Position numbers and translations under genes: made by a program | The notes under the pieces: model-generated | What the model saw: the letters and a program-made list of their open reading frames with translations, nothing else | Told to the model about the DNA's origin: nothing | The model's database searches: none | In this document: positions 1 through 64,000 of the stretch, in pieces | How positions within the stretch are numbered: position 1 is the stretch's first letter | Layout of the letters: the number at the start of each line of letters is the position of its first letter | NCBI GenBank assembly: GCA_021774795.1 | Contig: JAJFIR010000031.1 | Location: 62,001-126,000, forward strand | DNA: 64,000 nucleotides | Source of the DNA: Emcibacteraceae bacterium | GTDB lineage: Bacteria; Pseudomonadota; Alphaproteobacteria; Sphingomonadales; Emcibacteraceae | Direction of reading: 5' to 3'

Positions 1-572
1 GTCTCATTGAAGAAATTCTTCCTAATCGGAGAAATTTCTTATTTTCATTAGAATTTGCTGTATTTTTCACAACAATTGCGAAAATATTTGTCTATAGAAA
101 CGAAATAGAATCCGAGCTGTTTTTATGTGGCATTATAGCCATATTTATAACAAGAAGTGGCATTTTTAGAAAATTACCCCCCTATAAATTTACCGCACTA
201 ATTCTTCTTTTTACAATGTTCTATAATAGCCTGTATCCGTTCGAATTTTATGACAACCCATTCAAGGAGTTTAAATGGATCCCATTCTCAGAATTATTCT
301 CTGACGACATGTTAGCCGTTGTCAGGACAGTGTTTTATAAGACTTTTATATACGGTGCTATTGTCTGGAACTTATATAAAGGTTTTCCAAATTTGAAATA
401 TGTCAGTTTATTTTGTATTTTATATGCAAGTGTAATCGAATATTTTCAATATAAGACTTTAATGCGAGTGGGCGGCTTAACAGAACCACTAATAGTCCTT
501 TTCTTATGCACTTTCATCGAACAAAAAAATGTTGCGGCGAAGCGTTTTAAAAATGAAAGCAAAGCATCATAA
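1..572 (+). CDS. VanZ-like membrane protein, 5' end outside the window
   Basis: The reading frame is open from base 3 to the TAA at 570-572, so the true start lies upstream and about 189 residues are visible. Four or five hydrophobic segments are present. The pattern SLYPFEF near the middle, and IEYFQ followed by a short loop and a last hydrophobic helix, resemble the VanZ fold (LLPF, then E-x-x-Q). The neighbouring minus-strand gene, which converges on it with a 17-bp gap, carries the same pattern three times. Function is unknown; VanZ-like proteins are integral membrane proteins often found near envelope glycan genes. An internal ATG at 216 exists, but the frame clearly continues upstream, so it is probably not the start. 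The family call is inferred from pattern only. Confidence 0.6.
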   Translation, partial: LIEEILPNRRNFLFSLEFAVFFTTIAKIFVYRNEIESELFLCGIIAIFITRSGIFRKLPPYKFTALILLFTMFYNSLYPFEFYDNPFKEFKWIPFSELFSDDMLAVVRTVFYKTFIYGAIVWNLYKGFPNLKYVSLFCILYASVIEYFQYKTLMRVGGLTEPLIVLFLCTFIEQKNVAAKRFKNESKAS

Positions 573-589
573 AATACTTATAACGCCCG

Positions 590-1927
590 TTAAATAACTT
601 TATTTTGACATATGGCCTTTTGCGCCATCATTACGAAATAATACCCAATAGGTAATGCAACAGATGCTATTAAAATATTTGTCACATCCGGCCTTTTAAG
701 ACCCCAGAACAAGACGCTACCTTCTATTAAGAATGCGAAAGTTACACCTAAAACCATTAAAAATAAAAACGAAAAATTCTCATATCCATTCTTCGATATT
801 TTATGTATTGCAAGATAAATTCCAAAAGGAATATAAATAATAAAGTTAAGCATAAAACTGAGTAGTGCCTCGGCACTTCCCACCTCGATATAATAATTAA
901 ATGGTAAAAGGCTCATATTGCCAATTACATTTGATATTTCTGGTATTGTGCTTACCTGGCCAATAGAAAGGCCTTTTATTTTAAGCACTATCCATAAAAA
1001 TATTGGTAACATCAATAGAAATAACAGCTTTAGCCTTATCATAATATTGAATAAAAATGGCAAGCTTAGATGCCTGCCAACATATAAGCCAAGGCAAAAC
1101 CCAATCAACTTACAAATAAATGATAACAGTGAACTTTGGCCCGATACTTCAAAAAACTGAACTATTTCAAGTAAAAGTAAAAAAACAGAGCCGCCGACAA
1201 TAAGTTGCTTGTTACCACCCGATCTTTTCTTTTTAGCCATCCGGTAAAGGACACCCAATGGGAATAACAACAGCACCGACGATATTAAAGATATAAAACC
1301 AATCCCCTGCCCTCTATCTGCTTCAAATAAAGGCACTCCTTTTAATAAAAACGCCTCTTGCAGTTGTGCTGCGTTCATGAAGAAATCAAACGGAAATAAA
1401 ATTATAACTATAACAAATGCCAGATAAATTCTTTTCACAAATTTAATCGGTAACATATTATATTTTATTATATGTTTTACCGCTTTTATTGTAAAATTTC
1501 CGAATATTGCACAAAGGCAAATTCCTATAAATATGCCGCCTAAATTAGCAAAAATGTCTGCCATCGAAGTCCCGCGCGCGCCCATAAACATTTGTAGAAA
1601 TTCGATCAAGAACCCAAGCGCAACGATGGCTAAAATCATAAGGATGAATGCCTTTGTGTTTTTTTTGCATACACAATATAAACAGGCAGAGAATGTCAGT
1701 AATATGTTAAAAATCACATGGGCAATCCATTGACCCTGTTCTTCACCAACATGTGAAAAGCGCAGCGTATTAATAAACCCCGCAATCGAAGTATCAACCG
1801 GATCACTTGTTATGCTGAAAGGCAATAACGACGCATATAAAATAAAAACAAAGAACCCGGCTGTAAAAGCGAAAAAAACTTTAGCAGATTTTTGGTTTAA
1901 TTCATGATCACTTATATTTTCAGACAT
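590..1927 (-). CDS. VanZ-like membrane protein with three tandem VanZ-type modules
   Basis: A 445-residue polytopic membrane protein. The VanZ pattern is seen three times. Module 1 has SLLPFS, then FLIEFLQMFMGARGTSMADI. Module 2 has LFPFDF, then a LLLFPLG segment and LEIVQFF. Module 3 has SLLPFNYY, FIIYIPFG, LIEGSVLF and RPDVTNIL. Each module ends in a hydrophobic helix after an R/S-rich loop. A typical VanZ domain is about 120-150 residues, so the length fits three copies. I chose the ATG at 1927; a GTG eight codons upstream (1951) is possible and neither has a clear Shine-Dalgarno. The role is unknown. Loss of the Asp in modules 2 and 3 suggests divergence between copies. Confidence 0.75.
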   Translation of the reverse strand: MSENISDHELNQKSAKVFFAFTAGFFVFILYASLLPFSITSDPVDTSIAGFINTLRFSHVGEEQGQWIAHVIFNILLTFSACLYCVCKKNTKAFILMILAIVALGFLIEFLQMFMGARGTSMADIFANLGGIFIGICLCAIFGNFTIKAVKHIIKYNMLPIKFVKRIYLAFVIVIILFPFDFFMNAAQLQEAFLLKGVPLFEADRGQGIGFISLISSVLLLFPLGVLYRMAKKKRSGGNKQLIVGGSVFLLLLEIVQFFEVSGQSSLLSFICKLIGFCLGLYVGRHLSLPFLFNIMIRLKLLFLLMLPIFLWIVLKIKGLSIGQVSTIPEISNVIGNMSLLPFNYYIEVGSAEALLSFMLNFIIYIPFGIYLAIHKISKNGYENFSFLFLMVLGVTFAFLIEGSVLFWGLKRPDVTNILIASVALPIGYYFVMMAQKAICQNKVI

Positions 1928-2039
1928 GGTATTGGAACATTTTTTTAACACGTTATTTCAGATAACTACTTTATAAGAAATCAATTTAGTTTATATAGTA
2001 ATAAATATATGAATTATTAACAGGAAATTGTTGAACACC

Positions 2040-3182
2040 ATGAATATAAACTCATTACAGGACTTCTGGCAGATCGTTGTCGATGTGTGGCAAAATGGCG
2101 TTTATGGTATAAATATCGGGCAAATATTAGCCGCTGTCTTAATTTTAATTTCTTTTCTGTTGTTACGTCACGTATTCAGCCGATTTGTGGTTGCCCGTCT
2201 AAAAAAATTCGTTGGTCAAACCGAAAATACGATTGATGACGAAGTTATAGATGCCATTGAAGGACCATTGAGTTTTCTCCCCATCGTTATTGGCGTTTTT
2301 TTTGCCAGCGAGTTACTTACACTAACCGGGAATTTGGAAATTGGTGCCTACAATCTTACGCGGTCACTTATTACTTTTAATCTGTTCTGGGCCTTTTATA
2401 AAATTGTCGGTCCATTAAGTTTAACGTTTGGCAAATTGAAAGACATTTTCTCTACCAGCATGATAAAGTGGTTGATAAAAGCCGTGCATGGGTTGTTTAT
2501 TTTCCTTGGCTTTGCCTCCATCTTGGAAATATGGGGTATTCAGGTGGCGCCACTTATCGCCGGATTAGGATTGTTTGGCGTCGCAGTTGCGTTGGGTGCG
2601 CAGGATTTATTCAAAAATTTAATTTCCGGATTATTCATCATCGGTGAGCGGCGTTTCCATCCAGGTGACTGGATCAAGGTTGATGGTATCGTGGAAGGCA
2701 CGGTTGAAGATATCGGTTTTCGCACTACAACTATCGTTCAATTTGATAAAGCCCCGGTGTATGTTCCAAATTCTAAACTATCGGATAATGCCACTATCAA
2801 TTTCTCGAGAATGAGCCACCGCCGCATCTATTGGAAGGTGGGCCTTATCTATGATACTTCAATCGAACAATTGAAGGATATTCGCGCTGAAATAGAAGAA
2901 TATATTATGAGAAATAATGATTTTTCGCACCCGCCCGAGGTTGCCACTTTCGTTCGCATTGATAGCTTTAACGATAGCTCCATTGATTTGATGTTGTATT
3001 GCTTTACGAAAACCACTGATTGGGGAGAGTGGCTAATTATAAAAGAAAAACTAGCCTTAAAAATAAAAGATATTGTTGCCAAAAATAAAAGCGGCTTCGC
3101 CTTTCCAAGTCAATCTATTTATATTGAGGCCGTCCCTCAAGCGATTGGGCAGAACGTTGCAGAAGATTTTCCCGTTACGTAA
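2040..3182 (+). CDS. MscS-family mechanosensitive ion channel
   Basis: Small-conductance mechanosensitive channel of the inner membrane, which opens on membrane tension to release solutes after hypo-osmotic shock. About four transmembrane helices occupy the first 180 residues. The pore-lining helix then has the Gly/Ala-rich pattern GLGLFGVAVALGAQDLFKN, followed by the beta domain (ERRFHPGDWIKVDG, VEDIGFRTTTI, VYVPNSKL) and a C-terminal alpha/beta domain. At 380 residues it is larger than E. coli MscS (286) because of an N-terminal extension. The ATG at 2040 is chosen; TTG codons at 2028 and 2031 lie nearer the AGGA at 2022-2025 and are real alternatives. It stands alone, divergent from the VanZ-like gene. 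Confidence 0.88.
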   Translation: MNINSLQDFWQIVVDVWQNGVYGINIGQILAAVLILISFLLLRHVFSRFVVARLKKFVGQTENTIDDEVIDAIEGPLSFLPIVIGVFFASELLTLTGNLEIGAYNLTRSLITFNLFWAFYKIVGPLSLTFGKLKDIFSTSMIKWLIKAVHGLFIFLGFASILEIWGIQVAPLIAGLGLFGVAVALGAQDLFKNLISGLFIIGERRFHPGDWIKVDGIVEGTVEDIGFRTTTIVQFDKAPVYVPNSKLSDNATINFSRMSHRRIYWKVGLIYDTSIEQLKDIRAEIEEYIMRNNDFSHPPEVATFVRIDSFNDSSIDLMLYCFTKTTDWGEWLIIKEKLALKIKDIVAKNKSGFAFPSQSIYIEAVPQAIGQNVAEDFPVT

Positions 3183-3185
3183 AAA

Positions 3186-3269
3186 TTATTCGTCGCCAAA
3201 CTCGACAAGACTGTGATGAAATAAAATTGGTTGACTGGCAATTTTCTCACGAACCTGATCATCCCACAT
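3186..3269 (-). CDS. possible 27-residue small protein
   Basis: A short open frame on the minus strand in the 179-bp gap between the MscS gene and ygfZ. It starts at an ATG (3267-3269) preceded by AGGA with a spacing of about eight bases, and encodes MWDDQVREKIASQPILFHHS followed by LVEFGDE. The composition is plausible for a soluble peptide with no membrane segment. It stops four bases before the convergent MscS stop codon. I do not recognise it. It may be a real small protein or a chance frame; only the ribosome binding site supports it. Confidence 0.28.
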   Translation of the reverse strand: MWDDQVREKIASQPILFHHSLVEFGDE

Positions 3270-3361
3270 CGCCAAATTTCCTTATTCAGCACACTCTATT
3301 TTGCTATTAACTACATCAGTTTAATGTTAACTTACATCGAAATTAATATGAGTAATCATAA

Positions 3362-4195
3362 ATGACCAAAGCTATTGAAATACTGAATGATAGAGCCGTA
3401 ATCACACTGTCCGGACCGGATAGAAAGAAGCTACTACAAGGGATCATTACCAATAACATCAATCTGCTCAGTGATGGCCGGGGAATATATTCTGCATTAC
3501 TAACACCGCAAGGAAAGTTTCTTCACGACTTTTTTCTGTTTGAGAAAGAAAGCGTTATTTACCTGGACTGTGAAAAACCCGGGTTGGAGGATCTATTCAA
3601 CAAATTGCTCATGTACCGTCTGCGCTCCAACGTCGAAATTATTGAACAAAGAGATAACTTCAAAATCGTTTCAACAATGGAATGTCCGACCGATCTCGAA
3701 ATGTTTTATCTGGATCCTCGTCATCCTGACATGGGCTATCGTTCAATCGTTTCTCGTTCCATAAAGTTAGAGAATAGTGACAGTTCGGAAAGCTATCATT
3801 GTCGACGTATTAAACTTGGAATAGCGGAAGGTTCCCAAGATTTTATTATCGATAAAAGTACTATTTTGGAAGGCCATTATGAACGAATTAACGGCGTAGA
3901 TTTCGAAAAAGGGTGCTACGTCGGTCAAGAGGTGACTGCAAGAATGAAGTATCGGGGCAAAATTAAGAAAATTATGTTGCCCGTAATCTTGTCTGGACCT
4001 GCTCCCGAGAGCGGGACAGAGATTACAAACGAAAAACACAATAAAATTGGTGAGTTAAGGTCAAGCTGTGACAAAAATGCCATAGCACTCCTTCGGGCTG
4101 ATGATGTGGTATTTGGGCAACAATATGGCTGCAATGGTATAAATGTCACACCTTTTGAGCCAAACTGGTTAATTGGTGTTTGCAATGGACGATAA
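3362..4195 (+). CDS. ygfZ: folate-binding protein YgfZ
   Basis: YgfZ is related to the glycine-cleavage T protein and uses tetrahydrofolate to help assemble or repair certain Fe-S enzymes (established for E. coli YgfZ). The family signature K-G-C-Y-x-G-Q-E is present as KGCYVGQEVTARMKYRGKIK in the C-terminal half, including the conserved Cys. The N-terminal part has the GcvT-like pattern SGPDRKKLLQGIITNNI and LLTPQGKFLHDFFLF. The 277-residue length is normal for alphaproteobacterial members. The last 11 bases overlap the start of tag, so the two are probably translated together. Confidence 0.9.
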   Translation: MTKAIEILNDRAVITLSGPDRKKLLQGIITNNINLLSDGRGIYSALLTPQGKFLHDFFLFEKESVIYLDCEKPGLEDLFNKLLMYRLRSNVEIIEQRDNFKIVSTMECPTDLEMFYLDPRHPDMGYRSIVSRSIKLENSDSSESYHCRRIKLGIAEGSQDFIIDKSTILEGHYERINGVDFEKGCYVGQEVTARMKYRGKIKKIMLPVILSGPAPESGTEITNEKHNKIGELRSSCDKNAIALLRADDVVFGQQYGCNGINVTPFEPNWLIGVCNGR

Positions 4196-4781
4196 AATTC
4201 GCTGTGATTGGTGTGGCTCTGACCCAATCTATACAAACTATCACGATACGGAATGGGGGGTCCCCGTTTATGATAGTCGTGCCCTTTTCGAAAAATTAAT
4301 TCTCGATGGTTTTCAAGCCGGACTTTCTTGGCTCACTATCTTAAAACGACGAGACACTTTCATAAAAGCATTTGACAATTTCGAACCCGTAAAAATAGCA
4401 GCTTATGATGATAATGATATCAAACGCCTGATGAGTGATAGAGGAATAATCAGAAACCGGCTTAAAATTTTATCAACTATAAAAAATGCAAAACTGTACC
4501 TTGAAATTGAAAAAGAAAAAGACGGCGCATTCAGTGAATATATCTGGAGCTTCACGCAGGGTAAGGTCATAACCAATAACTGGAAGACAATGAAAGAAGT
4601 TCCGGTAGATAGCGATGCGTCAATTGCGATGAGCAAATCTCTGAAAAAACGCGGTTTCGGGTTTTGCGGACCAACGATTTGCTACGCCTTCATGCAAGCT
4701 GTTGGAATTATTAATGACCACCTGATAAGTTGTCATCGTTATCCAAAAAAATTAAGCGAAGGCCCCACCTCTGGGAATTGA
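4185..4781 (+). CDS. tag: DNA-3-methyladenine glycosylase I
   Basis: Base-excision repair enzyme that removes 3-methyladenine from alkylated DNA, constitutive in E. coli. Family hallmarks are RCDWCG at the N-terminus, YHDTEWGVP with the conserved Glu and Trp of the base pocket, LILDGFQAGLSWLTIL, and a C-terminal CHRYP. The zinc set (Cys near residue 7, His of YHDTEWG, and the His and Cys around HLISCH) appears intact. The start is the ATG at 4185 inside the ygfZ end, since translation coupling fits better than the upstream TTG at 4173. Its 3' end overlaps the convergent rodA gene by 30 bases. Confidence 0.93.
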   Translation: MDDKIRCDWCGSDPIYTNYHDTEWGVPVYDSRALFEKLILDGFQAGLSWLTILKRRDTFIKAFDNFEPVKIAAYDDNDIKRLMSDRGIIRNRLKILSTIKNAKLYLEIEKEKDGAFSEYIWSFTQGKVITNNWKTMKEVPVDSDASIAMSKSLKKRGFGFCGPTICYAFMQAVGIINDHLISCHRYPKKLSEGPTSGN

Positions 4782-5900
4782 GGTTTCCCTATGTATGGCT
4801 GTACTCAAAATGAAGCCAAACCCTACCAAGAGTGTCAACATCGCAGAGCCGCCATATGAAACTAGGGGCAACGGCACGCCCACAACTGGAACCAAACCCA
4901 TTACCATGGCAATATTTATGAACATATAAAGGAAGAAAGTTACGACCATACCCAAAATTAATAATCGACCGAATTGGCTTTTTACACTGATACTGACGAT
5001 CATAGCATAGCTGAGTAAAATAAAATAAAGACCAAGTAAGGTTAATCCACCCATCAAACCTAATTCTTCAGCTATTACGGTAAAAATAAAATCAGTGTGC
5101 TTCTCCGGTAAAAAATTAAGCTGGCTTTGCGTACCCTGAATGAATCCCTTGCCGTATACACCCCCAGAACCCAGAGCGATCTTTGATTGAATAATATGAT
5201 ACCCCGCACCAAGCGGGTCTTTTTCCGGGTCCAAAAAAGTAAGAACACGGTTCTTTTGATAAGGTTTTAAAAATTGCCATGCACCTACAGCCGCAGGAAT
5301 AAGAGCTACAATACTTAATACAAAAAGCCACATTCGGACACCGGCGGCAAACAATAAAGCTATTCCACCCATTACAATTAATATGGTCGTGCCTAAATCA
5401 GGTTGACGAAGAACAAATACCACAGGCAGAATAATCAAAATTATGGGTTTAACCAGACTTTTTAGTTGAAGAGTTTCCTCATCAGACAGGCAGTGAAAGT
5501 ACCTTGCCAGCGCCATTACAAGGGCAATTTTCATAAATTCAGAGGGTTGTAAATTCATAAAACCCAAATCGAGCCAGCGCTGTGACCCTTTGCCCATTTC
5601 ACCCATTACATCAACGATTGCGAGCATCCCAAGTGCCGCAAAATATAAAGGATAAGCCAAAAACATCCACACCCTAATATCAATAATGGCTACTATTATC
5701 ATCAATGAAAGGCCAATTAGAAACCGAATAAACTGATTTTTTGCCCATGGGTCAATGCTGCCACCCGCAACGGAATAAAGCATAGCAAACCCAAGCCCCG
5801 CGACTAGAATAATCACAAAAACAATAAACCAGTTCAAATCAACAAATTTTTGATGTATCGATTTACCTTTACCTGATGTCAATCTGGAAGAAATTTGCAT
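4752..5900 (-). CDS. rodA: rod shape-determining protein RodA (SEDS glycosyltransferase)
   Basis: Inner-membrane SEDS-family peptidoglycan polymerase that works with PBP2 in the elongasome. It is 382 residues with about ten transmembrane helices. The SEDS signatures are present: QRWLDLGFMNLQPSEFMKIA, the large loop with GSGGVYGKGFIQGTQSQLNF and LPEKHTDFIFTVIAEELG (with the conserved catalytic-loop residues), and VVGVPLPLVSYGGS near the C-terminus. The start codon shares one base with the mrdA stop (TAATG), so the pair is coupled. It is the last gene of the mreBCD-mrdA-rodA cluster and ends within the convergent tag gene. Confidence 0.95.
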   Translation of the reverse strand: MQISSRLTSGKGKSIHQKFVDLNWFIVFVIILVAGLGFAMLYSVAGGSIDPWAKNQFIRFLIGLSLMIIVAIIDIRVWMFLAYPLYFAALGMLAIVDVMGEMGKGSQRWLDLGFMNLQPSEFMKIALVMALARYFHCLSDEETLQLKSLVKPIILIILPVVFVLRQPDLGTTILIVMGGIALLFAAGVRMWLFVLSIVALIPAAVGAWQFLKPYQKNRVLTFLDPEKDPLGAGYHIIQSKIALGSGGVYGKGFIQGTQSQLNFLPEKHTDFIFTVIAEELGLMGGLTLLGLYFILLSYAMIVSISVKSQFGRLLILGMVVTFFLYMFINIAMVMGLVPVVGVPLPLVSYGGSAMLTLLVGFGFILSTAIHRETSIPRGGAFA

Positions 5901-7735
5901 TACACCGTGCTTCCTATCTCGGTATCCGCTTTTTCTTTATCCAAAATATATTCGAGCACATCGCGCGCAACGGGTGACGCTACAGAAGAACCCCCGCCAC
6001 CATGCTCTACAAGTACAGAAACGGCATATTTTGGATTTTCTACAGGGCCGTAGCCAACAAAAAGAGCATGATCCCGTTCGATCCATTCTTTTTCTTCATT
6101 TTTACGGACGCCTTCCTGTCTTTCCGCGACACTAATTCGTCTCACCTGGGTGGTTCCGGTTTTCCCTCCAAGCTTATAATCTTTGTTCCGAATGCGGTAG
6201 GGGAAAGCCGTGCCGCGCGGATGGTTATAAACATCATCCATTCCTTGTAGAACAGTTCTTAAATGCGCCGGGTTAATGCCAATATCCGGTACAACGGTTT
6301 TTGGTTCATTATCATCAAGGAAAATTTTCGGCTGAACAGACTTACCTCCGTTAACCAGCCGCGCTGCCATAACCACAAGCTGCAACGGTGTCGTTGAAAC
6401 AAACCCTTGGCCGATACCGGCATTGGCTGTATCTCCGCCCTGCCAACGGACACCCTGAGCACCCAATTTCCATTCTTCGTTTGGATTAATCCCTTTGGCT
6501 TCGCTCATTATTCCGATATCAAACCTATTACCAAGTCCAAATCGCGCCGCCATATCGTGGATTTTATCAATGCCCACTTCGAGGGCCAAATCATAAAAAT
6601 AAACGTCGCATGATTGCGCCAGTGCCTGAACCACGTTAATACGCCCATGGCCGTTTTTATTCCAACAATGGGCGATACGATTACCAATCCTATATTGAGA
6701 ATTACAATATTTAGTATCATCCGCCGTGATAATTCCTTCCTCTAAACCAGCGAGAGCAACCATCATTTTAAATGTTGAGCCCGGCGAATACTGGCCACTG
6801 ACCGCTTTATTAATAAGCGGTTTTCTAATATCCCCTCTGAGGCCATCCCATTTTTTCTGGCTTATACCATTATGAAAATCATTAGGATCAAAAGAAGGTG
6901 TGGAAGCGACAGCCAAAAGCTCCCCACTATGGATATTCATCACTACAATTGCTGCGCTTTCATCATGAACTCTATTTGCCGCAAATTTTTGTATTTCAAG
7001 ATCGATAGTTAAACTTGTTACATCACCCGGTATGCTGTCCTGCCTTGAAAGTTCACGGATCACCCTTCCCAAGACATTCACTTCTACTTTGGTGTTGCCT
7101 GCGCTGCCACGAAGCTTATCATCGAGAACTTTTTCAATACCATTTTTGCCGATTTTAAACTCAGGCAATTCCAAAAGCGGATCGCCCGTAAGTTCCTCTT
7201 CACTTACGGATCCCACATACCCCACTAAATGCGCTGCTAACTCCCGTTCGGGATAATAACGACTGGTCCCAACATCTGGTTGAATTCCCGGCAAGTCTGG
7301 CATATTTACATTAACATTTGAAAAAGTTTCCCAGTCCAAATTATTAGCGACGCTAATTGGTAAAAAAGACCGCTGCTTTGCAGCCGCTTTGGTGATGCGC
7401 TGGTTATCACGGTCACTTATAGGAATATATTCTCCAAGTGTTTTGAGCGTTTCCTGGAGTTCTTTTGTTTCTTCCGGAATAACATTAACTCTATAGTCCG
7501 TCGTACTTGTCGCAATAGGACGTCCGAAACGATCAAGAATTTCACCGCGTTTCGGTGCCAATAACCGCATGCTAATCCTGTTTCTATCCGCAAGCAATTC
7601 GTACTGGCTTCGACTGGTTACCTGCAAATAATACATACGGCCGACGAGTGCAGAAGATAACAGAAGCATGCCACCAGAAAGCAATGTGGCTCTGCGTGTA
7701 TAAGATTTAAGCTTATTTTTATCTGACGGGTTCAT
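5900..7735 (-). CDS. mrdA: penicillin-binding protein 2, peptidoglycan transpeptidase
   Basis: Class B PBP that cross-links peptidoglycan during cell elongation with RodA. It has one N-terminal membrane anchor (about residues 17-37), a dimerisation/pedestal domain with RGEILDRFGRPIA, and a transpeptidase domain. The active-site SxxK lies in GQYSPGSTFKMM with catalytic Ser320; the second motif is SCD, the PBP2-type variant of SxN; the third is GGKTGTTQ. The length of 611 is normal for PBP2. It begins directly after the mreD stop, with no gap, and shares a base with rodA. Confidence 0.95.
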   Translation of the reverse strand: MNPSDKNKLKSYTRRATLLSGGMLLLSSALVGRMYYLQVTSRSQYELLADRNRISMRLLAPKRGEILDRFGRPIATSTTDYRVNVIPEETKELQETLKTLGEYIPISDRDNQRITKAAAKQRSFLPISVANNLDWETFSNVNVNMPDLPGIQPDVGTSRYYPERELAAHLVGYVGSVSEEELTGDPLLELPEFKIGKNGIEKVLDDKLRGSAGNTKVEVNVLGRVIRELSRQDSIPGDVTSLTIDLEIQKFAANRVHDESAAIVVMNIHSGELLAVASTPSFDPNDFHNGISQKKWDGLRGDIRKPLINKAVSGQYSPGSTFKMMVALAGLEEGIITADDTKYCNSQYRIGNRIAHCWNKNGHGRINVVQALAQSCDVYFYDLALEVGIDKIHDMAARFGLGNRFDIGIMSEAKGINPNEEWKLGAQGVRWQGGDTANAGIGQGFVSTTPLQLVVMAARLVNGGKSVQPKIFLDDNEPKTVVPDIGINPAHLRTVLQGMDDVYNHPRGTAFPYRIRNKDYKLGGKTGTTQVRRISVAERQEGVRKNEEKEWIERDHALFVGYGPVENPKYAVSVLVEHGGGGSSVASPVARDVLEYILDKEKADTEIGSTV

Positions 7736-8245
7736 CTAATTATATACTTTTTTCACCAATCCTAATAATCCTGTTATTACAGGATAAAATGCAATCGTTA
7801 ATAATATCTGTCCAAATACATCAAAATAGTCAAGAATTTCACGGTAATATAAAGAGGTTATAGCCCAGTATACGACACCAAAACCAACAACTAACATAAC
7901 AAATATGACCCAATTAAAGATAAAGTCTCTTTCTAAAAACTGGCGACCCTGTATGAATACAAATTGTTGGACTACAATAAGCATCAACGACATTAATCCA
8001 ACAGGGCTCCCTAGAAGCACATCCTGAATAAACCCAAGGACAAACACAGCCGCAACCGGAAGCATTTCCGGTTTAAACACACTCCAATAATAAACACCGA
8101 TTAAGGTCAAGTACGGCATTATATCACCTACTACGGGAATATTATACGGCAAAACCATAATCACAATCAAAAAAAGGATCGATAAGAAAGGAAAAACTGC
8201 TTTTAATCCGTGTGACTGCTCCTGTGTTTTTGAAAGATTCATCAC
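7736..8245 (-). CDS. mreD: rod shape-determining protein MreD
   Basis: Small polytopic membrane subunit of the elongasome linking MreC and MreB to the wall enzymes. The 169-residue sequence has about five hydrophobic helices and no soluble domain. Sequence conservation in this family is weak, but PYLTLIGVYYWSVFKPEMLP and the following GFIQDVLLGSPVGL match the usual MreD pattern. Position between mreC and mrdA settles the call. The start overlaps the mreC stop by four bases (ATGA). Confidence 0.93.
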   Translation of the reverse strand: MMNLSKTQEQSHGLKAVFPFLSILFLIVIMVLPYNIPVVGDIMPYLTLIGVYYWSVFKPEMLPVAAVFVLGFIQDVLLGSPVGLMSLMLIVVQQFVFIQGRQFLERDFIFNWVIFVMLVVGFGVVYWAITSLYYREILDYFDVFGQILLTIAFYPVITGLLGLVKKVYN

Positions 8246-9108
8246 TCCTCCTGACCTGCTTGTGGTTCAGTTGTGTTTTTTGTATCAGCATCTGGCGTAT
8301 TTAAAATTGGAAAAGACGCGATTTCATATTCGATGACACTAACATAATTTAATCTGTTTAAATTCACAGAAGTGCGAATCTTTATCTCGCCTAAAGATGT
8401 AATTTCATTAACATGGCCCACCGGTAAATCTGGTGGAAAAACACCCCCCATACCGGAAGTAAGTATCTGATCACCAACTTCTGCAATTTCGTCTGTAGGC
8501 ATAAAATTTATTTTTGGAAAAAGGGAATTATCACCCGCGAGGATCACATTAACACCGGATTTAGCAAGTTTCACAGGAATTCTGCTGTTAATATCATTGA
8601 TAAGTAAGACACGTGCAGAGTTGGACGCGACATTGATTGTTCGACCAACCACACCTTCTTCATTTACAACCGCATGACCTTTCGCTACACCGTCATTGGA
8701 ACCACTATTAATGAGCATACTTTTAAAAAAAGGACTATTACTGTCCGAAACAATGCGCGAAGCGGTAATGGTGGAAACAGTGCCATCTTTGATTTTTAGC
8801 AGGTTTTTAAGTCGCAGATTATCAATCACCAATTCTGAAGATGTCACCAGTTGCGTTTTCAATTCAGCATTTTCTTCACGCAAAAATTCGTTATCCGAAA
8901 ATACCGTCGCAACACGTTTTATCCAGTCTGATAATCCAGCTGTCGCAACACGTGGTATATCAACGACAACTATTGCCGGTATAAAGGCATTAAAAATATG
9001 AGCGCGGGTTTGATCGATAAGTTGAGTTTGACTTCGCCCAAAAATGAGCAATGCAAGCGAAAGTAAGATAAAGAATATGGCAGAAAATCGCTGTCCAAAG
9101 CTCCTCAT
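8242..9108 (-). CDS. mreC: rod shape-determining protein MreC
   Basis: Periplasmic scaffold of the elongasome, anchored by one N-terminal helix (about residues 8-27). A coiled-coil segment follows around residues 65-100 (NEFLREENAELKTQL), then the two beta-barrel lobes typical of MreC, with GVVGRTINVASNSARVLLI and GMGGVFPPDLPVGHV. The acidic, low-complexity tail ends at residue 288. It overlaps mreD by four bases and follows mreB after a 40-base gap. Confidence 0.94.
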   Translation of the reverse strand: MRSFGQRFSAIFFILLSLALLIFGRSQTQLIDQTRAHIFNAFIPAIVVVDIPRVATAGLSDWIKRVATVFSDNEFLREENAELKTQLVTSSELVIDNLRLKNLLKIKDGTVSTITASRIVSDSNSPFFKSMLINSGSNDGVAKGHAVVNEEGVVGRTINVASNSARVLLINDINSRIPVKLAKSGVNVILAGDNSLFPKINFMPTDEIAEVGDQILTSGMGGVFPPDLPVGHVNEITSLGEIKIRTSVNLNRLNYVSVIEYEIASFPILNTPDADTKNTTEPQAGQEE

Positions 9109-9148
9109 TTTTCGCCTCTCTTTATAAGGATGTTTGTTTCATTCTCAC

Positions 9149-10186
<1,038 letters not shown>

Positions 10187-10209
10187 TCAAATTTTGCCCT
10201 TGCCCGCAC

Positions 10210-10248
10210 TGTTTGCGGAAAAATAATTATATAATGATTACGCAAACA
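10210..10248. promoter_or_regulatory. inverted repeat in the mreB upstream region
   Basis: An 8-bp perfect inverted repeat, TGTTTGCG (10210-10217) and CGCAAACA (10241-10248), separated by 23 AT-rich bases. It lies 24 to 62 bases before the mreB start codon. On the minus strand the spacer contains TATAAT, which could be a -10 element, so the repeat may flank the promoter as an operator, or fold in the mreB leader RNA. No regulator is known from this window. Confidence 0.35.
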
Positions 10249-10327
10249 TATAATACGTTTTTATTAAGATAGTCTTATGATTGCAAACTAATTATCATCA
10301 AATGATAAATAAACGACAACATAGTGC

Positions 10328-10388
10328 TTTTTAGGGCCGGTTAGAAGGTTTTTAGGGCAATTATTGACGTTTTAATAATAGCCCTAAA
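10328..10388 (-). terminator. hairpin following leuA, with an extra half repeat
   Basis: Immediately after the leuA stop the minus-strand RNA can form a long stem: UUUAGGGC pairs with GCCCUAAA (10381-10388 with 10351-10358), extended after one mismatch by AUUAUU/AAUAAU, with an eight-base loop. This is a terminator-like hairpin, but no U-run follows it, so factor-independent termination is uncertain. A second copy of TTTTTAGGGC lies at 10328-10337 and could compete for pairing. Confidence 0.5.
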
Positions 10389-10399
10389 TTCTGATAAAT

Positions 10400-11944
10400 T
10401 TACACTGTCATTTCTTCAGGTTTATTTTTTTCTCTTTTTACCAATAACTTATTCAGGGCGCTTAAATAAGCCTTTGCCGACGCCACCAAAGTATCCGTAT
10501 GCGCAGCATGACCATTAACAGTTTTACCATCATCCGAAAGACGCACGGTTACCTCTGCTTGCGCATCGGTTCCCTTTGTCACTGCGTGAACCTGATAAAG
10601 TTCAAGAACGGGATCACCTTCCACCAAGCTGGATAAAGCTAGAAATGCGGCGTCAACCGGGCCGTTACCTTCGCTATGAACGTTTTTAATGCCACCTTCC
10701 GCAAGCAGTTCGAATGTCGCGCTATTGGGAACATCTTTATCGCAAACAAATTTCCATGACGTGACCTGCATACCATCTGAATCGCGCATTCCATCATCGA
10801 CAATTGAAATGATATCTTCATCGTAAACCACTTTTTTTGCGTCTGCCAATTCTTTAAATTGATCAAATGCACTCAAGAATTCATTACTACCAAGCTCGTA
10901 ACCAAGCTCTTTCAATTTCTCGCTAAAAGCATGGCGGCCGGAATGTTTTCCCATAACCAATGTCGATTTTCCCAAACCAACAGATTCAGGGGTCATAATT
11001 TCGTAGGTTTCAGCGTTTTTGAGCATGCCGTCTTGATGAATACCACTTTCATGGGCAAACGCATTTGCCCCAACAATTGCTTTATTGTGCTGCACGGCCA
11101 ACCCCGTTACCGATGATACCAAATGCGATGTTTTGGTTATATTCTCGGTAACAATTCCTGTCCTATATGGAAGAACGTCCTGACGGGTGCGAAATGCCAT
11201 CGCAACTTCTTCAAGGGCAGCATTGCCGGCGCGCTCCCCAATTCCGTTTACGGTACATTCAATTTGCCTTGCGCCGCCTTTCACAGCTGCAATTGAGTTC
11301 GCAACAGCAAGGCCCAAATCATTATGGCAATGGGTAGAGAAAATCGCCTTATCAGAATTAGGTACATTTTCAATAATTTTACGCATCATAACCGTATATT
11401 CTTCCGGGGTCGTATAACCCACGGTATCCGGCACGTTGATTGTCGTAGCACCTGCCTTGATCGCGGTTTCAATTGACTTATACAAATAATCTTCATCCGT
11501 ACGCGTACCATCTTCACAGGACCACTCTACGTCATCACATAAGTTACGAGCGTAAGCGACGCTTTCTTCAATTTTTCCAAGCACTTTTTCAGGCGACATC
11601 TGCAACTTATGCTCCATATGAAGTGGGCTGGTTGAAATAAACGTGTGAATTCTGGGGCGCTTCGCACCTTTTAGAGCCTCCCAGGCGCGGTCAATATCCT
11701 TGATTGAGGCGCGCGCAAGCGAACATACTGTCGTCTCTTTCAGAAGTGTTGAAATTTGCGAAATGGCCGTAAAGTCGCCATTTGAAGCTATTGCGAAACC
11801 AGCTTCAATCACATCCACGCCCAATTGCTCAAGTGCCTCGGCAACACGTAATTTCTCATTTAACGTCATAGAACAGCCTGGCGACTGCTCTCCGTCTCTT
11901 AATGTGGTATCAAAAATAACTACCCTGTTTTTATCTCTAGTCAT
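10400..11944 (-). CDS. leuA: 2-isopropylmalate synthase
   Basis: First committed step of leucine synthesis: condenses acetyl-CoA with 2-oxoisovalerate to give 2-isopropylmalate. The catalytic TIM barrel begins with [16 protein letters not shown], followed by [20 protein letters not shown] (metal-binding His-x-His), [10 protein letters not shown] and [13 protein letters not shown]. The C-terminal LeuA dimer domain, the site of leucine feedback inhibition, occupies roughly residues 390-510. The 514-residue length is normal for the LeuA type 1 family. A leucine-rich leader peptide and hairpins occupy the region upstream, so transcription is probably controlled by leucyl-tRNA supply (inference). 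Confidence 0.95.
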
Positions 11945-11988
11945 TGACTTAAGTCCTTTAAATTTAATTATTTTATTCTAACATAAAT

Positions 11989-12091
11989 CCGGATTTTTGA
12001 CATAAAAAAATCATAGGAAATCCGGCGTTTTTGGAATTTCTCCCCTAAACGCTCGCTATGAAATAGCTTTAAATGGGTAAGCGTTCAGGGG
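11989..12091 (-). promoter_or_regulatory. leuA leader RNA hairpins, putative attenuator
   Basis: Two stems lie between the leader peptide and leuA. Stem 1 pairs CCCCUGAACGCU (12080-12091) with AGCGUUUAGGGG (12042-12053), 12 bp with one G-U pair, and its 5' arm overlaps the leader-peptide stop codon. A small inner GCUAU/AUAGC helix lies in its loop. Stem 2 pairs CCGGAUUU (12018-12025) with AAAUCCGG (11989-11996); a run of seven U lies in its loop (12003-12009). The order leader peptide, stem, stem, gene is that of ribosome-mediated attenuators. Which stem terminates is not clear, because no U-run directly follows a strong stem. Confidence 0.55.
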
Positions 12092-12204
12092 CGACTAAGT
12101 CGACCCAAACCGAGAATGAGGAGTGAAGACAGCAGAAATAAACCTGAGGAAAATGTTTTCCCATTGGCTGTGATAAAATCAATATTAAGCTTTCGATCGA
12201 TCAT
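12085..12204 (-). CDS. leucine-rich leader peptide of leuA
   Basis: A 39-residue open frame starting at ATG 12204, with AAGG about 11 bases upstream. Its second half is GLFLLSSLLILGLGRL: eight of the last 20 residues are leucine, encoded by TTA, CTG, CTC, TTG and CTT. The stop codon lies inside the 5' arm of a 12-bp stem. Leader peptides rich in the end-product amino acid control leucine operons in many proteobacteria by ribosome stalling. The rest of the peptide has no domain or known function. Chance is possible, but the composition, position and overlap with the hairpin argue for a regulatory leader. Confidence 0.65.
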   Translation of the reverse strand: MIDRKLNIDFITANGKTFSSGLFLLSSLLILGLGRLSRP

Positions 12205-12287
12205 TATATTTCTTGCCTTAGTGTTACGCTTAATTTTCCTTGTAAACGGAAAAAGTTAATTTGTGAATAAAAAAATAACTTTTCTTA

Positions 12288-13448
12288 TTATACTTTTACG
12301 ATATCAAAAAGCCTTTTCAAGAAATGATCACACGCATCAAGCTGTGAGATATTGATATATTCGTCCGCTTTATGAGCCTGCAATATACTCCCCGGTCCAC
12401 AAACAACGGCAGGCACACCACCTTTTTGATAAAATATCCCGGCTTCCGTTCCGTAAGAAACCACATGTGTAGAATTTTGCTCCGCGAGGTGCTTTACCAA
12501 TACTTCGGCTGGCGAACCGGTTTCAGGAAAAAGACAGGGCACCTTAGCAAGATAGTCCGTTTTTACGTCCCCATATTGATCAGATCTTTCGCGCATTTTC
12601 GGTATGATGGTTTCTTCGATATATTGGCAATATCTATTATAAATTTCATCTTCATCCGTACCCGGAACAGGACGATAATCCCATTCGATTTCGCAATAAT
12701 TGGGCGTAATATTCGCCGCAGTACCGCCCTTAATTCTCCCGGTATGAACAGTCGCATAAGGCGGATCAAAACCTTCTACTTCCGGTATCCGACCTCGCAT
12801 TTCTTCCTGAATCTCATCGATAAAAGTGACTATCTCGGCGGCGTAACTGATAGCGTTTACACCTCGATCTGTACTCGAATGATTTTCGTGACCATATACT
12901 TTCGTCAATAAATGACGAATACCTTTATGACTATTCACCACTTTCATAGAAGTTGGCTCACCAACAATGCAAGCGCGTGGTTTTACTTTTAATTCATTTA
13001 CCACATCAACCAGACTGTGAACGCCGGTGCAGCCGGTTTCCTCATCATATGAGAACGCCAAATAAAGGGGTTCTTTTAAGTCCACAGAAACAAAATCCGG
13101 GATTTTCGCAAGCACACAAGCAATAAATCCCTTCATATCACACGTGCCCCGTCCGTATAGTTTACCCTCTTTTTTTGTCATTTGAAACGGATCCGACGAC
13201 CAACTTTGTCCTTCTACCGGAACGACATCCGTGTGACCGGATAGCATGATACCACCAACATCCTCTGGACCAATTCGCGCTAAAAGATTTGTTTTATTTT
13301 CATGTTTGTCACGGATAAGAGTCGATTTTACCCCATAGGACAACAAATATTCTTTGACAAAATGAATGAATTCCATGTTTGACTTTGAGCTGGTCGTGTC
13401 AAATCCGACAAGTTTTTCTAATAATTCTTGTGACGAATATTTAACCAT
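12288..13448 (-). CDS. argE: acetylornithine deacetylase
   Basis: M20-family zinc amidohydrolase that removes the acetyl group from N-acetylornithine in arginine synthesis. Metal and catalytic residues are intact: LSGHTDVVPV (His and Asp), GRGTCDMKGF (bridging Asp), SYDEETGCTG (Glu-Glu), and a final His in ILQAHKADEY. The substrate pattern YGTEAGIFYQKGG is typical of ArgE. The length of 386 is standard. It follows the M48 protease gene by 11 bases on the same strand, so co-transcription with that gene and the DUF898 gene is possible even though the functions are unrelated. Confidence 0.9.
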   Translation of the reverse strand: MVKYSSQELLEKLVGFDTTSSKSNMEFIHFVKEYLLSYGVKSTLIRDKHENKTNLLARIGPEDVGGIMLSGHTDVVPVEGQSWSSDPFQMTKKEGKLYGRGTCDMKGFIACVLAKIPDFVSVDLKEPLYLAFSYDEETGCTGVHSLVDVVNELKVKPRACIVGEPTSMKVVNSHKGIRHLLTKVYGHENHSSTDRGVNAISYAAEIVTFIDEIQEEMRGRIPEVEGFDPPYATVHTGRIKGGTAANITPNYCEIEWDYRPVPGTDEDEIYNRYCQYIEETIIPKMRERSDQYGDVKTDYLAKVPCLFPETGSPAEVLVKHLAEQNSTHVVSYGTEAGIFYQKGGVPAVVCGPGSILQAHKADEYINISQLDACDHFLKRLFDIVKV

Positions 13449-13459
13449 AAATTAAATTC

Positions 13460-14539
13460 CTATTCATTGGATTCATTACAAATATTTTGCAATGATTCCC
13501 ACTCTTCGGCTGATAAGGCAGATATCGATGTTCCTTTAATTTCATTTTCTGCAATATGCTTTGAAAAGATGTTGATCCGTTCTTTTGATAAAGGGTGCGT
13601 CGAAAAGATATCTTCAAGTTCAGCAACTATTTCATTTTTTTCTTTCTTATCTGTACGTTCAAAAAAATCTAATATTCCCTGAGCAGATATTTTCTTGTCC
13701 TGCAATATTTCCAAGGCCTTCTCATCGGCCATTCGCTCTAAGTCACGACTATAAGAAAGGCTCAACCCAACAACTGCTACGCTCGCTGCATCCCCACCTA
13801 AAAAAGATCCGACAATGCTAAACCCCAGTACATTAATTAATCCTTGTAAGGGATGTTGATAATAAACATGCCCTGTTTCGTGAGCCAACACACCAGCGAC
13901 CTCATCCGCTGATGTTGCTTTTGTTATCAAACCATTGAAAATGACAACCCTGCCCCCAGCGGCGGTTAGAGCATTAACCTGTTGATGATCAACGACCTCA
14001 ACACGCAATGGGTACGAAAGTCCTTCAATTTCAAGCGTTTCAACTAATTTTTCTAACGCATAATCACCATCTGCTGAGTGACAGGCATTTGAAGAATATT
14101 CATTGTAAAGGCCGTCAACGACCAAATTCCCCGCCTTGATTGCCCAACTATTTGGTATAACCGATACTATTGCCCTATTTAAGTACGGATAACCCAGATA
14201 AAAACAAAACATTAAACATAAGATGACCGCAGTCGTGACAATTTGCCAGCGTACAAAATGCCAGTTACTGTCACCTGTTAAATGACTTGAAAAACGTTTC
14301 AGGTAATCACGCGCAGGATCATCAATGCCCTTATCAAACACCAATGTGAGATTAGGACCATCATAATCCTTATTATTATAAGTAACACTTCCATCCAGTT
14401 TGCTGCTGGCTATGAGTTTCAGTTTCTCATAGACCCAAACTTCACCGGAAGGTAGTGTTAACCCTGATGGTCCAATACTGACCTCAAGCACTTTAAAATT
14501 GGCAGTTATACCGTCACAATAATTTGCTTTAACTTTCAA
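13460..14539 (-). CDS. membrane-anchored M48-family metallopeptidase
   Basis: Zinc protease of the M48 (HtpX/BepA/LoiP) family. The motif HETGH (His220 to His224) lies in VAGVLAHETGHVYYQHPLQG, and the third ligand Glu is in DLERMADEKALEI. A transmembrane helix near residues 102-120 precedes the protease domain, placing it probably in the periplasm; the first 100 residues form a separate cytoplasmic domain with beta character. It starts five bases after the end of the DUF898 gene. DUF898-M48 pairs are a recurrent arrangement in proteobacteria. A role in envelope protein quality control is inferred from the family. Confidence 0.85.
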   Translation of the reverse strand: MKVKANYCDGITANFKVLEVSIGPSGLTLPSGEVWVYEKLKLIASSKLDGSVTYNNKDYDGPNLTLVFDKGIDDPARDYLKRFSSHLTGDSNWHFVRWQIVTTAVILCLMFCFYLGYPYLNRAIVSVIPNSWAIKAGNLVVDGLYNEYSSNACHSADGDYALEKLVETLEIEGLSYPLRVEVVDHQQVNALTAAGGRVVIFNGLITKATSADEVAGVLAHETGHVYYQHPLQGLINVLGFSIVGSFLGGDAASVAVVGLSLSYSRDLERMADEKALEILQDKKISAQGILDFFERTDKKEKNEIVAELEDIFSTHPLSKERINIFSKHIAENEIKGTSISALSAEEWESLQNICNESNE

Positions 14540-14543
14540 CTCA

Positions 14544-15596
14544 CTAACCTAGGTCAAATGCCTCGACCAACCCTTCACCAAATTGTGGCCCTGACTCAGG
14601 TGACTGCACAATCAAGTCAAAATTTATTTGGCCGTTAATCGTGATATTTTCACAAAATAACCGAACCCACCGTTGCAAAACAAAAGGAGCCGCCAAACCA
14701 AGCGTAAAGACTAATAACAACGTATTTACGACAGAGAGTTTCAAAAACTCAAATGCTTCGAGATCGAATTCAAAACCTACATCTTGAAATTTTAATCCGC
14801 TAATCAAATGATTGTAGAGTTTCGACTGAAACCATGCAAAAATAACAGTAGTAGCAACAAATAAAAAAATATAGGCACCGATAATGACTGGAAAATTTTG
14901 TGTTATAAAAGCATCAGATACGACTAAAATAAAACCACCTAATAAAACAATTACCGCAACGTATGTCACCAACCAAATTTTGAATAAGGGTTTTGATTTT
15001 ACTTCACAGCGAAATACTGCACTGCCAAAACGTTTATTGTCCATCATAAAATTCCACATTTTACATGTAATATACGGCATTAATAACCCCAATGAGATGA
15101 AGTATAAAACTGCATATTTGATTGTTAACCATCCGTATGCCGCACTTCTAGGTAATTGTGCTCCGCGTATCGCCCTCCATTTTGTTCGAGACATGCGGTA
15201 AACTTGCGCCCTGTATATAGCAACGCCAATAAGAAAAACAAATAAAGGGTATAATGCTATCATAATAATTGGCGTTAATACCGGAAAATTAGTTGATAAA
15301 ACTCCAATGCCAATTAGCAATGGAAGAATAAAAACAAAAAATACGATTATTGCTCCCATAAACAATTCACCACCCGTACCTGTATACTCAAATGGCTCTC
15401 CATCAAATTGAGTTTGCGCCCATAAATATTTACGAATATTTGTTTTCGCCCAAAACCTGTATATTCCGAACGTCACGATTGTTAAAAATAAATTCATAAT
15501 TACAATTGGTAAAAGCATACTAGCTTCACCTACATATTTTATTGAATGTTGTGTGTTTTCATTTACTGATGAAATTCCTTCGGACACATTTGGCAT
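14544..15596 (-). CDS. DUF898 (YjgN-like) membrane protein
   Basis: A 350-residue polytopic inner-membrane protein of unknown function. The repeated DUF898 pattern is seen near the start: FLTIVTFGIYRFWAKTNIRK followed by LWAQTQFDGEPFEYTGTGGE, and again with YFISLGLLMPYITCKMWNF and FTLGLAAPFVLQRWVRLF. The start is the ATG at 15596, preceded by GGGAGG at ideal spacing; an upstream TTG at 15626 is less likely. It is followed after four bases by the M48 protease, which suggests a joint role at the membrane. Confidence 0.85.
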   Translation of the reverse strand: MPNVSEGISSVNENTQHSIKYVGEASMLLPIVIMNLFLTIVTFGIYRFWAKTNIRKYLWAQTQFDGEPFEYTGTGGELFMGAIIVFFVFILPLLIGIGVLSTNFPVLTPIIMIALYPLFVFLIGVAIYRAQVYRMSRTKWRAIRGAQLPRSAAYGWLTIKYAVLYFISLGLLMPYITCKMWNFMMDNKRFGSAVFRCEVKSKPLFKIWLVTYVAVIVLLGGFILVVSDAFITQNFPVIIGAYIFLFVATTVIFAWFQSKLYNHLISGLKFQDVGFEFDLEAFEFLKLSVVNTLLLVFTLGLAAPFVLQRWVRLFCENITINGQINFDLIVQSPESGPQFGEGLVEAFDLG

Positions 15597-15806
15597 TTCT
15601 TCCTCCCTCAAGTTGCTTGATTGCAAACCTTATATCTATGCAATTACAATTAACAGCTTTATATTGAATTACAAATTACAATTTCAATTAGTTATAGAAA
15701 CCCAATGCCGCAAAACACAAAATAATTACTTTTTATCAACTGTTAACCGTTATATTTTAGACTAGCATTTCATAGAATTTTAAATAGGAATAGTGAGGGG
15801 ACAAAA

Positions 15807-17003
15807 TTGACAGACCGAGCTGATCACTGGTTAACACGAGATAGGCTCATAATCTATCCCCGCATATTCCTGTTTATATATGCGGCTGCAATTTTCTATT
15901 GGCTCTTTATGGCGTCCGGCAATTTTGATATGCGTGGACATCCTCTTGGCACTGATTTTACCAGCTTTTACGCGGCCGCATCACTAGCAATGCAAGGTGA
16001 CCCGCATCTGATCTATGATTTCGCTTCCCATTTTGCTGCCGAAAAAGACGTCGTTGGCGAGCAACTCAATTTATATTACAGTTTTTCTTATCCGCCGACT
16101 TTTCTATTGCTGTTAGCACCATTTGCAAAATTGCCTTACCTTCTGGCATTGGCACTGTGGCTTGGTACGACCCTCTTTTTATTCATTGTAATGGTTCAAA
16201 AAATAACGAAAGAAAAAGAAACAATCATTCTATTACTTGCTTTCCCCGCCGTCTTCTTAACTATCGGTCACGGACAGAACGCTTTTCTATCAGCGGGATT
16301 AATTGCAGGCGGTCTTTACTATTTGGACAGAAAACCATTTCTCTCCGGGTTGTTAATTGGATTGTTATCGTTCAAACCCCATCTTGGAATATTAATTCCT
16401 TTTGTCTTAATACTTTGTGGTCATTGGAAGGTGTTTATATCCGCGGCGATTACTACCTTGATATTTGCTGCTGTATCTTGGTTGGCATTTGGCACTGAGA
16501 CATGGTTGGCCTTTTTTGACAGTACTGCGAACACACAAAATACGTTAAACAATGGTGTAGTTGGCCTGTATAAAATGCAAAGTTTGTTCGCGTCATTGCG
16601 TTATAATGGTCTGGGTCTTGCTGGTGCGTATATCTTACATAGCGTCTTGGCTTTATTCGCTTTTGCGGCTGTGGTTTGGGTATGGCTACAAGACGTGGAT
16701 AAGCACATAAAATATGCAGCACTTTGTTCTGGCACTCTCTTAACATCACCTTTTTTACTGGATTATGATTTAACTGTTCTCGCAGTCCCTATAGCATGCC
16801 TCGTTCATTATGGTGTCCTAAATGGGTTTCGACCAAATTTGATTAATATTTTATGCTTCGTCTGGCTCGCGCCTTTAATCGTTCGAATACTGAATTTATA
16901 TATAGGCATTCCATGGACCCCTATCTTACTGTCGACACTGCTATACCAGATCGTTATGGTGTGCCGTGAAAAATTATCGGAGCAGCAAATAATCAATGAA
17001 TGA
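15807..17003 (+). CDS. GT87-family membrane glycosyltransferase
   Basis: A 398-residue polytopic protein of the DUF2029/GT87 family, which includes polyprenol-phosphate-mannose-dependent mannosyltransferases. Typical features are GTDFTSFYAAASLAMQGDPH with the conserved acidic residue in the first extracytoplasmic loop, YSFSYPPTFLLLLAPFA, and FLSGLLIGLLSFKPHLGIL. About ten helices are visible. The start is TTG at 15807, with GAGGGG six bases upstream. Its stop overlaps the next gene by eight bases. That partner is a polyprenyl-phosphate sugar synthase type, so the pair probably makes and uses a lipid-linked sugar donor. Confidence 0.85.
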   Translation: MTDRADHWLTRDRLIIYPRIFLFIYAAAIFYWLFMASGNFDMRGHPLGTDFTSFYAAASLAMQGDPHLIYDFASHFAAEKDVVGEQLNLYYSFSYPPTFLLLLAPFAKLPYLLALALWLGTTLFLFIVMVQKITKEKETIILLLAFPAVFLTIGHGQNAFLSAGLIAGGLYYLDRKPFLSGLLIGLLSFKPHLGILIPFVLILCGHWKVFISAAITTLIFAAVSWLAFGTETWLAFFDSTANTQNTLNNGVVGLYKMQSLFASLRYNGLGLAGAYILHSVLALFAFAAVVWVWLQDVDKHIKYAALCSGTLLTSPFLLDYDLTVLAVPIACLVHYGVLNGFRPNLINILCFVWLAPLIVRILNLYIGIPWTPILLSTLLYQIVMVCREKLSEQQIINE

Positions 17004-18075
17004 ATTATCAATTATTGTACCAACTTTTAATGAAGTTGATAATATTCTCCCTTTATATGCAGCTATCGAGAAGACACTGCGGGGCGTAAAATGGGAAATC
17101 GTATATGTTGATGACGACTCCACTGACGGAACATTGGAAGTTTTAAGTGAACTGTGTCAGGAAAAAACCAATGTGCGCAGATTGCATAGAATATCCCGTC
17201 GCGGCTTATCTTCTGCATGTGTAGAGGGATTTCAGGCAACAGTGTCACCCTATATTGCGGTGATTGACGGTGATATGCAGCATGACGAAACCAAACTTTC
17301 AGCAATGTTGAGTTTGTTAAAATCCGGCGATTATGACTTGATATTGGGAAGTCGATATACTGATGAAGGTGGGTTTGGTACGTGGGATACAACACGAATA
17401 AAAGCAAGCCAACTTGCCACAAAAATGAGCAAGCTTATTACCCGCCAGCCTATTTCTGATCCCATGAGTGGATTTTTTATGCTCACACGAAAGGCGTTTA
17501 ATCTCAGTGTTAGACACCTGTCATTGCAGGGCTATAAATTGCTCCTGGATATCGTAACCAGTTATCCCGGCAAAATGAGGATAAAAGATGTCGCCTATGA
17601 ATTTCGTGTTCGTACCCATGGCGACAGCAAATTAGACAGCATGGTGATGATGGAATTCGTTGTTATGCTAATTGAAAAAATAACGCGTGGTGTTATACCC
17701 GCTCGATTTATCTTATTCTCTGCGGTCGGGACGACCGGGGTCATTGTTCATTTTGGCGTACTTTATTATTTAATCAATATAATGGCTGTCAGTTTCACTA
17801 TGGGGCAAACGGTAGCAACCGTTATCGCCATGACCAGTAACTTTTTCATTAATAATTGGCTCACTTATTATGACAAGAGATTACACGGTCTAAAGATATG
17901 GACAGGGCTGTTAACATTTTATGCCGTATGTAGTTTGGGCAGCATCGCTAATATCGGCGTCGCGTCTTTTGTGTTTGAGCAAGATTACACATGGTATGTT
18001 TCAGGATTTGTCGGAGCATTAATCGGCACTGTTTGGAATTACGCTGCGACTTCTTTGCTCGCTTGGCGCAGATAA
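16996..18075 (+). CDS. GT2 glycosyltransferase fused to a GtrA membrane domain
   Basis: The N-terminal 230 residues form a GT-A fold of the dolichol-phosphate mannosyltransferase type, with SIIVPTFNEVDNI, VYVDDDSTDGT and the metal-binding VIDGDMQHDE. After residue 235 a four-helix GtrA domain follows (ARFILFSAVGTTGVIVHFGV, then TSNFFINNWLTYYDKR). Such fusions make a polyprenyl-phosphate-linked hexose and move it across the membrane. The gene overlaps the GT87 gene by eight bases, so the two are translationally coupled. The sugar and acceptor cannot be read from sequence. Confidence 0.88.
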   Translation: MNELSIIVPTFNEVDNILPLYAAIEKTLRGVKWEIVYVDDDSTDGTLEVLSELCQEKTNVRRLHRISRRGLSSACVEGFQATVSPYIAVIDGDMQHDETKLSAMLSLLKSGDYDLILGSRYTDEGGFGTWDTTRIKASQLATKMSKLITRQPISDPMSGFFMLTRKAFNLSVRHLSLQGYKLLLDIVTSYPGKMRIKDVAYEFRVRTHGDSKLDSMVMMEFVVMLIEKITRGVIPARFILFSAVGTTGVIVHFGVLYYLINIMAVSFTMGQTVATVIAMTSNFFINNWLTYYDKRLHGLKIWTGLLTFYAVCSLGSIANIGVASFVFEQDYTWYVSGFVGALIGTVWNYAATSLLAWRR

Positions 18076-18211
18076 AAAGTTATGTCAATTTGGTTATATT
18101 AGTGCTCCAAATGATTATACATCGTGGCTATTTAGCTATTGTTCCTTCAAATTCTCTTCGTTAAGCTTACCGCATAAATAAAAAAAATTATGAAATTTTA
18201 AGGAGAATTTG

Positions 18212-19978
18212 ATGCACACGCTTCCCGGTATATTTTTAACATGTGTTGCGGCATGCTGCCTATTAATAGCCTGTTCTTCGGAAAATTCAGATACACCGGA
18301 TGCAATAGATGAACTGCATGCGCAATCCGAAACCTCGCTTATTCCTGATCCTTATGTTCGCGGCTCGGACGCCCTATCATCGGACCGCACACCGCCATAT
18401 CCTGCCAAAGATAGCTACGGCCTAGACCCTGAGACGGGCGTATTTACCCATCCCATTGCCACGCCCGAACAACACGATGCGCAACCATTTGAAGGACAGT
18501 TAGATTATTGGGGTGACCAGGATTATGCCCATAACATGACTGTTGAAGCCTATTATCCAATCACGGTAGAACCGTTCCACACCTGGCAAAATATTGTTGA
18601 TTTTGATGGAAAACGTTATTTGTACCAGTATGTGCGACGAGATTTAAAGATATTCGATATAACTAATCCAAAAGATATTAAAGTATTGCTCACACGCGGC
18701 AGAGAATGGGGGCCAAATGGCCCTGCAGATGTCGAAATTAATCCTTTCCCTGAAGATGAAATGTTTGGTGCAGCAACCATTCAATGGAGCGAAAGCGAAG
18801 ATGCTTACGTCATGGTGCAAGCCTATGAAGTAAGGAGGTTCGGACTTCTCCACGATAAACGGAGCGAACCTGAGAATGTGGAAGCAATACGTAAATCCCC
18901 GCACTTGAAAGGATTTAAGACGTACAGGATGAACGGGCCGATGCCGGAAGATTGGACTTTACTTTCGGAACGAACAACAGACCTGGATACGCCGAGTGCG
19001 CCCATTGGCGCGCAACAAGGTTCGGGCGTACGCGATATTCCGGAATGGAAAGGCGGGAAATATATGTTCGTTGCCGCCGCACCCGATGATAAACATGCGT
19101 TAACGGAATACCCTAACGATCTTTATTCGGCTGGCTATCAGGCATGGGACATGTCCGATCCGACAAATCCAACTTTTGTAGGCAGCATCACGATGCCCGG
19201 ACAAATACTGGGTGACCCGAAGCATGAAGCAGTGTTTAAAGCTAATGAAAGGGCCGGTAACCGGACCAGCTGGTTTGGTGCACGTATGTCATTATTTGTA
19301 CCAACGCCGGTAGAAGAAGGCGGAAAATACGGGTATGCTGCTATGGGTGGGCTTGGGTTTTTCGTTGTTGATATTTCCAACCCCGCTCATATGAAAGTAG
19401 TTAGTAATCTTAATTTTCCTGCAAGTGTCGCCGGCACCGAAGCCGACTATATCGACATCAGCCAAGTTAAAACCAGCGGGCTTCTTTATTTTTCTGGTTA
19501 TCCCCTTAATAACGATTGCTGGGAACCTTACAAAGACGTTCATATCATTGATGTGAATGACCCGGAAAAACCCAAAAAAATTGGTGTATTACCACGACCT
19601 GCGGCACCGAAAGATGCTCCTTTTGTTGATTTTTGTCAGCGTGGCGGAAGTTTTGGCCCGAAGCGAACCGGATATTACACGCAGCCAGGCGTATCACGCG
19701 AAGGTATTCTTCCTTTTAATTTCTATAACGCTGGTCTTCAAGTCTTTGATGCGACTGACCCCAAGAACCCGACAGTCGGCGCGTATTTTGTACCTCGATT
19801 TGATGAAACCAGGATGCCTGATTACGCGATCGGTAATTTAAGCCACAGCGTATATGTTGAATATGACAGAAATCTTTTCTGGCTATTCACCAACCATGGT
19901 ATTTACGTATTGTCTAGTCCGATGCTTGGCGAGCCAAGTTTCGACATGCCTGAAAAAGCGTGGCCCCCAAGGCCATAA
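18212..19978 (+). CDS. LVIVD-repeat outer-membrane lipoprotein
   Basis: A 588-residue exported lipoprotein. The signal peptide ends in the lipobox LLIAC, with Ser at +2, so outer-membrane sorting is expected. The body carries LVIVD-type repeats that build a beta propeller: FDITNPKDIKVLL, WDMSDPTNPTFVGS, VDISNPAHMKVVSN, IDVNDPEKPKKIGVL and FDATDPKNPTVGAY. The start is the ATG at 18212, with AAGGAG six bases upstream. It stands after the two glycosyltransferase genes with a 136-bp gap and no visible terminator, so a shared function is not shown. Binding or scaffolding at the cell surface is the usual guess for such proteins. Confidence 0.82.
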   Translation: MHTLPGIFLTCVAACCLLIACSSENSDTPDAIDELHAQSETSLIPDPYVRGSDALSSDRTPPYPAKDSYGLDPETGVFTHPIATPEQHDAQPFEGQLDYWGDQDYAHNMTVEAYYPITVEPFHTWQNIVDFDGKRYLYQYVRRDLKIFDITNPKDIKVLLTRGREWGPNGPADVEINPFPEDEMFGAATIQWSESEDAYVMVQAYEVRRFGLLHDKRSEPENVEAIRKSPHLKGFKTYRMNGPMPEDWTLLSERTTDLDTPSAPIGAQQGSGVRDIPEWKGGKYMFVAAAPDDKHALTEYPNDLYSAGYQAWDMSDPTNPTFVGSITMPGQILGDPKHEAVFKANERAGNRTSWFGARMSLFVPTPVEEGGKYGYAAMGGLGFFVVDISNPAHMKVVSNLNFPASVAGTEADYIDISQVKTSGLLYFSGYPLNNDCWEPYKDVHIIDVNDPEKPKKIGVLPRPAAPKDAPFVDFCQRGGSFGPKRTGYYTQPGVSREGILPFNFYNAGLQVFDATDPKNPTVGAYFVPRFDETRMPDYAIGNLSHSVYVEYDRNLFWLFTNHGIYVLSSPMLGEPSFDMPEKAWPPRP

Positions 19979-19996
19979 ACGATAATAAAAAGTATT

Positions 19997-21445
19997 TTAA
20001 TTCGCCCAGAATTTTGGTGAAAAAAGAACTAGTACAGCAAAAAGTTCCAGCCTGCCAAGCAACATACCAAATATTAACAGCCATTTGGAAATATCCGGTA
20101 GCTCCTGAAAAGTACCAGACGGTCCGATAATAGGACCCAATGCCGGACCTACATTGGCCATTGCTGTTCCCGCTCCGGAAACAGCTGTAACAAGATCCAG
20201 ACCCGTCAGTGATAAACATAATGCAAGAAGAAAAAAACATACTACAAACAAAAATAGATAGGAAAGAACCGATCCGGTTACACTCTCATCGATTGGTCCG
20301 CCATTATAGCGCGGAATGAATATTCCGTTAGGTCTTAGCAGCTTTTTAAAATGGGCCGCGCACATGGAAATAAGAACTTGAAATCGGAATATTTTAATAC
20401 CGCAAGATGTGGATCCGGCACATCCACCAATAAACATAATGAAAAAGAACAATGTGATCGGCATCGAACCCCAAGCGGTGTAATCAGTGGTTGCGTAGCC
20501 TGTACCCGTTAGAATCGACACAACGTTAAATGTGGTGTATCTCAGTGCTTCTTCAAAGTCATAAACGTTAGTGAACCATACCCATACCGTCATAAAGGCA
20601 ACCAATATTAATGTAAGTGCTAAAAACCACCTTACCTGACTATCATGATAAAAACCGCTATTCTGCCCGCGTAAAAGACGCAAATAAAGTAAAAATGGTA
20701 AACTTCCTATGATCATGAAAAACGTGACTGTGTAATCAATTAGTGCACTATCGAAATGACCAATTGATCCATCCGAGGTTGAAAACCCACCAGTAGCGAT
20801 TGTCGTGAAAGAATGACAGACTGCTTCAAATGGCGTCATCCCAGCGAGCCAAAATGTAACGGCACAGATGATAGTCAAACCAACGTAAAGAAGTGAAAGT
20901 GCAGACGCCAACTGCGTCGCGCGCGGCAGCAATTTATCAGACACATCAAAGCTTTCAATTTTAAAGAGCTGCATACCCCCGATTTGCAGGATGGGTAAAA
21001 TTGCTACAGCCATAACGATAATACCAACACCACCAAACCACTGTAAAAGGCTCCTCCATAATAGAATACCCGGCGGAACGCCATCAAGACCGGTAATAAC
21101 CGTCGAACCCGTCGTAGAAATACCTGACATTGCCTCGAAATAAGCGTCTGTATAACTAAGGGAAAGTTCGGAAAAAACAAAAGGAAGTGCGCCGAAGGCT
21201 GGCATAAGTAACCATGAAACAAAGGTGAGCAAAAAAGCTTGTTGGACCGTAAATTCATCATATTCGGCGCGATTACTCAGATAAAGACTGGCACCAAAAA
21301 AAACGACTATTCCCGAAATTAGAGCGAATACCTGCCAATCCGGATTGCCGACCGCCAAATCCACTATTACAGGCAATAGCATACCAAACCCTATGATCAG
21401 CAGAAATATGCCGGACACCATCCAGATTGGACGAAAATCTATCAA
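19997..21445 (-). CDS. trkH: TrkH-type potassium transporter
   Basis: K+-conducting membrane subunit of the Trk system. It is 482 residues with four membrane-pore-membrane repeats. Selectivity-filter regions include GISTTGSTVITGLDG, TIATGGFSTSDGS, LTGTGYATTDY and MANVGPALGP. A regulatory TrkA partner is not in the window. The start is TTG at 21445, after a GGAGG about 11 bases upstream; an internal ATG at 21421 is the alternative. It follows folE by 23 bases on the same strand and converges with the lipoprotein gene. Confidence 0.92.
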   Translation of the reverse strand: MIDFRPIWMVSGIFLLIIGFGMLLPVIVDLAVGNPDWQVFALISGIVVFFGASLYLSNRAEYDEFTVQQAFLLTFVSWLLMPAFGALPFVFSELSLSYTDAYFEAMSGISTTGSTVITGLDGVPPGILLWRSLLQWFGGVGIIVMAVAILPILQIGGMQLFKIESFDVSDKLLPRATQLASALSLLYVGLTIICAVTFWLAGMTPFEAVCHSFTTIATGGFSTSDGSIGHFDSALIDYTVTFFMIIGSLPFLLYLRLLRGQNSGFYHDSQVRWFLALTLILVAFMTVWVWFTNVYDFEEALRYTTFNVVSILTGTGYATTDYTAWGSMPITLFFFIMFIGGCAGSTSCGIKIFRFQVLISMCAAHFKKLLRPNGIFIPRYNGGPIDESVTGSVLSYLFLFVVCFFLLALCLSLTGLDLVTAVSGAGTAMANVGPALGPIIGPSGTFQELPDISKWLLIFGMLLGRLELFAVLVLFSPKFWAN

Positions 21446-21468
21446 GTCTCTCGCCCCTCCTTCATCGT

Positions 21469-22071
21469 TTATCCCCCTAAGGCATTCAATGGACCAACGA
21501 CCGCGAGAAATTCTCTTCGCGTTTTATCATCTTTGCGAAAAGCTCCTGCCATCCGGCTTGTAACCATGGATACGCCATGCTTTTGCACACCTCGGGTGCT
21601 CATACATTCGTGCGTTGCCTGAATAACGACCCCAACACCGTGAGGATCCAAAATGTCTTGAATGCAATCCGCAATTTGCGCCGTCATTTTTTCCTGCACT
21701 TGTAATCTTTTTGCATATGTTTCCACAACCCGTGCAAGTTTGCTTATCCCAACAACTTTATTGTTTGGAAGATAACCAACATGCGCCCGGCCAATGATCG
21801 GGGCCATGTGATGCTCGCAATGTGATGAAAATGGTATATCACGCAACACAACCATTTCATCGTATCCACTGACTTCCTCGAAAGTACGCGATAAGTATTC
21901 GTGCGGGTCTTGCGCATATCCACGGTAAAATTCATCATATGAACTCACAACCCTCTTTGGCGTGTCAATTAATCCTTCACGCGCAGGGTTTTCACCGGCA
22001 TACCTCAGCAATGTACGTACAGCATCCTCGGCTTGCTTTCGGCTGGGTTTTTTATTTTGTTTTTGGTTCAA
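21469..22071 (-). CDS. folE: GTP cyclohydrolase I
   Basis: Converts GTP to 7,8-dihydroneopterin triphosphate, the first step to tetrahydrofolate. The zinc and active-site residues are present: [10 protein letters not shown] (Cys, His), [18 protein letters not shown] and [10 protein letters not shown] (second Cys). The 200-residue length is standard. The start is TTG at 22071, with AGGAAG five bases before it. It lies between apaG and trkH on the minus strand with short gaps, suggesting one transcript from metZ to trkH. Confidence 0.95.
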
Positions 22072-22085
22072 TATACTTCCTTACA

Positions 22086-22493
22086 CTAATGTACCAGGCG
22101 ATCATCTGTTGGAATATCGAGCGAAAAGGTGGGTATCTCTACATCAAAATATGATCCATCATTTAGTTTCATTTTATAACTGCCCGTCATAAAACCAGAT
22201 GTGGTGGTTAGGGGAGCTCCGCTAGTATACTCAAAAGCTTCGCCGGGCTCTAATACGGGTTGTTCACCGACGACACCTTCCCCCTCTACCTCATGGGTCA
22301 GGCCATTTCCATCCGTAATCACCCAATGCCTTCTTTCAAGTTTAACTGTTTCACTACCATGATTTTCAATTTGGACTTGATATCCCCATACATAGTGGCG
22401 GTCATCCGGCTCAGATTCCTGATCCAAATAAAAGGGCTCTACCGATACACCGATATCGTTTGTGACGGATTTATACGTTTTTTTTTCACTCAT
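22086..22493 (-). CDS. apaG: ApaG (Co2+/Mg2+ efflux-associated protein)
   Basis: A small one-domain immunoglobulin-like protein (135 residues). Typical pattern: YVWGYQVQIENHGSETVKLE followed by RRHWVITDGNG, VEGEGVVGEQPVLEPGEAF and TTTSGFMTGSY. The biochemical role is not settled; E. coli apaG mutants are affected in cobalt tolerance. The ATG at 22493 is chosen over a TTG three codons upstream. Adjacency to metZ, as here, is common in alphaproteobacteria. Confidence 0.93.
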   Translation of the reverse strand: MSEKKTYKSVTNDIGVSVEPFYLDQESEPDDRHYVWGYQVQIENHGSETVKLERRHWVITDGNGLTHEVEGEGVVGEQPVLEPGEAFEYTSGAPLTTTSGFMTGSYKMKLNDGSYFDVEIPTFSLDIPTDDRLVH

Positions 22494-22519
22494 AACATTC
22501 AAACCTTAAACTATTGCCG

Positions 22520-23734
22520 CTATAAGCCGGCTATTTGTGCCGCACGTGCAAAATCTTCTATTAAATCATCCGTATGTTCAAGGCCCACAGACAAACGAAG
22601 CATGCTATCTGTGATCCCCATTCCCAAGCGTGCGCTCTCTTCAACAGATTTATGCGTAGTGCTCGCAGGGTGTGTCATCAAACTTTTTGCATCACCAATA
22701 TTATTTGAAATATCAGTAACTTCCAAGGCATTAAGGAATTTGAACGCTTGTTCGCGGCCTTCCGGCACAAACATTGTCACAACGGAGCCTCCCGCTGACA
22801 TTTGTTTCATGGCAAGTTCATGTTGTTTAAAGTCGGCTCTACCCGGATAGTTAACGCAGGTAAAAACGTCCAAATCAATAAGAGTATCGGCGATGATAGC
22901 TGCGTTCGCACACATTTTATCAATGCGCAGATCCATAGTTTCCATACCTTTTAGCATTACCCAAGCATTAAAAGGACTTAGATTTGGTCCCGTATGACGA
23001 ATATAAGGTAAAATTGTCTCTTCCATAATTTCTTCACTGGTTAAGATACACCCGCCGTGTCAGCTTCCTTGACATTCTATATGCTTTGTCGTTGAATTTA
23101 TCACGATATCCGCTCCATATTGCATCGGTTTTTGCAATAAAGGTGTCGCAAATACGTTGTCGACAACGACCTGCGCACCATTTTCATGGGCCAGGTCGCA
23201 AACAAACCCTATATCAACCACATCAAGCGTCGGATTGGCGGGTGATTCCAAGAAAACAGCCGTGGTATTTGGCTGCATGGCATTTTTCCATGCTTCATTA
23301 TCCTCACCGTCAACAAGGGTTGCTTCAACCCCAAATTTGGGCAGAATGTTTTCGATAAACACTCGGCACGAACCAAAAAGTGTCTTACTGGATACGACAT
23401 GATCACCGGTTTTAACGATTGAAAGCATCGCTGACGTCATAGCGGCCATGCCCGTGGCAGTAGACCGCGCCTGCTCCGCCCCTTCTATAAGTGCCATCTT
23501 ATCTTCAAACATGGCGCATGTAGGATTGCGTAAACGGGAATATGTATATCCGTCCTGTTCCCCTTCAAATCGGGCGGCCGCGTCTTCGGCACAATCATAA
23601 GCATATCCGGACGTCATAAACATAGCTTCACTGGTCTCACCAATTTCGCTACGATATGTACCACCGCGCACAAGCTTAGTTTGCAAGCGCCAACTTTCAG
23701 TGATGTTTTTATTCTGTCCAGTATCTCTTTTCAT
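22520..23734 (-). pseudogene. metZ: O-succinylhomoserine sulfhydrylase (metZ) interrupted by an in-frame TGA
   Basis: PLP enzyme that makes homocysteine from O-succinylhomoserine and sulfide. The frame runs from ATG 23734 through the PLP lysine in INSTTKH, then meets TGA at 23060-23062, and continues in the same frame to the normal end (ETILPYIRHTGPNLSPFNAW). Around the stop the sequence is HIECQGS-stop-HGGCILTS, where the family usually has HIDGQGRCLGG, so several neighbouring residues are also altered. No base is gained or lost. The two parts together have normal length (about 404 codons). Either the gene is freshly inactivated or this short stretch contains sequencing errors. Gene order metZ-apaG-folE is otherwise conserved. 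Confidence 0.85.
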
Positions 23735-23992
23735 TGTTCCCAAACCTTATTCAAACTTAATTATGGCGATTATGGTATAAACGCATATATAAATCTACCA
23801 AAGAAAGCTAGTTACTACAGTAAAGACCGGCAAGTACACAAATATTTAATAAAAACAGATTATTTGAAAAAAATTTGGAAAAATTCGACCCAGATGCGGC
23901 CTTTTTCGTATATACACTATACACAGGGGATGACAATCGAAAAACACTCCCCATATACAGGACTGGAAATCTTAACTGAAATACAGAATTTA

Positions 23993-24325
23993 ATGCGAAC
24001 ATACTTGTTTATTTTGTCTTTTGTGTCGATGGTGATAATTAATTTTACACCATTTGATCTTGCTATGGCCGATATAAATCCGCAAGAAAATCAGCAATCT
24101 GAATTGCTTTATTCTGGCAAAGAAGTTCCCGCTATACACACTGATCAAAATCTATGGAACATCATTTCCCAGTTTTTGACGGAGGCAGAAGCGGAAAAGA
24201 AAATTTTTTCTTTCCATTTCAATAAACACCGTCATTCTATTACTCCGTACGAACATGATGTTAAAAATCTATATGCTATCCCTATAGATCATCAATATTT
24301 GCTCGATGAACCTCCAAATTCATAA
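23993..24325 (+). CDS. possible small exported protein, unknown
   Basis: A 110-residue frame beginning with a convincing signal peptide: MRTYLFILSFVSMVIINFTP, then FDLAMAD with a likely cut after AMA. The mature part is hydrophilic and acidic, with no cysteine and no known motif. The same frame stays open further upstream to about 23681, but that part overlaps the divergent metZ start and looks non-coding. There is no good Shine-Dalgarno before the ATG at 23993; an ATG at 23930 is the other option. It precedes nhaD by about 150 bases. I do not recognise it. Confidence 0.4.
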   Translation: MRTYLFILSFVSMVIINFTPFDLAMADINPQENQQSELLYSGKEVPAIHTDQNLWNIISQFLTEAEAEKKIFSFHFNKHRHSITPYEHDVKNLYAIPIDHQYLLDEPPNS

Positions 24326-24477
24326 CCTTAAATCTACTTAACATCTATCTAACGCTCTTGTTCCAGACGAGTTCTCGTATCAGCAGCGTTAATTTAAATT
24401 ATAATATGAATAAAATAGATTCATAAACTCATGGTATGATAATAATCTGATTTTATGAAGTTCGAAAGGAATACAAA

Positions 24478-25821
24478 ATGGATTTAACTACTCACTGGGT
24501 CGGCGTTGCCGCCATTGTCGTATTTGTCCTATCATATTCTTTAGTAATTGCTGAAGAATATTTACATCTTAAAAAATCAATCCCTGTGATCTTTGGTGCC
24601 GGAATCATATGGTGCATTGTCGCGTTCCAATATATGAGCGACCCCACTCACGCTACCGAAGAAGCAATAAAACATCTTCTTATCGAATTTGGCGAGCTGT
24701 TCTTGTTCTTGCTCGCCGCGATGACTTATGTGAATTCCATGAACGAACGTGGTGTGTTTGACGCATTACGTTCATGGCTTGTTTGGCATAATTTTACCTA
24801 TCGGCAATTGTTCTGGATTACCGGAGCGTTAAGCTTTTTCCTGTCACCAATCATCGATAACTTAACCACCGCCCTCGTGATGTGCGCTGTAATTCTTGCT
24901 GTGGGTAAGGGAAACAGAAACTTCATCAGTATCGCCTTCGTTAACATCGTTATTGCAGCAAACGCCGGTGGCGCATTTAGCCCGTTTGGTGACATTACAA
25001 CGCTTATGGTATGGCAAACAGGAATCATAGATTTTTGGACTTTCTTCAATCTGTTTATTCCATCTGTTGTTAATTACATCATCCCGGCGACGATTATGTC
25101 TTTTGCCATAAGCACAAAAACGCCCGAAGTAGAGAAGGAAACCGTGTACATGCAACGTGGTGCAAAACGTATTATGGTTTTATTTGGATTAACCATTGCG
25201 ACCGCGGTATCATTCCACAGTTTTTTACACATACCGCCATTTCTCGGTATGATGGTAGGGCTCGCATACTTAAAGCTGTTTGGGCATTATCTGCAAAGAA
25301 CACACGAAGATGCATTGGTCAAAATGCCCGGTGAGAATATGGGGGTTGGCGAAGTTGGAGACACACGTAAATTTGATAGCTTCCGCGAAATCGCACGGGC
25401 CGAGTGGGACACATTGTTGTTTTTTTTCGGCGTGATCATGTGTGTAGGCGGGCTCGGTTTTATCGGATATTTAAGTCTCGCATCCAATTATATGTATGTG
25501 GAAATGGGGCCAACATTTGCCAACATCATGGTTGGTTTCTTATCGGCAATTGTCGATAACATCCCGGTTATGGTTGCAGTTTTGCAAATGGATCTCACGA
25601 TGGATACGTCACAGTGGCTTCTCGTAACATTAACTGCAGGTGTTGGGGGAAGTATGCTCTCTATCGGTTCCGCCGCCGGTATTGCCCTTATGGGTCAGTC
25701 AAGAGGCCAGTATACTTTCTTTGGTCATATGAAATGGACACCGGTAATCGCCCTTGGTTACGCTGCCAGTATTTGGGTTCATCTGTGGCTCAATGACCGT
25801 TTTGCAGGCGTCATGCCATAA
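24478..25821 (+). CDS. nhaD: NhaD-type sodium:proton antiporter
   Basis: Inner-membrane Na+/H+ antiporter of the ion transporter superfamily, common in marine and halophilic bacteria. It is 447 residues with about 12 helices. Family marks are FLSPIIDNLTTALVMCAVIL with the conserved Asp-Asn, ANAGGAFSPFGDITTLMVWQ and FLSAIVDNIPVMVAV with the second Asp-Asn, and GVGGSMLSIGSAAGIALMGQ. The start has AAGGA eight bases upstream. A rho-independent terminator follows the stop, so it is probably expressed alone. Confidence 0.93.
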   Translation: MDLTTHWVGVAAIVVFVLSYSLVIAEEYLHLKKSIPVIFGAGIIWCIVAFQYMSDPTHATEEAIKHLLIEFGELFLFLLAAMTYVNSMNERGVFDALRSWLVWHNFTYRQLFWITGALSFFLSPIIDNLTTALVMCAVILAVGKGNRNFISIAFVNIVIAANAGGAFSPFGDITTLMVWQTGIIDFWTFFNLFIPSVVNYIIPATIMSFAISTKTPEVEKETVYMQRGAKRIMVLFGLTIATAVSFHSFLHIPPFLGMMVGLAYLKLFGHYLQRTHEDALVKMPGENMGVGEVGDTRKFDSFREIARAEWDTLLFFFGVIMCVGGLGFIGYLSLASNYMYVEMGPTFANIMVGFLSAIVDNIPVMVAVLQMDLTMDTSQWLLVTLTAGVGGSMLSIGSAAGIALMGQSRGQYTFFGHMKWTPVIALGYAASIWVHLWLNDRFAGVMP

Positions 25822-25830
25822 CACTTAGCT

Positions 25831-25875
25831 CCCTGCGGGCGTAATAAAAACGCTGGCAGGGTTACCTCTTTTAAT
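25831..25875 (+). terminator. rho-independent terminator of nhaD
   Basis: CCCTGC (25831-25836) pairs with GCAGGG (25856-25861); after a two-base mismatch the stem continues as GCGT/ACGC around an AATAAAA loop. The 3' side runs into TTACCTCTTTTAATAA. It begins nine bases after the nhaD stop codon. Confidence 0.7.
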
Positions 25876-25984
25876 AATATGTTTGCGACGCAGGGCTGGT
25901 GAATAAGTTTTAATTGCTTTTTCATGAAAATCCGACTTAAGATAAAAAAAACAAAATCTCTGGTTAGCAATAATATAATTAAAA

Positions 25985-28900
25985 ATGGGACGACGCATGT
26001 CATTACTAGATGGAAAATTAATAGCATTTCTTAGCATGATGGGGATGATGATACTTGGGTTAGCCCAACAAAGTTATTCACAAAATACGCAAATAAATCC
26101 CGAAATATTTAAAAATATGAAATGGCGCGACATCGGCCCCTCCCGGGGTGGTCGGTCCACCGCTACAGCAGGAATTGAAGGTGATCATCTTACCTATTAT
26201 ATGGGAACGACGGGCGGCGGCTTGTGGAAAACAGAAAATGCCGGTATCAGCTGGACTAATATCTCCGATGGTTTTTTTGAGACAGCTACAATCGGCGCCA
26301 TTGATGTCGCGGATAGCGATCCCAACGTTATCTATGCTGGAACAGGCGAAGCACCACTGCGCGGAATGAAGCTTTCCCACGGTGACGGTGTTTATAAATC
26401 GACAGATGCCGGTAAAACATGGGCTAATGTGGGCCTCAAAAATACTCGGCAAATCGCAAGAATAAGAATACACCCCGCCAATCCGGATATCCTTTATGTA
26501 TCAGCGCAGGGGAAACCCTTGGGGAGGTAACGAAGAAAGAGGCGTTTTTAAATCAATTGATGGTGGTCAAAAGTGGACAAGGTCCCTATATATAAATGAT
26601 CTGACCGGTGCCGTTGATCTTAGTATGGACCTTAGTAATCCACGTGTTTTATATGCGGCGATGTGGGATCATCAACGAACCCCATGGCAGGTAAGAAGTG
26701 GCGGCGGTTCAAATTCAAGCGCTATATATAAAACAACTGACGCGGGCGAAAGTTGGGAAAAAATAGGCAATGGACTTCCCGATGAAATGGGAAAAATTGG
26801 CGTAGACGTGTCGCAGGCAAGCCCAGAAAGAGTTTATGCTATCGTTGAAGCAGAAGGTGATCTTGGCGGTCTATATCGTTCAGATGATAGTGGAGAGACT
26901 TTTAAACTGCTAAATAAAGATCACATCCTAAAAGCGCGTGCCTGGTATTACCAGCATATATTCGCTGACCCAAGTGACGAAAATCTCGTTTATATTTTAA
27001 ATGCGCCGATCATGAAGTCGATCGACGGTGGAAAAACATTTGCAAAACTATCCGCCACACATGGCGACAATCACGATCTTTGGATAAACCCTGGTGATAG
27101 TAATATTATGATTAATGCCAATGATGGCGGTGCAAGTGTTTCTTTAGACGGCGGCAAAAGCTGGTCAAGCCAAAATAATCAGCCAACCATGCAAATTTAC
27201 CGCCTGTCGGTTGATAACGGATTTCCTTATCGCGTCTACGGCTCACAGCAGGACAACTCAACGATGTCATTGCCCAGTCGATCAAAATCAGGTGGCATCG
27301 GTATTGGTAACTGGATGTCCGTGGGCGGCGGCGAAAGCGCCCATATCGGTTTTGATCCCAATAATCCGGAACTCGTTTACGCGACCAATATTGCTGGTGG
27401 TATAACCGAATGGACACGGTCCACAAAGCAAGTTCGCTCTATTGTACCTTATCCTGAACGTACCTTTGCAGTTCCGCCAAGTGGTTTGAAATATCGCGCA
27501 AACTGGAACGCTCCATTGTTTGTTTCCGCTCACAATTCGGAAGCGATTTATTACGGCACCCAAATGGTCCTAAAATCGACGGACCGTGGTGTAAGTTGGC
27601 AGGAAATAAGTCCGGACCTCACCCGCAACAATAAGGAACACCAGGGCGCAGGCGGTGTGCCATTCACAAATGAACAGGTGAGCGGCGAAAATTACGCCAA
27701 TCTTTTTTACCTTGTTGAATCTCCTCTTCAACAAGGCGTTGTCTGGGCCGGCTCGGATGACGGATTAGTTCATATTACACAGGACGATGGCGGCAGCTGG
27801 AATAACATTACCCCCCGTGGCATGGATGAATGGCAAGTAAACGCGATCGAAGCATCCCCGCATGATGTCGGCACGGCCTATGTTGCGGTCACCGGATATA
27901 AAATGAATAATTTTGAACCGCACATTTACCGCACCGATAATTTTGGAAGGAGCTGGAAAAAAATCGTCAAGGGACTACCGGGAGACACATTTGTACGAGT
28001 GGTTCGCGAAGACCCTGATCAGGAAGGCTTGCTTTACGCAGGAACAGAGTCAGGATTATATATTTCATCTGACAACGGTGATAACTGGCAGGAATTTCAG
28101 CTTAATTTACCTAAAACACCGATAACAGACCTTAAATTACGCCATGGAGACCTGATCGCGGCTACGCAAGGTCGCGGTTTTTGGATACTTGATGATATTT
28201 CACCAATCCATCACGCAGAGAATGTTTCGGCATCATCGAATTATCTTTTTAATATTCGCGATATTTACCGTAAATTAAATGGCCGCACCCTGGGCGGGGG
28301 TAACGGCAAAAACCCGCAGGACGGTGCTATAATTAATTATCACTTAAGCATCGACACGCCTGAAGATGCAGTGGTAAAAATTGAAATTTTTGACGCGGGT
28401 AATAAGTTAGTGAGAGAATATTCAAGCGATAGCAATGAACTTTGTTCAATTGATCCTTACTCTACCGCTAAGCCATCTTCACCATCCAATGGACCGGGCT
28501 TTAATCAATTTTCATGGAACTTAAAATCAGAACCCCTCGCCTGCAATGCTGGTTTACTTGTATCACCAAGAAGCGGAGCATTCGCTGTGGTACCGGGTCA
28601 ATATTCAGCTAAGTTAATTGTCGGGGATTATCAACAAAGTGTGAGTTTTAATGTTAATGCCAATCCGGAATTGCCGAATATTGCCGGAAATTATGGTGAA
28701 TATGGTCAGATCACCTCAGCGTTATTTACAGCTACAAATGAAATGATAGAAAACGTAAAAAAAATTGGTGCGCTTATAAAACAAGTGAACGTCATTATAG
28801 AGGTCAGTAAATCCGATTTGGCGCGCGATAAAGGTGCCGAGCTTATTAAAACGCTTAATGTTTGGCACGATAAAATCATCAATACGGACCTTCAAACCAG

Positions 28901-29132
28901 TCAGGATATCATTAGATACGAAAATAAAATGGCGTTGAATTTCAGTTTCTTGTTGGGTGATCTAAGTGGTGCTGACATACCGCTAAGTGTGGGTTCAAAA
29001 AAAGTGGCCCAAGTATATTTGGCTGATTGGGAAAATGTTAAGTCAGAATTTAATGATATCATGGCAAAAGATGTCCCGTCCTTTAATAGTGAAATGAGAG
29101 CAGCGGGTCTACCGGAGCTTTTCATTCCCTAA
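25985..29132 (+). pseudogene. exported BNR/sortilin-like (VPS10-type) repeat protein with a frameshift
   Basis: A protein of about 1050 residues with an N-terminal signal peptide and BNR/Asp-box repeats, for example [30 protein letters not shown] and GLYRSDDSGETF, which build beta-propeller blades. Members are often named glycosyl hydrolase or sortilin-like, but enzyme activity is generally unproven. The frame breaks at the AAA run 26513-26515: removing one A joins YVSAQG to [18 protein letters not shown] as expected for the family. As written, the first frame stops at 26530 after 181 residues, and the rest (26496-29132) lacks signal peptide and first blade. It is either a true single-base insertion or a sequencing error. 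The start at 25985 has no clear ribosome binding site; ATG 25997 is possible. Confidence 0.8.
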
Positions 29133-29151
29133 TTTAAGAGTAGCTAAAGTT

Positions 29152-30411
29152 TTATTTGACCACAGCATTTCCCATAGTGACGGCTGTCAAAAATACATTC
29201 TTTGCGCTTCGCATCATGGCCGGTGTATTTGCCCATTCGTCGGCAAAGCCACGGTTTCCACCCCGTCTAATCGTTCCACCGCCAAGGCCAATAGACGGCG
29301 TTCCCCCTGCTATAGAAATATTCAAATTTGCCGAACCCGCATTTGATAACGTTGGCTCATATCCCAAATAATTTGAAATACTAATCGCCGTCTGAACTAA
29401 CGTAGATTCCAGCGCACCTTCGATTTGACCAGGGGGCGTGTCTGAAACCACCTCCATTTCAAGAGCAATACCAAGTTCCGTTGAAACATCACTTATTATC
29501 TTGCGCACTTTACTTTCCATCGTCTCTATAATTTCCAGATCAAGCGACCGAACATCCAGAGAGAACCAGCCACTGGCCGGTTTATGATTAAATACCGATC
29601 CACTGTTTAATATCGCTACGTTTAATCGCGCGCGGCGATCTGCAAATTCCTGCGGTTCCGAAATTTGCAATATCCTGTCCACTGCCCTTCCGATCGCCTG
29701 ATTTACATTAGGCACTCCGCCAAGCAAAGCGTGTCCTGCGGGACCAGTTGCGTTAATGCGCCACCGATGAATGCCTATTGCGCCGTAACTTATACTATGG
29801 CCATCGCCCAGCACGTCAACAAAACCAATGGCCACATCGCGGTATTCTTCATATAAAGCGCGCATACCACGTAAACCTGTTTCCTCTTCTGCGACGCCTG
29901 CGAATATTATGTCATGTTCAGGCACAAAACCACTGTCTACGAGCACTTTGGCCGCCGTCAACGCCGCAACGGTAGTGGACGTTGTGTTTGTTCCCGGCCC
30001 AACTACCCTATCGCCGGAAATTACAGGTAGCTTGCCTGAAGCCCTTTGATGTTCGGCGACTGTGGCTAAATCATCAAGAGTAGAGATGAATATCAGGGCT
30101 TTGCCCGACCGTCCTTTAATTTTTCCCACTACGTTAGGCGCACCAGTTACATGAACATCTGAAAGACCAATTTTTCGCATCTGCACTGCTACGGCTTGTG
30201 CGCGCTCATGTTCCTGACCAGACGGCGAAATAATGCCACCAATTTGCACAAGTAAATTTTCAGTATCGCCCCTCGCCGCATCAATAGCATCAAGTCCTTT
30301 CTGAACGGCAATATCGGATACTGCTTCATCAATCGTTCGCTCCCCTGCAATTGCCGGGATACCGACAATCAAAATAAACAGACACAAAAATAATCCAAAA
30401 ATAATTCTCAT
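29152..30411 (-). CDS. exported M20-family peptidase homologue with missing metal ligands
   Basis: A 419-residue protein with a signal peptide (cut near IAG-ER) and the M20/M28 dinuclear-zinc peptidase architecture with an inserted dimerisation domain (TGPAGHALLGGVPN retains its His). Aligned by pattern with active members, the first ligand His is lost (AHLDT is TLDD here), the bridging Asp is lost (GPGxxD is GPGTNTT), and the final His before DEW is lost (GNRGFADEW). The Glu-Glu pair survives (AEEETGLRGM). It is therefore probably not a standard zinc peptidase: a pseudoenzyme or a protein with a changed site. It converges with the BNR-protein gene. Confidence 0.75.
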   Translation of the reverse strand: MRIIFGLFLCLFILIVGIPAIAGERTIDEAVSDIAVQKGLDAIDAARGDTENLLVQIGGIISPSGQEHERAQAVAVQMRKIGLSDVHVTGAPNVVGKIKGRSGKALIFISTLDDLATVAEHQRASGKLPVISGDRVVGPGTNTTSTTVAALTAAKVLVDSGFVPEHDIIFAGVAEEETGLRGMRALYEEYRDVAIGFVDVLGDGHSISYGAIGIHRWRINATGPAGHALLGGVPNVNQAIGRAVDRILQISEPQEFADRRARLNVAILNSGSVFNHKPASGWFSLDVRSLDLEIIETMESKVRKIISDVSTELGIALEMEVVSDTPPGQIEGALESTLVQTAISISNYLGYEPTLSNAGSANLNISIAGGTPSIGLGGGTIRRGGNRGFADEWANTPAMMRSAKNVFLTAVTMGNAVVK

Positions 30412-30521
30412 TTTGACCTTCCCATATTTAATCTATTATTTATAGTAACTAACCATAGAAATGAAATGAGCGCAATTAATCAGAATTCTTTTATAACGTC
30501 TGGTGTTCGCAAGGATATATT

Positions 30522-31553
30522 ATGGGGCATGTGGTCAACAGAAATAATGGTTCCAACCAACACACTTGGGATAAACGTCCGTGGACACTGGCAATAATTG
30601 CTACTGCATCTTACCCCTTTTTACTGAAGCTGTTTTCTTGGTCTATATACAAATACAATAATTTAGATAATTTAATTTATATTATGTTGGCAATTATCGC
30701 GGTTTTAATTGCAGTATCCATCCCATTTTTGACTGTTTGGGCACTTACAACAATACGAAATAAACTGCAAGCCAACACTGCCGCGATGCGCATCCTGCTA
30801 TATCTCTTTGCTGCCACTGCTCCTGTGTATATTTTAACTCTTCAAATTATGGGGTTTATTGGCATCAGCGCGTGGCATACGGGGCTATGGTGCACGTTGG
30901 TTTTAGTGATGGGATTGTTCCTAACATTGACAAACAACAATAATTCAAGACACCGAAAGACAAATTATAATTATAAAATTGTCCGTAGAATTCACGGTAT
31001 CAGCGCAATATTACTCATTTTTGGTTTTGTTGGGTTACATCTAAGCAATCATGTTTTTGCACTCGATTCAAACATATTGCATGAAGAATTTAGAGTGCTG
31101 TTCAACAGTTGGTATCAATCAGATTATGTGGAACCTGCTCTTTTCGCTCTGCTGGCAACGATGGGCATATCGGGCGTCTTAATGGCGCGACGTTACACGG
31201 GTTCGCAAGGAGACATTTTTCGTCATCTACAAATTAGTTCCGGTATATTTTTGATATTTTTCCTGTGCGCACATGTGAATGCTGTTCTCAGCGCACGGTC
31301 AATTGGCACCGAAACTGACTGGATTTTTGCAACCGGACAAAATGGATTAATTAACAGCAGTGGTATATTAATCCCTTATTATCTACTGTCTGTAGTAATG
31401 ATTATTCTTCATGCTTCCTTGGGTTTACGAACGGCGTTACTTAGTCACAAAACCAGTCCCGAAAAAGCGAACAAAGTTTTTTACGTTTTAATATCGCTGG
31501 GCGCAGCATTTTCCATAGTCATAAGTGCCGCCGTGCTTGGCCTGCGTATCTAA
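30522..31553 (+). CDS. polytopic membrane protein resembling cytochrome b
   Basis: A 343-residue protein with about nine hydrophobic helices. Histidines sit inside helices in patterns like succinate dehydrogenase cytochrome b or other heme-b anchors: RRIHGISAILLIFGFVGLHL followed by SNH, IFLIFFLCAHVNAV, and VVMIILHASLGLRT. Two-heme or one-heme binding is therefore possible (inference). The start has AAGGA seven bases upstream. The neighbours are the M20 homologue (divergent) and the OsmC gene (convergent, four-base gap), so context gives no pathway. I do not recognise an exact family. Confidence 0.65.
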   Translation: MGHVVNRNNGSNQHTWDKRPWTLAIIATASYPFLLKLFSWSIYKYNNLDNLIYIMLAIIAVLIAVSIPFLTVWALTTIRNKLQANTAAMRILLYLFAATAPVYILTLQIMGFIGISAWHTGLWCTLVLVMGLFLTLTNNNNSRHRKTNYNYKIVRRIHGISAILLIFGFVGLHLSNHVFALDSNILHEEFRVLFNSWYQSDYVEPALFALLATMGISGVLMARRYTGSQGDIFRHLQISSGIFLIFFLCAHVNAVLSARSIGTETDWIFATGQNGLINSSGILIPYYLLSVVMIILHASLGLRTALLSHKTSPEKANKVFYVLISLGAAFSIVISAAVLGLRI

Positions 31554-31557
31554 GCCG

Positions 31558-32727
31558 TCATTCATACTTACTTATTTTTATTTTGGCTTTTAGGTCAGTG
31601 CGGCAAAAAGCATGTAAAAAACAGGTTTGTTCACCCATATCAAGAACCGTTCGCACATAATCATCCTCATGTTCACTTTTAATATAGACATGGGTTTCCA
31701 CAGGGTCTGCGGCTCCGGGTTTGCCAGTGCCGCCAGAAGCGCCTCCTTTTGAGAAGTGAGTATCCTGAATCACAGTATACGACTCCAAATTTTTCTTTGA
31801 AATTTTAGCGTATCGACCTAATTGAGTCATATAGCAAAACCCTATACCGGCCGATATGTAGCTTATGGCGTTTGGTGCCCTGCCTTTTTCATCAGACAGA
31901 AAATGAAATATTGAACCATGTGGGTTATAAAGCTGCTGCTCAATCTGTTTAACACCATCATCACGAAGCGTACATATTCCGCGAATATGCAGTAGACGAT
32001 CCTGTTCGTCGGCAAGACTTGAGCCGTGACTTGAATTGGTATCTACCGTTTTTGGACTTAATCCTGCTTTTCGAATTAGATCATTTTCGCCGCCGGATTG
32101 AAGTTTTTCCATATCTGCTATTTTAACTGCGCCAAGAACATTGCCTACGGGTTTTGCTTTGCCAAGACCAATATCATTTCCGTTATGATTAAGCATGAAT
32201 AGGCTCTCTTTTTCGCCGCGCATTAAGCCGTTAAGGGGAGAAGCAGTCACAGCATCATAAACCAGACTTGTCAAAGTTTCCTTATCAGCGTCACTATCAA
32301 CTAGAGCTTCCAGATCAATATTTTTTGCGCCACCAATCATCGTGCCACGCAAAGCTGACCCTTTCATAGTGTAGTAGTTATCCTGAATTAGTCTGACATT
32401 TCCGATGCTAATTCCGCGCTGTTTTGCCAACGCCAAAACTTCATTCATGTAGGAAGAAACCATGCCAGTTGTCAGAAATGAAAGTGGGCATGGGGCAGCA
32501 TCGAAACCGTTTAGATAAGCCCCTTCATCAGATGATAATCGCCATATTACATCAGAGTTTGAACTTGCAACAATCGCTTCTTTCTGCATCACTGATAAAG
32601 AGCGTACATGTAATCTCACCGCATCACCCAAACGAACTTCCGGTGCTTTTATGGGTGAAATATCATCCGCAACCTGAAAGAAAAGAGGTTTACCGCAATC
32701 CAACAAAACATTCGGGCCATCCGACAT
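31558..32727 (-). CDS. tandem OsmC-fold protein
   Basis: A 389-residue protein that appears to hold two OsmC-like domains. The N-terminal half has the helix CPLSFLTTGMVSSYMNEVLA followed by the usual beta-strand region and SPLNGLM; the second redox Cys is absent there. The C-terminal half has ISAGIGFCYMTQLGRYAKI and, about 90 residues later, GEQTCFLHAFCR, so both OsmC-type cysteines are present. OsmC/Ohr proteins reduce organic hydroperoxides. A single OsmC domain is about 140 residues, so the length fits two copies plus a linker. It is divergent from a TetR gene with a 171-bp shared region, which may carry its control site. Confidence 0.65.
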   Translation of the reverse strand: MSDGPNVLLDCGKPLFFQVADDISPIKAPEVRLGDAVRLHVRSLSVMQKEAIVASSNSDVIWRLSSDEGAYLNGFDAAPCPLSFLTTGMVSSYMNEVLALAKQRGISIGNVRLIQDNYYTMKGSALRGTMIGGAKNIDLEALVDSDADKETLTSLVYDAVTASPLNGLMRGEKESLFMLNHNGNDIGLGKAKPVGNVLGAVKIADMEKLQSGGENDLIRKAGLSPKTVDTNSSHGSSLADEQDRLLHIRGICTLRDDGVKQIEQQLYNPHGSIFHFLSDEKGRAPNAISYISAGIGFCYMTQLGRYAKISKKNLESYTVIQDTHFSKGGASGGTGKPGAADPVETHVYIKSEHEDDYVRTVLDMGEQTCFLHAFCRTDLKAKIKISKYE

Positions 32728-32898
32728 ATGTTATCTCCATTATTTTTTGATAAACTAACCACACTATGGGTTAAAGAGCAACCAACTGTGGATAGTTAGG
32801 GCAAGAATATTAACCTAACTAATGATTGTTTAATTGAATTTATTAACCTATAATATCCTATCTATATTGTTTAGTTTATAAATTAGGACCCCTACCAT

Positions 32899-33489
32899 AT
32901 GGCCGTTCAACCAGACGAACGAAGGACAAATAATCGATTGTCAGTGCTGCTGGATGAAGCGGCCAAACAATTTGCCTCTAAAGGATACCGCGGCACGACA
33001 ATGCGGTCTATTTCTAAAAATATTAACATGCTTCCGGGATCAGTATATTATCATTTCAAATCAAAAGAAGCTCTGTTACTGGCCGTATATGAAGTAGGGG
33101 TTCAGACCATAACTGAAACTGTTAACGACGCTATCAATAATCAGGAAGAACCTTGGGATAAATTGAAAGCCGCAGTTGCGGCCCATTTAGGTGGCGTGCT
33201 CGATAAAAATAACTACGCCCGCATTATCATAAACATTCTACCTAGCGAAGTTGAAGATCTCGAAGAAAAGCTTACTGAATTACGCGACCAGTATGAGAAT
33301 ATATTCGTAAATTTAATTGACGAATTGCCTTTAAATAATGAGATAAACAGAACCATGTTTAGATTGATGTTGCTTGGTGCAATCAATTGGGCTCAGGTGT
33401 GGTACCGACCTGATACCGAAAACCCGGAAAAGATTGCAACCACTTTTATAAACTTTATGAGAAATCCGGCGGATAACAAAATAGTTTAA
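32899..33489 (+). CDS. TetR-family regulator
   Basis: A 196-residue TetR-type repressor. The helix-turn-helix is ALDEAAKQF-like at the N-terminus, with FASKGYRGTTMRSISKNI and the recognition part LPGSVYYHFKSKEALL. The C-terminal ligand-binding domain is alpha-helical. It precedes the NSS symporter by 41 bases on the same strand, followed by the leucine dehydrogenase operon, and is divergent from the OsmC gene. A role in controlling branched-chain amino-acid breakdown is inferred from position; a 6-4-6 palindrome lies at the leucine dehydrogenase promoter. Confidence 0.88.
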   Translation: MAVQPDERRTNNRLSVLLDEAAKQFASKGYRGTTMRSISKNINMLPGSVYYHFKSKEALLLAVYEVGVQTITETVNDAINNQEEPWDKLKAAVAAHLGGVLDKNNYARIIINILPSEVEDLEEKLTELRDQYENIFVNLIDELPLNNEINRTMFRLMLLGAINWAQVWYRPDTENPEKIATTFINFMRNPADNKIV

Positions 33490-33530
33490 CAGAACAAGTA
33501 ATTCAATTAGCCATTTAATGGGGATAAACA

Positions 33531-34904
33531 ATGCATGCCGATAATACTGGAGTAACATGGTCATCACGCACCGTATTTATTTTGGCAGCCGTCGGTAGTT
33601 CTGTTGGGCTGGGAAATATCTGGAAATTTCCTTATACCGCAGGTGCCAACGGCGGCTCATTGTTCGTTGTTACATATATTTTGGCGGTAATAATTATTGT
33701 TGCTCCCATTTTGACAGCGGAATTAATGCTGGGACGCCTTGGCAATCAAAGTCCGATTGACACGATGAACAAGCTTAGTACTGAATATGGCGCACATAAA
33801 GCATGGCGGATAATTGGATGGCTCGGCATAGTAATTTCATTTCTCGTCCTGAGCTATTTTTGTATGATTTCCGGGTGGACTATGGCCTATGCAATTAAAG
33901 CGGGCGAGGGTATTTTCGAAGGGGTGACCCCCACCGAAACCGGATTAATTTTTGACTCATTTCTCAGCAACCCTCTGCGACTGGTGCTATGGCACCTACT
34001 CTTTATGTGCCTTACAGCGTTTATCGTCTCCAGAGGTGTTAATAAGGGACTGGAAAAAACAGTTAGTCTTCTAATGCCGGTTTTCTTCGTTATGATTATT
34101 ATGATGGCAATCTATAGCAGTGTTGTCGGTGATTTTGGACAGGGATGGCGCTTCATGTTTGATTTTAATCTATCAGAACTTAAAGGCGATATGATTCTTA
34201 TCGCTCTTGGGCAAGCCTTTCTATCAAATAGTGTTGCTATGGCCATTATGCTGACCTACGGATCATATGCGCCTAAGAATGTCTCATTGGGAAAATCAGC
34301 ACTTGTTATAACTGGCGCAGATACAATGGTAGCGCTCACTGCGGGACTTGCTATTTTCCCGCTTGTATTTGCCTACGGCTTGGAGCCAGCAGAAGGGCCG
34401 GGTCTTATTTTCGTAACGCTCCCTATTGCTTTTGGCCAGATGCCCGGCGGCCAGTATATTGGTGTACTGTTTTTTGTATTGCTCGGGATTGCTTCCATAA
34501 CGTCAACAATTTCACTTTTAGAGCCATTTGTTTCACACCTTATCAAAAAGTTCAACCTGTCACGTCGCCGCATGGCTATCGTCGCAGGAACTTCAGCTTT
34601 TCTTATGGGGCTGTTGCCAATATTCTCGTTCAATATATGGTCAGACATATTTCCCCTCAAATGGATAGAAGGATTTGAAAGTGCCACATTCTTCGTACTG
34701 ATTGATTTAATGGTCAATAATATATTGTTACCAATCAGTGGCTTGTTAATTGCCCTTTTTGTGGGATGGAAAATTCCTGTCCTAACACTAAAAGATAATT
34801 TTAATAATGCCCCTGAATTTGTTTTTAAACTTTGGATTTTCCTTATTCGATATGCTGTACCCGTGGCACTACTCGCCATCCTCGGGTCAAATTTGATTAT
34901 CTGA
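33531..34904 (+). CDS. neurotransmitter:sodium symporter (NSS) family transporter
   Basis: Na+-coupled amino-acid importer related to LeuT and MhsT. It is 457 residues with about 11 helices. The helix 1 signature is AVGSSVGLGNIWKFPYTAGA, with the unwound glycine-rich part and the Na+ site residues, followed by NGGSLFVVTYILAV. The start has GGGGAT upstream. Position between TetR and leucine dehydrogenase suggests a hydrophobic or branched-chain amino acid as the substrate, as for LeuT; this is inference. Confidence 0.9.
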   Translation: MHADNTGVTWSSRTVFILAAVGSSVGLGNIWKFPYTAGANGGSLFVVTYILAVIIIVAPILTAELMLGRLGNQSPIDTMNKLSTEYGAHKAWRIIGWLGIVISFLVLSYFCMISGWTMAYAIKAGEGIFEGVTPTETGLIFDSFLSNPLRLVLWHLLFMCLTAFIVSRGVNKGLEKTVSLLMPVFFVMIIMMAIYSSVVGDFGQGWRFMFDFNLSELKGDMILIALGQAFLSNSVAMAIMLTYGSYAPKNVSLGKSALVITGADTMVALTAGLAIFPLVFAYGLEPAEGPGLIFVTLPIAFGQMPGGQYIGVLFFVLLGIASITSTISLLEPFVSHLIKKFNLSRRRMAIVAGTSAFLMGLLPIFSFNIWSDIFPLKWIEGFESATFFVLIDLMVNNILLPISGLLIALFVGWKIPVLTLKDNFNNAPEFVFKLWIFLIRYAVPVALLAILGSNLII

Positions 34905-34936
34905 TAAGAATATATGCCAGGGAGAATATTAAGTAC

Positions 34937-34981
34937 TTGACAGCGACTAAATATTATTGTTAAAAAAACAATCGTTTGTTT
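34937..34981 (+). promoter_or_regulatory. promoter with overlapping palindrome before leucine dehydrogenase
   Basis: A perfect -35 TTGACA lies at 34937-34942. After 17 bases comes TTAAAA (34960-34965), or, read as an extended -10, TG-T-TAAAAA. Directly downstream is the inverted repeat AAACAA-TCGT-TTGTTT (34966-34981), covering the expected start of transcription. That is a classic repressor position. The TetR protein coded 1.5 kb upstream is the natural candidate, but no identical copy of the palindrome was found at the TetR promoter itself. Confidence 0.55.
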
Positions 34982-35017
34982 AATAATAATAATACATAAT
35001 AAAAAGGATAAAACCCT

Positions 35018-36055
35018 ATGAGTGTATTTGAAGCAGCCGATTTTGATAATCATGATGAAGTCGTTTTCGTAAATGACGAAACCGTTGGTTTAAAAGCCAT
35101 TATCGCTGTGCATAACATAAATCGTGGGCCCGGCCTCGGTGGCATGCGTATGAGACCTTATAAAAATAGCAAAGAAGCATTGCAGGATGTTCTCAGGCTA
35201 TCAAAAGGGATGACCTATAAAGCTGCAATGATGGACGTTAAACTGGGAGGTGCGAAGTCAGTTGTTATTGGCGATCCGAGAAAGGATAAAACACCCGAAC
35301 TTCTTGCTGCAATGGCAGAAGCAATCGATCATTTGGGCGGCCGTTATATTGCGGGCGAAGACATTGGAACAAATCCGCTGGATATGAAAGAACTTAAAAA
35401 AGGCACTCAATATGTTAGCTGCCTTAGAGAAGAAGACGGCGGCCTGGGGGACCCGGCCCCTATAACGGCACTCGGTACCATGCATGCGATTAAAGCGGGA
35501 TTAAATCATTGCAATAATTCAGTAGATTTAAACGGTGTTCATGTCGCGGTTCAAGGTGTCGGCAATGTGGGTGAAGACGTGTGTCGTCAACTTTCAGAGG
35601 CTGGTGCGAAAATTACGATATCAGATGTATATCCGGATGTGGTTGAGCGTGTCGCAAAACAATATAATGCTGATGTCGTTGCACCGGAAGAAATTTATGA
35701 TGTAGACGCAGATGTCTTTTCCCCCTGCGCAATCGGCGCGATCGTCAACGACGACACCATTTCTCGTCTAAAAGTAAAAATCATAGCAGGGTCAGCTAAC
35801 AATCAACTGGCAACTGAAGCACACGGTCAACAGCTGGCCGAGAAAGGCATAGTTTACTTACCGGATTATGTTGCCAATGGCGGAGGCAACATTGTTTGCG
35901 CTGCTGAGTGGTATAAGGAAGGCTTCGGTGGTGTACTCGCTCAGGTGGCTAAAATCTATGATACCTGCACCGAAATACTGGAATATGCAAAGACAAACAA
36001 TACCGCAACAAATTTTGCAGCCAATAAAATTGCTGAGGAGCGATTTCAAAATTAA
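35018..36055 (+). CDS. leucine (branched-chain amino acid) dehydrogenase
   Basis: NAD-dependent oxidative deamination of leucine, valine or isoleucine to the 2-oxoacids. It is 345 residues, of the Glu/Leu/Phe/Val dehydrogenase family. The N-terminal catalytic domain has GLGGMRMRPYKNSKEALQDV, SKGMTYKAAMMDVKLGGAKS with Lys68 and the catalytic Lys80, and AGEDIGTNP. The Rossmann domain has VAVQGVGNVGEDVCRQL. Leucine dehydrogenase rather than phenylalanine dehydrogenase is favoured by the operon: the three genes that follow encode branched-chain oxoacid dehydrogenase. Its own promoter and a palindrome lie upstream; E1alpha follows after 20 bases. Confidence 0.9.
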   Translation: MSVFEAADFDNHDEVVFVNDETVGLKAIIAVHNINRGPGLGGMRMRPYKNSKEALQDVLRLSKGMTYKAAMMDVKLGGAKSVVIGDPRKDKTPELLAAMAEAIDHLGGRYIAGEDIGTNPLDMKELKKGTQYVSCLREEDGGLGDPAPITALGTMHAIKAGLNHCNNSVDLNGVHVAVQGVGNVGEDVCRQLSEAGAKITISDVYPDVVERVAKQYNADVVAPEEIYDVDADVFSPCAIGAIVNDDTISRLKVKIIAGSANNQLATEAHGQQLAEKGIVYLPDYVANGGGNIVCAAEWYKEGFGGVLAQVAKIYDTCTEILEYAKTNNTATNFAANKIAEERFQN

Positions 36056-36075
36056 ATAAAACAAGGCGTAATAAG

Positions 36076-37239
36076 ATGAGCACGCAGACTGATAAAAAAT
36101 TTACTGGTAATCCACGGGAACCGGTTCCTGTGCCGCTTTCGCGGGCAAACGAGCTTGATATTCGTCAGGTACTGGATAGCGAAGGAAATGTAAACGGAAA
36201 TATTTCAGACCCCAATTTATCAGAAGAAGAAATGCGTAAATTTTATGAGATGATGATGCTTGTGCGCGCCATCGATGATCGTGGATGGAAATTGCAACGT
36301 TCCGGTCGAATAGCATTCTGGATCCCCATTCTTGGTCAGGAGGCCGTACAGGTTGCTGTTACATGTGCGCTTGATGACCATGATTGGATCTTTCGCGCCC
36401 ACAGGGAACTCGCCGTTTGGCTTCTTCGCGGAAATTCTCTTGAAATGATGTTTGCGCAATTTTACGGTGCTGAACAGGAGCCACTTCGTGGTCGGCGCCT
36501 TCCCTGTTTAATAGGCAGTAGAGATATAAACCTGATCTCAAGCACAACCCAGGTCGGCGCTAGTTTGCCCCATGCGGTCGGCGCAGCTTGGGCTGCTAAA
36601 TTAAAAGGTGGAAAAGAAAAAGTTTTAATATTTTTTGGTGATGGTTCCGCGTCACGAGGTGAATTTCATTCAGCAATGAACTTCGCGGGCATACACCAGC
36701 CGCCCGTCATCATGGTGTGTGTGAATAACGGATGGGCTGTGACCACGCCGTTGGACCGTCAAACTGCCGTGGATAACTTCGCCTCCAAAGGTGACAGTTA
36801 CGGTGTACGGAACGTTCGGGTTGATGGCAACGATCCATTGGCTCTTTATACTGTCACAAAAGATGCACATGATAATATTGAAAAATATGGCCCTACTCTA
36901 ATCGAAGCGGTAACATTCAGGCTCGGATATCATACGTCATCCGACAACCCGGACCTCTACCGACATGAACAGGAATGTGAACTTTGGCGTCCGTGGGACC
37001 CCATCCGGCGTACCCGCCTCTATATGGAAAATAAAGGATGGTGGGACCAAAGCAAGGAAGACGCTCTTATTACCCTTCATCAGGACGAAATACAAACTGC
37101 GGTTACATCTGCCGAAGCCATGGATATACCGGGGCCGGCATCACAATTTGATGATGTGTTTGCCGAAACCAACTGGATGTTGGAAGAACAAAAAGCAAGA
37201 ATTTTGAGTGAAGTCAGCGAAGGAAGCTCCGATGACTAA
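36076..37239 (+). CDS. bkdA: branched-chain 2-oxoacid dehydrogenase E1 alpha subunit
   Basis: Thiamine-diphosphate subunit that decarboxylates 2-oxoisocaproate, 2-oxoisovalerate and 2-oxo-3-methylvalerate. The ThDP-binding motif begins with FFGDGSASRGEFHSAMNFAG and ends with CVNNGWAVTTPL. RAHRELAVWLLRG and YRVRNVRVDG-like segments (YGVRNVRVDGND) and YHTSSDNPDLYR match the branched-chain type rather than pyruvate dehydrogenase. At 387 residues it is close to the bacterial norm. The stop overlaps the E1beta start by eight bases. Confidence 0.92.
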   Translation: MSTQTDKKFTGNPREPVPVPLSRANELDIRQVLDSEGNVNGNISDPNLSEEEMRKFYEMMMLVRAIDDRGWKLQRSGRIAFWIPILGQEAVQVAVTCALDDHDWIFRAHRELAVWLLRGNSLEMMFAQFYGAEQEPLRGRRLPCLIGSRDINLISSTTQVGASLPHAVGAAWAAKLKGGKEKVLIFFGDGSASRGEFHSAMNFAGIHQPPVIMVCVNNGWAVTTPLDRQTAVDNFASKGDSYGVRNVRVDGNDPLALYTVTKDAHDNIEKYGPTLIEAVTFRLGYHTSSDNPDLYRHEQECELWRPWDPIRRTRLYMENKGWWDQSKEDALITLHQDEIQTAVTSAEAMDIPGPASQFDDVFAETNWMLEEQKARILSEVSEGSSDD

Positions 37240-38218
37240 GATGACTGTACTCGAAGCGTTAAACGCAGCAATGGCTCATGAACTTGAACATGATCCCGAT
37301 GTAGTACTTCTCGGTGAAGATATCGGTATCGCAGGCGGTATATTCAGGACAACACAAGGACTTCAAAACCGATTTGGCAAAGACCGTGTTATTGACACGC
37401 CGCTCGATGAAAAAGGCATAGCCGCGCATGCAGTGGGCATGGCTTTATACGGAATGAAGCCCGTTGTAGAGATTCAGTTTTCCGGGTTTATCCATGATTG
37501 TATCGAACAAGTTATGTTTTGCGGCGCAAAATACCGATGGGTATTGGGCGGGGAATATTCGGTTCCCATGACAATAAGGGCTCCTTCATTTGGTGGTATT
37601 ATGGGTGGAATATGGCATTCACATAGCCCTGAGTCATATTTCGCCCATGGCAGCGGCATTAAAATCATTGCTCCCAACACGCCGCAAGACGCCTACAGTA
37701 TGCTTATTGCAGCAATCCGCGATCCCGACCCTGTTTTGGTTTTAGAACCTGTTCCTCTTTACCGGACTCTACGTGGAGAAGTAGATGTTGATTTGCCGGT
37801 TCCAGAAATTGGAAAAGCAGAAATCAAAAGACCCGGTGCGGATGTTACTGCTCTTGTCTATGGGCCGCTGACCCATAAAACTGTGGAAGTCGCCGAAAGT
37901 CTTAGCAAGGAAAAAAATATTGATGTCGAAGTTATTGATCTTAAATCACTAATACCGTTTGACATTGATACCATCATAAGTTCAGTCGAAAAGACTGGCA
38001 AACTTGTCATCATCCACGAAGCGTCCCAAACCATGGGATTTGGAGCGGAAATTGCGGCTTCAGTGCAATCAAAAGCGTTCGGTTACCTTGAAGCGCCAAT
38101 AGACAGAGTGTGTGCGCCGGATGTCCCGCATTCTTACAGGGTTGGCGACGAATTTTATATCCCCAATAAAGACCGGATTCGTGCCGGAATTATCAAAACA
38201 ATGGAGGCCGTATATTAA
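37232..38218 (+). CDS. bkdB: branched-chain 2-oxoacid dehydrogenase E1 beta subunit
   Basis: Second half of the E1 heterotetramer, contributing the pyrimidine end of the ThDP site. It is 328 residues from ATG 37232, with AGGAAG upstream. Visible motifs include VVLLGEDIGIAGGIFRTTQG followed by LQNRFG, RVIDTPLDEKGIAAHAVGMA, and the C-terminal HEASQTMGFGAEIAASVQ and DVPHSYRVGDEFYIPNKDRI. The frame is open upstream to 37208, but the coupled ATG has the better site. The last base of its stop is shared with the E2 start. Confidence 0.92.
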   Translation: MTKMTVLEALNAAMAHELEHDPDVVLLGEDIGIAGGIFRTTQGLQNRFGKDRVIDTPLDEKGIAAHAVGMALYGMKPVVEIQFSGFIHDCIEQVMFCGAKYRWVLGGEYSVPMTIRAPSFGGIMGGIWHSHSPESYFAHGSGIKIIAPNTPQDAYSMLIAAIRDPDPVLVLEPVPLYRTLRGEVDVDLPVPEIGKAEIKRPGADVTALVYGPLTHKTVEVAESLSKEKNIDVEVIDLKSLIPFDIDTIISSVEKTGKLVIIHEASQTMGFGAEIAASVQSKAFGYLEAPIDRVCAPDVPHSYRVGDEFYIPNKDRIRAGIIKTMEAVY

Positions 38219-39366
38219 TGTTTGATTTTAAGTTACCCGATATCGGAGAAGGTCTCGCAGAAGCCGAAATCATTGACTGGACAATAGAAAAAGGCCAAAC
38301 AGTCAAGGAAGGCGATATAGTTGCCGAGATAAGCACTGATAAGGTCACCGTTGAGCTTACCTCCCCCAGAGACGGTAAGATAGCAGAAATTTGCGCTGAA
38401 ATTGGCAATATAATAGAAGTAGGGACCGTCATTTTACGCATTGACGAGCAAAGCACATCTGAAGGCAATGCAAAAAAAACTGCCCCCAACCAAGATAATA
38501 TTGAAAAATTACAATCAACAAATAAACCTGTAACAAAAACACCCAAAGTTAGAACCTCACCAGCAGTTCGGCGTTTTGCATCAGAAAACAACGTTGATTT
38601 AGCAGATGTCGTTGGGTCTGGCCCGGATGGGATGATTGTTAAGAAAGATATCGTCAATGTTCTTCAAAAAAATAATAACAATACTGATCGGAAAACTAGT
38701 GAAAAACGAATAAAATTAACAGGTGCTGGGCTCAGTGCTGCTCAGAATATTTCAAAAGCAGCAAATATTATGGCGACAACATCTATTTCATTTGATGTTG
38801 ATGCAGATAATCTTGCTACCGCGACCAACAATAAATCACCTTTGTCAATCATAGCTTTATGCCTTAGGGAAGCTCTAATAAAACATCCTAAATTCAATGC
38901 AACAATCGACGAAGAAAATAATGAGCTTGTTCTAGGAAACGATATTAATTTAGGCCTGGCTGTTACCGCAAACAACCAGTTGCTCGTTCCTGTAATTGGA
39001 AAGTTAAACGAAAAAAATGCCGCCGATGCCAAGGCCGCTATTGATGATATCACAAAACGTGCCCGCGACGACAAACTTGATCCAAAAGAAATGCGCGGCA
39101 GCACCTTCACTCTTTCCAGCACCGGTGGCATAGAAGGCATAACCACAACTTCAACAACCCCGATTATAAATCACCCCAATGTTGCTATATTGTGGGTTTC
39201 ACGTTTCACGGACCGCCCGTGGGTTAAAGACGGTCAACTGACGGTCGCTAAAGTAATGTCCTGTACGCTAGGGTTTGATCATCGTTATCTACATGGTTCG
39301 GATGGGTTTGCCTTCATAAATGATTTTGAACAATTATTACAAAGTCCAAACTCGGTTCTAAATTAA
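38218..39366 (+). CDS. bkdC: E2 component (dihydrolipoyl acyltransferase) with a His in the DHxxxDG motif
   Basis: Core subunit of the complex, moving the acyl group from E1 to CoA. The lipoyl domain covers residues 1-77, with the lipoylated Lys in EISTDKVTVEL. The peripheral-subunit-binding domain is around 103-140 (TSPAVRRFASENNVDLADVV). The catalytic domain follows from about 165. The usual active-site DHRxxDG is DHRYLHG here: the His is kept, but the Asp is replaced by His. Overall length (382) is slightly short. Activity with this change is uncertain. It starts one base inside the E1beta stop; the small mutase subunit follows after 13 bases. E3 is not in the window. Confidence 0.88.
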   Translation: MFDFKLPDIGEGLAEAEIIDWTIEKGQTVKEGDIVAEISTDKVTVELTSPRDGKIAEICAEIGNIIEVGTVILRIDEQSTSEGNAKKTAPNQDNIEKLQSTNKPVTKTPKVRTSPAVRRFASENNVDLADVVGSGPDGMIVKKDIVNVLQKNNNNTDRKTSEKRIKLTGAGLSAAQNISKAANIMATTSISFDVDADNLATATNNKSPLSIIALCLREALIKHPKFNATIDEENNELVLGNDINLGLAVTANNQLLVPVIGKLNEKNAADAKAAIDDITKRARDDKLDPKEMRGSTFTLSSTGGIEGITTTSTTPIINHPNVAILWVSRFTDRPWVKDGQLTVAKVMSCTLGFDHRYLHGSDGFAFINDFEQLLQSPNSVLN

Positions 39367-39379
39367 AATTGAGAAAATT

Positions 39380-39820
39380 ATGAGTAAAAAGAACTTAAAA
39401 TACCCAGCCCGCGTGTTGGTCACAAAAATAGGACTAGACGGGCACGACCGCGGTAGCCGCATCGTCGCGGCTTATCTTCGTGACGCGGGAATGGAAGTGA
39501 TTTACACGCCCCCTTGGCAGGCAATTGATTCTATTGTGACTTTGGCACTACAGGAAGACATTGACGTGATCGGATTAAGTTCTTTGGCTACGGACCATCT
39601 GATTGTTCCTGATTTAATGAAGTCTCTTAAAGCAGCAAATTTAGACCATATTAAAGTTATTATCGGTGGAATAATCCCTGAATGCGAGCATGGGATGCTG
39701 AGGGAAGCGGGCGTGGGAGAAATCTTTGAACCCGGCGCACAGCGGGAGGAAATTGTCGATTGTGTTGCAGCACTAGCCGCAAAAGCCAGGCAGGTTAAAC
39801 AGGAATTCGAAGGAGTTTAG
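39380..39820 (+). CDS. cobalamin-binding small subunit of an acyl-CoA mutase
   Basis: A 146-residue stand-alone B12-binding domain. The cobalt-ligand signature DxHxxG is present as [11 protein letters not shown] (His22), followed by the usual GLSSL and IIGGIIP loops that hold the nucleotide tail. It corresponds to the small subunit of two-part mutases such as isobutyryl-CoA mutase (IcmB) or 2-hydroxyisobutyryl-CoA mutase (HcmB). The large subunit follows three bases later, so together they should form the holoenzyme with adenosylcobalamin. Confidence 0.92.
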
Positions 39821-39822
39821 CA

Positions 39823-41502
39823 ATGGATACATCACCAAAACAATTACATCTATTCGAAATTGAACAATCCCAAAAAGTATGGCAACAAAATTATAACGCG
39901 CAAATTGGTGAAGACAAACATGTTGCAAACAGATCCGGGTTAAAAATTAAGCCGATATATTCGCCGCTCGACTGGGACAGTGATCAATATATTAAAGATA
40001 TGGGATTTCCGGGTGAAATGCCGTTTACACGCGGAATTTATCCAACCATGCACCGTGGAAGAACCTGGACGCAGCGACAATTAATCGGCCTGGGAAGACC
40101 CCAGGATTATAATAAACGGGTGCTTTCAATATTAAAGGCGGGCGCAAGCGCAATTAGTTTAATTCCTTGTAACTCTGGTTTTCGCGGCCTTGATTGTGAC
40201 GAAGTACCGCTGCCGCTACTTGGCACCTGCGGTACAGTGATCAATACCACTCAACATATGACCGATAGCCTTAATGATGTGCCGTACGAAGAAATATCGA
40301 CTGCCCTCAATGACCCCTCACCCTTTACATTATTTGCTTTTTTGCTCTCTGCTGCTAAAAGGCGCGGCGTACCGCTTGAAAAAATAAGCGGCACTTCCAA
40401 CCAAAGTGATTATATTTCCCATTGTGTGGCAAACCATATGTTTTTTAGGCTTTCATTGTCCGGCGCCAGGCGTGTACTTTTAGATCATATCGAGTTTTGT
40501 ACAAAAAACGTGCCAAAATGGAACCCCGTTTCCGTGGTGGGACAACACATACAACAAGCCGGCGCAACTCCGGCAGAAGCGATGGCGTTTACATTATCCA
40601 CTGCGATACAATATGCCGAAGACTGTATCGACAGGGGTATGGAGCCGGACGATTTCTTGCCACGATTTACCTTCTTTTTTGATATCTCAATCAGCTTTTT
40701 TGAGGAAATAGCAAAATTCCGCGCCGGACGCAAAATATGGGCTAGATTAACCCGGGACCGTTTCGGCGCAAAGGACCCCCGTTCGTGGCGTTTTAAGTTC
40801 CACGGCCAAACATCTGGTGCTGACTTGACCATGCAGCAACCCCTTAACAATATCGCCCGCGTCGGCGTACAGGCGATGGCAGGAATATTTGGTGGGCTTC
40901 AATCACTCCACACCGACAGTTATGACGAAGCCATAACCACCCCGTCGGAGGAAACTGCAAAAATAGCCATAGCAACACAAAATATACTGCGTGAAGAAGC
41001 GCATCTTTGTGATGTAATTGATCCACTAGGGGGATCATATTATGTGGAAAAAATGACTAATCAAATGGAAGATGAAATAGTTTCCATCATCGACCGCGTT
41101 GATCGGGCGGGCGGTATGTATGCCGCAGTCGAAGCCGGTATAATCCAACGAGATATCGGCAACTCAGCACTTCGCTTTCAGAGTAAAATCGAAAATGGCG
41201 AGCAGCCTTTGGTTGGTGTAAATTGTTATGAAGGAGAAGGCAACTGGGCGTCCCCGCCGCCTTTCCGCCCACCACCGGATACTATGCAGGAGCATGTGGA
41301 TCATTTTTTACAATTTAAAATCGACCGCGACCAAGGTGCCGTCAACAGTGCATTAGAAAATTTAGCGCGCGCCGCAAATTCCGCGAATGAAAATATTTTT
41401 GAAAAAGTTGTAATGGCCGCAGACGCAGAAGTGACCCACGGTGAAATAATTGCCTGCCTTCGCCATGAAATGGGCGCAGGAGATCCAGTAATAATTGCAT
41501 AA
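39823..41502 (+). CDS. large subunit of a B12-dependent acyl-CoA mutase with an unusual substrate pocket
   Basis: Catalytic TIM-barrel subunit of a carbon-skeleton mutase, 559 residues, the size of IcmA and Hcm[13 protein letters not shown] near residue 68 starts the barrel. The catalytic His of the family is kept (His242 in [12 protein letters not shown]), and [21 protein letters not shown] and [10 protein letters not shown] are typical. Methylmalonyl-CoA mutase uses Tyr in RQYAGF and Arg in MVRNT to hold the carboxylate; here these are Leu87 (RQLIGL) and Ala203 (CVANH). The substrate is therefore not methylmalonyl-CoA. The acyl pocket must be wider and apolar; branched-chain acyl-CoA such as isovaleryl/pivalyl-CoA is the best inference, given the upstream oxoacid dehydrogenase. 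Confidence 0.88.
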
Positions 41503-41505
41503 GTG

Positions 41506-42249
41506 ATGGAACAACATTCAAAAGATAAAGAAAGATTTTTTAAGACATTAAAAAGTGGCAATGTCCGCACCTTGGCACGGGCAATCACTCTGGTTGAAAA
41601 TGATGTATCGTTTGTTGAACCCTTGCCTAAACAGGAAAATTACAGCCAGGTAATTGGTTTTACCGGGGCGCCCGGTGTGGGGAAATCTACGCTAATTAAT
41701 AGTTATATTGATGCACTTCGAAAAAGCGGGCGTACAGTTGCCGTTCTATGCGTTGACCCATCTAGTCCAGCTTCTGGCGGTGCTTTCCTGGGGGATCGTC
41801 TTCGCATGAATGAACATATTGCTGATCCCGCTGTTTATATCAGATCACTGTCCGCTCGAAGTCATTTAGGGGGCCTTTGCAAAAACATCTCTCAAATCAT
41901 ACAAGTTATTAATTACACGGAAAAATGGGATATTATTATTCTTGAAACTGTTGGTGCCGGGCAATCTGAGGTCGAAATAGCCAAAATAGCAGATTGTAAA
42001 ATTGTAGTTGTCTGCCCCGGATACGGTGATGAAATGCAGGCTATGAAGGCAGGCATTCTCGAGATTGCAGATATTCTTGCAGTTAACAAAGCGGATATGC
42101 CGGAAGCCAGCCACACTGCAAAAGAATTGAAATCTATGCTTCAGCTTAGACCGGCAGGTGCGCGCAACGTTCCCATTATTTTAACCGTCGCCTCACAAAA
42201 CCAAGGCATCGAAAATTTGTTGAATTCAATAGACGCATTGCTGAATTAA
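41506..42249 (+). CDS. meaB: short MeaB/ArgK-type GTPase chaperone of the mutase
   Basis: G3E-family GTPase that loads and protects B12-dependent mutases. The P-loop is GAPGVGKST (residues 54-62), then CVDPSSPASGGAFLGDRLRM, ETVGAGQSEVEIAKIADCK and the base-specific AVNKADMPEA. Family members are usually about 320-330 residues with a C-terminal dimerisation arm. This one ends at residue 247, shortly after the G domain, so that arm is absent. It begins three bases after the mutase stop. The ATG at 41506 is preferred to GTG 41503; no good Shine-Dalgarno is near, so coupling is likely. Confidence 0.9.
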   Translation: MEQHSKDKERFFKTLKSGNVRTLARAITLVENDVSFVEPLPKQENYSQVIGFTGAPGVGKSTLINSYIDALRKSGRTVAVLCVDPSSPASGGAFLGDRLRMNEHIADPAVYIRSLSARSHLGGLCKNISQIIQVINYTEKWDIIILETVGAGQSEVEIAKIADCKIVVVCPGYGDEMQAMKAGILEIADILAVNKADMPEASHTAKELKSMLQLRPAGARNVPIILTVASQNQGIENLLNSIDALLN

Positions 42250-42252
42250 CAT

Positions 42253-43119
42253 TCATCTTTTCATTGATTTCAGCCACGGGAGCATTGCTGAAAAATCACT
42301 GCCCTCCCCGCCGTTATTAACGAATTCCTGATAAAGTTTTGCCGCCATTTCGCCCAAGGGCGTTTTAGCATCAACCAACCCGGCCGCTTGCTGGCTAAGA
42401 TTTAAATCCTTTAACATAAGTTCTGATGCAAATCCCGGGGCATAATCATTATCTGATGGGCTAGTGGGCCCGATGCCGGGGGCAGGACAATAATTGTTTA
42501 GTGACCAACAAGACCCCGATGACGTTGAAACTACTTCATATAATTTTTGTGGATCTAGCCCCAATTTATCACCTAAAGTAAAAGCCTCGCACACACCGAT
42601 CATCGATATGCCAAGTATCATGTTATTGCATATTTTTGCGATCTGGCCCGCACCACCCACGCCACAATGCACTGCTTTTTGACCCATAATTTCAAATAGT
42701 GGTGTTGCTCGACTAAATGCTGCGTCTGTTCCTCCCGCCATAAAGGTAAGCGTGCCTGCTTCTGCGCCGCCAACGCCGCCTGAAACAGGTGCATCAATAG
42801 TGAATAGGTCAGCTTTATTCGCAAGATCGTGTGCATAATTTGCGCTTTGAACATCCACCGTAGAGCAATCAATAAATAACGCATTTTTGCGGCCTTGCGG
42901 GACGATCTGATCGTAAACTTCGCGTAAAATTTCACCGTTTGGAAGCATTGTTACAACACAATCCATACCCACAACCGCCTGATCAATTGATTTCACAAGG
43001 TCAATGCCCTGCAAAGCAATGTTTGAGATATCATAACCTGCAACGCTGTGACCTGCTTCTACAAGGTTTAGTGCCATGGGCCTGCCCATGTTACCTAAGC
43101 CAATAAAGCCAATTTTCAT
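42253..43119 (-). CDS. mmsB: 3-hydroxyisobutyrate dehydrogenase
   Basis: NAD-dependent oxidation of 3-hydroxyisobutyrate to methylmalonate semialdehyde in valine breakdown. The Rossmann motif GFIGLGNMGRPMALNLVEAG opens the protein. The substrate motif DAPVSGGVGGAEAGTLTFMA and the catalytic Lys in GAGQIAKICNNMILG follow. It is 288 residues from ATG 43119, which has AAGGTG seven bases upstream. It lies five bases after the CoA-transferase gene on the same strand and converges on meaB with a three-base gap, so it belongs functionally to the neighbouring branched-chain block. Confidence 0.92.
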   Translation of the reverse strand: MKIGFIGLGNMGRPMALNLVEAGHSVAGYDISNIALQGIDLVKSIDQAVVGMDCVVTMLPNGEILREVYDQIVPQGRKNALFIDCSTVDVQSANYAHDLANKADLFTIDAPVSGGVGGAEAGTLTFMAGGTDAAFSRATPLFEIMGQKAVHCGVGGAGQIAKICNNMILGISMIGVCEAFTLGDKLGLDPQKLYEVVSTSSGSCWSLNNYCPAPGIGPTSPSDNDYAPGFASELMLKDLNLSQQAAGLVDAKTPLGEMAAKLYQEFVNNGGEGSDFSAMLPWLKSMKR

Positions 43120-43124
43120 AAATA

Positions 43125-44333
43125 TCACCTTTCGTTGGTCTCTTTGGTAAACCCTAAAATATTTTTTGCCAGTAGTTCTTCAATATATTCTTCGCTATAA
43201 CCATATTGTTTTAATATTGCTGGGCCCTGAGCGCCCATATGCGGTAGGTCATGTCTTACAGCAAATTTATGACCATCCATTTCAAGCGGTAACGCTGGCA
43301 AGCAAGTTTTTTCACCTCCCGGTATATTCACATCTAAAAGACCCCCGGATTCGAGCAAATGTGGATCGTTAAATAAATCAACCGGCTGTGCAATAGGGGC
43401 AAATGGAAGACCAGTATATTCCAGTTTTTCCATCAACTCGTCTTTATTATAATTCTTGAATAAAATTCTTACTTGCGGAATTAGCGTCTCTCTTCTTGCT
43501 ACTCTGTCGGTATTGGCTTTGAAATCAGGGTCATTACCAAGATCATCCAAACCAAAGGCATCACAAAAATTCACCCACTGCGTATCTGACACAACACCCA
43601 CAAAAACCTGCTCGTTATCTTTGGTTTCAAAAACTTCATATATAGCCCATGCGGAAATTCGAGCGGGCATAGGATCAGCCGCCTTTCCGGTAACGGCAAA
43701 TTGAGCCATATGCTGCCCCATTAGAAAAACGGTGCTTTCGAATAAAGCACTTTGCACGTGCTGGCCTTTACCTGTTTTTTCTCGCTGATTTATGGCTGCC
43801 AAAACCGCGATGACACCAAACATGCCCCCCATAACATCAATTACGCTCGATCCCGCACGTAGCGGCTGACCCGGGGGACCCGTCATGTAAGCGAGGCCAC
43901 CCATCATTTGTGCAACTTCATCTAGCGCAGTGCGATGTTCATAAGGTCCACTTAGAAACCCTTTTTGTGAGCAATAAATTAGTCCGTCGTTAAGCTTTTT
44001 AAGTTCATCATAACCAAGGCCAAGTTTGTCCATGGCACCGGGCCGAAAATTTTCAATAACTATATCGACTTTTTCAACAAGGCTATGTGCAACGGCTCGT
44101 CCCTCTGACGATTTAAGATCAAGGCAGATACTTTTTTTGTTGCGGTTGTACATAGGAAAGCAGCCCGCGCCCAAACCACCTAAGTGCCGGGTATTATCAC
44201 CCTTTAGTGGTTCAATTTTAATAACATCAGCCCCGAGATCAGCCAGAATAACTCCCGCTGCTGGCCCCATAACCATGTGGGTAAACTCAACAACTTTTAT
44301 CCCCTCAAGAGGCAGACCACTTGGTTCAGACAT
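43125..44333 (-). CDS. family III (CaiB/BaiF) CoA-transferase
   Basis: Transfers CoA between acids through an aspartyl-CoA anhydride intermediate. It is 402 residues. Family features are GIKVVEFTHMVMGPAAGVIL followed by ADLGADVIKIEP, NRNKKSICLDLKSSEGRAV, ENFRPGAMDKLGLGYDEL, and the catalytic Asp in ALDEVAQMMGGLAYMTGPP. The substrate is not readable from sequence. Position upstream of mmsB and opposite the mutase operon suggests activation of a branched or hydroxylated acid, or recovery of CoA from the mutase product. Confidence 0.88.
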   Translation of the reverse strand: MSEPSGLPLEGIKVVEFTHMVMGPAAGVILADLGADVIKIEPLKGDNTRHLGGLGAGCFPMYNRNKKSICLDLKSSEGRAVAHSLVEKVDIVIENFRPGAMDKLGLGYDELKKLNDGLIYCSQKGFLSGPYEHRTALDEVAQMMGGLAYMTGPPGQPLRAGSSVIDVMGGMFGVIAVLAAINQREKTGKGQHVQSALFESTVFLMGQHMAQFAVTGKAADPMPARISAWAIYEVFETKDNEQVFVGVVSDTQWVNFCDAFGLDDLGNDPDFKANTDRVARRETLIPQVRILFKNYNKDELMEKLEYTGLPFAPIAQPVDLFNDPHLLESGGLLDVNIPGGEKTCLPALPLEMDGHKFAVRHDLPHMGAQGPAILKQYGYSEEYIEELLAKNILGFTKETNER

Positions 44334-44445
44334 TATGCTCGTTCCCCATCACATCGATAGATAAAAAGATCAAAAATTATGCTACTAGTCTAGTTCTTCC
44401 AACATGTAAGGACAATCAGAATATTCGCTAACTGATTATAAAATT

Positions 44446-45348
44446 CTATTCTGCGACATTCTGATCCAATAAAAAGTTTCCTTCTAAAAGATCCTTATGT
44501 TTAAGCAATGCATTTGCGGTGAAATCCATGAATGTTTTCACCCTTAACGTATGTCGAAGATCCTTGTGAATTAGGACCCAGATTTCACACACAACTTCCG
44601 TTTTACCAGGCGGTAAACGCATCAAAGTAGGATCAAGATCAGCTAATTGACATGGTATAGCGGCAATACCCATACCAGCCTTCACGGCAACATGTAAGCT
44701 TTCGGGTTCACTAATAATATGCTTGATAGATGCTCTTGGGAAAATACTAGTTTTTATATATTCCTCATGTATGACCGACCGATCCCAGGCAAGCCATTCC
44801 GGTTCAGCCGGATCATTCTCATCACAAATCCTTTTCCATAATTCCCTCGAAACATACGCTGATTTTGCTACGGACAAAACGCGACGCCCGATTAGATTAT
44901 CAGGAGGATCATTGGTTACTCTTATTGCCAAATCTGCTTCCCGTTTATTCATATCAGCAAGTTCATATGAACAATCAATATCCAATTTAATATCAGGATA
45001 GAGGGAACAGAACTCGGCAAATTCTTTAATTAAAAAAGATGTGCCAAGGGCGGAAGGTAATGTCACGCGAATAGTTCCGCTCATCTGCTCATCTCTTCCA
45101 ATGATGCGGCGGTCAACACTGGCGACTTCCTCTTCGATCTTATTAGCCGTCTTTAAAAGGTCTTCCCCCGCCGACGTTAAAAGATAGCCGTTTTGCATGC
45201 GCTCAAATAATCTTACATTCATGCTTTCTTCGAACGCCGTAATTCTACGTGACACAGTTGAGTGATTAACATTTAACTTAAGTGCTGCACTTCTCACGGA
45301 TCCTTGACGAGCCACCGCCAGAAAAATTCTTATGTCATCCCAATTCAA
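44446..45348 (-). CDS. LysR-family transcriptional regulator
   Basis: A 300-residue LysR regulator. The N-terminal winged helix is MNWDDIRIFLAVARQGSVRS, with LNVNHSTVSRRITAFEES as recognition helix; the rest is the LysR substrate-binding domain. It is divergent from the MMPL transporter, sharing a 125-bp region with a GTGCAT-TT-ATGCAC palindrome, and lies 112 bases upstream of the CoA-transferase gene on the same strand. LysR regulators usually control the divergent neighbour, so the MMPL operon is the likely target, but the CoA-transferase-mmsB pair is also possible. Confidence 0.88.
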   Translation of the reverse strand: MNWDDIRIFLAVARQGSVRSAALKLNVNHSTVSRRITAFEESMNVRLFERMQNGYLLTSAGEDLLKTANKIEEEVASVDRRIIGRDEQMSGTIRVTLPSALGTSFLIKEFAEFCSLYPDIKLDIDCSYELADMNKREADLAIRVTNDPPDNLIGRRVLSVAKSAYVSRELWKRICDENDPAEPEWLAWDRSVIHEEYIKTSIFPRASIKHIISEPESLHVAVKAGMGIAAIPCQLADLDPTLMRLPPGKTEVVCEIWVLIHKDLRHTLRVKTFMDFTANALLKHKDLLEGNFLLDQNVAE

Positions 45349-45372
45349 TTAATTTCTCCAAATATATACCAT

Positions 45373-45386
45373 GTGCATTTATGCAC
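45373..45386. promoter_or_regulatory. palindrome between LysR and the MMPL operon
   Basis: GTGCAT (45373-45378), TT, ATGCAC (45381-45386): a perfect 6-2-6 inverted repeat in the divergent intergenic region, 25-38 bases before the LysR start codon. The location fits the autoregulatory site of a LysR protein. It does not match the T-N11-A consensus exactly. Confidence 0.45.
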
Positions 45387-45473
45387 CAAAGAAATGCAAA
45401 AATAAACAGTTGTGTTGCGTATTTACATTGCTGTATATTCCAAACTTCAACAATAATCAATATTGGATAGGGT

Positions 45474-47831
45474 ATGACACAGGACAAAAAAGAATTAAAA
45501 AAAGATTTTACCGTTTCCTACGCACATTTTATATTAAAATGGCGTTGGGTTGCAATTTTGTTCACGTTGCTCGTTACTTTTGCGGCAGCGAGCGGGGCAC
45601 AATATATAGAATTTGCTTCTGATTACCGAGTATTTTTCGGCAAAGACAACCCGCAGCTCAATGCGTTTGAAGAATTACAGAAAGTCTATTCAAAAGATGA
45701 TAACATCCTATTTGTAATTAAGCCAAACGAAGGTGAAGTGTTCACATCTGAATTACTTCGAAATATACAGGACTTGACTGAAAAATCGTGGAAAACACCT
45801 TTTAGCACCCGTGTCGACAGCATTACCAATTTCCAACATACCTACGCTGAAGAAGATGATCTTATTGTTCAGGATCTGGTTTATCAGTCGAATGCACTCA
45901 CGCCAAATGATTTAAACCGCATCCGCGAAATAGCACTAAATGAACCGTTATTAGTTAAGCGCCTTATATCTCCTGATGGAACAACAACTGCCGTAAATGT
46001 TACACTTAATTTACCGCAAAAAGAATTGACAGAAATTCCTGAAGCGATGACCTTCGCACGTAATCTCGCCGACGAGTTTCGCGCAGAAAACCCGGATGTA
46101 ACACTTGCCATTACAGGTCTTGTTGCAATGAATGCTTCATTTTTTGAAGCCAGTTTGGTGGATATGACAACATTAATACCAATTATGTATGGGGTACTAT
46201 TACTTGTTACATTCCTCATGCTGCGTTCTATTAGTGGCACAGTAGCAACATTATTAGTTATAGCCTTATCCGCGATAGCGGCAATGGGGGTAGGAGGCTG
46301 GCTCGGGGTTCAACTGACACCACCATCAGCGATCGCGCCGACAATCATACTAACAATTGCGATAGCCGATTCTATCCATATACTTGTAACGATGTTTACA
46401 TCGATGCGCGCAGGCATGGGAAAATATGATGCAATTGTTGAAAGTTTAAGGGTAAATTTTGGTCCAGTATTTTTAACCAGTTTAACAACTATCATAGGGT
46501 TTTTAAGTTTAAATTTTAGTGACTCGCCGCCATTTGGTGATTTGGGCAACATTACTGCGGCGGGAGTAGCTGGAGCATGGTTTTACTCAATTTTGCTTTT
46601 GCCAGCACTAATGTCTTTACTACCCGTCAGGATTAAGGCCTCTAAAACTGTTAGAAAAAACTACTTAAATATTCTGGCAGATTTTGTTATCAAGAAAAGA
46701 GCTCAAATACTCGTTGGTATGGGGATATTGGTTGTGGGTTTAACAATAATGGCTCCGCAAAATGTGATAAACGATCAATTTATCCAATATTTTGATGAAA
46801 CGGTAACATTCCGCGCAGATAGCGACTTTGCCGCAGAAAACTTAAGCGGTATATACCAATTACAATGGTCGATCCCTGCTGACGATGCGGGCGGCATTAG
46901 TGATCCGAATTATCTTAAAAACCTCAATGATTTTGCGAATTGGTTGCGCGAACAAAAAGGTGTGGAAAATGTTCAGACGTTTTCAGATACGTTCTTGAGG
47001 CTAAACAAAAACATGCATGGCGACGATCCCGCTATGTATAAGCTACCAGAAGAACGAAATCTTGCCGCCCAGTTCTTATTACTCTATGAAATGAGCTTGC
47101 CCTATGGTCTTGATCTCAACAATCAAATTAATGTAGACAAGTCAGCGGTAAGGTTGATTGCAACGACTGAGAACTTTACAACAAATGATTTGCGAGACCT
47201 TGATATTAGCGCAACAGAATGGTTAGGAACCAAGTTCAACGAAGAAGGACTTGAGGCTTCCGGGCCGGTTATGATGTTCACATTTATCACAAAACGCAAC
47301 ACGGAAAGTATGCTGATCGGAACCACGGCGGCATTAGTTTTAATATCACTGTGTCTACTAATAGCCCTGCGTAGTTTTAAACTGGGAGCCATGAGTCTTA
47401 TACCAAATTTAGTACCAATGATTATGACATTTGGAATTTGGTCTATATTTGTTGGTCAAATGGACTTGGCTGCGACCATTGTTGCCGCGACTAGCTTGGG
47501 CATTGTGGTTGATGCAACAGTTCACTTTCTGAGTAAATACCAACGCGCACAACGCGAAAAAGGATTGAACGCGGAAGATTCTGTTCGCTACGCTTTTTCA
47601 AATGTTGGTATAGCTTTGATCGCAACCTCGGTCATTCTTATCGCTGGCTTCCTTGTGCTTAATTGGTCTACATTCCGACTGAACGCAAGCATGGGCCAAA
47701 TGACTGCGATCGCCATTACAGCAGCGATGCTCGCTGACTTTTTATTGCTGCCAGCGTTACTGCTAACAATAGACAAGAGAAAAAAATCTAAACCAAATAC
47801 AGATGTTCTTATTGAACAACCTGCGGAGTAA
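45474..47831 (+). CDS. MMPL/RND-family membrane transporter
   Basis: A 785-residue RND-superfamily exporter with two repeats of one helix, a large periplasmic loop and a block of five helices. The proton-relay region of each half is GLVAMNASFFEASLVDMTTL and IAIADSIHILVTMFTSMRAG for the first, and AATSLGIVVDATVHFLSKYQ for the second, with the conserved Asp residues in the helices. It is half the size of tripartite drug pumps and matches the MMPL group, which moves lipids such as hopanoids or mycolic-acid precursors. It is followed after five bases by a LolA-like periplasmic protein and an outer-membrane barrel. Confidence 0.88.
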   Translation: MTQDKKELKKDFTVSYAHFILKWRWVAILFTLLVTFAAASGAQYIEFASDYRVFFGKDNPQLNAFEELQKVYSKDDNILFVIKPNEGEVFTSELLRNIQDLTEKSWKTPFSTRVDSITNFQHTYAEEDDLIVQDLVYQSNALTPNDLNRIREIALNEPLLVKRLISPDGTTTAVNVTLNLPQKELTEIPEAMTFARNLADEFRAENPDVTLAITGLVAMNASFFEASLVDMTTLIPIMYGVLLLVTFLMLRSISGTVATLLVIALSAIAAMGVGGWLGVQLTPPSAIAPTIILTIAIADSIHILVTMFTSMRAGMGKYDAIVESLRVNFGPVFLTSLTTIIGFLSLNFSDSPPFGDLGNITAAGVAGAWFYSILLLPALMSLLPVRIKASKTVRKNYLNILADFVIKKRAQILVGMGILVVGLTIMAPQNVINDQFIQYFDETVTFRADSDFAAENLSGIYQLQWSIPADDAGGISDPNYLKNLNDFANWLREQKGVENVQTFSDTFLRLNKNMHGDDPAMYKLPEERNLAAQFLLLYEMSLPYGLDLNNQINVDKSAVRLIATTENFTTNDLRDLDISATEWLGTKFNEEGLEASGPVMMFTFITKRNTESMLIGTTAALVLISLCLLIALRSFKLGAMSLIPNLVPMIMTFGIWSIFVGQMDLAATIVAATSLGIVVDATVHFLSKYQRAQREKGLNAEDSVRYAFSNVGIALIATSVILIAGFLVLNWSTFRLNASMGQMTAIAITAAMLADFLLLPALLLTIDKRKKSKPNTDVLIEQPAE

Positions 47832-47836
47832 AATAC

Positions 47837-48652
47837 ATGATAAACATAACAACTAACAAGGTAGTCAAATCTTTTGTGGGTGCCGTGGCTTCCATTTCAC
47901 TGCTAACCTTTTCGGCAATGGCACAGACCCCTGCCGAAAAAGGACTTCAAATCGCGATCGATACCGATAAGGCAGATACAGGCTGGGGCGATAGCACGGT
48001 AGGTATGAAAATGATTATGGCCAATGCACAAGGCCAGACGACTACTCGTGAAATTCGCCTTAAAAACCTTGAAGTCATTGGTGACGGAGTTGGTGATAAA
48101 AGTTTAACCATATTTGATACACCACGCGATGTTAAGGGAACAGCCTTTTTATCCCATACAAAAGTGCTCGAGGCCGATGATCAATGGCTTCTTCTTCCGG
48201 CACTTGGTCGTGTGAAACGTATTTCATCCGCTAATAAATCCGGTCCGTTTATGGGTAGTGAATTTGCATTTGAAGATATTTTAAGTCCGGAAGTCGACAA
48301 ATATACTTATACCTACCTTCGCGATGAAGCTTGTGGTGATATGGATTGCTTTGTTATTGAAAGAATACCAACTTACGAAAACTCCGGCTATACGAAACAA
48401 ATTGTCTGGATCGATAAGGAAGCCTATCGTTACATACAGATCGATTTTTATGACCGCAAAGAAAGCCATATAAAAACGCTTTCTTTTAGTAATTATAGTC
48501 AATATCTCGGCAAATATTGGCGCGCAGCAAAGTTTGAAATGGTCAATCATCAAGGTGGGAAAAGTACTATCTTGGAATATGATAATTATGAATTTGCAAC
48601 CGGTTTAACTGATAAAGACTTTACCTCCAACCGTCTGAAAAACATTAGATGA
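47837..48652 (+). CDS. periplasmic LolA-like (outer-membrane lipoprotein-sorting type) protein
   Basis: A 271-residue exported protein, with signal peptide cut near AMA-QT. The mature part is a LolA/LppX-type half barrel, the group named outer membrane lipoprotein-sorting protein. Recognisable strands are GDKSLTIFDTPRDVKGTAFL, WLLLPALGRVKRI, GPFMGSEFAFEDI and YTKQIVWIDKEAYRYIQID. Such folds bind lipid in a hydrophobic cavity. It lies between the MMPL transporter and an outer-membrane protein and overlaps the latter by four bases, so it is the likely periplasmic carrier. The exact cargo is unknown. Confidence 0.85.
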   Translation: MINITTNKVVKSFVGAVASISLLTFSAMAQTPAEKGLQIAIDTDKADTGWGDSTVGMKMIMANAQGQTTTREIRLKNLEVIGDGVGDKSLTIFDTPRDVKGTAFLSHTKVLEADDQWLLLPALGRVKRISSANKSGPFMGSEFAFEDILSPEVDKYTYTYLRDEACGDMDCFVIERIPTYENSGYTKQIVWIDKEAYRYIQIDFYDRKESHIKTLSFSNYSQYLGKYWRAAKFEMVNHQGGKSTILEYDNYEFATGLTDKDFTSNRLKNIR

Positions 48653-49878
48653 TCCGAATTTATAATCTAACCGCTCTGCTAATTTATTTTTTAGCGGTTA
48701 TAACTATCAGCGTCGTACCGATAAGCTCGCAAGCCGGAGAATGGGATTTCTCCGGCTCTATCTCAGGTGAAACCAGGTTATTTCCTTATTCACCGGCGTT
48801 TGCCGAGCAGGATAAAATGACCATTTCGCCTTCTGTCGCGTTCGAGGCTGAAATAGTATATGAGTGGAATGATTATAGCGACCGGATTACTTTTACCCCA
48901 TTTGCCCGTCTTGATGTCCACGATGATAATCGCACACATTATGATATCCGCGAAGCGAGTTGGCTTCACCTGGGCGAAGGTTGGGACTTAACCGTTGGAA
49001 TTAGTAAGGTTTACTGGGGCGTTACGGAAAGCCGACACCTTGTTAATATTATCAATCAGGACGATGCGGTTGAGGATATTGATGGTGAGGACAAGTTAGG
49101 TCAACCCATGGTAAACTTCAATCTTGAAAAAGAGATCGGAACATTTAGCGTATTTGTTTTGCCAGGGTTTCGTGAACGCGAATTTCTGGAGCATAACAAA
49201 AGGCTCAGCGGACCTTTCCGTATTGATACCGACTTAACGACATTCGAAGCAGATAGTGGCAATCATAATGTAGATTTCGCAGCCCGGTGGCAACATATGA
49301 TCGGTGATTGGGAAATTGGCCTTTCGCATTTTCATGGTACAAGTCGTGAGGCCAGACTGCTGCAGACCATGAGTAACAATGAGACAATATTCGTCCCCCA
49401 TTATGACCAGATAGATCAAACGGCCTTAGATATTCAATATACTACGGGTGCTACGTTGTGGAAATTTGAAGCCATGAGCAGGTCCGGCCAAGGAGACAGG
49501 TTTGCTGCTTTCGTAGCAGGATTTGAACATACTTTGTACGCTGTGATAGGTGGCCGTGCCGATATAGGAATTCTGGTAGAATATCTATACGACGATAGAG
49601 ATTCTTTATTGGCTCCAATCACAACAACTGATAATGATATTTTTGCAGGTGTACGACTTGCTATGAATGACACGCAGGATACTTCTTTCCTGATCGGTGG
49701 CATAGTTGATCATAATAATGGATCAAGTTTCCTTACGATAGAAGCTGAACGACGTATAGGTAGTGACTGGAAGATCGAATTAGAAGGTCGTTTCTTTGAA
49801 AATATAGACCAAACAGATCCAGCATTTATTTTTGCGCAGGATGATTTTATTACAGTACGACTTTCAAGATATTTTTAG
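48649..49878 (+). CDS. outer-membrane beta-barrel protein of the MMPL operon
   Basis: A 409-residue protein with a signal peptide (cut near SQA-GE) and alternating aromatic/polar strands throughout, ending in RLSRYF with a C-terminal Phe, the outer-membrane insertion signal. No periplasmic or enzymatic domain is visible. It overlaps the LolA-like gene by four bases (ATGA). Together with the transporter and the carrier it completes an inner membrane-periplasm-outer membrane line. It resembles the barrel proteins found beside MMPL genes in other proteobacteria; a name is not assigned. Confidence 0.8.
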   Translation: MIRIYNLTALLIYFLAVITISVVPISSQAGEWDFSGSISGETRLFPYSPAFAEQDKMTISPSVAFEAEIVYEWNDYSDRITFTPFARLDVHDDNRTHYDIREASWLHLGEGWDLTVGISKVYWGVTESRHLVNIINQDDAVEDIDGEDKLGQPMVNFNLEKEIGTFSVFVLPGFREREFLEHNKRLSGPFRIDTDLTTFEADSGNHNVDFAARWQHMIGDWEIGLSHFHGTSREARLLQTMSNNETIFVPHYDQIDQTALDIQYTTGATLWKFEAMSRSGQGDRFAAFVAGFEHTLYAVIGGRADIGILVEYLYDDRDSLLAPITTTDNDIFAGVRLAMNDTQDTSFLIGGIVDHNNGSSFLTIEAERRIGSDWKIELEGRFFENIDQTDPAFIFAQDDFITVRLSRYF

Positions 49879-50265
49879 TAAAATCATGTCAGCATTTTTG
49901 ACTAATATTGAATCTCAATATAGTCTGTTTTAACGTAAAGCCACAAATTTTGAGGATTGCCTATAAAATATCTCTTCATCTAGTAACAACAAAAAGAATA
50001 GCTAGCACAGCTTTAGAGTATTTATGTATCAAATAAAACTGTATCGATACATCCCACCAAGAACTCATCACCATACTACCTATAATTTTCGTATTTAAAA
50101 TCAATTAAAAACGTAGGTGTACACTACTACACTATTGTTTCTATATTATTTCCTTTAATGTAATTTATTGTAATTATTTGTAATCATAAATAAAATACCT
50201 ATGGTTTTGATGAATATTGTACTAGAATCTGATATGCTTATCATTACAATAAAGAGCGCATTGAA
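49879..50265. promoter_or_regulatory. 387-bp AT-rich gap with three 10-bp direct repeats
   Basis: No coding frame is seen here. The notable element is at 50159-50188: TGTAATTTAT, TGTAATTATT and TGTAATCATA in a row, three copies at exact 10-bp spacing, ending 77 bases before the kinase start. OmpR/PhoB-type regulators bind direct repeats spaced about one helical turn, and such a regulator is coded just beyond the kinase. An isolated 12-bp palindrome (TGTATCGATACA) is at 50040-50051. Confidence 0.5.
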
Positions 50266-53200
50266 TTGATTAAAAATTATTTCTTGAATATTGTAATCTC
50301 GTTTGTATTTACGTTAATTCACAGCGCCTATGCATTTGCGCAAATTGAACCAACGTCAAATTCAATAACAGCATCACAATTAAGCAAAAACATTTTAACG
50401 CCTGAAGAAGTGGAATGGGTTAAAAACCATCCGGTTATCAGATCGACGATCAAAAATGGTATTGCCCCAAATGAATTTTTACGGGCAGGTGAGCCTGCCG
50501 GTTTTTCGGTAGGTTATCTAAATCTGGTTGCTGAGAATGTTGGCTTAGAAATCGAATATGTTTCCGGTAATTCATGGATAGAACTAATTGATCAGCTTAA
50601 AGAACGCAACATTGATATATCTCACAATATATTTCATACGGATGAGCGCGAAGAATTTCTGAATTTTACCAAACCTTATATTGATCTTCAACTCGCGCTG
50701 TTTGCGCGCAAGGGGTCTGAACAAATAGTTAATTGGCAGCAGCTTGAAGGTAAAACAATCGGAGTAGTGAAAGGCTGGGGACCGGCATCTTCCTATAAAA
50801 AGCTTCATCCAGAATTATCATTTGTAGAACTCGACAGTTCTCTTGATGCACTGGTATCCCTGTCACTTTCGACGGCACCAGTGGATATATATGTATTGCC
50901 ACGCTTAGTTGGCAATTCTATTTTAACCAAAAATTTTATTTCCAATGTTGATATGGTGGGTTATTTGGATGCACTTGATTATCCAAATAACAAACAGACA
51001 AGAATAGCCGCCCGAAATGACTGGCCAGAGCTGATAACAATACTCGAAAAAGGTATGGCCGCTATTACGGATCAACAATATAGCGCACTGACCGAACAAT
51101 GGATAGTCACTGATCAATATGATGATATTTCAACATTATTACAATTGAACCTAACACCTGACGAGCAACAATGGCTATCTCAAAACCAGGTAATAAAAGT
51201 CGCGGTCGATCCATCATTCCCACCCATAGAATTCATAAATTCTGAAAATCAAATAAGCGGTATAGCAGGATCATATTTGGAAATAGTAGCCCAAAAATTA
51301 AATATACGTTTTGAATGGGTACGAAACCGGGATTTTAAAGATGGAATTTCAAAAATAATTTCAAAAGAAGCCGACATGCTTTCTGCGGTTAATCCAACGT
51401 TCGACAGGCAAAAGTATTTAAACTTTACAGATAGTTACATGAACGTGAATACCGTAATCTTTGCACGTGAAGGGGAACAGGTATTTGGTGATTTGGATGG
51501 CCTTAAAGGGCACCGAATAGCTCAGGTCAAAGGTTTTGTTTCTACAGAATGGATTAAACGAGATTATCCGGAAATTGAGATTATTGAAGCACCATCAATC
51601 GCAGAGGCTTTAAAACTTGTCTCCGGGGGTGTCGTAGACGCTCATTTAGGAAGCGTTCCAGTTACCGCTCATAATATTGCAGCCGAAGGTCTTACAAATT
51701 TAGTAGTAGCGGGCGTAACGCCCTATAGCGGTAACATTACCATGGGTATCAGATCAGAAATGCCACATTTATCGAGTGCCATTCAAAAAGCTTTGGATTC
51801 CATCGATGATAGTGAAAGAACTGCAATCAACCAGAAATGGATAGCACTGAAGGCTCCCACAAAAAATAATTATGAACTGGTATGGCAAATTATGCTTGCC
51901 GCTTTCCTAATTGTAATATTAATTTTAATATGGAACTACAGATTAAGGCAGGAAGTTACCCAAAGAAAATTCAGCGAGGAACGTTTTCGCCAAATTGCCG
52001 AAACTATTGACGGTGTGTTTTTCATATGTAACCCAAGAACACTTCAAGTACAGTATGTTAGTCCAAATATAGAAAAATGGAGTGATGCTACACGCCAGGA
52101 GTTATATGAAAATCCAGAAATCTGGCTCGATTATATTCATCCGGATGATCTATCAATATTTACTGAATCTCTGAAGAATTTTCTCGCAAGTAATTTCAGC
52201 ATCAGCTTGCCGGATTATAGAATTTTATACCAAGACAAGCCAATAAGGTGGTTATCTACTGAAACTTATCCTGTGCGTGATGATAATGGAGAGCTGAAAA
52301 GTATTATTGGGTTAATGACTGATATTACATCAAATGTTAAATCCGAAACAAAATTAAGTGAAATTAACAATCAATTTGAAAACGCATTCACACACGCATC
52401 TCATGGTATGGCACTGGTTTCATTGGAAGGCCGGTTTTTAAAAGTAAATGAGGCGCTTTGCAATATTCTTGGATACTCACAAGAAGAGTTGTGTGGGTTA
52501 GATATCGAAAAAATAACTTTCACGGATGATATAGATACCGGTATTTCTCTAATGAATGAGATACTTGCAGGTAAACGGCTTTCTTACCAGATGGAAAAAC
52601 ACTATCAACATAAGAATGGCAAAATTGTACCTACCCAAGTTAACTCATCCTTGGTCAGAGACAAAAACGGGACCCCTATCCATTTTGTTAAACAAATCCA
52701 GGATATCTCTGCACATAAGGAAAGGGAAGAATTGCTGCGCCACTCGCAAAAAATGGATGCAGTTGGGCAAATCACCGGCGGTATTGCTCATGATTTTAAT
52801 AATATCCTTGGCATTATCCTTGGGAATTTGGAAATTTTAAAAAATACACCGCAAAATGCACCCAAATCGAAAATGAGATTAGAGAAAGCTATAAACGGGG
52901 TAGAGCGCGGTACTCACCTGATTAAGAAATTATTGAGCTTCTCACGCAAAAATTCACAAAAATCAGAGCTTATAATTATTAATGATTGCATTTCCAATTT
53001 AATGGACTTTATAACAAGATCTTTAACTGTTTCAATAGAAGTTAAGGCATCTCTTGCGAATGATTTGTGGCCAGTAGAAGTTGATGCCGGTGACTTGGAA
53101 GATGCAATCCTTAACCTTGCTCTTAACGCCCGGGATGCCATTCGCGGAAGCGGAAAAATATTTATTAAAACAGAAAACATTATTCTCGATAGTACGTATG

Positions 53201-53889
53201 CTGAATTTGATCCGGGATGTGAACCGGGTGAGTACGTTATGCTAACCATACGCGATACCGGTTCGGGAATAGCGCCGGAACTATTTGATAAGGTTCTGGA
53301 GCCATTCTTCACTACAAAATCAGCCAACAAAGGGACTGGTCTTGGCCTTAGTATGGTTCATGGCTTTGTTCATCGTTCTAAAGGTCAAATCAAGATCCAT
53401 TCAGAATTGAAAAAAGGCACTGAAATAAGGATTTACCTCCCGCGATCTTATTTAAGTGATGAGATTACCCGAAATACCATCACTGTTCCAAAGACATTAC
53501 CCTGTGGAAACGAAACAATCCTTGTGGTCGACGATGAACAACACTTATGCGATGTAGCGAAAACACAACTTAAAAATTTAGGATATTCTGTTTATACCTC
53601 TAATAACCCGTCAATGGCATTGGAAATGTTACAAGACAATCGAAATATTGACCTTCTCTTTAGCGACATCGTTATGCCCGACAATATGGATGGATATGAA
53701 ATGGCAAATTCTGCATTAAAATTAAATCCATCTCTAAAAGTTCTACTGACAAGCGGCTTTACGCAGAACCTGGAAACTAATAGAAATGGTAAAAATAAAA
53801 CAATTAGTCAACTAAAACAAAATATGCTCCAAAAACCCTATAATCAATTTGAATTGGCGGTTGCAGTGAGAAACTCACTAGATATCTAA
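50266..53889 (+). CDS. hybrid sensor histidine kinase with two periplasmic solute-binding domains
   Basis: A 1207-residue membrane sensor. After a signal peptide come two family-3 solute-binding domains (about residues 50-280 and 295-530), each with the pattern EWVKNHPVIR or QWLSQNQVIKVAVDPSFPP. One transmembrane helix is near 541-559. Then two PAS domains (about 575-700 and 705-830), the histidine kinase with phospho-acceptor His842 (GGIAHDFNN), N box ALNARDAI, DTGSGI and GTGLGLSMVHGF, and a receiver domain with Asp1134 (LLFSDIVMPDN). The start is TTG at 50266 with a weak ribosome binding site. It converges with an OmpR-type regulator gene. The ligand is probably a small amino acid or organic acid. 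Confidence 0.88.
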   Translation: MIKNYFLNIVISFVFTLIHSAYAFAQIEPTSNSITASQLSKNILTPEEVEWVKNHPVIRSTIKNGIAPNEFLRAGEPAGFSVGYLNLVAENVGLEIEYVSGNSWIELIDQLKERNIDISHNIFHTDEREEFLNFTKPYIDLQLALFARKGSEQIVNWQQLEGKTIGVVKGWGPASSYKKLHPELSFVELDSSLDALVSLSLSTAPVDIYVLPRLVGNSILTKNFISNVDMVGYLDALDYPNNKQTRIAARNDWPELITILEKGMAAITDQQYSALTEQWIVTDQYDDISTLLQLNLTPDEQQWLSQNQVIKVAVDPSFPPIEFINSENQISGIAGSYLEIVAQKLNIRFEWVRNRDFKDGISKIISKEADMLSAVNPTFDRQKYLNFTDSYMNVNTVIFAREGEQVFGDLDGLKGHRIAQVKGFVSTEWIKRDYPEIEIIEAPSIAEALKLVSGGVVDAHLGSVPVTAHNIAAEGLTNLVVAGVTPYSGNITMGIRSEMPHLSSAIQKALDSIDDSERTAINQKWIALKAPTKNNYELVWQIMLAAFLIVILILIWNYRLRQEVTQRKFSEERFRQIAETIDGVFFICNPRTLQVQYVSPNIEKWSDATRQELYENPEIWLDYIHPDDLSIFTESLKNFLASNFSISLPDYRILYQDKPIRWLSTETYPVRDDNGELKSIIGLMTDITSNVKSETKLSEINNQFENAFTHASHGMALVSLEGRFLKVNEALCNILGYSQEELCGLDIEKITFTDDIDTGISLMNEILAGKRLSYQMEKHYQHKNGKIVPTQVNSSLVRDKNGTPIHFVKQIQDISAHKEREELLRHSQKMDAVGQITGGIAHDFNNILGIILGNLEILKNTPQNAPKSKMRLEKAINGVERGTHLIKKLLSFSRKNSQKSELIIINDCISNLMDFITRSLTVSIEVKASLANDLWPVEVDAGDLEDAILNLALNARDAIRGSGKIFIKTENIILDSTYAEFDPGCEPGEYVMLTIRDTGSGIAPELFDKVLEPFFTTKSANKGTGLGLSMVHGFVHRSKGQIKIHSELKKGTEIRIYLPRSYLSDEITRNTITVPKTLPCGNETILVVDDEQHLCDVAKTQLKNLGYSVYTSNNPSMALEMLQDNRNIDLLFSDIVMPDNMDGYEMANSALKLNPSLKVLLTSGFTQNLETNRNGKNKTISQLKQNMLQKPYNQFELAVAVRNSLDI

Positions 53890-53917
53890 TTAAATAAAAA
53901 TGCGGAGCCGGAGCATT
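53890..53917 (-). terminator. weak terminator between the kinase and regulator genes
   Basis: On the minus strand AATGC (53913-53917) pairs with GCATT (53899-53903) around a nine-base loop, followed by TTTTATTTAA. It starts two bases after the response-regulator stop codon. The stem is only five base pairs, so efficiency is doubtful. Confidence 0.35.
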
Positions 53918-53918
53918 A

Positions 53919-54641
53919 TTAATATTGCACATCCGCTATAAACATATATCCCAATTGCCGCACAGTACGAATGAACCGAGGCCTCCTGGGACTATCCCCC
54001 AGTTTTTTCCTTAACTTAGCCACCATGACATCCAAACTTCGGTCATACGGAGATAGCTCTACCTTTCCCGGCGCAATATCATCTAACAATTGACTTCTTG
54101 ATAATGTTCGCCCTGCTGAATTAATCAACGCGTTGAGAATGGCGAATTCATGACCCGTAATGTTTATTTCTTCATTGCTTGCATTGATTAGAAGTTGAGC
54201 ATGAATATCTAATCTCCACCCATTGAAAGAAATAACTTTTTTTTCATTCTTCAATACTTTTCTTAAAGATTTAGTTGAAATCGACCGGCGCAAGATATTC
54301 CGCAACCGCGCTACTAATTCATGTGAGTGAAATGGCTTGGTAATATAGTCATCTGCCCCAAGCTCAAGACCAACAACCTTGTCAATTACATCCCCTTTTC
54401 CAGTTAAAAGTACAATGGGGATATCATATTCAGGTCTTAATGTTCTCAAGGCACTCAAACCATCGTTAACAGGCAGTCCAATGTCTAATAAAATCAATGA
54501 AATATTATTATCCCTGATTTTATCGTACATTTCTTCTGCATTCTCCGCTTCAATAACATCGAATCCATTTAACTCTAAAAGAGCGCGAACAACTTCTCTC
54601 AAATCTTCTTCATCATCAACGACTAAAATTAATTCATTCAT
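53919..54641 (-). CDS. OmpR/PhoB-family response regulator
   Basis: A 240-residue two-component regulator. The receiver domain has acidic Asp9/Asp10, phospho-acceptor Asp53 (LILLDIGLP), LLTGKGD and YITKPF. The C-terminal winged helix has ITGHEFAILNALINSAGRTL with SRSQLLDDI, and DVMVAKLRKKLGD and FIRTVRQLGYMF. The ATG at 54641 is chosen; a GTG at 54677 is in frame but adds 12 residues before the receiver. It converges with the hybrid kinase, a probable but unproven partner. The 10-bp repeats ahead of the kinase fit its DNA-binding type. Confidence 0.9.
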   Translation of the reverse strand: MNELILVVDDEEDLREVVRALLELNGFDVIEAENAEEMYDKIRDNNISLILLDIGLPVNDGLSALRTLRPEYDIPIVLLTGKGDVIDKVVGLELGADDYITKPFHSHELVARLRNILRRSISTKSLRKVLKNEKKVISFNGWRLDIHAQLLINASNEEINITGHEFAILNALINSAGRTLSRSQLLDDIAPGKVELSPYDRSLDVMVAKLRKKLGDSPRRPRFIRTVRQLGYMFIADVQY

Positions 54642-54884
54642 GATGATTACTATATCTATATGCCATGTAGATACCACCCCTATCTTTGATTCAAATTAAT
54701 TACGATCGTAAGCAATTATAAATTTGAACGTTCCTAGTTTCATAACTACATTATTATATCAAAAAAAGTTTGTATAGTTTTAAAGAACTTTAATTATGAT
54801 CTCGGGTAATTATTGCAATGTAAAATTTAATTTAATAATTGCGTTAATAGAAGACAACTGGATATCAACACATTCAATAGAAAC

Positions 54885-54938
54885 AAACCGCTCAAGAATA
54901 GTCAGGATAGATCAGTATCAACTATTAAAGAGCGGTTT
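54885..54938. repeat. large imperfect hairpin in a non-coding gap
   Basis: AAACCGCTC (54885-54893) and GAGCGGTTT (54930-54938) are perfect complements; inside, AATAGT (54897-54902) pairs with ACTATT (54921-54926) after a three-base mismatch, leaving a loop of 18 bases that itself can pair GATA/TATC. The rest of the 327-base gap between the response regulator and the small membrane protein shows no gene. There is no U-run on either side, so it is not an ordinary terminator. It may be a small RNA, a REP-like element or an operator. Confidence 0.45.
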
Positions 54939-54968
54939 GCGTCTCCCTTCCACTTTAGACTTAACTAA

Positions 54969-55244
54969 TTATTCTTCTTTTAGCGAAGATACATCCTCGA
55001 ATAAGAGATATCCCAATTCAGCACACATGGCACCAATAAAGAATAGAAAAATAACTCTAAAATTTTCAAACAATGAGAATGTTTCTTCAAACAATCCGCC
55101 AACAATGTACGAATAGAGAATCATTGTTAGGTCTATAACAACTGCTGTGATTAGAAATGATAACCAAAATGATTTCACTCTAAATCGTAATATAGAGAAC
55201 AGTACAAATGCTGATGCAATGGAAATTCCAATTAACACAATCAT
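54969..55244 (-). CDS. small membrane protein, unknown
   Basis: A 91-residue protein with three hydrophobic helices (about residues 1-18, 28-50 and 60-82) and a short acidic tail ending in SSLKEE. An AGGA lies about ten bases before the ATG. No family is recognised and no close neighbour shares its direction; the large hairpin lies just downstream. Its AT-rich composition is like its surroundings. Confidence 0.5.
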   Translation of the reverse strand: MIVLIGISIASAFVLFSILRFRVKSFWLSFLITAVVIDLTMILYSYIVGGLFEETFSLFENFRVIFLFFIGAMCAELGYLLFEDVSSLKEE

Positions 55245-55411
55245 AATATCTTATAATCCTTTCCTGCGAAAATTCATTCTATTAAGGAAGCTTATTAGGA
55301 ACGAATTGGAAAACACTAATTAGAAACATAAAAACTGTCCAACGAAATTAATCGATGATTATATTCGATTTTATTGCATTTATTTATCAGTTGTGGAGAC
55401 TTTCTTACCGA

Positions 55412-56275
55412 TTATATCCTTTTTCCTATATCTCTAAATTCCTCTAACAATGCTTCTACATATTCTCGGTTATCTTCTTTGTTAAAGGCTAGATATGCTG
55501 GCTGTTTAATCACTGGTGCCTTCTGCACAATAATAAGCGAACCATCATCTAAATATTCTGAAATCATTGATCGCGGAAAATAACCACAACCGCCAAAAGC
55601 ATTTAAGTATTTAATACCGTACAAGCCAATATTTACCGACAATTGTGGGACTGTTGGGGTGGGAAAATAATGTTTCATATTTTCTTTAAATTCTTTACCC
55701 CAATCCACTTCAACATAATTACTGTAAAATATTTCATTAAATGGAATGTCTGAGGGACGATTATCAGGATTGGCTACCAGAATAAATTTCTCTTGGTATA
55801 ATTCTTCAACGATTATACCGGGTATGCTTGGTGCAGATAATAGTATCGCTATATCAATTATGCCATCCTCTAGTTTTCTAACTAAATCGTCGGCTATCCC
55901 AAATTCTACGCGGTAAGCTATATTAGGAAATCGTGATTTAGCCCAAGGTAACCAGTTCATGACGATGGGCTCCCATAATCCCGGACGTGCGCCAACGGAT
56001 ACATACTCACTGTATATATTCTCACTCGACACTTTTTTGATTGCTCTTTCCCACAACTGTACAAAGCTCAATGCATATTCCTGAAAGTAAATGCCAGCCT
56101 GGGTCAACGTCGCCCCTGATTTATTTCTCACAAATAAAGTTTTGCCAATTTGGTCTTCTAACGTTCTAATGCGCGAACTGACCGTTGATTGGGTAACATT
56201 TAATTTTTCAGAAGCAATCCTGAAATTTCCCACTTCCACAATTTTTAAAAATGTTTTTGCTAATGTAGTATCCAT
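55412..56275 (-). CDS. LysR-family transcriptional regulator
   Basis: A 287-residue LysR regulator. The winged helix is MDTTLAKTFLKIVEVGNFRI, with LNVTQSTVSSRIRTLEDQIG; the substrate-binding domain follows. The start is ATG 56275 with AAAGGGA at good spacing, rather than the upstream in-frame codon at 56317. It is divergent from a gene of unknown function at 56388 with 112 bases between, so control of the 56388-57407 pair is plausible. Confidence 0.87.
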   Translation of the reverse strand: MDTTLAKTFLKIVEVGNFRIASEKLNVTQSTVSSRIRTLEDQIGKTLFVRNKSGATLTQAGIYFQEYALSFVQLWERAIKKVSSENIYSEYVSVGARPGLWEPIVMNWLPWAKSRFPNIAYRVEFGIADDLVRKLEDGIIDIAILLSAPSIPGIIVEELYQEKFILVANPDNRPSDIPFNEIFYSNYVEVDWGKEFKENMKHYFPTPTVPQLSVNIGLYGIKYLNAFGGCGYFPRSMISEYLDDGSLIIVQKAPVIKQPAYLAFNKEDNREYVEALLEEFRDIGKRI

Positions 56276-56387
56276 GTCATTCCCTTTAAATTCGGTAAAA
56301 TCGAATTTATATATCAATAATATTCACTTTTCTATTTTAATTTCTATGACATAATGATTTTCAACACCAATTAAAAGGAAAAATTAA

Positions 56388-56774
56388 ATGCATTATCAAT
56401 TTGAAAATAAATATGTTGATATAGATGAACGTCTTCACCGCGAATTAGATGAAAGTGAGTTAGAAGTCAAAATTGAGTTTAAAATAAAGAAGGCTCAAAA
56501 TGATTTAAACAATTATTCGACTAACTTTCAAAATCATGAATTTGATGACTTGCCGGGTTCTGATCACATTTATGAAATGGAGAAAGAATCGGTTTTCCAT
56601 GAATTACTTGATGTTTTGAAGGATGTTAAGATGCTTCGTAATAAGCTAGTCTCGCACCACAGTGCAATTTCCACTGATGAGAAAATAAATGAGTATCTTA
56701 AAGCATGTAAATTGCAGGACTATGAGAAACGGGTATTTAAATTATTACAGGAAATTGATAATATTAACCATTAG
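56388..56774 (+). CDS. small alpha-helical protein, unknown
   Basis: A 128-residue, strongly charged, helical protein with no membrane segment and no cysteine except one near the C-terminus. The central helices (ESVFHELLDVLKDVKMLRNK and KVFKLLQEID-like ends) could form a coiled bundle. AAGGAA lies nine bases before the ATG, so translation is well supported. It is followed after 48 bases by a membrane protein on the same strand and is divergent from a LysR gene. I do not recognise it. Confidence 0.65.
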   Translation: MHYQFENKYVDIDERLHRELDESELEVKIEFKIKKAQNDLNNYSTNFQNHEFDDLPGSDHIYEMEKESVFHELLDVLKDVKMLRNKLVSHHSAISTDEKINEYLKACKLQDYEKRVFKLLQEIDNINH

Positions 56775-56822
56775 AATAAATATTGTGATTCTATTAGTTA
56801 AATATCCCGTAGAAAAAGCCTC

Positions 56823-57407
56823 ATGATCCATTTTAAGATAAAAGCTTTGTCACAAGTAGAGACACATAAAGAGCTTCTATATAAGTTCGTCCTCTTGTTA
56901 ACTATCCTAATTCTTTATTTCGGATATCTGAGCGTTGAATATGGAATATTGACAGGTGGCTTAGTGGCTGTATTGACGTGGAGTTTTTTTGTTTTATGCA
57001 CTCCTGTCGCGGATGCGGGTTTTTTACTTGATTTGCCGATAAGGTTGCTGTTCGGGTTTCGCATGCTCTATAGCGAGATTTTAGTATGGGTCATTGCAAT
57101 TTCAATAAACGGTTATGCGGTCCTATACAACCAAGAAGCCTATGATAAAACAGTACTGACCGTGCTTTTTAAGGAAATTATCCTTACACCTTTTCCATAT
57201 TGGAGCATATTTATCCTTAGTGGAATTGGAACATTCCTCTCAATCTATTTTGGTGACGAGATGTTGGATGTTTTAAGGCATCGGGACCGAGTTAAATATC
57301 ATCAACATGCCTTTAAATTGAAACTAGTGGGATTAATTAGTTTATTTCTCCTAATTTTTTTCGCTTACTATTTCTTGCTAAAGACCCTCAATATTCAGAT
57401 TAATTAG
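56823..57407 (+). CDS. five-helix membrane protein, unknown
   Basis: A 194-residue polytopic protein with about five hydrophobic helices. The most distinctive part is CTPVADAGFLLDLPIRLLFG, an acidic and proline-containing loop between helices 2 and 3, followed by FRMLYSEILVWVIAI. The last cytoplasmic loop is His/Arg-rich (VLRHRDRVKYHQHAFKLK). It probably forms a unit with the preceding helical protein. The family is not recognised. Confidence 0.65.
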   Translation: MIHFKIKALSQVETHKELLYKFVLLLTILILYFGYLSVEYGILTGGLVAVLTWSFFVLCTPVADAGFLLDLPIRLLFGFRMLYSEILVWVIAISINGYAVLYNQEAYDKTVLTVLFKEIILTPFPYWSIFILSGIGTFLSIYFGDEMLDVLRHRDRVKYHQHAFKLKLVGLISLFLLIFFAYYFLLKTLNIQIN

Positions 57408-57524
57408 TAGAATTTGCGAGCGTTCGCTTGAGCGTAAGCAAGCACGTTTTATAACTTCTGCGGCCTAACAAATTATTTTTCACCATCAATGAATTTAAAC
57501 TAGTTATTGAGCACATAAACTTTG

Positions 57525-57612
57525 CCAACTGCTGCAATGTTCGTTTCAAAGGGAAATGACCATTCTCCGCGACCGGAATGATCTCAGCCTTTTCTGACGC
57601 TGAATATCTCAT
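57525..57612 (-). pseudogene. fragment of an IS3-type transposase (OrfB N-terminus)
   Basis: MRYSASEKAEIIPVAENGHF followed by PLKRTLQQL resembles the N-terminus of IS3-group OrfB proteins (usually MRYSASEK-x-EIIRLVEQSHLP-x-KRTL-x-x-LGIPRSTFYRW). After about 29 residues the match stops, and the frame runs on as unrelated sequence to 57400. No complete ends or target duplication are visible. The surrounding gap 57408-57814 holds nothing else coding. It marks an old insertion at the edge of the accessory block. Confidence 0.6.
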
Positions 57613-57814
57613 ATATCGTCTTCCCGTCCCCGATCACACGTTTTTAACTAGCCTGTTCTCATTGAATGGTACCCGTCATCTTCACATAAACACCCGCTTA
57701 GGCAAATTAGCCAACTGGGCCTGACGGGGCGCACCATGCACCACTTGTGAAGTAGGTATTTAGTGCGTAAAATAGGCTGAATTTGATGCGCCATATTGCA
57801 ATTGTAACCCACCA

Positions 57815-59986
57815 TTAGAATGTTCCTTGCAATGTTAATTTGTATACGCGTTGTTGAGACGCTTCTCTGAACTCATTAAAATTGACATTACCCGCCGAAA
57901 TATTTCCTAAATATTTGGTTTTCTGATAGGCCGTTTTTGCTTTGAATATGTTTCTTAAATCAAACCTGACTTTCATATTTCCAAATACTTTCTGTTCGAC
58001 ATAAAAGGACGCTTTCGGGTTAATCGTTTGTTCCCATTGCTCGGTGACATCAGTTCTAAATCCAATGCTCGTACCAGACAGACCCGAAGATGGCGCCTTA
58101 TTCGTTACATTAAATCCGTATGACGTACCCATCTCCACTAAATCATGCTGGAAATTTAAAAGCCATTCATGTTTTTGCTTATAAATAATAGGCCGTTCAA
58201 TAAGCAGGAACGGATCATTAGCTTCCGTTTCGCGCAATATATATTTTCCGGTAATAATTGCGTTTGGCAGGCTAATAATTTTAAGCCGCAAGTTTCCGTT
58301 CACCTCCACACCATATTCCTTCGCATCACCAATATTCCCCGGCAATGACTGAGTGGCCAGCTGTGGATCATTAGTCGGATTATTAATCGGATCAGGTTTT
58401 GCTATTTTAGCAATGTGATCGCGGATTTTATTATAAAACGCCTTAACAGAAATTGATCCCTGATCATCTGAGAAACGGTTTTCATATGCTATTGAAAATT
58501 CTAAGCGATCTTCGGGACGTAGCTCCGCATTGCCCGCGTCAACTTCATTGTCTTCCGCATCAAAACTATTGCCAAAATCGACAAAATTCAACTGGCTAAT
58601 TTTTCGCTCAACGGTCGCTCTAATTTGATTTTTCTCGTCTATATCATATCGCAAATTTACGCGCGGTTTCAGATAGAAAAAATTACGGCTGAAATCCTGG
58701 TTCACTGTCACTAAATTATTTGTTTGTGTTATTTTAGACCACTCGGCGTTCAGGGAACTTTGTAAAGATATATTTGATGAAATCGCGTAGTTATGGCTGG
58801 CAAAGGCTTCATAACGAACTTCCCTCACGTCCTGGTCACTTAAGCTTGATAAATTGATAGTTCCATCTGCACGGGTATTGGTATTTGCCGTATCAAAATC
58901 ATTAATGGCTGCTTCGCCCCCAATCTCAATGGTATGCTTTTTAGCAAATATATTCGTTAATGACGATCTTAATATTTTTTCTCCATGCCTAATTTGAAAA
59001 AGATTCTCACCCGTTCCTGTAAGTGCATTCTCGTTTAAAGCACGAGAAAAAACGTTATTAATGTCATGTTTACCGTGATTGATCACGAAAAGAGTTTTAA
59101 GCAAGCCCAGTTCTTCAAATCGATGTTGATAATCGCCTCCAAATTCCCAGTGCAATGGTTTATGGGTTTGGTCCCTGACAACTAAATTCTGATCCCCTGC
59201 TAAGAGTAAACTTTGATTATCTGTTTCAATAGTATCTTGATCATCAAATTCGAGTTGACCATTCAAACGCAATATATCGCCATTTTCTGCGTTATATTCT
59301 ACGTTACTATTAAGAAATATTTTCTCTCTATCTCGAATATTTGATAAAGAATTATTCTCAAATTGCGTACCTGATGCATTAAAAAAGCTATCCGAAAAGT
59401 TTCTCCGCGTCTCTTCAAGTGCAAAATCAACCCCCAATAAATACTTCACCCGTCCAAGTTCTCCTGTATGAGTAACTTTTGCAAGCGGGTTTAATTGACC
59501 ATCTTCTGCATACTCACCACCAACTGTCCAAACAGTATTTGATTTGGAAGCTGTTGTTTTCATCACCACATTAATAATCAGCCCCTCACTTTGAACATCC
59601 AAGCCCGCTTTTGTGCCGCGGATCAGTTCAATGTGACTAACCGAGGTCGCCTGAATGCGTTTTAATTGAAGACCAAGTGAGTTAGTCTTGCCCGCAATTC
59701 GTTTCCCATCGATTAATATTTGATCCCCATCTGAACCAAAACCACGATTGGCCCGGCCGGCCAGCTCCTCATCCGCTCGCGCAAGAAGCGCCGCTGTTCC
59801 TGGTACGCTCCTCAACATATCGTGAAGTGTCACTGGCTTATACTGTAAAAAATAGTCTTCATTATAAGTAACAGTCGCAGAATTATTGTCCTGCGCTTCC
59901 TGTGCGTGTAGTTGTGACCCAAGACATAACGCCATAGTCAAAGCGATAATCGAGCTTTTATTCAATGAACTTTTTAAAGACTTCAT
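57815..59986 (-). CDS. TonB-dependent outer-membrane receptor
   Basis: A 723-residue receptor with signal peptide (cut near LHA-QE), a plug domain (LHDMLRSVPGTAAL, then NRGFGSDGDQILIDGKRIAG, VSHIELIRG) and a 22-strand barrel ending in YKLTLQGTF, a C-terminal Phe. The substrate is unknown; no iron-siderophore signature is evident. It lies upstream of nothing in its own direction but shares the strand with the flavin oxidase and MBL genes. Its promoter region contains a 31-bp palindrome at 60066-60096, matching half sites next to the HxlR gene. Confidence 0.9.
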   Translation of the reverse strand: MKSLKSSLNKSSIIALTMALCLGSQLHAQEAQDNNSATVTYNEDYFLQYKPVTLHDMLRSVPGTAALLARADEELAGRANRGFGSDGDQILIDGKRIAGKTNSLGLQLKRIQATSVSHIELIRGTKAGLDVQSEGLIINVVMKTTASKSNTVWTVGGEYAEDGQLNPLAKVTHTGELGRVKYLLGVDFALEETRRNFSDSFFNASGTQFENNSLSNIRDREKIFLNSNVEYNAENGDILRLNGQLEFDDQDTIETDNQSLLLAGDQNLVVRDQTHKPLHWEFGGDYQHRFEELGLLKTLFVINHGKHDINNVFSRALNENALTGTGENLFQIRHGEKILRSSLTNIFAKKHTIEIGGEAAINDFDTANTNTRADGTINLSSLSDQDVREVRYEAFASHNYAISSNISLQSSLNAEWSKITQTNNLVTVNQDFSRNFFYLKPRVNLRYDIDEKNQIRATVERKISQLNFVDFGNSFDAEDNEVDAGNAELRPEDRLEFSIAYENRFSDDQGSISVKAFYNKIRDHIAKIAKPDPINNPTNDPQLATQSLPGNIGDAKEYGVEVNGNLRLKIISLPNAIITGKYILRETEANDPFLLIERPIIYKQKHEWLLNFQHDLVEMGTSYGFNVTNKAPSSGLSGTSIGFRTDVTEQWEQTINPKASFYVEQKVFGNMKVRFDLRNIFKAKTAYQKTKYLGNISAGNVNFNEFREASQQRVYKLTLQGTF

Positions 59987-60065
59987 TTTTATTTTCCTAA
60001 ATTTATTGAAACCTAATTACGGTTAGGTTCCCATTGTTTGTAATTGATATCCATCTGATATTTTT

Positions 60066-60096
60066 GATAGTTACTTGTATAGTACAAGTAACTATC
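60066..60096. promoter_or_regulatory. 31-bp perfect palindrome, probable HxlR operator
   Basis: Arms GATAGTTACTTGTA and TACAAGTAACTATC, 14 bp each and perfect, around a TAG centre. It lies 80 bases before the TonB receptor start. Its core TTACTTG-N7-CAAGTAA recurs, with the same seven-base spacer, twice between the MBL and HxlR genes (62927-62947 and 62964-62984). This points to one dimeric regulator, most simply the HxlR protein coded here. Confidence 0.7.
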
Positions 60097-60217
60097 TCTT
60101 AATACGTGGCAGCATAAAAAACTCGTCGTTTTTATTTGAAAAATTATTGCTATTTAAAAATCCGTCCGTCATTAATACGGTGGCAGAGATGAAATATCGG
60201 GTAAATCATATTTGAGC

Positions 60218-61828
60218 TTAACTTTGCGATGCTTGCCCTACTCGCTTATCAATTTCTTCTATCGTCAGCCATGCTGATTCAATGGCTCCCGCCATCCATC
60301 CTGTCAACATAGGTGCCATTGAATCGCCAGTTATAAATACTCGTTTATCGCCTTTAACTAATCGTGGGAATTTATTAGTGCGCATTCGTGCAGACCACGA
60401 ACTCCAACCGCCTAAACTATATTTTGTTTTATGCCAGGCTTTCGATATGAAATTGCCAGTAAAGTGTTTTCGGTATGCTCCCGGGTGAAATTTTTCACCA
60501 ACTGACAGAGCAAACTCCGTGCGTTCAGCTATACTCAAATTACTAAATTGAACTGCGGGCGCAAATAGCACGTAGTTGGCTAATATGACGCCGCCATCAG
60601 CACCAAAAAGATCTGCTGAAGGATAGCTCATCATCATCTGCATTGGGATATCAGACCACGCAACACCGCCATAGATCATATCATCATCTTCCCAGAAACG
60701 ACGGTTCATCTGTACACCCGTTTTAACAGTTGACATCGCGCTGGGACTTTTCAACGCGTCGGTAATTTCTGGATCAAAGTTATTGTTTACTTTATTGATA
60801 ACGGGAAACGGGATCGAAGAAACACAATAATCTGCTTTGGTTTTCGTTTTCTGATTAGTATTTGCATCAATGTATGAGATTTCCACACCATCATCATTTT
60901 GGATGATATCGGTAACCTCTGAATTGAACTTGATCATCTGGGCCGGTAACGCCCCAAATATCGCTTTTGCGATCTGATCCATTCCGCCAACTGCTTGATA
61001 CATCACCGCCGGATGATCAGCGGTTGATCCTTGAGTTCTCAATTTTACTCTTAAAATTTCTGATAAATTATAGGGTTCAGATAAAGCACCAAAATGCTCG
61101 CCTGCACCCGGATAATCACGGTAGCCACGACCCTCATTAGGTTTATATTCAAGGCTTTCTTTATCAATTAGTCCTGAACCCACTAGCTTTTCGACCAGAA
61201 GCTCCGTATCTTCGGGCGTCAAATATTGTTCTAAAGCACCATCATTTGCACATTTAGCCAACAGTTCTGTGATATTTCCCTGTAAATCGGTTTTTAAATC
61301 GATGTTCCTAATTCGCTGCCCGTTTAATGGCCCGGAGCCATTTTCTGTATAATTATAAATCTGCACACATTCATTAATCATTACCTCCAGTTTAACTCCC
61401 AAGGTTCTACAATAATGAAGCGTGGACTTGTGTTCTGCCGGTATGCGCCAGGGCCCAATGTTTAAATATTGATCATGTTCGAAGTTGCAGATTTGTTTTT
61501 CACCGCCAATTTCTTCAATCACTGTTCCTTTTCTCGCACTTTGACATCTGCCTCCGGCAAATTCACGTGCTTCGAGAATTTGGCAATCATATCCTTTTTT
61601 GCTCAGTTCAAGTGCCGTCACCATGCCTGAAATACCCGCCCCAAGAATAATTATTTTCTTTCCATTTCCGTCACTCGACAGTGTGGGTGGTGCTGCTTTT
61701 GTCGATGCTTTACTTATTTCCCAGCCATTCAAAGCTGTCATGACAGCAGCGGAACCGCCAATCATTCCTAATGTTTGTAAGAAGCTTCTTTTAGTGACGG
61801 GTGAATTTTGATTATCACTATTCATCAT
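60218..61828 (-). CDS. Tat-exported flavin monoamine oxidase
   Basis: A 536-residue FAD amine oxidase. The N-terminus carries a Tat-like signal in which the twin arginine is Lys-Arg (TKRSFLQTLGMIGGSAAVM). The FAD-binding motif is KKIIILGAGISGMVTALELS followed by EAREFAGGRCQSA, and the C-terminal FAD site is near KRVFITGDSMAPMLTGWMAG. Related proteins oxidise amines or amino acids. The substrate is unknown. AAGGA lies four to seven bases before two adjacent ATGs (61828, 61825). It stands between the receptor and the MBL-fold gene. Confidence 0.87.
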   Translation of the reverse strand: MMNSDNQNSPVTKRSFLQTLGMIGGSAAVMTALNGWEISKASTKAAPPTLSSDGNGKKIIILGAGISGMVTALELSKKGYDCQILEAREFAGGRCQSARKGTVIEEIGGEKQICNFEHDQYLNIGPWRIPAEHKSTLHYCRTLGVKLEVMINECVQIYNYTENGSGPLNGQRIRNIDLKTDLQGNITELLAKCANDGALEQYLTPEDTELLVEKLVGSGLIDKESLEYKPNEGRGYRDYPGAGEHFGALSEPYNLSEILRVKLRTQGSTADHPAVMYQAVGGMDQIAKAIFGALPAQMIKFNSEVTDIIQNDDGVEISYIDANTNQKTKTKADYCVSSIPFPVINKVNNNFDPEITDALKSPSAMSTVKTGVQMNRRFWEDDDMIYGGVAWSDIPMQMMMSYPSADLFGADGGVILANYVLFAPAVQFSNLSIAERTEFALSVGEKFHPGAYRKHFTGNFISKAWHKTKYSLGGWSSWSARMRTNKFPRLVKGDKRVFITGDSMAPMLTGWMAGAIESAWLTIEEIDKRVGQASQS

Positions 61829-61933
61829 TTTTCCTTAAAAATAAATGTAATGGAACCCGCCCTCTTCTTCGGATGACATTGTGTTTTGTATTATGGGCAA
61901 ACCGTTCCCTACAAACAGCTTGATCTTCGTTAT

Positions 61934-62914
61934 TCAATCCTTCTTCTCTAGGAATATTTTTTGTATGTTAAACGGGTGTAACCCACGGTAGAAATCTGTA
62001 CCGGACAATCCGTCAGGAACTGAAAAACGTTCTTCGAGTGGATTATCAGCAATCGTCTGGTCTAACGTTTTATTGTTATTGTGGGCCTTCGCAACAGTGG
62101 CACTTAAATTACGCAGATAGTCAACATACCTGTTAAAAATTGATGCCGTTGCAGGAATACCATGCCCTGGTATAATAGTATTTATTTCAAGTGTTGCTGC
62201 AAACTTATTAATTGTTTGAATATAGCCACCCGTATCCCCTATCAGAAGAAAAGGTAGTGACCCCTCTCCAAGCACCAGATTGCCGGTCCATGCTGTCTTT
62301 ACAGACGGCAAATATACAACGGTATCACCGAATGTATTACCCGCGCCAAAATGATATAGCTCAACCGAAATGCCACCAAGATCTACTTCCATAAAATCAT
62401 CAAATATGATATCAGGCATTCGGCTTTCTGTGAGCTCGAAAACGCTCATATCGCCTCTAACCATACCTAATGACCCCTTTTTGCGTTGATCCATATCGGG
62501 GCTCATCATTTTTTTTGTGAGCTTATGAGCAATAATTTTTGTTTCGTCCGGAAATGCATAGTTGCCAAACGTGTGATCAGCGTGACCGTTGGTATTCACA
62601 AGATAAAGGATTGGTTTATCCGTTATCGTTCTAACGGCTGATATAATCTGATTGGCCATATTCGCATCAATATGTGCATCAATTACCAGCACACCCTTAT
62701 CACCTACAACGAAGCCCGCATTGTCTGCGGGTGGCCTTGATGATTGTAACGCATAAACATTTGCGCCAATTTGTTCAACGCCCAGTGTTACACCTTCCGG
62801 ATGCAGTGCAGGCGGCACAAATCCCGCAGGAGGTCTTTGGGCTAACGTAGATTGAGCAGCAAGCAATGTGAACAGCGTCGCGAATATAATTTTAATAGAT
62901 ATATTATTGTGCAT
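61934..62914 (-). CDS. exported MBL-fold hydrolase with altered metal ligands
   Basis: A 326-residue metallo-beta-lactamase-fold protein with signal peptide (cut near TLA-QR). The usual HxHxDH is NGHADH here (in LVNTNGHADHTFGN), the third His is Asn (FGAGNTFGDTVVYLP), and the bridging Asp is Asn (WTGNLV); the last His is kept in IIPGHG. At least part of the zinc site is therefore changed. Other family members with NT/GN patterns may exist, so this need not be inactive. The ATG at 62914 is chosen, since the longer frame to 62962 would spoil the signal peptide. It is divergent from HxlR. Confidence 0.82.
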   Translation of the reverse strand: MHNNISIKIIFATLFTLLAAQSTLAQRPPAGFVPPALHPEGVTLGVEQIGANVYALQSSRPPADNAGFVVGDKGVLVIDAHIDANMANQIISAVRTITDKPILYLVNTNGHADHTFGNYAFPDETKIIAHKLTKKMMSPDMDQRKKGSLGMVRGDMSVFELTESRMPDIIFDDFMEVDLGGISVELYHFGAGNTFGDTVVYLPSVKTAWTGNLVLGEGSLPFLLIGDTGGYIQTINKFAATLEINTIIPGHGIPATASIFNRYVDYLRNLSATVAKAHNNNKTLDQTIADNPLEERFSVPDGLSGTDFYRGLHPFNIQKIFLEKKD

Positions 62915-62926
62915 TAAGATACTCTC

Positions 62927-62947
62927 TAGCTTGTTTTTTGCAAGTAA
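62927..62947. promoter_or_regulatory. HxlR half-dyad site 1
   Basis: TAGCTTG, seven bases (TTTTTTG), CAAGTAA. The right half is identical to the right half of the 60066-60096 palindrome, and the CTTG and CAAG are placed at the same seven-base distance. It lies 13 bases before the MBL start codon. Confidence 0.6.
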
Positions 62948-62963
62948 CCAAAAGAGTATCATT

Positions 62964-62984
62964 TAAATTGCTTTTTGCAAGTAA
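62964..62984. promoter_or_regulatory. HxlR half-dyad site 2
   Basis: TAAATTG, seven bases (CTTTTTG), CAAGTAA. Same right half and spacing as site 1; the left half is weaker. Start-to-start distance to site 1 is 37 bases. It ends 18 bases before the HxlR start codon, consistent with control of both divergent genes. Confidence 0.55.
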
Positions 62985-63002
62985 AAAATATAAAATGAAA
63001 TT

Positions 63003-63434
63003 ATGGATAGGAAAAACCGTTCAAATTGTCCGATATCATATGCGTTAGATCTCATTGGTGACAAATGGTCTCTTTTGATATTGAGAGATATTATTCTTAG
63101 GGACAAACACTTTTATAAAGATTTCATCTCATCCGATGAAGCGATCGCAACTAATATTCTTTCAAACAGGCTAAAAATGCTGGAGTACGATGGATTTATT
63201 TCGAAGACACGCGATACAATAGATCGAAAAAGATTTATTTATAACCCTACGGAAAAAGGCCTTGATCTGCTACCTGTTCTCATCGCCACCATGAGGTGGA
63301 GCGATAAATACAGCACAGAAATTAAACAACGCCCTCCTTCCATTGAAATGATTAGAAACGACCCGATAGGGTTTGAAAATCGAATCCGGGCCAAGTTTTC
63401 CAACACACCAACATTACTTGATCGCCATCACTAA
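63003..63434 (+). CDS. HxlR-family transcriptional regulator
   Basis: A 143-residue winged-helix regulator. CPISYALDLIGDKWSLLILR is the HxlR signature, and Cys9 near the N-terminus is the position used for thiol-based sensing in relatives such as YodB and HypR. ISSDEAIATNILSNRLKMLE and KRFIYNPTEKGLDLLPVL follow. It is divergent from the MBL-fold gene. Its probable binding sites are the TTACTTG-N7-CAAGTAA dyads in that region and ahead of the TonB receptor. No strong Shine-Dalgarno precedes the ATG. Confidence 0.88.
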   Translation: MDRKNRSNCPISYALDLIGDKWSLLILRDIILRDKHFYKDFISSDEAIATNILSNRLKMLEYDGFISKTRDTIDRKRFIYNPTEKGLDLLPVLIATMRWSDKYSTEIKQRPPSIEMIRNDPIGFENRIRAKFSNTPTLLDRHH

Positions 63435-63690
63435 TTCGCAAAACCAAATAAAATACTACGACTTTAATAACCGGAACCCCCAGCGTATAAACGATGTAAT
63501 GAACAGGACGCGCAAAAAATACATCGCGACAGTCCGGGACGCTGAGATTGCGCATAAATGTACGGCCAGAACTAATGGTGCACACAGAGCAAGGTTCTCG
63601 ACGACGTTTTTTTGAGCCTTCATCATACGGTTATCCCGTGGTGCCTCCAGTGTCGGTTCGACATTCAGGCTAACGATCAGAAATATTGCT
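63435..63690 (-). pseudogene. decayed MAPEG-family membrane protein gene
   Basis: Two overlapping minus-strand frames together give a MAPEG-like sequence. Frame one reads EAPRDNRMMKAQKNVVENLA and then LCAPLVLAVHLCAISASRTV; frame two continues with DVFFARPVHYIVYTLGVPVI. These match the family pattern A-x-x-N-x-x-EN, then lvl-x-ah, then the aR-x-x-H-x-x-Y-x-x-G-x-P helix. The switch between frames falls near 63535-63550. The N-terminal part is also truncated and no start is seen. MAPEG proteins are small membrane proteins related to glutathione S-transferases. It sits between HxlR and a TetR gene. Confidence 0.6.
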
Positions 63691-63756
63691 TCTGTATACT
63701 TATTAGACTTTCTGTTACAGTATTGTTACATTGTTGAGTTGTAAGGAGATCTACCT

Positions 63757-64000
63757 ATGGGCCGGAAATTGGAATTTGATAAGGATGACGTTCTTGAAAA
63801 GGCAATGAAATCTTTTTGGGAAAACGGTTATGAAGCAACGTCATTGGAAGATTTACTGAAGGCAATGAGCATTTCCAAGGGAAGTTTTTACCATTGCTTT
63901 GAAAACAAGGAAACTCTGTTCAAAAAATGTCTTAGTCATTACCGCAATTTTATTTCGCAGGATATGCTCAATAATCTTCAAAATGCACCATCCGGACTGA
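63757..64000 (+). CDS. TetR-family regulator, 3' end outside the window
   Basis: The first 81 residues are present, cut by the window edge. The ATG at 63757 has AAGGAG eight bases upstream. MGRKLEFDKDDVLEKAMKSF, then WENGYEATSLEDLLKAMSI and SKGSFYHCFENKETLFKKCL form a standard TetR helix-turn-helix. Direct repeats of TGTTACA (11 bases apart) lie just upstream in the promoter region. Ligand and target are unknown; the decayed MAPEG gene is the divergent neighbour. Confidence 0.88.
   Translation, partial: MGRKLEFDKDDVLEKAMKSFWENGYEATSLEDLLKAMSISKGSFYHCFENKETLFKKCLSHYRNFISQDMLNNLQNAPSGL

What the first reader, a model, noticed from the sequence alone, without database searches (positions are those of the whole stretch)
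57815..63434. Predicted HxlR regulon: TonB receptor, flavin oxidase, MBL hydrolase
A 31-bp perfect palindrome ahead of the TonB receptor shares its core TTACTTG-N7-CAAGTAA, including spacer length, with two sites between the divergent MBL and HxlR genes. The HxlR protein has a Cys at the thiol-sensing position. The group may import a compound and oxidise and hydrolyse it in the periplasm under redox or reactive-aldehyde control. Substrate and pathway are unknown.
Basis: partly seen in the sequence, partly recalled or inferred. Interest (0 to 1): 0.68.

Follow-up and report, generated by a model that had tools for sequence, protein, structure and literature searches.

The report
HxlR regulon with dehalogenase-like hydrolase
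A small regulator gene in an alphaproteobacterium appears to control itself, an outer-membrane uptake receptor and a zinc enzyme whose active site matches that of a known pesticide-dechlorinating enzyme, which hints at a natural system for taking up or disarming a reactive compound that is still unidentified.

Summary
Within the window the weak dyads are not above chance, but comparison across genomes supports all three as HxlR operators: a dyad with the same 7-nt spacer and at most 2 mismatches precedes 17 of 36 HxlR genes sampled in the order; other spacers give 0-4, shuffles 0.05. It is kept before MBL in all three genus genomes that have MBL, also where MBL and hxlR are not adjacent. The genome's four intergenic exact core dyads all lie at HxlR genes, their neighbours or regulon genes, which adds an unlinked secreted methyltransferase-like gene. 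The flavin oxidase looks like a late insertion. The MBL has the mononuclear Asp-His-Asn-His zinc set plus His114 of chlorothalonil dehalogenase (Chd), also its best fold match (Z 29.7), but lacks Chd's interface zinc site. Thiol or aldehyde sensing is unproven: the Cys is in 34 of 34 relatives. Substrate, inducer and sign of regulation are unknown; no binding was tested.

The parts
63003..63434 (+). HxlR-family regulator gene, single Cys at position 9
   Evidence: PF01638, 51.8 bits; orthologues 69-77% in G022, G029, G026
62964..62984 (.). dyad, 2 mismatches, proximal to hxlR
   Evidence: tandem arrangement shared with other HxlR promoters
62927..62947 (.). dyad, 2 mismatches, proximal to MBL, 37 bp from the previous one
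61934..62914 (-). MBL-fold enzyme with a Chd-type mononuclear zinc site (D113, H114, N212, H251; H111); leader peptide by eye
   Evidence: PF00753; profile hit to 6uxu; residues in 8 of 8 members; fold
60218..61828 (-). flavin amine oxidase, L-amino-acid-oxidase type; accessory, probably inserted
   Evidence: PF01593; best solved relative 2jae, E 1.1e-73; absent from L059 and L070
60066..60096 (.). 31-bp perfect palindrome, operator of the receptor gene; core 60071-60091
57815..59986 (-). TonB-dependent receptor
   Evidence: PF07715 32.1 bits and PF00593 74.3 bits; clade of four, support 100/100

Best explanation
The HxlR protein binds TTACTTG-N7-CAAGTAA dyads and controls its own gene, the divergent MBL gene (with the oxidase behind it), the TonB receptor through its own palindromic operator and, elsewhere in the genome, a secreted methyltransferase-like gene. 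Apart from HxlR, the products look exported or lie in the outer membrane, so the regulon probably handles an outside compound at the envelope: the receptor takes it through the outer membrane, and the MBL hydrolyses it with a single zinc held by Asp-His-Asn-His, as chlorothalonil dehalogenase does. Shown by computation: operator conservation, promoter sites, active-site residues, fold. Inferred: DNA binding, sign of control, export (leaders read by eye, no predictor run), and that the signal is an electrophile. Unknown: the substrate.
For: Dyad with spacer 7 before 17 of 36 HxlR genes at <=2 mismatches, against 0-4 for other spacers and 0.05 in shuffles. Dyads before MBL in 3 of 3 genus genomes with MBL, including G026 where MBL and hxlR are not adjacent. 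Dyads before the receptor in the 3 receptor loci next to hxlR, none in 11 of 11 receptor orthologues elsewhere. MBL remnant between the sites in G022, 84% over 25 residues. Four intergenic exact core dyads in the genome, all at HxlR genes, a HxlR neighbour or regulon genes; one precedes the gene that follows the receptor in G029 and G022. Chd ligands kept in 8 of 8 MBL members; Chd is the best profile hit and fold match.
Against: The loose dyad is not enriched in the genome. Mismatch scores alone are not significant for the G022 receptor sites (3 mismatches, p 0.33) or for the window MBL promoter (p 0.10). 10 of 36 HxlR genes have no such dyad at <=3 mismatches. MBL members outside the genus have no dyad, 0 of 8. 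Promoter scan at chance. Chd's interface zinc pair is not kept. Identity to Chd is about 26%. No binding, expression or activity data.
Confidence: 0.68

Rival explanations
1. The dyad is a general HxlR-family operator, and the receptor or MBL promoters are controlled mainly by another HxlR paralogue, or by several together, so the three genes are not one dedicated regulon.
For: The dyad is family-wide; the genome has five PF01638 matches, one of them partial, and two paralogues have an exact core dyad close by.
Against: hxlR adjoins MBL and receptor in G029 and the receptor in G022. Among 13 genus genomes, a close hxlR (69% or more) was found in four: the three with MBL and G022 with its remnant.
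Confidence: 0.15
2. The MBL is a natural hydrolytic dehalogenase, and the regulon detoxifies or consumes a halogenated electrophile that HxlR senses through Cys9.
For: Chd-type residues and fold; a haloalkane dehalogenase gene about 4 kb beyond hxlR; fusion of two planctomycete MBL relatives to an alpha/beta hydrolase whose solved relatives are haloalkane dehalogenases; GST genes beside related HxlR genes.
Against: The haloalkane dehalogenase has no dyad near it; about 26% identity to Chd does not fix the substrate; the fused hydrolase resembles epoxide hydrolases as well (by eye); no activity data.
Confidence: 0.18
3. The set serves uptake and oxidation of an amino-acid-like nutrient: the receptor imports it and the oxidase deaminates it, with the MBL cleaving a protecting lactone or ester.
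For: The oxidase matches Rhodococcus L-amino acid oxidase (E 1.1e-73), with the carboxylate-binding Arg and Tyr (roles recalled) kept in that alignment; in G028 a receptor of the same clade is followed by another oxidase of the family.
Against: The oxidase is missing from two of three hxlR-linked receptor loci and has no dyad; the two receptor-linked oxidases are not sisters in the tree.
Confidence: 0.2

Closest known systems
HxlR / MarR-DUF24 regulators (YodB, CatR, QsrR, HypR)
   Same: PF01638 fold; conserved N-terminal Cys; YodB and CatR are quinone-responsive repressors that use this Cys (PMC6798810, passages)
   Different: Sits with a TonB receptor and an exported MBL gene rather than reductases or dioxygenases; sensing untested; Cys shared by 34 of 34 relatives
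Chlorothalonil hydrolytic dehalogenase Chd (PDB 6UXU)
   Same: Catalytic zinc ligands Asp116, His117, Asn216, His257 and His114 all matched; best fold match, Z 29.7 over 283 residues, rmsd 2.8
   Different: About 26% identity; interface zinc pair His143/Asp146 not kept; leader peptide and HxlR control; activity unknown
Rhodococcus opacus L-amino acid oxidase (PDB 2JAE; organism recalled)
   Same: Best solved relative of the oxidase, residues 57-532, E 1.1e-73
   Different: Export-type leader by eye; substrate untested; long lone branch in the genus tree

Membership tests
HxlR family | HxlR-type winged helix (PF01638) above cut-off | tested here: met
   51.8 bits against 20.8
HxlR family | Conserved N-terminal Cys | tested here: met
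   Cys9; 34 of 34 relatives whose alignment covers it
HxlR family | Binding to an inverted repeat near its own gene | not testable with these tools
   Candidate operators conserved; binding itself untested
Thiol-switch subgroup (YodB/CatR type) | Inactivation through the Cys by quinones or oxidants | not testable with these tools
   None
Chlorothalonil dehalogenase (Chd) | Mononuclear zinc ligands D116, H117, N216, H257 and His114 | tested here: met
   8 of 8 aligned members
Chlorothalonil dehalogenase (Chd) | Interface structural zinc His143/Asp146 | tested here: not met
   D140 and Q143 in the window protein, variable in the other members
Chlorothalonil dehalogenase (Chd) | Hydrolytic dechlorination of chlorothalonil | not testable with these tools
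   None
Subclass B2 metallo-beta-lactamase | NCBIfam B2 model above cut-off; Cys221, Arg121, His196 (residues recalled) | tested here: not met
   67.6 bits against 240; Asn, His, Asn at those places
Quinoprotein relay zinc metallohydrolase 2 (TIGR04559) | Score above cut-off | tested here: not met
   120.3 bits against 280
L-amino acid oxidase | Flavin amine oxidase domain and substrate-carboxylate Arg and Tyr (roles recalled) | tested here: met
   PF01593 150 bits; both kept in the 2jae alignment
L-amino acid oxidase | Oxidation of an L-amino acid | not testable with these tools
   None
TonB-dependent receptor | Plug and beta-barrel domains | tested here: met
   PF07715 and PF00593 above cut-off

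The most novel reading that the evidence does not exclude
A natural, inducible hydrolytic-dehalogenation regulon: a HxlR electrophile sensor turns on a TonB receptor and an exported Chd-type mononuclear-zinc enzyme that removes halogen from a natural haloaromatic or halonitrile. It would give the pesticide-degrading enzyme Chd a natural counterpart with its own regulator and uptake route, about 4 kb from a haloalkane dehalogenase gene.
Probability: 0.18. Interest if true: 0.82.

Novelty: new variant of a known kind. Interest (0 to 1): 0.56.

Why it matters
It gives a testable operator for HxlR proteins of this order (dyad with fixed 7-nt spacer, in 11 of 36 sampled promoters doubled at 35-40 bp), ties a HxlR protein to an outer-membrane receptor, and points to an uncommon enzyme family (3 of 396 genomes searched in the order, plus Nitrospirae and planctomycete assemblies) that shares the unusual zinc site of a pesticide dehalogenase. 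Finding the regulator's inducer would be a direct way to learn what such an enzyme is naturally for.

Tried and rejected
Loose genome-wide motif count: 17 sites against 26 in the reversed control; kept as evidence against. Promoter and terminator scan: 10 promoter-like sites against 9.6 expected, so no claim on repression or activation. Cys9 as proof of redox sensing: rejected, 34 of 34 relatives have it. Subclass B2 lactamase and quinoprotein-relay hydrolase: below cut-offs, ligands differ. Oxidase as a core member: rejected (no dyad before 11 of 11 oxidase genes scanned). Haloalkane dehalogenase as a regulon member: the only dyads with <=2 mismatches in its 20-kb stretch are the three of the finding. 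The first scan of methyltransferase-like genes used a poor filter and was repeated: 1 of 22 genes has a dyad, two others stand behind the receptor; for one (L171) the ORF start is misplaced, so its promoter was not properly scanned. The named-genome search with the single MBL found nothing; with the alignment it gave 12 loci, several from the same assemblies and two (L125, L126) with the contig lengths of G029 and G026. Plasmid search: 354 records, all below 60% identity; 3 of 15 listed were fetched as controls. Papers: 9 searches. No listed title concerned this dyad or a HxlR-controlled TonB receptor, but PMC5613140, which holds both words, was seen only in the listing. Passages only were read of PMC11633110, PMC12784990 and PMC6798810.

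Full report
What is there. The window holds a HxlR regulator gene (63003-63434, +) and, divergent from it, an MBL-fold gene (61934-62914, -), a flavin amine oxidase (60218-61828, -) and a TonB-dependent receptor (57815-59986, -). The 31-bp palindrome at 60066-60096 is exact and is the only place in the window with perfect arms of 12 bp or more. Two weaker dyads with the same 7-nt spacer lie in the 88-bp gap between MBL and hxlR.

Is it more than chance? By window statistics the weak dyads are not (7 sites at <=3 mismatches, 4.1 expected), and in the genome the loose dyad is not enriched (17 against 26 for the reversed control). I therefore turned to other genomes. Upstream regions (250 bp) of 41 HxlR genes, 36 after removing duplicates, were scanned with the half-site taken from the window. 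At spacer 7, 8, 17 and 26 of 36 had a dyad with at most 1, 2 and 3 mismatches. The other spacers from 0 to 15 gave 0, 0-4 and 0-13; 20 rounds of shuffles at spacer 7 averaged 0, 0.05 and 0.55. Without the three focal loci, 14 of 33 still have it at <=2. These genes were the best hits of a homology search, not a random sample. In 11 of the 36, two dyads (<=3 mismatches) stand 35-40 bp apart, 37 in the window. Ten of the 36 have no such dyad at <=3 mismatches, so the motif is not universal in the family.

Orthologous promoters. In G029 the order is hxlR, divergent MBL-receptor without oxidase; dyads stand before MBL (1 mismatch) and the receptor (2 mismatches). In G022 hxlR and receptor are divergent, and between them lies the last 25 codons' worth of an MBL gene (84% identity, E 6.7e-12), with dyads on both sides; I infer that MBL was deleted. 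The G022 receptor-side sites are 3 mismatches from the consensus and not significant by that score (p 0.33), although one has 10-bp arms with one mismatch. The window's own MBL promoter is also weak by score alone (p 0.10). In G026 hxlR (69-71%) and MBL (61%) lie on different contigs with other neighbours, yet MBL has two 1-mismatch dyads and hxlR its own pair. Of 14 receptor orthologues (66% identity or more) scanned, the 3 next to hxlR have dyads and 11 of 11 others have none. The receptor clade of four is supported 100/100; its fourth member, in G028, has no hxlR or dyad beside it but an oxidase of the family behind it.

An unlinked member. Exact ACTTG-N7-CAAGT occurs 8 times in the genome, against 2 for the reversed control. 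Four lie inside long ORFs. The four others are the receptor site, one just 5' of a HxlR paralogue on C7 (the ORF caller also drew an antisense ORF over it), one before a DUF2461 gene beside another HxlR paralogue on C58, and one about 100 bp before a methyltransferase-like gene at C47:56489 with a leader. Relatives of that gene follow the receptor in G022 (75%) and, by two contig-end matches, in G029 (84%). Of 22 genes of this family scanned, it is the only one with a dyad. The site was not used to define the motif, so I count it as the best single test of the regulon.

The oxidase. Its best solved relative is a Rhodococcus L-amino acid oxidase (E 1.1e-73). It has no dyad, is missing from the G029 and G022 loci, and is a long lone branch in the oxidase tree. 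It is most likely an insertion that now rides on the MBL promoter.

The MBL. The family keeps N-x-H-x-D-H, G-N-T and W-T-G-N where usual MBLs have H-x-H-x-D-H, His and Asp or Cys (the usual pattern is recalled). Its best solved relative is chlorothalonil dehalogenase (profile of 8 members, E 3.9e-44). The published catalytic zinc ligands of Chd are Asp116, His117, Asn216 and His257, with His114 shown in the mechanism (PMC12784990, passages). Counting along the alignment (a constant offset of 27 fits all of them), these are D113, H114, N212, H251 and H111 here, present in 8 of 8 members. Three paralogous MBLs of the genus and three distant plasmid MBLs have Asp at the N212 place. The predicted structure (pLDDT 80.7) matches Chd best (Z 29.7 over 283 residues; next 24.1; B2 lactamases about 21). 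Chd's interface zinc pair is not kept, so I say 'Chd-type site', not 'a Chd'. Matches at E <= 1e-40 were found in 3 of 396 genomes of the order. A pattern-based scan of named genomes gave 12 loci from Alphaproteobacteria, Nitrospirae and Planctomycetota assemblies; among their neighbours are MarR, TetR, CMD and methyltransferase genes, and two are fused to an alpha/beta hydrolase. None of 8 members outside the genus has the dyad.

What turns it on. The seven-member HxlR clade with the window protein (95/92) includes two members of another genus, both divergent from a glutathione S-transferase gene. A more distant HxlR gene of the genus also adjoins a GST gene and four others a GFA gene. This favours an electrophile as signal, in line with YodB and CatR (PMC6798810, passages), but does not prove it. 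About 4 kb beyond hxlR, outside the window, lies a haloalkane dehalogenase with TetR, GST, CMD, MAPEG and GFA genes around it; no dyad is near it, so it may be only a neighbour.

Naming. Named relatives are 'Alphaproteobacteria bacterium' assemblies. I did not establish the order; Sphingomonadales is a guess from recall. I have no evidence on habitat.

Verdict. Substrate, sign of regulation and inducer remain open.

Noticed in passing
L073:7758-12843 (G000:C25; begins at window 63758 and runs beyond the window): A stretch of detoxification-type genes: TetR, GST, CMD, TetR, MAPEG, a haloalkane dehalogenase (E 1.1e-111 to AncHLD5) and GFA, directly beyond hxlR.
   Followed up: partly
L130:7345-9258 and L131:7632-9149: Planctomycete relatives of the MBL fused to an alpha/beta hydrolase domain; in L131 the ORF is cut at the contig end.
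   Followed up: partly
L141:1600-2358 (G000:C47:56489-57244): A methyltransferase-like protein with a leader peptide and an altered glycine motif (by eye), with a HxlR dyad upstream; a periplasmic methyltransferase would lack its usual cofactor.
   Followed up: partly
Receptor and oxidase families across the genus: Both families are multi-copy: 3-12 receptor matches and 1-8 oxidase matches per genus genome; many receptors adjoin a large protein with a cysteine-rich N-terminus, followed by 243-aa and 300-aa genes, probably a molybdopterin oxidoreductase (by eye).
   Followed up: no
L060:9593-13447 (G028:C1): A receptor of the same clade directly followed by a non-sister oxidase of the same family, an independent receptor-oxidase pairing.
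   Followed up: partly
L117 (G029:C3), dyad at 119-139, fragment at 234-416: A second, broken HxlR-like stretch (72% over 64 residues, one stop) with a 1-mismatch dyad upstream.
   Followed up: no
HxlR promoters in L073, L059, L109, L111, L112, L113, L120, L092, L096, L097, L099: Two dyads 35-40 bp apart, perhaps a general operator design of this HxlR group.
   Followed up: partly
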